Assembly (NCBI GenBank): GCA_013154235.1
Contig: JAADCV010000016.1
Location: forward strand, 1-32,034
Direction of reading: 5' to 3'
Length of the DNA stretch: 32,034 nt
DNA from: Thermoproteota archaeon
Lineage (GTDB): Archaea > Thermoproteota > Thermoprotei_A > Sulfolobales > Ignisphaeraceae
The notes beneath the pieces were generated by a model. It saw nothing but the letters and a program-made list of their open reading frames with translations, searched no databases and was not told the DNA's origin. This document shows, piece after piece, positions 1 through 32,034 of this stretch. Numbering within the stretch: the stretch's first letter is position 1; every line of letters begins with the position of its first letter. Both the position numbers and the translations under genes were made by a program.

Positions 1-962
1 GAAACAAAAGCAGAAGAAGGACACAACAAAGTAATACCCCTACCAACAGTCTCAACAACACAAGAACCCCAAGAAACAATACCAACCGCTAGGAATACTG
101 CGGCAAGCACAACGCTTAGCTGTATAGCGCTCTCTACGGACTTAGCAACCCCTCCACTAAGCACTATAGCTGCCAGAGGTCCTCCCGCGTTAGCTGCGCT
201 GCAGGCACCGAAAGAGAACGACATGGAGATTATGGCTTCGACGAGAAGCACCTTCATAGCCTCCTCTACAGCATCCACACCGGGCCTCTCGCAGACTCGC
301 TTTAGGTACAGAAACGCTGCGATCATTGAGGCTAGCCCAGCTAGAGCCGCTATGGATATAGCGACGTAGCTAGCGATCGACGTCTTTACGAGCGATAGGA
401 GCAGTGGAACGAACACCGATACGAACGACGAGACTAGTACGAGAGCCTTAAGCCCTGCTCCACTGCCTAGGGCGCGTTCAACGCCCTTGTACATGGCAGC
501 GGATAGACCGGCAGCTATGAAAGGAACGAATATCCAGAACACCAGTATCTTAACCAGAAGGAGCCAGTTAACGAACCTAGTACCCATAGCTAGGCCTACA
601 CCTATCAAGCTCCCTATGATACACGCGTGAACGCTCATCGGCACTCGGAGAAAGCTGCTCACTAGGGTCCATAGGGATGCTGAGAGAAGCACGCTAACCA
701 TAACCAGGCACGTGGCTAGGAAGCTGTGGAGAGACGATACAAAGACTATCTTTCTCATCACCGTGTCAGCGACGTACCTCCCCAGCATCACGCCGCCGAC
801 AAGCGTGAAGACAGCAGCTATCGTCAGAGCCCTCCTAGGGCTTATAGCGCCAGCGCCTATCGCCGCCCCAACCATGTTTGCAGCGTTGTTCGACCCGTTG
901 TTCCATGCTAGGAAGGCTGCTACACCCGCGCTAATCAGTATCCAGATGTTCACTCGTATCAC
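1..962 (-). CDS. PiT-family inorganic phosphate permease, C-terminus cut by window edge
   Basis: Integral membrane symporter for inorganic phosphate (PiT family). Reading the minus strand from a GTG at 962-960 (a second in-frame GTG lies at 953-951) gives about 320 residues with no stop before the edge. Both internally duplicated PiT signatures are visible: WNNGSNNAANMVGAAIG near the N-terminus and FSFGACSAANAGGPLAAI near residue 260. Hydrophobic helices fill the rest. The second signature has GACS where most family members have GAND. An in-frame stop about 40 nt upstream bounds the start, and an AT-rich TATA-like stretch lies around 995-1005. The gene is divergent from the DUF47 gene at 1186, the usual archaeal partner of PiT. 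The first 60 bases of the window are A-rich on the plus strand but stay open in this frame. Confidence 0.9.
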   Translation of the reverse strand, partial: MIRVNIWILISAGVAAFLAWNNGSNNAANMVGAAIGAGAISPRRALTIAAVFTLVGGVMLGRYVADTVMRKIVFVSSLHSFLATCLVMVSVLLSASLWTLVSSFLRVPMSVHACIIGSLIGVGLAMGTRFVNWLLLVKILVFWIFVPFIAAGLSAAMYKGVERALGSGAGLKALVLVSSFVSVFVPLLLSLVKTSIASYVAISIAALAGLASMIAAFLYLKRVCERPGVDAVEEAMKVLLVEAIISMSFSFGACSAANAGGPLAAIVLSGGVAKSVESAIQLSVVLAAVFLAVGIVSWGSCVVETVGRGITLLCPSSAFV

Positions 963-1185
963 CTCGTTAGCCCTACTATACCTATCGAAGCCTATATAAC
1001 TTTAAGTAAAGTACGTTTCTCCTAATTAATCAAAAGAAGGCCTTGATTCAATGCAAACGATTTCTATAGAGACACCATAAAATACGTAGGTATCGTATAG
1101 AGTAATGTACCTATATAGAGATACTGCAGCTAACTAGGTACCGCTTTTTACCTTCGCCCGCATAAAAAGCACACGGCGGGTATAG
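963..1185. promoter_or_regulatory. AT-rich divergent promoter region between PiT and DUF47 genes
   Basis: This 223-base spacer is clearly more AT-rich than its surroundings and holds promoters for both directions. For the plus-strand gene, TATA-like runs are at 1144-1150 and 1161-1170, the second about 21 bases before the TTG start. For the minus-strand gene, AT-rich sequence lies near 995-1005. The middle (about 1060-1130) contains recurring short motifs, two copies of ctatagaga/ctatatagaga and short tac-gta palindromes, which could be operator sites. No coding frame or RNA gene was recognised here. Confidence 0.5.
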
Positions 1186-1851
1186 TTGAGCCCCCTACCA
1201 CCAGACCTACGTAAGATGATCGCCGAGTACTTCTCCAAAGTTTACGACATGGTAGAGGGATTTATGAAAGCTCTCAACGCGCTGAACGTCATGGATATAC
1301 AGAACGCGTACAAGCATCTCGAGACAAGCATCAAGAAGGATACCGAAGCTGACGAGCTAAGGAGAGAAATCCTCGAGGAGCTGAGCAAGGACCACATAGA
1401 GCCTCAGGTTAAGGACGACATAGCTAGGCTGCTCCGAATGATCGACAGGATGTCGGAGTGGATAAAGGAGGCACTACGATACCTAGACATAGTCCCGTAC
1501 CTAGAGGTTCCTCAAGAGCTTAGAGATAATATAGAGAGGATGTCCAAGCTTAATCTAGAGGCTGTGAGAACCATACAGGAGGCTGTCAACAGGCTTGTTG
1601 AGGGTAGGTACAGCGAGGTGTATGAGCTGTGTACAAGAGTTGAGAAGCTCGAAGAGGAGGGAGACGAGGTTATGCATAGCGGCAGAAAGAACCTGCTCAA
1701 GTACGGGCCAAAGATTGGCAATCCAGCGCTCGTGATAATGCTGCGAGACTTCCTAAAGTCCCTAGAGAACTCGATGGATTACTCTGAAGACATTGCCGAC
1801 ATGCTTAGGGTTATAGCTGTTAGGGAGCAGAGCAAATCCTCTAGGTCCTGA
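1186..1851 (+). CDS. PhoU-like DUF47 family protein, partner of the PiT permease
   Basis: A 221-residue all-helical acidic protein of the DUF47/PhoU-like family (TIGR00153 type), thought to regulate PiT phosphate transporters at the cytoplasmic membrane face. Seen in the sequence: no membrane segments, long amphipathic helices, and two internally similar halves typical of PhoU folds, including DIQNAYKHLETSIKKDTEAD and EVYELCTRVEKLEEEGDEV, each carrying the acidic ExxxD/E metal-binding style motifs. Length fits the family (about 210-220). The chosen start is TTG at 1186, with no clear Shine-Dalgarno and a TATA-like box just upstream, so the transcript may be leaderless; ATG at 1216 is an alternative. 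It is divergent from the PiT gene, which supports the role. The last 11 bases overlap the 3' end of the opposite-strand gene. Confidence 0.85.
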   Translation: MSPLPPDLRKMIAEYFSKVYDMVEGFMKALNALNVMDIQNAYKHLETSIKKDTEADELRREILEELSKDHIEPQVKDDIARLLRMIDRMSEWIKEALRYLDIVPYLEVPQELRDNIERMSKLNLEAVRTIQEAVNRLVEGRYSEVYELCTRVEKLEEEGDEVMHSGRKNLLKYGPKIGNPALVIMLRDFLKSLENSMDYSEDIADMLRVIAVREQSKSSRS

Positions 1852-3901
1852 AGATAAGGGTTTCGGCGCCTCCACGCTCGAGAAACACGCTCGCTCTTCT
1901 CGCCTCGCTAACCTCAATGCAATGCACTGGCTTCTCGAAAACAGTCGCCTTACACACCTCTCGAACCCACGTAGGTACGTTTAGAGATACCTCGGCAGAC
2001 CTGAGAGGGCTCGCTAGCCTTACAACAGCTCCGTCTCTGCACGCGCACGGTTTAGCTGACGAAAGCTCTGCGGAAGGTTCGAGGGCTAGCAGTGGAATGA
2101 AAGTGTCTCTGTATCTATCACCGCTATCTACGTACGTTCCTATCGGTGGTCTAGAGAAGGATGCTGCTAAGGCGATACACTTAGCCAGATCCCTGCACTT
2201 AGCTATTCGGAAGGCACTGGCGTTCTTATGCACGCTTAGCTCCACCACAGTGCAGCTTTCCAATTGAGAAACCCTAGCTTGCTGAACACCTCGCGTCGCT
2301 ATAGCTACAACTTCCTTACTTCCCCTGAGAACTAGGTACTCGTGGAACACTACCTCGACGGTGTCACGAGCTCTACCTTCTCGTACTATCCATGGGGTGT
2401 AGTACAGCAGCTTACGTAGAGTGAGCCCATCTATCTTCGCAGCGATCTTCAAGCCTACAGCGTTCCTAACCTCGATATCTATAGCGTTAGCTAGTTCACC
2501 CGAGTACCTCCGTATAACTAGCTCGGACCCGCCGTCTCTAGCAACGTATCTCCTCCATGAAAGCGCTGATCCTAGGTACTCTGCAGCGAGCTCAAACCCA
2601 ATCCTTTTTCCGCTGCCAGCAATAGATAGAAGCACCCTTCCTCCATCAACATCGAGCTCTAGGATCCTCAACGATTCTGCTCCACTTACGCGAAAGACCT
2701 TAGGGTGAGAACCCATAGGGTAGAGCTCTAGGAAACCAGCACCAGCCCCACTAAGCAGCGCGAGAACTCCCAGCCTAGCAACACCATCTCTAGGCACATC
2801 TATAGGCTCGAGCTCACCCCATTTAACTACAGCACCACCATCAAGAAGGGCTGCGGGCGCTCGAATCTCAACGATTGCGGGAACTCTGTAAGGAACTGGG
2901 TTAACGAACGCTATCCCTCTTCCTCTTACAGCATCCGCTAGAAGTCTAAGGACTACCTCCTCCGCAGAGGATATTCCTTGATCCCTTAGAAGCTTACTCC
3001 ACTCATCACTAATCATCTCTGCTCCTCCCCTCGCTGCTAAGGGAGATGAGAGCAATGAAAGCGCTATACCTAGATGAAGCGCTAGCACGTTCTCTACCTC
3101 AACGAAACTGCTCCGGATGCACGGAGCGCCAAACTCGTCTACCCTTCCTCGCTGTACCTGGGACCCCAGCCTACCTAGAACCATGTCAACGAGTGTGCTT
3201 GCACATACGAAGCGCGGCTTGAACCCTCTGCGCTCTAGAGCTCTAGCAACCTTAGCCGCATAGCTCGCTGAAGCCCGGAGAATTAAGACCTCTAGACCGC
3301 TCCTAGGCAGCCTAACGATTCTTCGAATAACTTCATCAATTTCGCTTTCCCTAAGCTCTCTAAAGTGCAGCGAGCCCTCTCCACCATCTACCGCATTTCC
3401 TAGAGGCACGTTAACGATGGTGCTAGAGCTAAGCACTATCGCCTCTACGCACGCCGATCCAATACATATCCTCGTCTCGCGCGGCTCACTAACTTGCTTA
3501 CTAAGAAGAATCAGAGCTCGGATCCCTAGAAGCCTGCAGACTCTAGGAAGAGCGGGAGGGATCATGCCTTGAAACTCCAGTATTAGAACATCGGAGCACG
3601 CAGCTCTAATCGCAGCGCATACAGCGTGACCGTTGATACCGTTCTGGAGCAATGCTTCAGCGCTATGCTCATACGGCTCCACTTCGCTGTACCAGGGGCA
3701 CAGCTCTAGGTAGCCCCGGTGGACAAGCTCGCAGACATGCTCTGAATCAACGTGGTCATCTACATAGCTAGCGTATGGGATCACAGCCCTAAGACCCTCG
3801 CTCGCTAGCAGGTTAAGCTCCATACCCGCGATGCAGCCTCGCGGTAGTAGCAGCAGTACCTCTAGCTGCCTCGTCACACTTGAGGCACCGCTACAACACA
3901 C
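1841..3901 (-). CDS. Large protein with GH38-like C-terminal half, function uncertain
   Basis: 686 residues, cytoplasmic (no signal peptide or membrane helix). I do not recognise it securely. The middle and C-terminal parts resemble the layout of glycoside hydrolase family 38 alpha-mannosidases: a helical stretch with DEWSKLLRDQ (residues about 300-310), followed by FVNPVPYRVPAIVEI, which recalls the family's FNPLPW strand, then a long beta-rich region with ATRGVQQ near residue 550. The N-terminal 250 residues do not show the GH38 catalytic Asp motifs, so any enzyme activity is doubtful. Start: GTG at 3901; an internal GTG (residue 9) and ATG at 3823 are alternatives. A TATA-like tatatc lies at about 3917-3922. 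It stands divergent to the primase gene, with 118 bases between, and overlaps the DUF47 gene tail by 11 bases. Confidence 0.6.
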   Translation of the reverse strand: MCCSGASSVTRQLEVLLLLPRGCIAGMELNLLASEGLRAVIPYASYVDDHVDSEHVCELVHRGYLELCPWYSEVEPYEHSAEALLQNGINGHAVCAAIRAACSDVLILEFQGMIPPALPRVCRLLGIRALILLSKQVSEPRETRICIGSACVEAIVLSSSTIVNVPLGNAVDGGEGSLHFRELRESEIDEVIRRIVRLPRSGLEVLILRASASYAAKVARALERRGFKPRFVCASTLVDMVLGRLGSQVQRGRVDEFGAPCIRSSFVEVENVLALHLGIALSLLSSPLAARGGAEMISDEWSKLLRDQGISSAEEVVLRLLADAVRGRGIAFVNPVPYRVPAIVEIRAPAALLDGGAVVKWGELEPIDVPRDGVARLGVLALLSGAGAGFLELYPMGSHPKVFRVSGAESLRILELDVDGGRVLLSIAGSGKRIGFELAAEYLGSALSWRRYVARDGGSELVIRRYSGELANAIDIEVRNAVGLKIAAKIDGLTLRKLLYYTPWIVREGRARDTVEVVFHEYLVLRGSKEVVAIATRGVQQARVSQLESCTVVELSVHKNASAFRIAKCRDLAKCIALAASFSRPPIGTYVDSGDRYRDTFIPLLALEPSAELSSAKPCACRDGAVVRLASPLRSAEVSLNVPTWVREVCKATVFEKPVHCIEVSEARRASVFLERGGAETLIFRT

Positions 3902-4019
3902 TATCCCAGGACTCGAGATATAGGGCTAGCGTTGCAAATAGGGTTACAGCGTTAGTTGCGGTGGGGCGTAGTAGCGAAAAGGTTCCGAAGCCTACAGCAC
4001 ACGCGTGGGTAGCTAGAGA

Positions 4020-5228
4020 TTGAGTCTAGGGCTGCTTATACGCATAGCCACGATGAGAGACCTGCTGGATCTAGCTAGCATAGTCGAGGGCTCGGGAGCT
4101 CCCGCGCTTCTATCCCTCGCTAGCGAGAGCGATGACGCTAAGAGTAGGCTCTTAGATGACTTAACTAAGATCTTGGGGCCGCAGTACAGCGAAGAGGAGG
4201 TTATAGCTGCAGCTACGAGGAGCCCAGTAATAGCAGTATCGACGATAGTGGCTGTGCTAGCCGGAAAGAGATTCGTTAACGCCCTAAGCGTAAGGCTCTC
4301 CAAGCTAGTCGAGCTAGAGCTTAGCGGCGCTGGCGACACCGAGATAATCAACGTCTCGAGAGCTCTAGGAACACCCGTCGAGGCATCGCCTCGAGGATGC
4401 ATGCTGGAGGAGGATGCCTTCGTCGACGATAGGGGGTTCGTGGGTAGGATATGCTATAGGTACCGAATGAAGCTCTGCCACTACCTAATGGCTGCAAAGA
4501 CCCTTTTAGCTGAGCCAAGCTGGAAGCTAGTCTCGTACCCTGTTCACCGAGGCTACGTCTACATAAGGGATAGGGGTAGAGTTGTAAGGCTCGTCGCCGA
4601 GAGGTACAAGAACGTTGTTCACGAAAAGCTGCTAGCGCTAGCTAGCTCCACTGAAGCCTTGGAGATCCTAAAGGGGTTCGCTAGCCGCTGGAAAGTAATA
4701 GCGGAAGCTATCGATGCTCTGCGAAGCGCTGTAGCATCCTATGTCACCAGCGCACCTAAGCAGGGAAGTAGCTCCAGCGTGCGGTACATAGCTCAGGGTC
4801 CAGCTCTAGAGAACGTGTCCTCCGTAGACGAGCTAGCTGAGCTATCCAGCAAGTTCTTCCCTCCGTGCATTAGGAAGCTCGTGAACTCGCTACTAGGAGG
4901 AGAGAACCTCTCGCATCACGAGAGGTTCGCCCTAGCCACGTTCTTAATAAACGCTGGTGTTGACCTAGACATCATCCTCGATCTCTTTAGGCACGCACCT
5001 GACTTCAACGAGAGGATCGCTAGATACCAGATAGAGCACCTAGCTGGGCTGCGCGGGTCTCGAAAGAAGTACCTTCCGTATAGCTGCAGCACCATGAAGA
5101 CCCTCGGTATATGCCCAGGTGATGAGTGCGGCGTGAAGAATCCTATCGTGTACCTCTATCGAGCTATCCGCTCGTCTCGAAAGGGGAGGAGGCGCTCAGA
5201 GAGGGCCGAAAGTGTCGGAGCGAGCTAA
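4020..5228 (+). CDS. priL: DNA primase large subunit PriL
   Basis: Regulatory, iron-sulfur subunit of the archaeal/eukaryotic type primase; with PriS it makes RNA primers for DNA replication. 402 residues, about the family length. The C-terminal domain carries the four conserved cysteines that bind a 4Fe-4S cluster: Cys283 in FPPCIRKL, Cys356 in YSCSTMKT, Cys365 in LGICPGD and Cys370 in DECGVKNP. The N-terminal part is helical with a basic segment (RYRMK, residues about 149-153). The start used is TTG at 4020; no closer ATG gives a better start until residue 12 (ATG 4053). The C-terminal tail is strongly basic (RRSER). PriS is not in the window. A KaiC-like gene follows 25 bases downstream on the same strand and may be co-transcribed. 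Confidence 0.93.
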   Translation: MSLGLLIRIATMRDLLDLASIVEGSGAPALLSLASESDDAKSRLLDDLTKILGPQYSEEEVIAAATRSPVIAVSTIVAVLAGKRFVNALSVRLSKLVELELSGAGDTEIINVSRALGTPVEASPRGCMLEEDAFVDDRGFVGRICYRYRMKLCHYLMAAKTLLAEPSWKLVSYPVHRGYVYIRDRGRVVRLVAERYKNVVHEKLLALASSTEALEILKGFASRWKVIAEAIDALRSAVASYVTSAPKQGSSSSVRYIAQGPALENVSSVDELAELSSKFFPPCIRKLVNSLLGGENLSHHERFALATFLINAGVDLDIILDLFRHAPDFNERIARYQIEHLAGLRGSRKKYLPYSCSTMKTLGICPGDECGVKNPIVYLYRAIRSSRKGRRRSERAESVGAS

Positions 5229-5253
5229 TACACCTTTATCCGATAAAAATTGA

Positions 5254-6741
5254 GTGTCTATAGTTATAGAGGGGGTGGGTGCGCTAACCATGTCTAAACT
5301 TCCTAAGAGGCAGAGGTACGGCGATGGCTTCATAGTTGGGATACCGGTTCTCGAGAAGCTCATAGGGTCGATACCAGGCGGCTCGCTGATAGTGGTTCTA
5401 GGGCATCCGGGAGCTGGGAAGACCACCTTCGCATCAAAGCTGGTTTACGAGAATATCAAGGTGCTGGGCCACAAGGCTATATACATAAGCTTTGCTGAGA
5501 CCAAGGAGAAGTACCTCGAGCAGATGAAGAGGCTCGGAATGGATTTCGAGCCCCTGATATCGTCTGGGAACTTTAGATACATACACCTACCTACTATCGC
5601 TGGGAGGGAGTGCCTAGATGAGATCGTTGCGATGATGACGAACTTCATCTCCGAGGGGTTTAGGATATTCGTTATAGACTCCATAACCCCGCTACTAAAG
5701 CTGTTGTCGGATACGCAAGCGAGAGCGCTTCTCCACGGAACCCTGTACAGCTTGATAAACACTACCGGAAGCCTGCTGATAGCTATAGCCGATCTACCCT
5801 GGGGAGAGGAGTCGGTAGAGCTCGGAGGGCTCGAGTTCGTAGCTGACGGGGTTCTGCTGTTCAAGGCAAAGCTCGAGAACGGGCTTCTCGTTAGAACCAT
5901 GGAGATAAGAAAGTTCCGTGGCTGCGCTATACCGCTAGCCGAGATACCGTTCACCATTGTCGAGGGTCTGGGGCTGAGGTTCTATCCATACGTCCCGCCG
6001 GAGGAGATTCCCCCGCTAGATCCGCATAACCTGATAAGCTCTGGCTGTAAGCTGCTGGACGATGCGTGGGGGCGCATACCTAAAGGCGCATCGATATCGA
6101 TACTCTACCCTGTCGGAATAAACATTCCGTCTACAGTCCTAGGGGTAGTAGCTAAGTTCGTGCTCAGCAACAACTTCAGGATAGGTGTTGTAAGCTTCGA
6201 GGTTTCTGGCGATGCGCTGCTCACAGCGTTAAAGCTTACTGCGAGCCTCTACGGTCTAGACCCCACTAAGCTGGATAAGCTAGTGGTTATGAAAAGGAGC
6301 TTCAATCCAACGTCTTACTCATCGTACGAGCTAGTCGGAAACCTGATATCATCGATAGAGGTGACGAAGCCCGACATAGTTATCCTGCATGGATTACTGC
6401 CACTACTACGAATATACGGTGCGGAGAGCTCCGTTAGGATGCTCTACAACCTGTGGCTGTTCCTCAAGGCTAACGGAATCATCTCGGTGAAGCTAACTGA
6501 GAGCGTGATTAGAATGGATAAGAATACCCCCATGGTCGAGCCCATCGAGCTAGCGATGTTCTCTGACGTCGTGCACCTAGTGGTTCCGATAACTGAGGGC
6601 TACACAGCCACGCTGTACCACGTTGTACTGAAGTCAACTCCGAGGTTCGTAAGCGGGGTACGGGACCGCGATAAGCCTCTATTCATACCGGATGAGAGGC
6701 TAGCTCACGTATGTCTAGGTGAGTACATAGCGCCAACCTAA
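5254..6741 (+). CDS. KaiC/RadA-like ATPase with a degenerate second RecA domain
   Basis: 495 residues with two RecA-type folds in tandem, the KaiC-like arrangement common in archaea. Domain 1 (about 20-240) is intact: Walker A GHPGAGKT at 50-57, the FAETKEKYL motif with the catalytic Glu at about 82, and Walker B FVIDS with Asp142. Domain 2 (about 255-490) keeps the fold pattern but has lost Walker A (YPVGINIPSTVL instead of GxxGxGKT) and has ILHGL in place of Walker B. So only the first half should bind ATP. The function is unknown; related proteins are signalling or DNA-associated ATPases. Start: GTG 5254 is the longest; ATG 5290, preceded by gaggggg at 5269-5275, is a credible alternative and lies just before the conserved part. 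It follows priL by 25 bases. Confidence 0.8.
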   Translation: MSIVIEGVGALTMSKLPKRQRYGDGFIVGIPVLEKLIGSIPGGSLIVVLGHPGAGKTTFASKLVYENIKVLGHKAIYISFAETKEKYLEQMKRLGMDFEPLISSGNFRYIHLPTIAGRECLDEIVAMMTNFISEGFRIFVIDSITPLLKLLSDTQARALLHGTLYSLINTTGSLLIAIADLPWGEESVELGGLEFVADGVLLFKAKLENGLLVRTMEIRKFRGCAIPLAEIPFTIVEGLGLRFYPYVPPEEIPPLDPHNLISSGCKLLDDAWGRIPKGASISILYPVGINIPSTVLGVVAKFVLSNNFRIGVVSFEVSGDALLTALKLTASLYGLDPTKLDKLVVMKRSFNPTSYSSYELVGNLISSIEVTKPDIVILHGLLPLLRIYGAESSVRMLYNLWLFLKANGIISVKLTESVIRMDKNTPMVEPIELAMFSDVVHLVVPITEGYTATLYHVVLKSTPRFVSGVRDRDKPLFIPDERLAHVCLGEYIAPT

Positions 6742-7301
6742 GAGGGTTTGCACGCTCTCTCGAGCTCACGCCTTAGAACCTCAACGTATTCGCTTACCCA
6801 CACTCTACCCATTCTATCGATAGCATCCTCTAGAAACCCCTTAATCTCGTCGCAACTCCTCACTCCCACCCAGATTCTCGTGAGCTCGATAAGTAGCTCT
6901 ATTCCTAGCCCTAGAGCCCGGGTGTAGGGCTTTAACCGCCTTGCAACGCCGTGAATCGGCTGGAGGTATAGGTCTAGGTAGTGGCCACGATCAACAGAGC
7001 CTATCTTTATGCACTCTACATAGCCCTCGCAGTCACGTAGTGCTGGCAGCGCGAGCATCTCAGAGTTCTCGAACTCTAGCCTACTCCTATCCAGGATAGA
7101 CAGTATGAAAGGGCGAGGGTCTAGGCACGCATTTAGCACGAATGCGCTACACGTAGCGCACGCCTTCCACAGCCTTCCACCCCTGTATATCCTTGCCTTG
7201 AGCGCTCCTGAGCGCGCAACTCTTATACCTACGGGTGCAGCGTAGGCGTAGCCATCTAGCCAGGTTGAGAGTATGAACTCGTGGATGAGATCCGAGCTCA
7301 T
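6738..7301 (-). CDS. DUF447 family flavin-binding-like protein
   Basis: Archaeal DUF447 proteins have a split-barrel fold like flavin reductases. The N-terminal motif IHEFILSTWLDGYAYAAPVGI matches the family's opening (a Glu followed by a Thr and an alanine-proline-hydrophobic-glycine turn); I saw no other named domain. The upstream-most start is at 7367, but the family's conserved sequence begins right after the ATG at 7301, so I take that one (187 residues). With that start, only 13 bases separate it from the ATG at 7315 of the divergent MptE gene, so each promoter would lie inside the other gene. The family is often found near pterin or cofactor biosynthesis genes in archaea, as here. Its 3' end overlaps the end of the KaiC-like gene by four bases. 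Confidence 0.7.
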   Translation of the reverse strand: MSSDLIHEFILSTWLDGYAYAAPVGIRVARSGALKARIYRGGRLWKACATCSAFVLNACLDPRPFILSILDRSRLEFENSEMLALPALRDCEGYVECIKIGSVDRGHYLDLYLQPIHGVARRLKPYTRALGLGIELLIELTRIWVGVRSCDEIKGFLEDAIDRMGRVWVSEYVEVLRRELERACKPS

Positions 7302-7314
7302 TTCTATAGCGCCT

Positions 7315-8082
7315 ATGTATATAGAGTGGCTAGAGCTGTACCCCGTTGTTACCGATCTTCTAGGCATAGATCCAGCCCGCGATAGCGTAGCTAGCTACGT
7401 ACTTAGGAACTTGCTGCTGCAGAGCCGCATGACTCTGCGACTCGAGCACATAGGGAGGGTAGCTGTTGTTGTAGGAGCTGGGCCGAGCCTAAGCTCTTCG
7501 CTTCCCCGCTTAGCTGATTGCCTCTCTACGCGGGTACCGATAGTAGCTGCTGACGGTGCTACTCGAGCTGTCGTTGAGCTAGGACTGGCGCCGAAAGCTA
7601 TCGCCAGCGACCTGGATGGCGACGTCGATGCTATACTAGAGGCTTGCCGCCGCGGAAGCACTCTATTCCTTCACGCACACGGCGACAACATCGAAAGGGT
7701 TCTAGAGCTCTATCCAGAGCTATCCCGTGCATGCAGAGAAATCGTAGGTACAACGCAGGTGCCTAACCCTCCCTACCCCCTCATAAATCTAGGTGGCTTC
7801 ACAGATGGTGATCGCGCTTGCCTAGCAGCGTACCTACTAGGAGCTAGGAGAATCGTGCTCCTCGGAATGGATCTCAGCAGCAGCTACATCGGTAAGTACT
7901 CTAAGGGATTAGAGATGCGCGTCACGTATAGGAAAGCCGTTAAGCTATGGGTAGCTAGGAGGATTCTAGAGAGGCTCGGTAGGAGAGCTGAGCTCGTTGA
8001 GGTAGGTGCGAAGTGCTTAACGAGCTCTAGGGGCGTGAGTGTTGAGAAAGCGCGTACTATGGTGCTTAACTGGCTCCGGTAG
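7315..8082 (+). CDS. mptE: 6-hydroxymethyl-7,8-dihydropterin pyrophosphokinase, MptE type (DUF115)
   Basis: Archaeal enzyme that transfers pyrophosphate from ATP to 6-hydroxymethyl-7,8-dihydropterin, a step towards tetrahydromethanopterin or a related folate-like carrier. Family hallmarks visible: VVVGAGPSL glycine motif, IVAADGATRAVVELGLAPKAI, the Asp-rich SDLDGD and HAHGDN, and late in the protein VLLGMDLSS with IGKYS. From ATG 7315 it has 255 residues, near the family length; ATG 7273 adds 14 residues that would run further into the DUF447 gene on the other strand. It overlaps the next gene by 44 bases in another frame, implying translational coupling. The pairing with a dihydromethanopterin-reductase-like protein argues that this organism makes its own reduced pterin carrier. 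Confidence 0.88.
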   Translation: MYIEWLELYPVVTDLLGIDPARDSVASYVLRNLLLQSRMTLRLEHIGRVAVVVGAGPSLSSSLPRLADCLSTRVPIVAADGATRAVVELGLAPKAIASDLDGDVDAILEACRRGSTLFLHAHGDNIERVLELYPELSRACREIVGTTQVPNPPYPLINLGGFTDGDRACLAAYLLGARRIVLLGMDLSSSYIGKYSKGLEMRVTYRKAVKLWVARRILERLGRRAELVEVGAKCLTSSRGVSVEKARTMVLNWLR

Positions 8083-8809
8083 CTTCATGCACGAGTGCTC
8101 GAAAGGTATTGCAGAGCTCGCAAGATCCGGAATCGATGTTGAGGTATGTCTATCTAGAGCTGGCGAAGAAGTTGCGAAAATGTATGGCGTTCTAAGCGAT
8201 CTGCAGGCAATGGGAATCAAGGTGCTGCTTGAGAGGAGCAGCAGCGGGCTAGAAGTAGCTGGAAGGGTTGCCTCCGGAAGGTATGTAGCTATCGTTGTTG
8301 CTCCAGCTACCTCCAACACGGTCGCTAAGATAGTTCTAGGCGTTGCTGACACGCTTCCAACGATAGCAGCTAGCCAAGCGCTCAAGAACCGCTTGCCGCT
8401 AGCTATCCTCCCCTCAGACTACGGAGATACCGTGGTAACGATATACCCATGCATCGTTATTTCCTCTCGCTGCAGCGGCTGCGGAGCATGTGCCTCGTCG
8501 TGCCCTACGGGAGCGATAGCTGTCGATAGCTCTAGGGCAAGGATCGATTACTCTAGATGCATAGGGTGCGGGATCTGCGCTGCTACCTGCACGAGCAACG
8601 CTATCTCTTGCTGGGATCGCTCTGTCTACAGTTGCTACTCTAGGGATGTTAGCTACGTCAGAACCCTCGAAAGAATGAATGTAAAGGTGTTTACCAGTGT
8701 GAATGATATTCTCGGATTTGTGAGGGACGTTGCTGGGCTCAGCAATCCCCTGCATCGTCACAGGCTAGGCCTCTGGGCAACGCAAGCCTCATCATCGCAG
8801 CGTAGCTAG
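8039..8809 (+). CDS. Flavoprotein with two 4Fe-4S clusters, dihydromethanopterin reductase (DmrB/DmrX)-like
   Basis: 256 residues in two parts. Residues 5-135 form an archaeal flavoprotein domain (WCLTGSGSF start, VVAPATSNTVAKI FMN-binding loop), as in archaeoflavoproteins and the acceptor-type dihydromethanopterin reductase. Residues 140-192 are a bacterial-type ferredoxin domain with two complete Cys sets: 145, 148, 151, 155 and 174, 177, 180, 184. The likely role is electron transfer from reduced ferredoxin to FMN and on to a dihydropterin, completing reduction to the tetrahydro form; this is inference from the family and from MptE upstream. Start GTG 8039 overlaps the mptE end by 44 bases. 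The 3' end overlaps the opposite GH gene by four bases, and an antisense C/D sRNA candidate lies within its last 70 bases. Confidence 0.82.
   Translation: MLRKRVLWCLTGSGSFMHECSKGIAELARSGIDVEVCLSRAGEEVAKMYGVLSDLQAMGIKVLLERSSSGLEVAGRVASGRYVAIVVAPATSNTVAKIVLGVADTLPTIAASQALKNRLPLAILPSDYGDTVVTIYPCIVISSRCSGCGACASSCPTGAIAVDSSRARIDYSRCIGCGICAATCTSNAISCWDRSVYSCYSRDVSYVRTLERMNVKVFTSVNDILGFVRDVAGLSNPLHRHRLGLWATQASSSQRS
8739..8795 (-). ncRNA. Weak box C/D sRNA candidate, antisense to the end of the flavoprotein gene
   Basis: On the minus strand: perfect C box ATGATGA (8795-8789), C' GTGACGA with one mismatch (8761-8755), a 12-nt guide tgcaggggattg (8754-8743) and perfect D box CTGA (8742-8739). No good D' box is present and 27 bases separate C and C', more than usual. 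The position, just after the end of the GH gene on the same strand, is a plausible place for an sRNA gene. The predicted D-guide target is caatcccctgca. It lies in a coding region, so chance cannot be excluded. Confidence 0.28.
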
Positions 8810-10719
8810 CCTAGCTTGATCTTGAGCACCGCACTAGATTTTCCGGGCATTCTAAGCCTTATAGCGCTACTATCCTCTACCCCTAGCAGCTCTGCATCAC
8901 CCCCTATCTTCTCAACGTTCTTGACCTTCGACGAAGACTTGATCAGCGTCTCTATATCGTCGTAGCTATGGTTGACTGCTATCGCTATACAGTCCTTCTT
9001 TCCTAGGAAGTACTCTAGCTCTACCCTCGGATCGCTAGACACGAAGATTCTCTCTACTCCAGCGAGCTCCAGGAGCGCGCTGTAGAAGTCGTAGATCGCC
9101 TTAACATCGCTAGAGGATCTATCTACAACATGCTGAGAGGCTAGGATAGCCTCTATGGGTACAGCTGAGAGGATCGCATAGCTCTTACCCAAGCTGTTAA
9201 CAACAACTGCTGGCGTACCATCACCTAGAGTGGCTACCACCTCAGCTTTCTCCGGCTCGATTTCCCACGCAAACAGCTTCTCTCCTATTCTATCACCTAC
9301 TCGCAGCCTAATTCTGGTGCCCTTAGCAATGCTTCCAAAGTCCTGAACGAACTCTAGCGTTACAACACCCTCTATAGCTCTGCCTATGCGGCAGGCCTTC
9401 AGCTTTGGTTTAGCTCCGAAGAGCTCCATCCATACGTGGCTAGGTCCTTGGTGCGCGCCTCTCTCTATTCTTAGCACAGATGCATATACCGAAGAACCCT
9501 CGAAGGCTTTAGCTAGCAGGGATCTCCATGTAGAGACGCAGGCCCTAACTATTGATGGCAGTACGTAGAGGGCGTGGTTGCTCGACCCTACTAGATGCTC
9601 TGGAAGCATTGTTACTGGCGCGCTAGCTCCCTTCATAAGCACGTAGCTCTCTAGAGCTGATGCAACAGCAGCAAGCTTTCCGTTTGGAGAGAAGGTCGTG
9701 CCTCCCCATCCATGCCTTGTTAGTACGATAGCTACGTCTCTACCCCGCAGCTCGTAGCCATCCCACAGACCCTCCTTCTCGAGGGTCTTTATAAGCGAGC
9801 TAAAGTGCTTGATAACGCTAGCTACGGGCTTCTCACTTCCATCGTTTCTAAGCACTCCGAACCCGAGCTCGTATGGGTGGTGCTCGAATAGGTGCTCAGC
9901 CTCCTGGACGTAGTCTGCGAAGCACCATAGGAAAGCACCGCTGACGTTGTTAGCTAGAAGGCTGTGGAGCACAGCGTTTACAAACCTAGCATGGCTCTCC
10001 TCGTCGAATACATGGGTGCTGCACCCGAACTCCTCAACTATTACTGGCTTCCCGGTGGACATGTATAGCGATGCTAGTGCGGAGTAGGCTAGGCTCTGCC
10101 TAACATCATCATTATCGTAGTAGTAAAGGTGTATATCTATGAAGTCCACGGGTATGGTATCGATGCTCTCTGGATCGGTTCCCGGAACAAAGAAAGTTAT
10201 GTCTCCTAAGCCCACGGGCCTATCATGATCAACGCCCTTGATAGTCAGTATTAGGCTTCTCGTAAACGCTCGATAAGCACTAGGGTTAGGCGGCTGCTCA
10301 ACTAGGCTAATCTCGTTAGTTAGCACCCACCCCTTAACAGATTCGTGGCTACGTAGCCTAGACACGATGCTAGCTAAGAAGATCTGCATCGCATCTAGCG
10401 TCTCTAGAGTATACACAGATCCCTTTGATAAAGGATTGAACCAGTTCCTACCGCTCATGTGAACCGTTATCAGCGTTGGGTATACCGACAGCCCTAGCTC
10501 TCTAGCCTTCTCAAGAACCTTTTCGAATAGCTCCACCCTATCCTCTACAATACCGTGATCCGGATCAACGACATCCCGAAGAAGCATAAATATCCTTACA
10601 GCATCGAACCCAAGCTCCTTAACTTTGGCAAGATCCTCTGCAATCTCATCGATGCTACCTCTCCTAAGCATCTCTAGCGAGCTCCTCCTAGGCCAGTAGT
10701 TCACTCCCAGTATGAACAT
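8806..10719 (-). CDS. GH-A clan (GH5-like) glycoside hydrolase with C-terminal extension
   Basis: 637 residues, no signal peptide, so probably intracellular. The N-terminal TIM barrel (about 1-315) starts GVNYWPRR and has the clan GH-A pair of glutamates: acid/base Glu136 in LTNEISL and nucleophile Glu230 in VEEFGC. The barrel ends with GAFLWCFADY. The substrate is likely a beta-linked mannoside, glucoside or galactoside. Residues about 325-500 look like the Rossmann-type (beta-galactosidase trimerisation-like) domain, with LTRHGWGG and VLPSIVRA, followed by a beta-rich tail. The start is ATG 10719; TATA-like ctatatacc at about 10752-10762 is 38 bases upstream and appears shared with the divergent gene at 10861. 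It could process oligosaccharides taken up from outside or recycle glycans. Confidence 0.8.
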   Translation of the reverse strand: MFILGVNYWPRRSSLEMLRRGSIDEIAEDLAKVKELGFDAVRIFMLLRDVVDPDHGIVEDRVELFEKVLEKARELGLSVYPTLITVHMSGRNWFNPLSKGSVYTLETLDAMQIFLASIVSRLRSHESVKGWVLTNEISLVEQPPNPSAYRAFTRSLILTIKGVDHDRPVGLGDITFFVPGTDPESIDTIPVDFIDIHLYYYDNDDVRQSLAYSALASLYMSTGKPVIVEEFGCSTHVFDEESHARFVNAVLHSLLANNVSGAFLWCFADYVQEAEHLFEHHPYELGFGVLRNDGSEKPVASVIKHFSSLIKTLEKEGLWDGYELRGRDVAIVLTRHGWGGTTFSPNGKLAAVASALESYVLMKGASAPVTMLPEHLVGSSNHALYVLPSIVRACVSTWRSLLAKAFEGSSVYASVLRIERGAHQGPSHVWMELFGAKPKLKACRIGRAIEGVVTLEFVQDFGSIAKGTRIRLRVGDRIGEKLFAWEIEPEKAEVVATLGDGTPAVVVNSLGKSYAILSAVPIEAILASQHVVDRSSSDVKAIYDFYSALLELAGVERIFVSSDPRVELEYFLGKKDCIAIAVNHSYDDIETLIKSSSKVKNVEKIGGDAELLGVEDSSAIRLRMPGKSSAVLKIKLG

Positions 10720-10750
10720 TGCTTGTCCCGAGGAACCAATGAGATAGGAC

Positions 10751-10762
10751 TAGGTATATAGC
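10751..10762. promoter_or_regulatory. Shared TATA-like element between divergent genes
   Basis: The sequence taggtatatagc reads as a TATA box in both directions. It is 38 bases before the ATG of the GH gene on the minus strand, and would start plus-strand transcription near 10780, giving the gene at 10861 a leader of about 80 bases. Confidence 0.45.
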
Positions 10763-10786
10763 CTCGTCGCGCAGGGTAGAAGAAGT

Positions 10787-10849
10787 TAGCAGGTTCCTAG
10801 ACCTGCTAGCACCTCTTAAGGATCTCTAGGAATCTCTGCTCCTGAGGTG
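10787..10849 (+). promoter_or_regulatory. Structured leader: hairpin plus a sequence able to mask the ribosome binding site
   Basis: An 8-base perfect inverted repeat, TAGCAGGT at 10787-10794 and ACCTGCTA at 10801-10808 around a 6-base loop, is followed directly by CACCTC at 10810-10815. This is the exact complement of the Shine-Dalgarno GAGGTG at 10844-10849, which serves the ATG at 10861. The leader could fold to hide or expose the ribosome site. Long structured leaders are unusual in crenarchaea, where many transcripts are leaderless. Confidence 0.4.
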
Positions 10850-10860
10850 TAGGGGATACG

Positions 10861-11310
10861 ATGGGCGTGAGCGTGGGTCTATCGCCAGAGCAGCTGCTTG
10901 AAGAGCTAAAGCCTATACTAGCCGACGACTCAATCATTTGGCTAAGTGTAGAGGAGGCTCGCGCATGGGGATTCAACTGCATATACTATACGGTGAGAGT
11001 CGAGCCCCACATTCCTGGTGCTGCTGCAGCCTTCGAGTTTGTTACGTCTACGGAGAGGCTCATCCCGATAGCTATAGTGTTTCTACTACCCCGCGACGTT
11101 GATCTGGGCAAGATATCAGCTCTATCAAAAGACCTGAATGTGTACATCTTCGGAAGCGGCGAGTCCTATGGGGCGCTGGTTCCTTTAGAGGAGTATGGGA
11201 TTAGGGATAGGATTGTTAGGTCAACGAGGAGGATTCTCGAGCTGGTAGCGGGGGTAAAAGAGTTCGATCCCCTAATAGATGGCTACTACCTAGATCTTCT
11301 CGTTGCATAG
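10861..11310 (+). CDS. Hypothetical protein, 149 residues
   Basis: I do not recognise this family. It is a soluble alpha/beta protein with an N-terminal helix, a central strand-rich part (WGFNCIYYTVRVEPHIPG, then IPIAIVFLLPRDVD) and helical C-terminus (RSTRRILELVAG). There are no cysteine clusters, P-loop or membrane segments. The ATG at 10861 has a clear Shine-Dalgarno GAGGTG at 10844-10849. The codon use resembles its neighbours, with many CTA, GCT and AGG codons. Its 3' end overlaps the DUF1464 gene on the opposite strand by 21 bases. It is transcribed from its own promoter with an unusual structured leader. Confidence 0.7.
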   Translation: MGVSVGLSPEQLLEELKPILADDSIIWLSVEEARAWGFNCIYYTVRVEPHIPGAAAAFEFVTSTERLIPIAIVFLLPRDVDLGKISALSKDLNVYIFGSGESYGALVPLEEYGIRDRIVRSTRRILELVAGVKEFDPLIDGYYLDLLVA

Positions 11311-12468
11311 GCGTGGGCTAGCTACGCTCTCTAGATACGCCCTAAGCACTCTCTCTCGAGCCTCTCTGAGCCTAGGGTGAATCAGCCACGATAGAGTGGT
11401 TCCACAGGCTCTATCTATCTCCATATGCTTAATCAGCTTCTCGAAATATCCTCCGCTCAGCCCCTCGGCAATCATCGCGTACCCCTGCGCTGCCTCCTTC
11501 GATATCCTCGCCCCTTCGAGAAGACCTATCCTTCTAATAGGTATCCCGAACCTCTTGAGCTTCTCCTCGACGATGCTCCTAATGGTTTCGCTACGCGAGT
11601 ACCTTCCAGAGAGCAGTATCTCCCTAGGTCTCGAAGAGAATGATGTCAGCACGCTTGCAACGCTCTTAACAACACCCTCGAGGTATGCTTCCACAGCTGT
11701 AGTGCAAGCCTCGTCTCCAGATAGGTGCTTCTCTACAGCCTCCTCCAGAGACGAAGACCTGCATAGATCGACAACACCTCCGTGAAACACGTCTACGCGG
11801 CTCCACCTCCTCCCAGCTACAGCAACCTCCGCATCTAGGGGCCCGGACGTTAGGAACCCCATGCTTGAGACCGTTCCGCCCTCGCCATCTATCACCTTGC
11901 CTCCCTCGACCGCTATAGCGGCATTGTAGCCATAGCCAAGCTCGAGCAGGATGAAGCTCGTCTCGCTGTAGCTAATTCCAAGTCTCCTGCTCTGATCGTA
12001 TACCCCGAGCACTGCTACCGCAAGCTTGTCAGCTGTGCCCATGTCTATCTTGTTCAGCTTCCTCCAGCTGGGAACCGTTGGTAGAAGGACTACGGATGGT
12101 ATGAATAGTGCTCGAAGCCCCCTAGCTTTCATTGCCTCTACTACTAGGGCTAAGCCCCTGTACACGTAGGCGCCTACATCACCCTTCGATATCCCCTCCT
12201 CTATATCCTCGTCAGTGCTAAGCAGCAGCACCTCGACAGCGAACCTATGGGGATCCTTAACGTCCTCTATCCTCGTTGGAGGAACCCCGTATCCGGATGG
12301 AGCTGCTACTATATCGCTACCCATCTCCTCGATAGCCTTAACTAGAGCCATAGGATCCTTAGCTACGATAGCTGTGTCGATGCTCCGCTCGTCTACCACT
12401 CGAGAGCCTTCTACTAGAGCTAGGTCGAAGCTCCTAGTACCTGGATCAACTCCTAGTGCGCGAACCAC
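11290..12468 (-). CDS. DUF1464 family protein, ASKHA (butyrate/acetate kinase-like) fold
   Basis: 392 residues. Archaeal DUF1464 proteins belong to the sugar kinase/Hsp70/actin fold superfamily and were predicted to be butyrate-kinase-like. Seen here: N-terminal phosphate-1 motif ALGVDPGTRSFDLALVEG, central LLELGYGYNAAIAVEGGKVID (second phosphate motif), GGTVSSMGF, and the adenosine-type motif ILLSGRYSRS near residue 290. Length fits. The physiological substrate is unknown. Start GTG 12468 is three bases after the stop of the HTH gene on the same strand, so the two form an operon, which suggests that the regulator and this enzyme work together. The final 21 bases overlap the gene at 10861. 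Confidence 0.8.
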   Translation of the reverse strand: MVRALGVDPGTRSFDLALVEGSRVVDERSIDTAIVAKDPMALVKAIEEMGSDIVAAPSGYGVPPTRIEDVKDPHRFAVEVLLLSTDEDIEEGISKGDVGAYVYRGLALVVEAMKARGLRALFIPSVVLLPTVPSWRKLNKIDMGTADKLAVAVLGVYDQSRRLGISYSETSFILLELGYGYNAAIAVEGGKVIDGEGGTVSSMGFLTSGPLDAEVAVAGRRWSRVDVFHGGVVDLCRSSSLEEAVEKHLSGDEACTTAVEAYLEGVVKSVASVLTSFSSRPREILLSGRYSRSETIRSIVEEKLKRFGIPIRRIGLLEGARISKEAAQGYAMIAEGLSGGYFEKLIKHMEIDRACGTTLSWLIHPRLREARERVLRAYLESVASPRLCNEKI

Positions 12469-12471
12469 GGT

Positions 12472-13053
12472 TCATCTACCGCGCTCTAGGCAGTAGTACC
12501 CCCTATTCTCTCTCTTCACGAATCCTAGCTCTAGGAGCTTAGAGATCGACCTGTAGAGACTCGATCTGGATATCCCTAGAGTGTTAGCTAGGTCCTTGGC
12601 ACGCGAGCACCCGCCAAACGATTCTAGGGTCTCTAGAATCATTCTCTCGGTAGCGCTGAGCTTAGGCCTTAGCCTCTCTAGGAGCTTAGAGACACTGAAG
12701 CTAAGTTCTCTAGCTAGTATCGTGCATCCCTCGCGTATGTACCTCGGCAGGAACGCCATGGATAGCAGCGCTGCTAGCTGCTCCGCATCAATGCTTGGCA
12801 TGAGCAGCGTTATGCTTCCGTCCCAGTACCTCTGGATCTCGCTAGCTATTCTAGGGATGTAGTCCTCGAGCCTACCCTCGTCTATCTCTAGCAACCTCAC
12901 ATCGCATCGAAGCTCGCTTCTCAGCTTCTCGAGCCTCTCCTTCGCGTTCCTACATCTTCCGCTACTCAACGCTATGACCATGGACGGTCTCGCACTGGCT
13001 AAGGTGCTTAGAGCAGCTTCCCACTCACCGCAAAGCGGTAGGACAGCTATCAC
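12472..13053 (-). CDS. Csa3/CARF-like transcription regulator with C-terminal winged helix-turn-helix
   Basis: 193 residues. The C-terminal part (about 128-190) is a clear winged helix: LSATERMILETLESFGG, then SRAKDLANTLGISRSSLYRS recognition region and LLELGFVKRENRGYYCLE wing. The N-terminal part (1-120) looks like a small Rossmann-type domain, with short strands MIAVLPLCG, MVIALSS, VRLLEID and ITLLMPS. This layout matches Csa3-type CARF-HTH regulators that sense cyclic oligoadenylate, but the characteristic ligand-binding glycine-rich motif after strand 4 is not evident (PSIDAEQLAALL). It may bind another ligand. The start is GTG 13053. An inverted repeat CGTAG-N5-CTACG at 13082-13096 upstream might be its operator. 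No CRISPR or cas gene is nearby. Confidence 0.65.
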   Translation of the reverse strand: MIAVLPLCGEWEAALSTLASARPSMVIALSSGRCRNAKERLEKLRSELRCDVRLLEIDEGRLEDYIPRIASEIQRYWDGSITLLMPSIDAEQLAALLSMAFLPRYIREGCTILARELSFSVSKLLERLRPKLSATERMILETLESFGGCSRAKDLANTLGISRSSLYRSISKLLELGFVKRENRGYYCLERGR

Positions 13054-13081
13054 GGAGCCAACACCCTTCCCACGGGCTAGC

Positions 13082-13096
13082 CGTAGCTATACTACG
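13082..13096. promoter_or_regulatory. Inverted repeat, possible operator of the HTH regulator
   Basis: CGTAG at 13082-13086 and CTACG at 13092-13096 flank ctata, which on the minus strand reads as a TATA-like core 30-40 bases before the GTG of the regulator. A repressor dimer site overlapping the TATA box would fit autoregulation; this is inference from position. Confidence 0.35.
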
Positions 13097-13154
13097 AGAC
13101 CCTATATTACAGCGTTAAATAATGTTTGACTCAAGGGTTATTTAGTTAATTCGC

Positions 13155-14576
13155 GTGAAGCACTCGGTGAACTCCGTGGAGCTATCGATGGATTTAGCCG
13201 AGAGAGTGCTAGACATAGCTTTATCGAAGGGGGCTAAGCACGCTATTGTAAGGCTAGAGGAGTCCTACTACGAGACGATAGTGTTCGACAACAAGCTGCT
13301 ACGCACATACACTATAACCAGCAGCAAGGGGCTAGGCATTAAGGTTCTTCTAGATGGTGTTCCAGGCTACTCCTATACACACGATCTATCAATGGAGGCT
13401 ATAGAGCGCGCTATAGATAGAGCGCTAGCCATAGCTAGAGTCAGGAAGAGCAGAAAGATATACAGCTCAGTATCAGCTAATCCTGCAAAAGGTAGCTACA
13501 CTTTCACATCTAGAGAAGACCTTGCGCAGGTAGACCCAGAGACCAAGGTATCCCTCGTTAAGGAGGCTAACGCTGCAGCAATGAACCTTGAGGGAATAGT
13601 CTCCTCAGTCACGAGGCTAGGCTACGAGAAGAGGAGGAAGATCGTGGTTAGCAGCTTTGGTGCTAGAGCTGAGAGCGAGGTGCACCTCGTTGGCGTATCG
13701 CAGCTCTCCGTAGCTAGGCATGGCGCTACTGCGGAGCGCGTTCACGACTCTAGGTCGTGGGTTGGAGGCTTTGAGCACCTAAAGTCCTTCGACTTCAACT
13801 CCTTCGCGAAGGATATCAGCGAGCTCGCTGCTAAGGCGGCTAGAGCTAGAACCCCTAGTCCAGGAACTTACCAAGCGATTATAGATACACATCTAGTGGG
13901 TCTCCTAATCCACGAGGCCTTTGGCCACGCTAGCGAGGGAGACCTCGTTGCCTCGGGAGCCTCCGTACTCGCTGGAAAGATAGGGTCTAGCGTTGCTAGC
14001 GAGCTAGTGACTGTCGTGGATCAGGGCGTGGTGGAGGGCGGTTACCCAGTTCCCTTTGACGATGAGGGTAACGTTAAGGGGAGAACCGTGGTTGTAGAGC
14101 GTGGAGTACTAAAGAGCTTCTTAACGAGCTCTCTCGTCGCTCCAGAGCTAGGTATGGGCGTTAGCGGAAATGCTAGAGCGCAGGATGTTGGTCACGACAC
14201 GCTAGTGAGACAGACTAACTACTTCATAGAGGGAGGAGACTGGAAGCTCGACGAAATGCTGCGCGACATGAAGAACGGTCTCTACCTAGTGGGTAGGGGA
14301 GCGCTGGGAGGACAGGTAGATACCTCTGTAGGAACGTTCACGTTCAGCATCGGACCATCGTACATCGTTAGAAATGGGGAGCTTGCCGAGCTCATCAGAG
14401 GCGTTAGCGTTAGCGGAAGCATCCTAGAGACCCTGGCAAACGTCGATGCCGTTGGCAACGATCGCGTGATCAGAACAAGCGTCTTCGGAGGCTGCGGGAA
14501 GGGCGATCAGATGGTTAGGGTAGGTGACGGAGGCCCTCACGTGAGGGTCCGCAAGATAGTTGTTGGAGGTGCATAG
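13155..14576 (+). CDS. tldD: TldD metalloprotease subunit
   Basis: Catalytic subunit of the TldD/TldE (PmbA) zinc protease, which cleaves peptides through an extended active site and takes part in peptide maturation and turnover. 473 residues, normal length. The zinc motif HEAFGH is at residues 253-258, followed by ASEGD. Other family motifs: FDDEGNVKGRTVVVERGVLKSF, RAQDVGHDTLVRQTN and GALGGQVDTSVGTFTF. The start is GTG 13155; AT-rich TATA-like sequences at 13115-13124 and 13136-13148 precede it without a Shine-Dalgarno. It is followed two bases later by tldE, so the pair is one operon. It is divergent from the HTH regulator. Confidence 0.95.
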   Translation: MKHSVNSVELSMDLAERVLDIALSKGAKHAIVRLEESYYETIVFDNKLLRTYTITSSKGLGIKVLLDGVPGYSYTHDLSMEAIERAIDRALAIARVRKSRKIYSSVSANPAKGSYTFTSREDLAQVDPETKVSLVKEANAAAMNLEGIVSSVTRLGYEKRRKIVVSSFGARAESEVHLVGVSQLSVARHGATAERVHDSRSWVGGFEHLKSFDFNSFAKDISELAAKAARARTPSPGTYQAIIDTHLVGLLIHEAFGHASEGDLVASGASVLAGKIGSSVASELVTVVDQGVVEGGYPVPFDDEGNVKGRTVVVERGVLKSFLTSSLVAPELGMGVSGNARAQDVGHDTLVRQTNYFIEGGDWKLDEMLRDMKNGLYLVGRGALGGQVDTSVGTFTFSIGPSYIVRNGELAELIRGVSVSGSILETLANVDAVGNDRVIRTSVFGGCGKGDQMVRVGDGGPHVRVRKIVVGGA

Positions 14577-14578
14577 CC

Positions 14579-15928
14579 ATGGACCCGGTTAGGATAGCCG
14601 AGCTCGTAATCAAGTATGCTAGGGATAGAGGTGTAGATGAGGTAGAGGCATACGTAGCGTGGAGCGACGGCTGCACGGTCTCCATAACGAGAAGCGGTCT
14701 AGAGAGCATCGTGTCGGGCTACGATATAGCTGTTGGAGTTAGAGTTGTGAAGGGTAAGAGGATCTCGATAGCTGGAGCCCACATATCTGCAGAGGAAGAT
14801 GTGCGAAGAATCGTTGAGAAGGCTATCAGCACGCTCAGAGCATGTCCGGTGGACGAGAAGTGGGTCTCGCTCGCTCGAGAAGTTGGGTATAGCCAGGTTG
14901 CCGATATCGTAGATAGCTCGATTGCGGAGTCCCCCACCGATGTAGCTGTAGAAATATCGTCTAAGCTCTTCGAGCTCCCCAGATCCCTAGACCCCAAGGC
15001 GCAGCTCGTGGAGGGATTGGTTGGCTGTGGGCACGGCGGCAAGGTGATAGCCAGTAGCTACACATCTAAGCCCCTAGAAATGAAGAAGACCGGTATCGAG
15101 GCGTGGTTCGCAGTAAGGGTTTCGACAGACCGTGGAGAGGGCACTGTAAGCGACTTTGTGGCTGCGACTAAGCTCAGCGATGTGAATGTGGATAAGCTTG
15201 TTGCAAGAAATGTCGAGTGGGCTCGACAGTGCGCAGGAGCTAGCCCGATTGAGACGGGGTCCTACGACATAGTTCTAGCGCCCAAGGTCTTCGGATCCAT
15301 TCTCAACGTACTGATAAGTCCTGCCGTAAGCGCGCTGAATGTGCAGCGCGGTAGATCACCGCTTAGGGATAAGCTCGGGCAGCAGGTGCTAAGCGATAAG
15401 CTGACCATAGTTGACGACGGCTCTGCTCCGGGGCTCGTGGGTACAGCGCCCTTCGACGATGAGGGTGTTCCAACGTCTAGGAAGACCGTGTTTAGCAAGG
15501 GAGTGCTGTCAACCTATCTCTATGATAGCTACACCGCGTACGCTGAAGGTAAGAAGCCTACGGGCAACGCAGTTAGAAGCGGTGTAGCGTCGCCGCCAGC
15601 TCCAGGAGTTACTAACATGCTAGTTATTCCTGGAAGCGGCACTATCGATGACCTGGTTAAGGATGTGAAGCGGGGGATTCTAGTGATCAACGTTATCGGC
15701 GAGTGGCTTTCCAACTTCGTTAGCGGGTTCCTTAACTTTACAGTAAGCGCAGGTCTACTCATAGAGAATGGGAGGGTTTCAAAGCCTGTTACCGGCGTCG
15801 TGGTCTCCGGCAACATCTACGAGCTTCTAAAGGACAAGCTGGTGGCTCTGGGCAGCGACGTGGAGAATCTAGGAAACGTCTACGCTCCTTCAGCGCTGAT
15901 TAGCGGGGCCTCCGTAGCTGGCAAGTAA
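14579..15928 (+). CDS. tldE: TldE/PmbA, non-catalytic partner of TldD
   Basis: 449 residues of the TldE/PmbA family. It shares the fold of TldD (N-terminal ADDVEAYVAWSDG-type region, here VDEVEAYVAWSDGC at 19-32) but lacks the HExxxH motif: the equivalent region around residue 235 reads APKVFGSILNVL. The C-terminal part has FDDEGVPTSRKTVFSKGVLSTYL, SPPAPGVTNMLVIPG and SGNIYELLKDK, all typical. The protein forms the heterodimer that completes the protease tunnel. ATG 14579 comes two bases after the tldD stop; no separate promoter is needed. Confidence 0.94.
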   Translation: MDPVRIAELVIKYARDRGVDEVEAYVAWSDGCTVSITRSGLESIVSGYDIAVGVRVVKGKRISIAGAHISAEEDVRRIVEKAISTLRACPVDEKWVSLAREVGYSQVADIVDSSIAESPTDVAVEISSKLFELPRSLDPKAQLVEGLVGCGHGGKVIASSYTSKPLEMKKTGIEAWFAVRVSTDRGEGTVSDFVAATKLSDVNVDKLVARNVEWARQCAGASPIETGSYDIVLAPKVFGSILNVLISPAVSALNVQRGRSPLRDKLGQQVLSDKLTIVDDGSAPGLVGTAPFDDEGVPTSRKTVFSKGVLSTYLYDSYTAYAEGKKPTGNAVRSGVASPPAPGVTNMLVIPGSGTIDDLVKDVKRGILVINVIGEWLSNFVSGFLNFTVSAGLLIENGRVSKPVTGVVVSGNIYELLKDKLVALGSDVENLGNVYAPSALISGASVAGK

Positions 15929-15961
15929 CAGATTTTTAACTCTGTCTACAGACACACCCCT

Positions 15962-17386
15962 ATGCCCCAGAGCATATCAGCGCTGCGAGACAGGATAGTA
16001 GAAGGCCCCATAACGAAAACGCTACTGTGGCTAGCTTGGCCCCTAATCGTTTCGAGCCTAGTCAATGTCTCCTACTCCCTAATAGATGCGATGTGGCTAG
16101 GGAGGCTTAGCTCATCTGCGTTTTCAGCAGTCATGGTAGTGTTCCCGGTGTTAGCCTTCATATACTCATTCGGGATGGGCTTCAGCGCCGCTGGAACCTC
16201 AATAGTTTCTCAGTACATAGGTGCCCGCGAGTTCAAGCTCGCTGAGAGGAGCGCTGGCCAGTTCATAGCCTTTACCGCGATTCTAGCAGCGTGCTTCAGC
16301 GCCCTTAGCTACTCAGTAGCTCCGTGGATTCTCGCCGCGATGGGTGTTCCACACGATGTTTACCCTCTTGCCGTAGCATACATGAGGACTCTGAGCATAG
16401 GCATACTGCTAGTCTTCGGAGGATTCGCGTACGTGACGATATCAAACGCTATAGGAGATACCCGAACCCCTACCAAGCTCAATATAGCGGGCGCTCTCAC
16501 AAACATTGCTCTGGACCCCGTATTCATCTTCGGTGTAGGCCCTATACCTAGGCTAGGTGTCGTAGGCGCTGCGATAGCAACGATAATATCTCGAAGCCCC
16601 CTAACGGTTATCGGGCTCTACAGGCTGTTTCGCGGAGCCTATGGATTTAGGATAAGGCTAGGCGATCTCAGGATAGAGAGGTGGTGGCTCCGAAGAGCTG
16701 TATCTATAGGTATACCAGTATCCATCCAAGCCAGCATAAACTCGCTAGGCTTCGTTGTGCTAACATCGATAGTCTCGCACTTCGGCACCATAGTCATCGC
16801 TTCCTACGGGGTTGCAACGAGGCTGCTGAACCTAATATCGGCGTTCGTCAATGGCGTGTGCCAAGCTAGCGCAACGATGATAGGGCAGTGCCTTGGTGCA
16901 TCTCTAGAGGGTAGAGCGAAGAGGGTTGCACTAAGGGCTCTCGCGCTAATCCTTCTCGTGTCTGGAAGCGCAGCAGCTTTCCTATCGCTATTCCCGCAGC
17001 TAGCGATAACAGCATTCATACCCAACCCCGAGGTCGTTAAGGTTGGATCGACACTACTACACATCTTCGCACCATCGATACCGTTCTTCTCAATGCTAAC
17101 CCTAGCTGGAGCAGTGGCTAGAGGGTCGGGCAGAACGAAGATACCGGCAGCCATAGGCGTCGCTAGAATATGGGGCTTGAGGATACCTCTAGCTTACGCG
17201 CTACCGCGCCTTGGACTAGGTGTTGTAGGCGTGTGGCTAGCGATGGCCACGAGTAACTACGTTGCGGGGCTGATCGCCCTTGCATGGGTTCTACGCGGGG
17301 GCTGGGCTAAGGGGCGTGCCGCAGTGCCAATACCCTCAATTGCTAGAGGCAGAGCACCTATTTCTACTTCCTCCAAAGGTGATTAG
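15962..17386 (+). CDS. MATE-family multidrug/cation efflux protein
   Basis: 474 residues with about twelve membrane helices in two homologous halves, as in MATE (NorM/DinF-like) exporters. Opening GPITKTLLWLAWPLIVSSLVN is characteristic, as are LIDAMWLGRLSSSAFSAVM and, in the second half, FGTIVIASYGVATRLLNL and RGSGRTKIPAA. It would export organic cations, lipids or metabolites driven by a sodium or proton gradient; the substrate is not evident. Start ATG 15962; TATA-like gatttttaac lies at 15931-15940, about 26 bases before the ATG, so the mRNA may be leaderless. Its place before a GT-C glycosyltransferase and a lipid-kinase-like gene, within 20 bases of the next start, allows co-transcription and perhaps a shared role in envelope assembly. 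Confidence 0.9.
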   Translation: MPQSISALRDRIVEGPITKTLLWLAWPLIVSSLVNVSYSLIDAMWLGRLSSSAFSAVMVVFPVLAFIYSFGMGFSAAGTSIVSQYIGAREFKLAERSAGQFIAFTAILAACFSALSYSVAPWILAAMGVPHDVYPLAVAYMRTLSIGILLVFGGFAYVTISNAIGDTRTPTKLNIAGALTNIALDPVFIFGVGPIPRLGVVGAAIATIISRSPLTVIGLYRLFRGAYGFRIRLGDLRIERWWLRRAVSIGIPVSIQASINSLGFVVLTSIVSHFGTIVIASYGVATRLLNLISAFVNGVCQASATMIGQCLGASLEGRAKRVALRALALILLVSGSAAAFLSLFPQLAITAFIPNPEVVKVGSTLLHIFAPSIPFFSMLTLAGAVARGSGRTKIPAAIGVARIWGLRIPLAYALPRLGLGVVGVWLAMATSNYVAGLIALAWVLRGGWAKGRAAVPIPSIARGRAPISTSSKGD

Positions 17387-17404
17387 GGGAGTAGGTGCTA
17401 AGCG

Positions 17405-18742
17405 TTGAGCGCGCTGGACAGGAGGCTCGCTATAGCTATAGCGGTACTGCTGCTCGTTGCGGTAATAGGGTGGAACTGGTACGACGTCAAGATATTCCTG
17501 AACTGGGTTCTCGCCGCTAAGCAGCTATCGATAGTGAAGATATACGAGGCCTACGAGCTCTACGGCCCTCAGTTCCGGGCGGTGTACCCGCCTCTGCCCA
17601 TACTCATATTCGTAGCGACCGACAGCTTCGTAGATGATATGCTATCGAGCCTCTCCAAGGTCTGCTCCTACATATCGTCTAACATAGCGCACATCCTGAT
17701 AACCTACTCCTATAGGCTGCTGCTCAAGATCCCCGTAGTAATTCCAACGATAGTTCTAGCGATCATCCTCGCTAGAATCTATCGAAAGAGGGAGCTAGCC
17801 TACTGGCTGCTGCTAGGGGTGCCAACGCTGATCACGGTAGGTACGTACCAGTTCGATTCGCTTCTAGCTCTCTTCCTCGCTCTCTCGGTAATCGCGCTAA
17901 CTAAGTGGGGGAGGCCTAGGCTAAGTGCTCTATTCCTAGCTCTAGCAACGCTGACAAAGCCTATAGCAGCGGTATTCTACATACCTATAGCCACGTACAT
18001 CGGTAGGAGAAGAGAGGCTTTAGGGTACCTAGCGCTCTTCACCGCTGTATCGCTAGCATTCATAGCGCCCTTCGCGCTTCTAGAACCCAAGGCGTTCATA
18101 GAGAACGTTCTAGAGTTCCACATGGGTAGACCCCCGCAGTACCTCTCCATATGGAACGTTCCGGTACTACTAACAATGCGCAACCCCACCGTCGTATCCA
18201 TAGTTGACAAGCTGTGGGTTCTCGGCTACGCGCTAGCGATAGCGCTAGCTATAGCTCTCCTAAAGCCTCGGCCCGGAGATGAGGGTCGAATGCTAGCGCT
18301 AATCGTCGCTATCGGTGTAGTGACAACGTTTGTCAACAAGGTTGTGAACCCCAACTACCTCATGTGGGTCTATCCCGAGGCACTGATACTAGCCTTTGTC
18401 TATGGTAGAAGGGCTCTGGCAAAGCTATACAATATCTACGCTGCTATCGGCGTCACGTGGCCAGCTATATACGTTACCATCCCTGCGCTAGCAGGAGCAC
18501 CCATGTACGTAGAGGAGGTTCGGAACTACATTTCAGCTAGGCGCCTGCTCCTCAAGAGCCTTAGCCCGCCCCTAAACAAAACGTTTGAAACCATCTTCAG
18601 ATCGCTTGATAGCAGCGAGATACATAGCTACACTCTATCGCTATACCACCACCTCTATATTGTGGGGGCGATACTGATATGCGTCTACGCATCCATCGGC
18701 CTCTACCTGCTGAGAGAGCTGGTGAGAGGCCGTGGGGTGTAG
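17405..18742 (+). CDS. GT-C fold membrane glycosyltransferase (GT87/DUF2029- or mannosyltransferase-like)
   Basis: 445 residues with about ten membrane helices. The first extracytoplasmic loop after helix 1 has GWNWYDVKIFLNWV, with an acidic residue typical of GT-C catalytic loops, then VYPPLPILIF. Later, YQFDSLLALFLALSVIAL and ATLTKPIAAVFYIP resemble polyprenyl-phosphate-dependent mannosyltransferases (PIG-M/DUF2029-like). NPNYLMWVYPEALIL near residue 320 also fits. It probably transfers a sugar from a lipid-phosphate donor to a glycan on the outer face of the membrane; donor and acceptor are unknown. Start is TTG 17405, 18 bases after the MATE stop. It overlaps the following lipid-kinase-like gene by 11 bases, so the two are coupled. 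Confidence 0.75.
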   Translation: MSALDRRLAIAIAVLLLVAVIGWNWYDVKIFLNWVLAAKQLSIVKIYEAYELYGPQFRAVYPPLPILIFVATDSFVDDMLSSLSKVCSYISSNIAHILITYSYRLLLKIPVVIPTIVLAIILARIYRKRELAYWLLLGVPTLITVGTYQFDSLLALFLALSVIALTKWGRPRLSALFLALATLTKPIAAVFYIPIATYIGRRREALGYLALFTAVSLAFIAPFALLEPKAFIENVLEFHMGRPPQYLSIWNVPVLLTMRNPTVVSIVDKLWVLGYALAIALAIALLKPRPGDEGRMLALIVAIGVVTTFVNKVVNPNYLMWVYPEALILAFVYGRRALAKLYNIYAAIGVTWPAIYVTIPALAGAPMYVEEVRNYISARRLLLKSLSPPLNKTFETIFRSLDSSEIHSYTLSLYHHLYIVGAILICVYASIGLYLLRELVRGRGV

Positions 18743-19322
18743 GGATGCGCTAAACGAGCTTAAGCGTAAGAGCATTCACATGATTCCCGGGTTTGCCGCG
18801 ATACCAGTTGTCGTATGGCTCGGCAGAGAGTGGGGTATCGCAATATCAGCGCTGTTCTTAGCGCTTTACTCGCTGAACGAGCTTCATCTCAAGGGCTTGA
18901 TAAAGAGGCGCATACCTATAGCTACGCAAACGTTCGAGATAATGGCCAGGAAAGAGGAGATCGAGAAGAGGACGTTTCTCGGAACAGTTCTCTTCTGGAG
19001 CTCAACGCTCGCACTCATAGCGCTTCTACCTCCAGCTAAAGCTGCTGCAGCAGTAATGGTGTCTAGCTTTGGAGACGCTGCAGCAGCTGTGGTAGGTAGG
19101 CTCGTAGGAGGCCCGAGGCTCCCGTGGACTCGAAAGACTATCGCTGGGTCCCTAGCTATGTTCGCTATCTCGCTGCTGTGCATCTACGTCAATGGCCTGC
19201 CTCTAACGACCTGCGTAATCACGTCAGCGCTGTCAACGCTAGCTGAAGCTCTAACGAAGGTTTCGATACTCGACGAGCTTACGGTTCCCCTTACCGCAGG
19301 TGTATCACTAGCCCTGTTCTGA
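18732..19322 (+). CDS. Dolichol/phytol kinase-like membrane protein (SEC59/VTE5 family)
   Basis: 196 residues, about six membrane helices. Family motifs: ELKRKSIHMIPG at residues 9-20, VSSFGDAAAAVVGRLVGG (the conserved D-A pair, around 110-127) and TRKTIAGSLAMF. These are the hallmarks of CTP-dependent polyprenol kinases related to dolichol kinase and cytidylyltransferases. The protein likely phosphorylates or recycles the lipid carrier that feeds N-glycosylation. It starts with GTG 18732 inside the end of the GT-C gene, overlapping it by 11 bases. That coupling to a putative polyprenyl-phosphate-sugar-dependent transferase supports the assignment. An alternative reading as a CDP-archaeol synthase-type cytidylyltransferase cannot be excluded. 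Confidence 0.8.
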   Translation: MGCRDALNELKRKSIHMIPGFAAIPVVVWLGREWGIAISALFLALYSLNELHLKGLIKRRIPIATQTFEIMARKEEIEKRTFLGTVLFWSSTLALIALLPPAKAAAAVMVSSFGDAAAAVVGRLVGGPRLPWTRKTIAGSLAMFAISLLCIYVNGLPLTTCVITSALSTLAEALTKVSILDELTVPLTAGVSLALF

Positions 19323-19338
19323 AGCTGTTCACCTAGCG

Positions 19339-19349
19339 GTTTTATAGAT
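19339..19349 (+). promoter_or_regulatory. TATA box of the aldolase gene
   Basis: Sequence gttttatagat is centred about 26 bases before the GTG at 19370, exactly where an archaeal TATA box sits for a leaderless transcript. No Shine-Dalgarno lies between, which supports that start. Confidence 0.6.
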
Positions 19350-19369
19350 CCTCCAGAGAATCTGTTCGG

Positions 19370-20215
19370 GTGTCGAGAATGGCCCTTCCGCTACCATTCT
19401 CCTACGTAGGTAAGATGGTTAGGTTCAGCAGGATACTGAAGTCTGATGGCAAGTCCGTTATCTTCGCGTTCGACCACGGTGTTGAGCACGGGCCTAAGGA
19501 CTTCGATGTTCCAGAGAATAGAATAGACCCTAGAAAGATCATAAAGCCCGTTGTAGAAGCTGGCGTAGACGCCATAATGATGCTGCCCGGGATGGCTAAG
19601 CTAACCTACGATATTTGGGCTGGCAAAACTGCTATCATAGTGAAGGTGACGAGCAAGACCAGCCTAAGACCAAAGGAGGAGCAGTTCAAGCAGAGCGTGT
19701 TCGGATACGTAGAGGACGCCGTAGCTCTAGGAGCTGATGCTGTAGCTGCAACAGTGTACTGGGGTAGCCCCGAGGAGGACGCGATGCTAGACATGTGGTT
19801 CGCTGTTAGGAGAGCAGCCGAGATATATGGACTGCCGTGCCTCCAGCTAGCGTATCCGAGAGGTCCGCACATGCAGAACTGGTACGACGTAGAGATCGTT
19901 AGGTATGCTGCACGAGCAGCTGCAGAGAGCGGTGCTGACCTAATAAAGATCTACTACACCGGAAGCAGAGAGACGTTCGCGAAAGTTGTTGAGGCTGCGT
20001 GCGGCGTGCCTGTGCTAATGAGTGGAGGACCTAGGAGAGAAAAACCCATAGACTTCCTAAAGGATGTTGAGAACGTCATAGCTGCGGGCGGTAGAGGAGT
20101 TGTTGTAGGAAGGAACGTGTTCCAGCACCCTAAGCCTAAAGAGATGCTTAGAGCAATCATAGCTATAGTGCACGAGGGCAAAACCGCAGAGGAGGCTGTT
20201 AAATTAGTAGAGTAA
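19370..20215 (+). CDS. fba: Archaeal class I fructose-1,6-bisphosphate aldolase
   Basis: 281 residues of the DeoC/LacD-type archaeal aldolase family. It interconverts fructose 1,6-bisphosphate with dihydroxyacetone phosphate and glyceraldehyde 3-phosphate in glycolysis and gluconeogenesis. Motifs: [15 protein letters not shown] at residues 31-45, [13 protein letters not shown], and the Schiff-base lysine Lys193 in [10 protein letters not shown]; phosphate-binding MSGGP and [14 protein letters not shown] follow. The related ADH synthase usually has a shorter DHG region, so the aldolase call is favoured. The GTG at 19370 is 26 bases after a TATA box; ATG 19379 is a close alternative. A PfkB kinase follows 32 bases downstream, consistent with a sugar phosphate operon. 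Confidence 0.92.
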
Positions 20216-20224
20216 CGCACCCAA

Positions 20225-20236
20225 GATAATATTATC
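20225..20236. promoter_or_regulatory. Perfect 12-base palindrome before the PfkB gene
   Basis: GATAATATTATC is a perfect palindrome in the 32-base gap after the aldolase gene, followed at once by gggaggag (20237-20244), a strong Shine-Dalgarno four to five bases before the TTG at 20248. The AT core could act as a TATA box or as a binding site for a dimeric regulator. Confidence 0.4.
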
Positions 20237-20247
20237 GGGAGGAGATC

Positions 20248-21180
20248 TTGTCTGGGCACAAGGATCTGGATGTTGTAACCGTAGGGCACGTCCTAATGGA
20301 CATAAGGTTCGTCGTCGATAGGTTTGCAGGACCAGACGAGGAGGCTGCGATCAAGCACCAGGCTAGGAACGTTGGTGGATGCGCAGCCAACGTAGCTATA
20401 GGCGTTAGAAAGCTTGGCGGAAGATCTGGAGTAGTTGCTAAGATAGGACTAGACAGCTTCGGGAGAACAGCTATCGAGGAGCTTATGCGCGCTGGCGTAG
20501 ATGTCTCCGGCATAAGGATAGGTATGGGCCCGACGGGATTCTCTATAGTGATCATAGATTCGCGAGGTAAGATAGCTATATACGGCTTCAAAGGAGTGGC
20601 CGAGGAGCTCCATCCAAACGAAGTTGACGAGGGACTCATCTCGAGGGCTAAGTACGTCCATATCGCTAGCCTAAGAGTCGACACCTCCATAGCTGCCGCG
20701 AAGCTAGCTAGAAGCCATGGAGCGAAGGTCTCGTGGGATCCGGGAAGGAGGCTCTCACAGCTAGGGCTCGAGAAGCTAGCTGACCTTGTTAAAAACGTTG
20801 ATATCGTTCTAGTTAACGAGGAGGAGTGCTTCAACCTAACGCATGTAGAGGACTATAAGGAGGGTGCTAGAAAGATAAAGAGCTTGGGCCCAAGCCTAGT
20901 AGTCGTTAAACGAGGCGCTAAAGGAATATACGCTCTAGCCAACGAGTTCGAGCTAGAGATGCCCGCTTTACCAGTAGAGAGGGTCGTAGATACTACCGGC
21001 GCTGGCGACGCCTTTGCCTCAGGGCTGCTGATGGGACTCTGCAGAGGCTATAGGCTCAAGAGGGCCCTGGTATATGCACTAGCTGTAGCATCGCTTAAGG
21101 TGACTAGGCTAGGATCCCATGCTGTGCCGTCACACGAAGAGACTATTAGGTACCTATGGGAGCACTACGAACCGGAGTGA
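20248..21180 (+). CDS. PfkB-family carbohydrate kinase
   Basis: 310 residues of the ribokinase/PfkB fold. N-terminal VTVGHVLMDIR, substrate lid region NVGGCAANVAIGVRKLGG (42-59), and the PfkB signature 2 DTTGAGDAFASGLLMGLC with anion-hole GAGD at 251-254 and catalytic base Asp254. It phosphorylates a sugar or nucleoside using ATP. Its position after the aldolase suggests 6-phosphofructokinase, since crenarchaeal phosphofructokinases are of this family, but a nucleoside or other sugar kinase is possible. The start is TTG 20248, strongly supported by gggaggag just upstream. The stop codon TGA (21178-21180) lies inside the C box of a C/D sRNA candidate that begins at 21177. Confidence 0.88.
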   Translation: MSGHKDLDVVTVGHVLMDIRFVVDRFAGPDEEAAIKHQARNVGGCAANVAIGVRKLGGRSGVVAKIGLDSFGRTAIEELMRAGVDVSGIRIGMGPTGFSIVIIDSRGKIAIYGFKGVAEELHPNEVDEGLISRAKYVHIASLRVDTSIAAAKLARSHGAKVSWDPGRRLSQLGLEKLADLVKNVDIVLVNEEECFNLTHVEDYKEGARKIKSLGPSLVVVKRGAKGIYALANEFELEMPALPVERVVDTTGAGDAFASGLLMGLCRGYRLKRALVYALAVASLKVTRLGSHAVPSHEETIRYLWEHYEPE

Positions 21181-21236
21181 TGAACTCTACCAGTACTGAG
21201 CGAAGGCTACCGGATGATGTGTACGAACCTCGCTGA
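21177..21236 (+). ncRNA. Box C/D methylation-guide sRNA candidate overlapping the kinase stop codon
   Basis: C box GTGATGA (21177-21183, perfect) is followed by a 12-nt guide actctaccagta (21184-21195), D' box CTGA (21196-21199, perfect), C' box ATGATGT with one mismatch (21214-21220), a second 12-nt guide gtacgaacctcg (21221-21232) and D box CTGA (21233-21236, perfect). Two exact 12-base guides are the archaeal standard. The 14-base D'-C' spacer is longer than the usual 3-8. The C box contains the TGA stop of the PfkB gene, so the RNA may be processed from the kinase mRNA. Predicted targets (reverse complements) are tactggtagagt and cgaggttcgtac; I could not place them in rRNA by memory. Confidence 0.62.
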
Positions 21237-21237
21237 G

Positions 21238-21416
21238 CTACTTTTTAAAAATATCGAATAGCAGCTCAACCACGTATTCTAGCGTTAGCAGTGCAAAGAG
21301 TATAGTATAGATAGCGTTTCCCCCGCTAACTCCATCCCTAAAGGTTAGGTACGCGAAAAGCGAAGCTAGTACTAGCCGTAGCGCTGTAAAGACTATTCCC
21401 GTATCCTAGCTCTCAA
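21238..21416 (-). pseudogene. Small membrane-protein gene, apparently frameshifted
   Basis: The minus-strand frame from 21405 to the stop at 21240-21238 encodes two membrane helices (VFTALRLVLASLFAYLTF, then AIYTILFALLTLEYVVELLF) ending FDIFKK, yet it has no ATG, GTG or TTG before its distal part, and an in-frame stop lies at 21408-21406. In the neighbouring frame a TTG at 21416 reads LRARIRE and then stops at 21395-21393. Joining the two with a single-base shift near 21396 gives a coherent protein of about 59 residues. So this is either a recent frameshift, a sequencing error, or a gene with a non-canonical start. It sits 28 bases after another small membrane-protein gene on the same strand and is probably co-transcribed. 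Confidence 0.5.
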
Positions 21417-21444
21417 GTTACCTACCTCGCTCAAAACCTTCGCT

Positions 21445-21693
21445 TCACGCCCTATAAGCACTGGATTTAGATTGAGAAGACCTAGCCCTGTACTCGCTGC
21501 AGATCCTAGCCACTAGGTAAGCTGCAAGCCCTCCCTCGAGTATCGTGAACACGTGGTTTCCTATGAGATACGCATAGATAGTGAGTAGGGTCGCTCCAAT
21601 AGCGTTGAGTGTGTAGAGCCACGTCCATCTCTTTATTATGAAGGATGCGAAGACCAGTCCAAGACCAACGTATCCTATCACATCTATCCACAA
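21445..21693 (-). CDS. Small membrane protein, CBU_0592-like
   Basis: 82 residues with two to three membrane helices: DVIGYVGLGLVFASFII, LYTLNAIGATLLTIYAYLIG and FTILEGGLAAYLVARI. This repeated pattern with an asparagine-glycine turn (LNAIG) resembles the short CBU_0592/YgjV-like integral membrane family. The function of these proteins is unknown. ATG 21693 starts the frame; a TATA-like taatatact at about 21724-21732 (minus strand) lies 31-39 bases upstream and could also serve the sRNA on the plus strand. The gene is likely the first of a two-gene unit with the disrupted membrane ORF downstream. Confidence 0.65.
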   Translation of the reverse strand: MWIDVIGYVGLGLVFASFIIKRWTWLYTLNAIGATLLTIYAYLIGNHVFTILEGGLAAYLVARICSEYRARSSQSKSSAYRA

Positions 21694-21723
21694 GGCCGTG
21701 CCTCTGCCTATCGCTGCACCCGA

Positions 21724-21732
21724 AGTATATTA
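21724..21732. promoter_or_regulatory. TATA-like element between a membrane-protein gene and an sRNA gene
   Basis: agtatatta reads as a TATA-like box in both directions. It is placed 31-39 bases before the ATG at 21693 (minus) and about 37-45 bases before the C box at 21769 (plus). Either or both could use it. Confidence 0.35.
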
Positions 21733-21768
21733 CCTCTAGAGAGCGCTACATAGCTACAGAGGATGCTG

Positions 21769-21817
21769 GTGATGAATTACTCCCGGCCTGAGAAATGATG
21801 ATAACTTGCCCGACTGA
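21769..21817 (+). ncRNA. Box C/D methylation-guide sRNA with all four boxes perfect
   Basis: Textbook archaeal dual-guide layout: C box GTGATGA (21769-21775), 12-nt guide attactcccggc (21776-21787), D' CTGA (21788-21791), 3-nt spacer gaa, C' ATGATGA (21795-21801), 12-nt guide taacttgcccga (21802-21813), D CTGA (21814-21817). Predicted target sequences are gccgggagtaat and tcgggcaagtta. From memory these resemble two segments about 40 nt apart in 23S rRNA domain IV (the archaeal GGCGGGAGUAAC stretch and the UCGGGUAAGUU stretch, the latter with one G-U pair), which would be a typical pair of neighbouring sites; this needs alignment to the organism's own 23S. By the N-plus-five rule the methylated residues would pair with C21783 and C21809. 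Confidence 0.88.
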
Positions 21818-21823
21818 GGTGCC

Positions 21824-21880
21824 TCAGCCGGTTGATCTCTCTTCATCCCTCATTCGGTCGGTGATCACCTCCTTCATCAC
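21824..21880 (-). ncRNA. Box C/D sRNA candidate with guides complementary to both ends of 16S rRNA
   Basis: Minus strand: C box GTGATGA (21880-21874), then aggaggtgatc (21873-21863), CCGA as possible D' (21861-21858), C' ATGAAGA with one mismatch (21846-21840), 12-nt guide gagatcaaccgg (21839-21828), D box CTGA (21827-21824). The first guide is the exact complement of GATCACCTCCT, the 3' end of 16S rRNA (anti-Shine-Dalgarno). Ten bases of the second complement CCGGTTGATC, the conserved archaeal 16S 5' region (TTCCGGTTGATCC). It converges with the sRNA at 21769-21817, seven bases away at the centre of a CTGAGG-TG-CCTCAG palindrome. The D'-C' spacer is long (11 bases), so the D' side may act mainly by pairing rather than by methylation. 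Confidence 0.6.
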
Positions 21881-21918
21881 GCAAAGCTTATCAACCCTAG
21901 GCTCCGAATTCCCGAACT

Positions 21919-22611
21919 ATGCTACGGAAGGTAATCAGCTATTTAGAGTCCTCGGGATACAGGGTTATAGGGAGGGTAGAGGGTAGCGGCAAGTACGAGA
22001 TTCTGCTACTCGAGCGCGGAGGAGCTAAGTATGTTGCTAGAGTTGGTGCGCGTGATTGCGTGTTTGAATCGAGCTACTGCAGGGAGATATCCTCATGTCC
22101 AAACATCGCGGTTCCAGAGTTCGTGAACAACAGCATCTCTATCGCTATACGTCGGTATCTTCCGTACACGCTGAGAGATATCATTGAGAAACGAGCAGCT
22201 GACGATGTAGCTGTTGCTAGCATAATCCTAGATCTGTGCCGCGCGCTATCCTGCATCCACTCGAAGGAGCTTGTTTACACGGATCTAAAACCGGAGAACG
22301 TAGGTGTAGACGGTAGACACGCTTTCCTTATAGACACGGACTCTCTGACAAGGCCTTTCTCTAGGCCTAGGTTCATAACTATGGACTACGCACCGCCAGA
22401 GTACATTGAGTGGGGCATAGTGGTTAAGGAGAGCGACCTTTACCAGCTAGGGATGGTGATAAAGGAGGTTAGCGCATGCGCTAACAGCGATACGCTACGT
22501 AGCGAGCTCGAATCAATAGCTACGGAGCTCACTGCTAAGAACCCATTTGCTAGGCCATCAACTAAGGTTATCGAGGCTCGAATCGCGAGGCTTGTCGATA
22601 GGCTTTCTTAA
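21919..22611 (+). CDS. Minimal Ser/Thr protein kinase-like protein
   Basis: 230 residues, a compact eukaryotic-type kinase domain and nothing else. Catalytic loop LVYTDLKPENV has Asp122 (YTD replaces HRD) with Lys124 and Asn127; the metal motif is DTD at 139-141 instead of DFG. The N-lobe lysine is probably in KYVARV (residues 37-42), and a short glycine-rich stretch VEGSGKYE is at 20-27. MDYAPPEYIEW corresponds to the APE motif, and ESDLYQLGMVIKE to the helix F Asp. It therefore keeps the key residues and may be active; the target is unknown. Start ATG 21919. Its last 44 bases overlap the tail of nurA on the other strand. Confidence 0.8.
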   Translation: MLRKVISYLESSGYRVIGRVEGSGKYEILLLERGGAKYVARVGARDCVFESSYCREISSCPNIAVPEFVNNSISIAIRRYLPYTLRDIIEKRAADDVAVASIILDLCRALSCIHSKELVYTDLKPENVGVDGRHAFLIDTDSLTRPFSRPRFITMDYAPPEYIEWGIVVKESDLYQLGMVIKEVSACANSDTLRSELESIATELTAKNPFARPSTKVIEARIARLVDRLS

Positions 22612-23818
22612 ATAGATAGCTCTTCTGAGGGTTCGTTAGGCCTAGAAGGGCTAGAGTATCGTAGTTGCTAGCGCTTGCTAGCAGCATGTCATGGAACCTC
22701 TTTATGGATGCGGACTCTATTCTAACGAGCCTATCAACTATGTCTATCGGTACGGGCACGGAGTTGTGCGAGGACTCAATCATAGCGTACCTCAGAACCT
22801 CTGCTGCGCTAGACGCTGGGTATATATCGAGCCTAGTGGCTTGAGGATGAACAGCTTCCCCACGAGCTCTATACATTACGACAGCGGTATCCCTAAGCAC
22901 CTCGCAGAGCTCCTTCCCATATACTCCCGATGAACCGCTGCACGCATCCTCGAGAGCGCGCAGCGTCTTCTCTCTACCTAGATACGATAGATAGCTACTT
23001 AGCACATCCAGCATGCTCCCTAGCTCTATGTACTCGCCAGGCTCTAGGACTAGGCTCGCAAGAGCCTTATCGTTAGAGAACTCTACAGCTCTAGCAACAT
23101 CCTCTAGACCAGCATCTCTGAGAACTGGCGCTAGAAACTTTGAGCCCACCCGCTTAACAACACCTACCATAGGAATGCCAAGAGCTCTGCAAGCCTTAGC
23201 AGCCTCGATTAGAGCTCTAGACACATACGCTGCTAAGCGAGGACCGCTAACCCTTCTAGAATCCTCAACGAACTCCCTAGTCTCCGCCGGCGTGTAAACG
23301 TAGCGTGACCTAGGTGCGATTAGTAGTGGGCCATCCACAAGAACCGCGTCGACAACACCGCTATATTTTCTAACAGTTCTAATCACTGTAGCGAACTCGA
23401 GAATCTTAGACCGAAGCTCTATAGATCTTCCGCTAGGCCCTTCCGCGAACATCGATAGCGCAGCATAGCTAATTCCATGGAACCCAGATCCAGGAGTAGC
23501 AACAACGTATCCCACAACTATGACAGAGAGAGCCCCCCACACTAGCTCTAGTGGTGGTGAGCTCCACGTGCTGTCGATAGCTAGTATGGAAGCGAATTCG
23601 TGGCCCTCAACATCTAGGCGCTTAACGCCTAGCGCTCTCCTAATCGAGTCCCTATTCGAGGATATCGGAGCAACGACGAGCTCCTCGAGCTTCTCAACCG
23701 CCTTCCTTGCTAGTTTAGATAGCACTAGCGTTAGCTCAGGGCTTGGCTGCTCCTCCAGAGTCTCAAGCTCTTCATCTACGAAAGGCTCTCTATCGATAAG
23801 CGTGCTGTCACTAGTCAA
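22568..23818 (-). CDS. nurA: NurA 5'-3' nuclease
   Basis: 416 residues of the NurA family, the nuclease that works with HerA helicase to resect DNA double-strand breaks for recombination. Family features: motif I LAIDSTWSSPPLELVWGA with the metal Asp (residues about 80-97), VDAVLVDGPLLIAPR with a second acidic pair (about 160-174), a central helical region with VGVVKRVGS, and C-terminal NSVPVPIDIVDRLVRIE, equivalent to the family's histidine/proline block. The gene overlaps the herA end by eight bases (23811-23818) on the same strand, the normal coupled arrangement. Mre11 and Rad50 are not in the window. GTG or similar start at 23818. Confidence 0.9.
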   Translation of the reverse strand: MTSDSTLIDREPFVDEELETLEEQPSPELTLVLSKLARKAVEKLEELVVAPISSNRDSIRRALGVKRLDVEGHEFASILAIDSTWSSPPLELVWGALSVIVVGYVVATPGSGFHGISYAALSMFAEGPSGRSIELRSKILEFATVIRTVRKYSGVVDAVLVDGPLLIAPRSRYVYTPAETREFVEDSRRVSGPRLAAYVSRALIEAAKACRALGIPMVGVVKRVGSKFLAPVLRDAGLEDVARAVEFSNDKALASLVLEPGEYIELGSMLDVLSSYLSYLGREKTLRALEDACSGSSGVYGKELCEVLRDTAVVMYRARGEAVHPQATRLDIYPASSAAEVLRYAMIESSHNSVPVPIDIVDRLVRIESASIKRFHDMLLASASNYDTLALLGLTNPQKSYLFKKAYRQASRFEPR

Positions 23819-25373
23819 CGCTACGCACCTTAATGAGGACAGGTCTTCGTAGTGGGTTAGCTAGCCCAGCCACGAAGAACTCTCTTGGTGCTAAGAGCGG
23901 GAGCGTGTACTCCATGTACTGAGCGCCCTCTATCCACCCTCTAAGCTCTTGGTAGTCGCTGTATGTTTGGAGCCTAGAGAAAAACACGGTATTGATGTTG
24001 CCTCTAGCGTCAGCGCTCAGATCCCTAATTCTCTGACTAGCTAGAATGAGCCCTATACCCCATTTCCTTCCCTCCCTAGCAGTCTTCTCAATCTCTTGAA
24101 CGGACGGATCGCAGCGCTGGCACGCGTAGTTATGAGCCTCGTCCACAACGACTACAACGTTTGCTCTCCTACGCTCGCTAAGCACCTTGTTCCAAAGCCA
24201 TCTAAGTGCTTGCGCCACAATGAACCTCTTTGCTACGTACTCCACTTCAGTTGACATATCTATTACTATAAGCCTACTAGCTCCGTCTAGCGCTTCAGCA
24301 ACAAGATCGCGAATATCTACATTCCTTGATCCTAGGTAGCGCTCGAAGAAGCTCCTACCTAGACCAAGGGATAGGAGCACTGCTAGCTTCGTCTTGGTTG
24401 ACTCCCTAGCGTTGAGATCGTCTAGATACCTATACATCCCGTCTAGAAAGCTAGCGAAGTCCCACAGGGTCTCGCCTGTCTTCGATATCTCGAAGTACTT
24501 CTCTATGCATCTCTCTATTTCTTGAGCAAGGCTGGAGGCCGTGCTTCCATCTATCTTAGCTCTAGTGCCCTCGCTCTGAGCAACTCTATCCTGTATATAC
24601 CTAACGATAGAGAAGAACACATGATCCTCTAAAGTTCGTGGTACCCTAGCTTTCTCAACCATTAGCTCGTGAACCGTTACCGGATCGAGTATGATTCTAG
24701 ATGCATCAACTATCTTAGGCTCTATCCCAGCAGCCCTAACTCTACCCCATCGGCTAGGATCAGAATAGTCCACCCCAGTATGGTCGAAGACTATGACGCT
24801 GTAGCCTGTTTTAAGCAGAACCTCCTCTACAATCGCCTTGACGAGCCTAGACTTCCCCGTTCCAGTCGCTCCAACAACAGCTATGTGATAATCCAGCGCT
24901 CTAGGATCGAGGTGGAGCACTAGCCTAGAGAACTTGTGTTCACCAACCGTAAGGCCCTGAGGCAGCCGAAGCACCTTGGCTAGGGCGGGCCCGTTCTCCA
25001 CTAGATATACATGGCTTCCAGGTCTAGGTATCGCGAAGCTCAGCTCCAGCGATCCGCTTTTGGTAACTTCGCCAAAGATCTCAACATACGTTTTCATAAG
25101 CGGCGTAGAGCACCGAAGCGTTGTTTCAGGGCTGAAGCTCGTGGGCAGATGGTCGGCATCAATCGCTATATCGAGCTTCACCGAGCTCTTGACCGCGCCG
25201 AGGAAACGCCTATCCTCATGCATATCGTCTACTAGTACGAGCATCTCGTCCTTCACAAAGGGTATAGCCTCCTTAACGACCCTTATGGGAACCACGCTAG
25301 ACCTAGCACCCGATGTAACAACCCCCACGAGCTTGCCAAGATCCTCGCATCTCCAGCGCCATCCACTACTCAA
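23811..25373 (-). CDS. herA: HerA hexameric DNA helicase/translocase
   Basis: 520 residues, bipolar DNA translocase that pairs with NurA in DNA end resection. An N-terminal HAS-barrel domain (LGKLVGVVTSGA, VPIRVVKEA) is followed by a RecA-like motor: Walker A GATGTGKS at 168-175, LIVIDMSTEVEY with the strand-3 acidic residue, Walker B VVVVDEAHNYACQ near 405 and LILASQRIRDLS sensor. The C-terminus has RLQTYSDYQELRGW and PRRPVLIKVR. The start used is TTG 25373; TATA-like catatg at about 25391-25396 lies 20 bases upstream, so it may be leaderless. The gene leads the herA-nurA operon. Confidence 0.92.
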   Translation of the reverse strand: MSSGWRWRCEDLGKLVGVVTSGARSSVVPIRVVKEAIPFVKDEMLVLVDDMHEDRRFLGAVKSSVKLDIAIDADHLPTSFSPETTLRCSTPLMKTYVEIFGEVTKSGSLELSFAIPRPGSHVYLVENGPALAKVLRLPQGLTVGEHKFSRLVLHLDPRALDYHIAVVGATGTGKSRLVKAIVEEVLLKTGYSVIVFDHTGVDYSDPSRWGRVRAAGIEPKIVDASRIILDPVTVHELMVEKARVPRTLEDHVFFSIVRYIQDRVAQSEGTRAKIDGSTASSLAQEIERCIEKYFEISKTGETLWDFASFLDGMYRYLDDLNARESTKTKLAVLLSLGLGRSFFERYLGSRNVDIRDLVAEALDGASRLIVIDMSTEVEYVAKRFIVAQALRWLWNKVLSERRRANVVVVVDEAHNYACQRCDPSVQEIEKTAREGRKWGIGLILASQRIRDLSADARGNINTVFFSRLQTYSDYQELRGWIEGAQYMEYTLPLLAPREFFVAGLANPLRRPVLIKVRSVD

Positions 25374-25444
25374 AGCTAGTGCCCCTAGAACATATGGGGA
25401 GTAGGTTCAAAGAGATTACTAGGGAGGTAAACGAAACTTCGGGG

Positions 25445-25496
25445 ATGATGACGACTACGCCAAGATGATCAGGTGATTACAGCCCGTCCCCACTGA
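25445..25496 (+). ncRNA. Box C/D methylation-guide sRNA candidate
   Basis: C ATGATGA (25445-25451, perfect), 13-nt guide cgactacgccaag (25452-25464), D' ATGA with one mismatch (25465-25468), 4-nt spacer tcag, C' GTGATTA with one mismatch (25473-25479), 13-nt guide cagcccgtcccca (25480-25492), D CTGA (25493-25496, perfect). The symmetric 13/13 guides and 4-nt spacer are typical. It occupies the otherwise empty gap between herA and the coiled-coil gene, convergent with the latter. Predicted targets: cttggcgtagtcg and tggggacgggctg. Targets in rRNA or tRNA were not identified by eye. Confidence 0.65.
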
Positions 25497-25497
25497 C

Positions 25498-25701
25498 CTA
25501 CCTATCCTCGGGAACCCTATCGAGCATCTCCTCAAGCTCGCGAACCCTACGCAGAACTCTATTCAGCTCCGCCTTCAGTAGCGATCTCTCCATTTTTAGC
25601 CTAGTTATTTCGCGATCAAGCCTAGCAATCTCCTCCTCAAGCTCTCTAGCTCTAGCCCTGAGCTCCTCAAGCTCTTGCCTCACAGCTCCAAGATCTATCA
25701 A
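25498..25701 (-). CDS. Small coiled-coil protein
   Basis: 67 residues, almost entirely one predicted coiled coil with heptads of leucine, arginine and glutamate (ELEELRARARELEEEIARL, ELNRVLRRVRELEEML). There is no other domain and no membrane helix. I do not know its role; it may be an oligomerisation partner or a short relative of prefoldin or PAN coiled-coil regions. The start is TTG at 25701, preceded by ggggatga, a fair Shine-Dalgarno. It lies between tRNA-Tyr and an sRNA candidate and points the same way as herA. Confidence 0.6.
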   Translation of the reverse strand: MIDLGAVRQELEELRARARELEEEIARLDREITRLKMERSLLKAELNRVLRRVRELEEMLDRVPEDR

Positions 25702-25745
25702 TGGTCATCCCCGAAGTTAGCTAGAGCTAGAGTTGGTTAGAAAGT

Positions 25746-25839
25746 TGGTCCCGCCGGGGGGATTCGAACCCCCGACCACCCGGTGACTGAACGGCCCGCC
25801 CCACTACAGCCGGGCGCTCTGCCGCTGAGCTACGGCGGG
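25746..25839 (-). tRNA. tRNA-Tyr (anticodon GUA) with a 19-nt intron and encoded CCA
   Basis: The acceptor stem CCCGCCG/CGGCGGG has C1-G72, the archaeal tyrosine identity pair, with discriminator A at 25749 and CCA encoded (25748-25746). D arm GCTC/GAGC, anticodon stem CCCGG (25814-25810)/CCGGG (25783-25779), and T arm GGGGG-TTCGAAT-CCCCC are all complete. The anticodon GTA is at 25807-25805. A 19-base intron (25803-25785) sits after base 37, the canonical archaeal position. It would be removed by the splicing endonuclease. Mature length with CCA is 75 nt. Confidence 0.95.
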
Positions 25840-25856
25840 TTTCCATCTACCTTCTC

Positions 25857-26117
25857 CTACTGGCTAGGGTTATCAACTTTCTTGCACCGCAGAGCTACGG
25901 TACTCTCATCCGCTTCCTCGAGCACGCACGAAAAGCCTCTCCTGGACATGATGGCTGCGGCTATCTCTGGGTTCAGCAAGTCGCTTCGTATTTTAACCAC
26001 TATCTCGCTGTAGCGATCCAGTTCACTGCCCGTTACAACGATAGCGAACTTTACCAGTGGTTCATCTACGCAGCTCTCACCTCGTTTAGTGAGGTCGATC
26101 TCTAGAAAGCTACCCAT
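25857..26117 (-). CDS. Hypothetical small acidic protein
   Basis: 86 residues, unrecognised. One small alpha/beta domain: FLEIDLTKRG strand, VKFAIVVTGSELDRYSEIVVKI, then a helix LLNPEIAAAIMSRRG and two final strands FSCVLEE and STVALRCKK. No membrane segment. The size and strand-helix pattern recall small dimeric alpha+beta barrels, but I cannot name a family. It begins four bases after the macro-domain gene ends on the same strand and may be co-transcribed with it. Confidence 0.6.
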   Translation of the reverse strand: MGSFLEIDLTKRGESCVDEPLVKFAIVVTGSELDRYSEIVVKIRSDLLNPEIAAAIMSRRGFSCVLEEADESTVALRCKKVDNPSQ

Positions 26118-26121
26118 CTCT

Positions 26122-26688
26122 CTACTCCTTTGTCTCGCTCTCGAGTGCTTGGCAGAACGCGCGAGCTAGGCCTTCGTGTATAGCAACTAACAGAATCTCT
26201 CTGAGCTTACCGCCTCCCCTAGCTAGCCTGTCGAGGATCGCTCGAACCATTGCTTTAGCAGCATCGTTGAATGGCACGCCACCAACGCCGGTTCCCATTC
26301 CGGGAAGCGCTACGCTCTCAACACCTAGCTCCACAGCTTTGTCTATAGCTGCGTAGGTAGCGGCATACACATTGTTCACACCAATCCTCTGGGCCGGGCG
26401 CTCCATTGTTGGCGCGTGTATAACGTACTTAGCCTTGAGCTTGCCCGCTCCCGTAGCTATAGCTTTGCCTACTGGTACTGGAGCGTACTTACGCGCCTCC
26501 TCCTCGATCTCTGCACCACCAGCTCTCTTAATGGCTCCAGCTACGCCGCCGCCCATAATCATGAGGCTGTTAGCTGGATTAACTATAGCATCGACGCTCA
26601 GCCTAGTTATGTCGCTGATCACAACATCTATAGCTACCCCCCGAACCTCCTTCCTGCACAGGATTCTTGCGTCAGTGGGTAGGGGCAT
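26122..26688 (-). CDS. Macro-domain protein, ADP-ribose-binding
   Basis: Macro domain of the archaeal Af1521-like type, which binds ADP-ribose or hydrolyses ADP-ribose derivatives. Motifs: VDAIVNPANSLMIMGGGVAGAI, the ligand loop with the catalytic-site Asn and Gly run; GKAIATGAGKLKAKYVIH; and VALPGMGTGVGGVPF, the second phosphate loop. The longest frame starts at 26742, but ATG 26688 gives 189 residues, closer to the family. With the longer start, the ATG would overlap a ferredoxin-side ATG within CATG. A C/D sRNA candidate on the same strand spans 26723-26672 and would overlap this start region. Confidence 0.88.
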   Translation of the reverse strand: MPLPTDARILCRKEVRGVAIDVVISDITRLSVDAIVNPANSLMIMGGGVAGAIKRAGGAEIEEEARKYAPVPVGKAIATGAGKLKAKYVIHAPTMERPAQRIGVNNVYAATYAAIDKAVELGVESVALPGMGTGVGGVPFNDAAKAMVRAILDRLARGGGKLREILLVAIHEGLARAFCQALESETKE

Positions 26689-26723
26689 CCTCACCACCCA
26701 TCGGTGTCCTAAAGCCTCATCAC
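26672..26723 (-). ncRNA. Box C/D sRNA candidate overlapping the macro-domain gene start
   Basis: Minus strand: C GTGATGA (26723-26717, perfect), 12-nt guide ggctttaggaca (26716-26705), D' CCGA with one mismatch (26704-26701), 6-nt spacer, C' GTGAGGA with one mismatch (26694-26688), 12-nt guide tgcccctaccca (26687-26676), D CTGA (26675-26672, perfect). Exact 12/12 guides argue against chance. The D-guide target tgggtaggggca contains GGGUAGGGG, which I recall as conserved in 23S rRNA (before AGCG). Overlap with coding sequence lowers confidence. Confidence 0.42.
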
Positions 26724-26773
26724 CCGACTCTTCTAACAGCATGGTCAGCTATATACCTATACCAGGCGTAGAT

Positions 26774-27022
26774 ATGTGTCGAGGCGAGAGCTTGCCGCGT
26801 GTCGTAGTGAATAAGGAGACTTGCATTTCGTGCGGCGTTTGCTGGTCGATAGCCCCTAAGGTCTTCGAGCTCGATCCCACGACGGGGAAGACCAAGATAA
26901 AGGAGCCTTACCTCAAGAACGATTCCGATAAGGAGAGCGTTGGAGAGATACCTGAGGAGCTCAGACCCGATGTTGAGAAGGCTGCTAGCAACTGTCCCGT
27001 AGGAGCAATACGCGTCGAGTAA
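26774..27022 (+). CDS. Mono-cluster 4Fe-4S ferredoxin
   Basis: About 82 residues. The cysteine motif is CISCGVC (CxxCxxC) followed later by SNCPVGAIRVE, giving four ligands for one 4Fe-4S cluster, as in archaeal small ferredoxins. The middle is acidic (KNDSDKESVGEIPEELRPD), typical of electron-carrier proteins. It probably carries electrons for oxidoreductases such as 2-oxoacid:ferredoxin enzymes. I choose ATG 26774 because tatatacc at 26749-26756 is a TATA box about 22 bases ahead; ATG 26741, with 11 more residues, would place the TATA box inside the gene. It is divergent from the macro-domain gene. Confidence 0.88.
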   Translation: MCRGESLPRVVVNKETCISCGVCWSIAPKVFELDPTTGKTKIKEPYLKNDSDKESVGEIPEELRPDVEKAASNCPVGAIRVE

Positions 27023-27073
27023 CCCGCAACTTTTTCGCTTAGAGACCCTCTAGTTCTGCTTCGGAAGCGAACT

Positions 27074-28294
27074 ATGAGATCCAGCGATATTGGTGTTGCG
27101 GATCTACCGCTTCATGATGGGAGAGTTCCACCGTATCTAATGGCACGCATGCGCAGGCTGGGCATAGCCATAGCTAGAGTCATAGTTGAGGAGTTCGGCC
27201 CTAGAGAACTTGTTTACCGCGTTGCAGACCCGCTGTGGCTACAGGCCTACAGCAATGTTATCGGCATGGACTGGGACAGCAGTGGAGCTACAACCGTAGC
27301 TATATATGTGCTGAAGTCGTTTGCTCCCCCTAGAGCACTTGGAGAGCTAGGAATAGCTTTCCTGGGAGGAAAAGGCTCGGACTCGCTGAAGGTTCCTATA
27401 GAAGCTAGAGAAGCTAGCGAGTCCTGCAGAGGCTGCATCGATGCACCGTCTCTATCAACGATTAGTAGGCTCAGTGCGAAGATCGATAGCGCGTTGCTTC
27501 AGGACGGCTACGAGCTATACATACACGCGCTAGCTGTAGCCGAGGATGGTTCCTGGACCATTATCCAGCAAGGAATGAATACGGACACGCGCATGGCTAG
27601 GAGATACCATATCGCTGGCCGTAAGAGCGAGCCCAGCGTGGAGAGGGATCCACATGCGGCGATCGCCTGCAACCGCTCCTGGATCGCGCTGAATCTAGTT
27701 GATGAGGAGTCCTACGCTATCAGAAGATCGATTCTAGACCTAGTAAAGGACTCCGCAGCCGAGAGGATCGTTAGGTACGTAGCTGAGCTGAATAGAGCTA
27801 AGAGCAGAGCTAGAAGCCTTGAGAGCTGGATTCGCGGCTCTAGAGAGATGCACATAGATAAGAACCTGCTTAGATTCTACCGCCCAATACGTGACTACGG
27901 GAGGCTCCGCAGAATATTTAATCAGATTCGCGAGCTAGCACCATCGTCTTTCAGAGACCTTGTTCTAGTACGCGGCTTGGGAAAAGACACTATAGCAGCT
28001 CTTGCACTAGTAGCGCACCTCATATACGGCTTCCGACCATCGCTAAGGGACCCCGTTACACATGCGCTTGACCCTCTGCTCTACGCCTACGCTCATGGAG
28101 GTAAGGATGGGTACCCCTATCCAGTGAACATCAAGAGACTTGAGGAAACTGCGTCGATTATAGAGCAAGCTATCGATTCCTCTAGACTGGACTCCATGGA
28201 GAAAAAGAGAGCTTTGAGAAGGCTTTCAGCTTTCGTTGATAGAGTTGCTAGGAGAGCTCTACAGAGCTCGAAGTCGATGAGGCAACCCTTCTAA
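27074..28294 (+). CDS. DUF763 family protein
   Basis: 406 residues. DUF763 occurs in archaea and some thermophilic bacteria; its function is unknown, but its C-terminal part looks like a helix-hairpin-helix DNA-binding module. Recognisable blocks: DLPLHDGRVPPYLMARM at 10-26, ADPLWLQAYSNVIGMDWDSSGATTV at about 51-75, and YIHALAVAEDGSWTIIQQGMN at 148-168. DLVLVRGLGKDTIAALALVAHLIYG at about 296-320 is the HhH-like region. Start ATG 27074. Its last 47 bases overlap the tail of a small unknown gene on the opposite strand. Confidence 0.85.
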   Translation: MRSSDIGVADLPLHDGRVPPYLMARMRRLGIAIARVIVEEFGPRELVYRVADPLWLQAYSNVIGMDWDSSGATTVAIYVLKSFAPPRALGELGIAFLGGKGSDSLKVPIEAREASESCRGCIDAPSLSTISRLSAKIDSALLQDGYELYIHALAVAEDGSWTIIQQGMNTDTRMARRYHIAGRKSEPSVERDPHAAIACNRSWIALNLVDEESYAIRRSILDLVKDSAAERIVRYVAELNRAKSRARSLESWIRGSREMHIDKNLLRFYRPIRDYGRLRRIFNQIRELAPSSFRDLVLVRGLGKDTIAALALVAHLIYGFRPSLRDPVTHALDPLLYAYAHGGKDGYPYPVNIKRLEETASIIEQAIDSSRLDSMEKKRALRRLSAFVDRVARRALQSSKSMRQPF

Positions 28295-28619
28295 GAACCT
28301 CAATCAAGTTTCCGAATTTCAGATCCCCGCTCTTTTCCCGTACGAACTCCTTGATAGCCTCCCAGTCCTCGCAACCCTGAAGCAGGACCATGAAGGACTC
28401 GTTCTTGAGAACTGCTAGCACAGCTCTACCGTAGCTAATCTCGTCCTCGTAGAGGGATACGGAAACCACATACTCATCACCCTCATGAATGACCTCAGCA
28501 TCACGTAGCTCGCGAAGCCTAGCAGCTATCGCGCGCACTGGAAAGTCTCCGCGGGGTGAGTCCCACCACGAACCCAGAAGGCGTATCCTTAGACCCATGA
28601 GGGTGCGCACCCCAATCAT
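28248..28619 (-). CDS. Hypothetical protein, about 120 residues
   Basis: Unrecognised soluble protein. It has a start region LRIRLLGSWWDSPRGDFPV, a strand-rich middle (EYVVSVSLYEDE, ESFMVLLQGCEDW) and a helical end (AIKEFVREKSGDLKFG). No membrane, metal or nucleotide motif. Two starts are possible: ATG 28619 and ATG 28598. The second gives a 116-residue protein and leaves the perfect palindrome GGGTGCGCACCC (28601-28612) just upstream of the start, where it could act as an operator. It overlaps the DUF763 gene by 47 bases, tail to tail. Confidence 0.55.
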   Translation of the reverse strand: MIGVRTLMGLRIRLLGSWWDSPRGDFPVRAIAARLRELRDAEVIHEGDEYVVSVSLYEDEISYGRAVLAVLKNESFMVLLQGCEDWEAIKEFVREKSGDLKFGNLIEVLRRVASSTSSSVELS

Positions 28620-28648
28620 AGACGAGGGTATGGAGGTAAAGGGTTTTT

Positions 28649-29554
28649 GTGGTGAGGCGAGTGGGCATAGGTGGTATGCCTAGGACTTGGTGTGTCTGCG
28701 GGCTAGTACCTCATGACTCTGGGAAGACTTGGCTATCAATCGCTATGGCGAAAGCTCTTGAAAGGCAAGGGCTTGCTGTAGCCGTAGCTAAGCCCGTAGC
28801 AGGGCACTCAGCATGGTTTCAGCGAGCTACACTAAGGTACAGCGAGGAGACGGGGATACTGCTTGGCGAGGATCTCCGCGCATACATGACGGAGCTAGGC
28901 ATCGATAGGGATCGCGCACACCTAGTCAATCCCGTAGACCTCCTACTAGCGCCTCCCAGCGCTGTACCCGCTATCCAGCAAGGATCCCTGAGCTCCTACG
29001 TCGCCATGCTAGAGGATAGCGCGAGCCAGATCGTCATGGCTCGCGTACCTGGGGATAGCCTCGAACCTAGGCACTACCTAGTAAGGAACACGGTCTCTAA
29101 GCTGCCATCAGCGATGCGAGAGAGAATTCTGCGCCTCGCGCGCAAGCTTCAAGCTGAGGAGATCGATCTTAGCGAGTTCCTATCTCTCTTAAGATCTCGG
29201 GGCATAGAGGCCAAAATCCTAAAATGCGTTGAGTCTATATCTCTCGAAAGCGAGACCCTTGTAGTCGAGTCATTTAACGACGCGCTGGTTCCCATACCCA
29301 GCATGCTTAACATAGTCGATGCCTTCGTTATGTGCGCTGTGGGCTCCGTAGCGATTTACAGGAATTCTGAAGCCCTTAGGCGCGCGATCAAGCTAGAGAT
29401 GACAGTGCGGGGGGATGAGGCTCTGCGAGCCCAGTTCGCGCTTAGCAGAGTTAAGCCGGTGCTGGTTACCGAAATCGACTTCGCTAACACTATAGATGAG
29501 CTCGCCTCTGCCCGCTCTATTGCTCATCTTCTTGAGTCTCTCCTATCTCTTTGA
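28649..29554 (+). CDS. Archaeal P-loop NTPase of unknown role
   Basis: 301 residues. The Walker A motif GLVPHDSGKT lies in a first strand WCVCGLVPHDSGKTW, as in the dethiobiotin-synthetase/CobQ-type or ATPase/GTPase archaeal family. KPVAGHSAW follows, with KP as in these enzymes (a lysine-proline that meets the substrate), then VMARVPGDS and, at the end, PVLVTEID as a possible nucleotide-base strand. There is no membrane segment. It is likely a transferase or amidotransferase-like ATPase; the substrate is unknown. The longest start is GTG 28649, but ATG 28676 lies just before the conserved strand and is the likelier one. The 3' end overlaps the THUMP-SPOUT gene by 38 bases. Confidence 0.65.
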   Translation: MVRRVGIGGMPRTWCVCGLVPHDSGKTWLSIAMAKALERQGLAVAVAKPVAGHSAWFQRATLRYSEETGILLGEDLRAYMTELGIDRDRAHLVNPVDLLLAPPSAVPAIQQGSLSSYVAMLEDSASQIVMARVPGDSLEPRHYLVRNTVSKLPSAMRERILRLARKLQAEEIDLSEFLSLLRSRGIEAKILKCVESISLESETLVVESFNDALVPIPSMLNIVDAFVMCAVGSVAIYRNSEALRRAIKLEMTVRGDEALRAQFALSRVKPVLVTEIDFANTIDELASARSIAHLLESLLSL

Positions 29555-30620
29555 GCAAAGCATCGTGAACAGCTGTTGCCATAGCTATAAGCGCCGATGC
29601 AAGCGCGTAGTCCGTAGAAATCACTATTCCTGGAGCAACATCGAGGACTAGCGAAGCGAACCTGAAGATTCCCGTGGGAACACCTTCTCTAGCACCAACA
29701 AGCACGTTTATCCTCCTACGCCTCTTAACGCAGTCCACGAGAAGCTTCGCCAGCTCGCTAGACACCTTAGATATGGGCTCGCCCTCAGGCTCAAACACTA
29801 TTAGCGGCTCCCCCATTCTGCTCCGCACAAACTGGTACATGTCTTGCAGGCTCACCTTGACTCTATGAGCCTTTCTACCGTAGCTACGCTTCTGAATCTC
29901 GTACCTAGACTCGATGCCTTCGAAGAGTCCTCTTAGGAAGTGATATAGGGGCTCTGCATCCACCTTACCTATAGGTGCAACAATCAGCTCGCCGATCTCG
30001 TAGGTCTGCACCTCCCTACCAACTCTTCTACCCATAGTGTAGGAAGCATCGAAAGGGCCTAGGTATGGTTCGTGAGCGACATTCATGAGCCTGAACATTC
30101 TGTACATAGGGAACTTGCCTGGCCTCATCTTCTTCCAGAACTCGCTTCCAGGAACTATCGATATGTACGCGTAGTCGTGGAGTATCTGCACCACAACAAC
30201 CTTGTCAGGGTTCTCGAGATCGACCCGAGCTCCCGTAGCATCCTTTACGGCTGCTCCAACCGCTACGTTAACATCTATAGATGTGAAGGAGTGCCTACCC
30301 CTCCTAACGGTCCTAACAGCGAAACTCTCATCCTCTCTAATCTTAGCCCGTGCTACAGGCACGGTCTTGCTCACAATATCGCTTATCTCAGCGCGCGCAA
30401 CCGCATCAACAACAAAAACCTTCTCCACCTCTGGAACTCTTTTCTTGACTTCTAGAGCTAGCCTCTGAGGGTCGCGCGCAACTACTAGAACCATCCCCAT
30501 TAAGCCGAATGGGCACGGAACGACCTCTGCCTCCGGATCCAGCTCCTTGACGTAGCTAGCCACAACCCTCTCCATACCTAGCCTGCAGGTCATAACCACG
30601 TTAACCCTTTCGAGGGTCAT
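29517..30620 (-). CDS. THUMP-SPOUT domain RNA methyltransferase-like protein
   Basis: 367 residues in two parts. The N-terminal THUMP region (about 1-160) has VNVVMTCRLGMERVVASYV, PEVEKVFVVDAV and ESFAVRTVRRGRHSFTSIDVNVAVG, followed by VDLENPDKVVVVQILHDYAYIS, all typical of THUMP RNA-binding domains. The C-terminal part (about 190-360) matches the SPOUT-like half of archaeal COG1818-type proteins, with NVLVGAREGVPTGIF and PGIVISTDYALASALI near the knot. It is expected to bind structured RNA such as tRNA; a methyltransferase role is inferred. Start ATG 30620. It is divergent from the valyl-tRNA synthetase, which fits an RNA-modification role. Confidence 0.82.
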   Translation of the reverse strand: MTLERVNVVMTCRLGMERVVASYVKELDPEAEVVPCPFGLMGMVLVVARDPQRLALEVKKRVPEVEKVFVVDAVARAEISDIVSKTVPVARAKIREDESFAVRTVRRGRHSFTSIDVNVAVGAAVKDATGARVDLENPDKVVVVQILHDYAYISIVPGSEFWKKMRPGKFPMYRMFRLMNVAHEPYLGPFDASYTMGRRVGREVQTYEIGELIVAPIGKVDAEPLYHFLRGLFEGIESRYEIQKRSYGRKAHRVKVSLQDMYQFVRSRMGEPLIVFEPEGEPISKVSSELAKLLVDCVKRRRRINVLVGAREGVPTGIFRFASLVLDVAPGIVISTDYALASALIAMATAVHDALLKEIGETQEDEQ

Positions 30621-30654
30621 AGATGCGGGACCTCATCACTCTATGCGGCGCTTC

Positions 30655-30709
30655 AGCTCCGGGATGCTAATTCATCCCCCGGAACAATCTATAAACACAG
30701 CTTATAGTC
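30655..30709. promoter_or_regulatory. Divergent promoter region with a hairpin, before valS
   Basis: Between the THUMP-SPOUT and valS genes, tccgggatg (30658-30666) and catcccccgga (30673-30683) form an imperfect inverted repeat around a six-base loop, with two extra C bases on the 3' arm. Two TATA-like motifs follow: ctataaac (30689-30696) and gcttatagtc (30700-30709), the latter about 40 bases before the valS start. The hairpin lies upstream of these, so it is more likely a DNA or opposite-strand feature than part of the valS leader. Confidence 0.35.
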
Positions 30710-30748
30710 TTGCGCTACCCTACACAAAGCCAGAGCTAGAGGATCAAG

Positions 30749-32034
30749 GTGTTTATCTTGCAGCGAAAGTTCCAGCCTTTGATAAAGGAGAAGAGGTGGA
30801 GCATAGACCGCGAAAAGGAGCTTATAGAGACGTGGGAGCGCGAAAACCTAAACAAGTTCAGATTCGATCCCTCTAGACCAACGCTAGTAATAGACACACC
30901 ACCTCCCTACATGTCCGGAAAGCCCCACGTTGGTCAAGTAGCTCACTACATCCAGATAGACATGGTGGCGCGAGCCTTCAGAATGATGGGGTACAACGTT
31001 CTGATACCTTTCTACGCTGATAGGAACGGCCTTCCCGTAGAGGTATACGTGGAGAAGACGTATGGCATAAACCCTCATGAAGCAGCGAAGACCCCGGAGG
31101 GACGCGAGAAATTCCTAGAGCTATGCAAGAAGCATTTAGACGAGGTAGAGAAGCAGTTCGTCGAGATATGGAGGAGGCTCGGAACGAGCTTCGAGTACTG
31201 GAACGAAGGCACCGATAGCCCTAGGTACCGATCAATGACGCAGGCTACGTTCATAGAGATGTGGAGGAAGGGATTGATATACGAAGCCGAGAGACCCGTC
31301 GTCTGGTGCCCAAGGTGCCGTACTGCGATAGCTGAGGCTGAGATCGAGTACAAGGAGGAGGCCGCGTACCTGTACTACATAAGGTTCCCGCTTGTTGGAG
31401 GCGGCGAGGTGATCATCGCTACTACGAGGCCCGAGCTCCTAGCAGCGTGCAGGATACTAGCTTATAACCCAGAGGATGAGCGTTACAAGGGTCTCGCTGG
31501 CAGGAAGGCTATTGTTCCGATATACAACTTCGAGGTTCCTATAGTTGAGCACCCAGCGGTAGAGCCAGAGTTCGGAACTGGAATAATGATGTTCTGCAGC
31601 TACGGCGACCAAACCGATGTTAGGGTGCTGAGAGAGCTAGGGATAGAGCCGCGGATAGTTATAGACGAGAACGGAGTAATGAAGCCTGAAGCTGGTCCCA
31701 TAGCTGGGCTCCCAGTTAAGGAGGCTAGGAAGAGGATCGCTGAGATCCTTGAGCGCGAAGGGTTCCTCGTCAAGAAGGAGCTTATTCAGCGCAGGGTCCC
31801 AACATGCTGGAGGTGCGGAACCCCGATCGAGATCATACATACGAAGGAGTACTTCCTCAAGCAGCTGGAGTTCCGCGACGAGCTGCTGCAGGTAGCTGAG
31901 AAGATGAAGTTCTTTCCGCCGGAGCACAAGAAGAAGCTGATAGACTGGATAAACTCGCTAGCAATGGACTGGCCCATATCTAGAACTAGGTACTACGCAA
32001 CTGAGATCCCGGTATGGAGATGCAGGAAGTGTGG
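30749..32034 (+). CDS. valS: Valyl-tRNA synthetase, N-terminal part, cut by window edge
   Basis: Class I synthetase that charges tRNA-Val. The visible 428 residues include the N-terminus QRKFQPLIKEKRW, the ATP-binding region TPPPYMSGKPHVGQ (HVGQ takes the place of HIGH), and VLIPFYADRNGLPVEVYVEK. VVWCPRCRTAIAEAE is the first zinc knuckle, IATTRPELLAACRI belongs to the editing domain, VPTCWRCGTPIEI is a second zinc site and MDWPISRTRYYATEIPVW leads to the region before KMSKS. The C-terminal half lies beyond the window. Two starts are possible: GTG 30749 with agagg six bases ahead, and TTG 30758 with aaggtg six bases ahead; the latter matches the family N-terminus best. An in-frame stop bounds the start upstream. 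Confidence 0.92.
   Translation, partial: MFILQRKFQPLIKEKRWSIDREKELIETWERENLNKFRFDPSRPTLVIDTPPPYMSGKPHVGQVAHYIQIDMVARAFRMMGYNVLIPFYADRNGLPVEVYVEKTYGINPHEAAKTPEGREKFLELCKKHLDEVEKQFVEIWRRLGTSFEYWNEGTDSPRYRSMTQATFIEMWRKGLIYEAERPVVWCPRCRTAIAEAEIEYKEEAAYLYYIRFPLVGGGEVIIATTRPELLAACRILAYNPEDERYKGLAGRKAIVPIYNFEVPIVEHPAVEPEFGTGIMMFCSYGDQTDVRVLRELGIEPRIVIDENGVMKPEAGPIAGLPVKEARKRIAEILEREGFLVKKELIQRRVPTCWRCGTPIEIIHTKEYFLKQLEFRDELLQVAEKMKFFPPEHKKKLIDWINSLAMDWPISRTRYYATEIPVWRCRKC

Follow-up and report, generated by a model that had tools for sequence, protein, structure and literature searches.

A candidate archaeal box C/D sRNA with guides complementary to both ends of 16S rRNA

The usual view of archaeal C/D RNAs is that they guide methylation; whether any of them also has a structural role in the processing of pre-rRNA is unsettled. 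The locus described here, which lies in a window of 32,034 nucleotides (the whole stretch of DNA that was analysed), raises this question directly: what would a compact, conserved RNA do when its two guides target exactly the two ends that the maturation of archaeal pre-16S must join, open and trim? The reading that we favour, with moderate confidence, is that of a C/D guide which may bind both pre-16S ends at once, methylate near the 5' end and perhaps near the 3' end too, and serve as a folding chaperone.

Layout and genomic surroundings of the candidate RNA

An initial annotation had placed a C/D sRNA candidate on the minus strand at 21824-21880, and its sequence, coordinates, C and D boxes and both 16S complementarities proved correct. 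Read from the sequence, the strand from 21880 to 21824 has the canonical layout of an archaeal box C/D sRNA, C-12-D'-11-C'-12-D, with the letters GTGATGA-AGGAGGTGATCA-CCGA-CCGAATGAGGG-ATGAAGA-GAGATCAACCGG-CTGA (Table 1), and this adds D' and C' boxes, at the canonical 12-nt spacing, to the C and D boxes already noted. The distance from GTGATGA to CTGA (57 nt) falls within the 50–60 nt expected between a C box RUGAUGA and a D box CUGA, and the internal D' and C' boxes of archaeal C/D sRNAs are present, with both guides exactly 12 nt long. The boxes C, D', C' and D, the two 12-nt guides, the length of 57 nt and Watson–Crick pairing to rRNA at the N+5 position are all held in common with archaeal box C/D sRNAs; the RNA nevertheless lies under the curated threshold of every Rfam family, the sub-threshold matches on the minus strand being to the archaeal C/D families sR10 (the best, 23.4 of 45 bits) and sR1 (21.7 bits). 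Inspection by eye gave no clear promoter upstream of the RNA.

Table 1. Positions of the candidate RNA, its elements and neighbouring or related features in the window
Feature	Position	Strand	Remarks
C/D box sRNA candidate	21824..21880	-	57 nt, C box to D box; pattern searches and sub-threshold Rfam matches
C box GTGATGA	21874..21880	-	consensus RUGAUGA
D' guide AGGAGGTGATCA	21862..21873	-	12 nt; 11 bp complementarity to 16S 3' end GATCACCTCCT
D' box CCGA	21858..21861	-	3/4 of consensus CUGA
Linker CCGAATGAGGG	21847..21857	-	11 nt, between D' and C'
C' box ATGAAGA	21840..21846	-	6/7 of RUGAUGA
D guide GAGATCAACCGG	21828..21839	-	12 nt; 10 bp complementarity to 16S 5' start CCGGTTGATC
D box CTGA	21824..21827	-	
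Second C/D sRNA, sR10-like	21769..21817	+	tail to tail with the 16S-end sRNA; 33.5 bits, gathering threshold 45
Protein-kinase-like gene	21919..22611	+	Pfam PF00069, 3e-10; divergent neighbour of the sRNA
C/D-like RNA	8795-8739	-	guide pairing with the 23S part of relatives' operons

The likeness to Rfam sR10 (RF01149) belongs not to the 16S-end RNA but to its plus-strand neighbour at 21769-21817, which has in common with that family the D' guide core ACUCCCGG and the boxes. Its layout is GTGATGA ATTACTCCCGGC CTGA GAA ATGATGA TAACTTGCCCGA CTGA, and its guides have their matches in 23S, at GCCGGGGGTAAC and CCGGGTAAGTTC, two sites separated by about 40 nt. A different C/D RNA takes the tail-to-tail position in nine relatives (g3, g4 and g5; loci L150, L013, L014, L015, L152, L153, L154, L145 and L157), and there the D' guide of this downstream partner fits 16S ATCCTGCCGGAC. 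As ATCCTGCCGGAC consists of the 16S bases directly adjoining the D-guide target of the 16S-end RNA, the two neighbouring RNAs would between them cover the whole 16S 5' hairpin.

The initial annotation had also proposed to look for the paired guides beside the same kinase gene in relatives: the kinase-like neighbour is kept only in G002, which is of the same genus, a NurA neighbour is found in G005 as well, and other relatives differ. A general kinase linkage was rejected because of this restriction to G002, and on the comparison of loci the kinase-like gene beside the sRNA is incidental. Elsewhere in the window, the minus-strand C/D-like RNA at 8795-8739 has a D' guide, GGCTTGCGTTGC, that pairs (score 11.5–12) with 23S GCAACGCAAGCC or GTAACGCAAGCC in relatives, and a D guide, TGCAGGGGATTG, that pairs with CGATCCCCTGCG in the operon of one relative. 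A putative C/D-like sequence at 26723-26672 (minus strand), which falls inside an open reading frame region, has a D guide, TGCCCCTACCCA, matching GGGGTAGGGGCG and CGGGTAGGGGCC in relatives' 16S.

Complementarity to the two ends of 16S rRNA

No 16S gene was matched in the window's own genome (1.6 Mb, 107 contigs, 79% complete), so the 16S ends were taken from four genomes of the same family with full-length 16S, in which they are identical (starting CCGGTTGATCCTGCC and ending GGCTGGATCACCTCCT). Against these relatives' 16S the upstream (D') guide forms 11 bp with GATCACCTCCT, the 3' end that carries the anti-Shine–Dalgarno (anti-SD) sequence, and the downstream (D) guide forms 10 bp with CCGGTTGATC at the 16S start, with predicted duplex energies of -20.2 and -17.5 kcal/mol respectively. 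In three complete 16S–23S operon stretches from the same family these are the only matches of at least 8 bp for either guide.

Pairing of at least 9 bp with rRNA that includes the N+5 base, as is expected of archaeal C/D guides, was found for both guides with the relatives' 16S. The N+5 base of the D guide is A21832, opposite the first U of CCGGUU, and that of the D' guide is G21866, opposite the C of GAUC; these are the positions named beforehand by the N-plus-five rule, and both form Watson–Crick pairs. We take the two 16S bases to be the equivalents of Escherichia coli U13 and C1533. Both N+5 pairs are Watson–Crick in 13/13 distinct members from f1, the family of the window, with the D' base having been set by the search pattern in part of that set. 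At position 11 of the D guide an A stands opposite a C of 16S and is invariant in all 13 of these members, while the related RNAs of family f9 have the matching G; no alternative target that would explain the invariant A was found in the relatives' 16S–23S operons. In G020 (L170, family f4) the 16S begins TCCGCTTGATCCTGGCGG, a paired helix 1 change relative to CCGGTTGATCCTGCCGG, and the 5'-end guide would be expected to fit this 16S less well.

Because the D' guide covers the anti-SD, the RNA might be thought a regulator of translation that blocks SD-dependent initiation on mature 30S subunits, and the -20.2 kcal/mol predicted for this pairing would suit such a role. It would leave unexplained the equally conserved 5'-end guide and its N+5 pair, whose target in helix 1 and the central pseudoknot should presumably be inaccessible in the mature 30S, and we consider regulation of this kind very improbable.

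Conservation of the guides, together and apart

An exact pattern searched in 60 relatives matched the window alone, and looser patterns were adopted. With these, C/D RNAs carrying both guides were found in 14/18 genomes of f1, a family of heat-loving archaea, at several different loci, so that the expected conservation of the C box, D box and guide bases among relatives is borne out, with the reservation that TGATGA was included in the search patterns and the invariance of the C box is partly by construction. When the 5'-end guide served as bait, all 6/6 matches in f1 carried GGAGGTGA directly after the C box; when the anti-SD guide served as bait, all 14/14 carried GAT[C/T]AACC directly before the D box. 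Since each bait search fixed one guide only, the other guide is independent evidence, and the presence of one predicts that of the other.

Pairwise identity averages 0.97 for the D' guide, a value that depends in part on bases set by the search pattern, and 0.98 for positions 3–10 of the D guide, against 0.30 and 0.26 for the 30-nt flanks. Positions 1–2 of the D guide, beside the D box, vary freely (GG, AT, GA, GT, AG), and positions 3–10 are invariant in 12 of the 13 distinct f1 members, the exception being a C-to-T change that retains a G–U pair. Yang et al. (2016), as cited in PMC7089733, put the usable duplex of a C/D guide at about 8–10 bp, and free bases at 1–2 with fixed bases at 3–10 are the behaviour that would be expected of such a guide. 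The TGA core of the C' box is kept among relatives, and the linker between D' and C' varies in both sequence and length.

Chance does not account for these matches. The window has a single occurrence of the dual-guide pattern, which is found in 0/100 shuffles; a C box with both guides occurs in 15/229 genomes of the class (13 in f1 and 2 in f2), with a reversed control giving 0; and a C box with the anti-SD guide directly behind it occurs in 42/214 genomes of the order vs 2 control matches. The window contains 64,044 12-mers; a pairing score of at least 10 is attained by 4 of them against the final 30 nt of 16S and by 27 against the first 44 nt, counts that include overlapping registers. Beyond the order, a phylum-wide search that dispensed with the C box gave 6 matches, none with a C box, vs 5 in the control, which is the level of chance, and a loose-pattern scan of genome contigs returned mostly chance matches, in bacteria. 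By these sequence counts the dual-guide RNA is not due to chance.

The dual-guide RNA was not matched in 4/18 genomes of f1, one of them 98% complete, and a sequence-only model gave no clear additional member in G003, G004, G010 or G013. Nop5 is encoded in 16/18 f1 genomes, including all 10 that are near-complete; fibrillarin and Nop5 were not found in the window's own 79% complete genome.

The two guides also occur apart. Family f2 has 24 genomes with the anti-SD guide and mostly different D guides, G181 and G182 being the two with both 16S-end guides, and f9 has 11 genomes with a C/D RNA in which GGATCAACCGG precedes the D box and the D' guides are different, four of them fitting 16S near nt 566. 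As each guide occurs without the other in related families, each is selected as a guide, and the union of both in one RNA is, from the genomes compared, a feature of f1. This bears on the idea that the two guides are conserved as a hairpin because they pair with each other. The minimum-free-energy fold of the sRNA does pair GGUGAUC with GAUCAACC, but its stability does not exceed that of shuffled sequences (z 0.17), the pairing is lost in G007 and G016 with no compensating change, and f2 and f9 each conserve one guide without the other. The hairpin was rejected on these three counts, and we regard it as hardly credible.

A further explanation is that there is no RNA gene at all, GGAGGTGAT being instead a Shine–Dalgarno sequence or the start of a small peptide. 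MKEVITD... can indeed be read from it and runs in frame into the next gene in G001, G181 and G182, and in f2 the stretch sits 20–30 nt upstream of a conserved gene. However, 13/14 of the f1 members have no open reading frame of at least 70 aa starting in or near the RNA, synonymous changes are absent from the matches recovered with the other guide alone, in which the base that varies is a second codon position, and nothing would account for the C, C' and D boxes or for the D guide. The survey of open reading frames and the pattern of codon positions led to the rejection of this explanation, which seems to us next to negligible.

A possible bridge between the ends of pre-16S

Predicted co-folds of 16S leader and trailer gave long processing stems in 6/7 relatives, and at the inner end of the stem the mature termini can pair in the prediction, GGU-U-GAUC with GAUCACC, so that guide targets about 1.5 kb apart in sequence would be adjacent in the co-folded pre-16S ends. 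As the targets sit at this inner end and are pairable, each guide target would be one strand of a helix that could join the ends. The D guide would bind CCGGUUGAUC at the 16S start, a stretch that includes helix 1 and the central pseudoknot's 5' strand, and the D' guide the last 16S bases GAUCACCUCCU, the anti-SD. In our proposal, the RNA most likely acts as an L7Ae–Nop5–fibrillarin particle that binds pre-16S at the stage when both ends are held together by the processing stem. It would direct 2'-O-methylation to the first U of CCGGUU, and also to the C of GAUC in organisms with an intact D' box, such as that of the window. As a chaperone, it would prevent the termini from pairing with one another or with incorrect partners and would cover the pseudoknot strand and the anti-SD until release. 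The architecture of the RNA, its two complementarities, their uniqueness in the relatives' rRNA operons and its conservation are seen in the sequences, and from these we infer expression, assembly into an RNP, methylation, simultaneous binding or bridging, and the chaperone role.

Methylation near both ends had been suggested at the outset, and the N+5 pairs fit both sites. Members of genus g5, however, retain the D' pairing bases next to a D' box that is degenerate or out of place (TATA, TATG and the like), which makes it doubtful that methylating the 3' site is a role shared by the whole family. We read the decay of the g5 D' box with pairing kept as selection for binding of the 3' end, with methylation there optional.

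An explanation that dispenses with bridging is that the RNA is an ordinary dual methylation guide, acting on its two targets independently, at different times or on different molecules. Each guide is found alone in related families (5'-end in f9, 3'-end in f2), the N+5 Watson–Crick pairs are conserved for both, and rearrangement of guides among sRNAs is documented (PMC4644070; PMC7994747). What independent targets explain less well is the presence of both guides together in all 14 f1 members despite near-random flanks and several changes of locus, and the persistence of D' pairing in g5 after decay of the box, which favours binding over methylation there. We judge independent action unlikely, while giving it more weight than any other rival. 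The suggestion that the RNA ties the 16S termini together is in turn structurally plausible, with both targets at the inner end of the predicted processing stem, but the bridge is not universal: as f2 mostly has the 3'-end guide only and f9 the 5'-end guide only, joining the ends is not obligatory for making ribosomes, and the combination of both guides in a single RNA may reflect inheritance rather than need. The observation with which the initial annotation began is confirmed, and its interpretation as a whole is partly supported; its suggestion that the RNA might hold 30S precursors inactive is conjectural.

Long-range pairing of the kind proposed here has counterparts among known RNAs. The dual guides of archaea usually target sites within about 100 nt of each other (PMC4644070), in contrast to the two mature 16S ends targeted here. 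Nanoarchaeum equitans sR15 and sR17 are long-range dual-guide chaperone sRNAs, a class whose D and D' guides each pair with a different strand of a single helix (Dennis et al. 2015, Table 3, PMC4644070). The 16S-end RNA resembles them in that its guides would bind far-apart 16S sequences able to form the two strands of one helix, and differs in that this helix would form in the precursor only, at the processing stem. No RNA joining the 16S 5' and 3' ends is listed in Table 3 of Dennis et al. (2015; PMC4644070). The 16S-end RNA would belong to the known class of long-range dual guides, and for the joining of the two 16S ends we found no precedent in the literature consulted, an earlier listing of this RNA or of a homologue in catalogues of crenarchaeal sRNAs being possible.

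A more specific version of the chaperone reading, which we put forward tentatively, is that this conserved C/D RNA may clamp both ends of a circular or stem-joined pre-16S, prevent mispairing of the termini and gate exposure of the central pseudoknot and the anti-SD, in a U3-like assembly role. Eukaryotic U3 pairs with 18S nt 9–25, where the central pseudoknot forms (PMC5354517), and the likeness is that the 16S-end RNA, too, is of C/D type and complementary to the start of the small-subunit rRNA, over 10 bp with CCGGUUGAUC. U3 also pairs with the 5' ETS, whereas the 16S-end RNA has no second match of at least 8 bp in the relatives' upstream leader; it is in addition a 57-nt canonical guide and would pair with the 16S 3' end as well. 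Any resemblance to U3 would be confined to function. Archaea have been reported to lack U3-like RNAs (PMC3608112), and one review holds that snoRNA homologues seem uninvolved in archaeal rRNA processing (PMC8339473). If true, the clamp would be a U3-like assembly role in a domain thought to have no U3-like RNAs, and the 16S-end RNA makes the idea of a bridge or chaperone directly testable.

Some relatives place such RNAs close to genes. At the f2 loci L158-L169 and in G001 (L156), a C/D RNA with the anti-SD guide abuts or overlaps the 5' end of a protein gene on the same strand, and in G001, G181 and G182 it is even in frame with the downstream protein gene. The product of the abutted gene is about 225 aa in f2 and 463 aa in G001, where it presumably resembles a tRNA nucleotidyltransferase.
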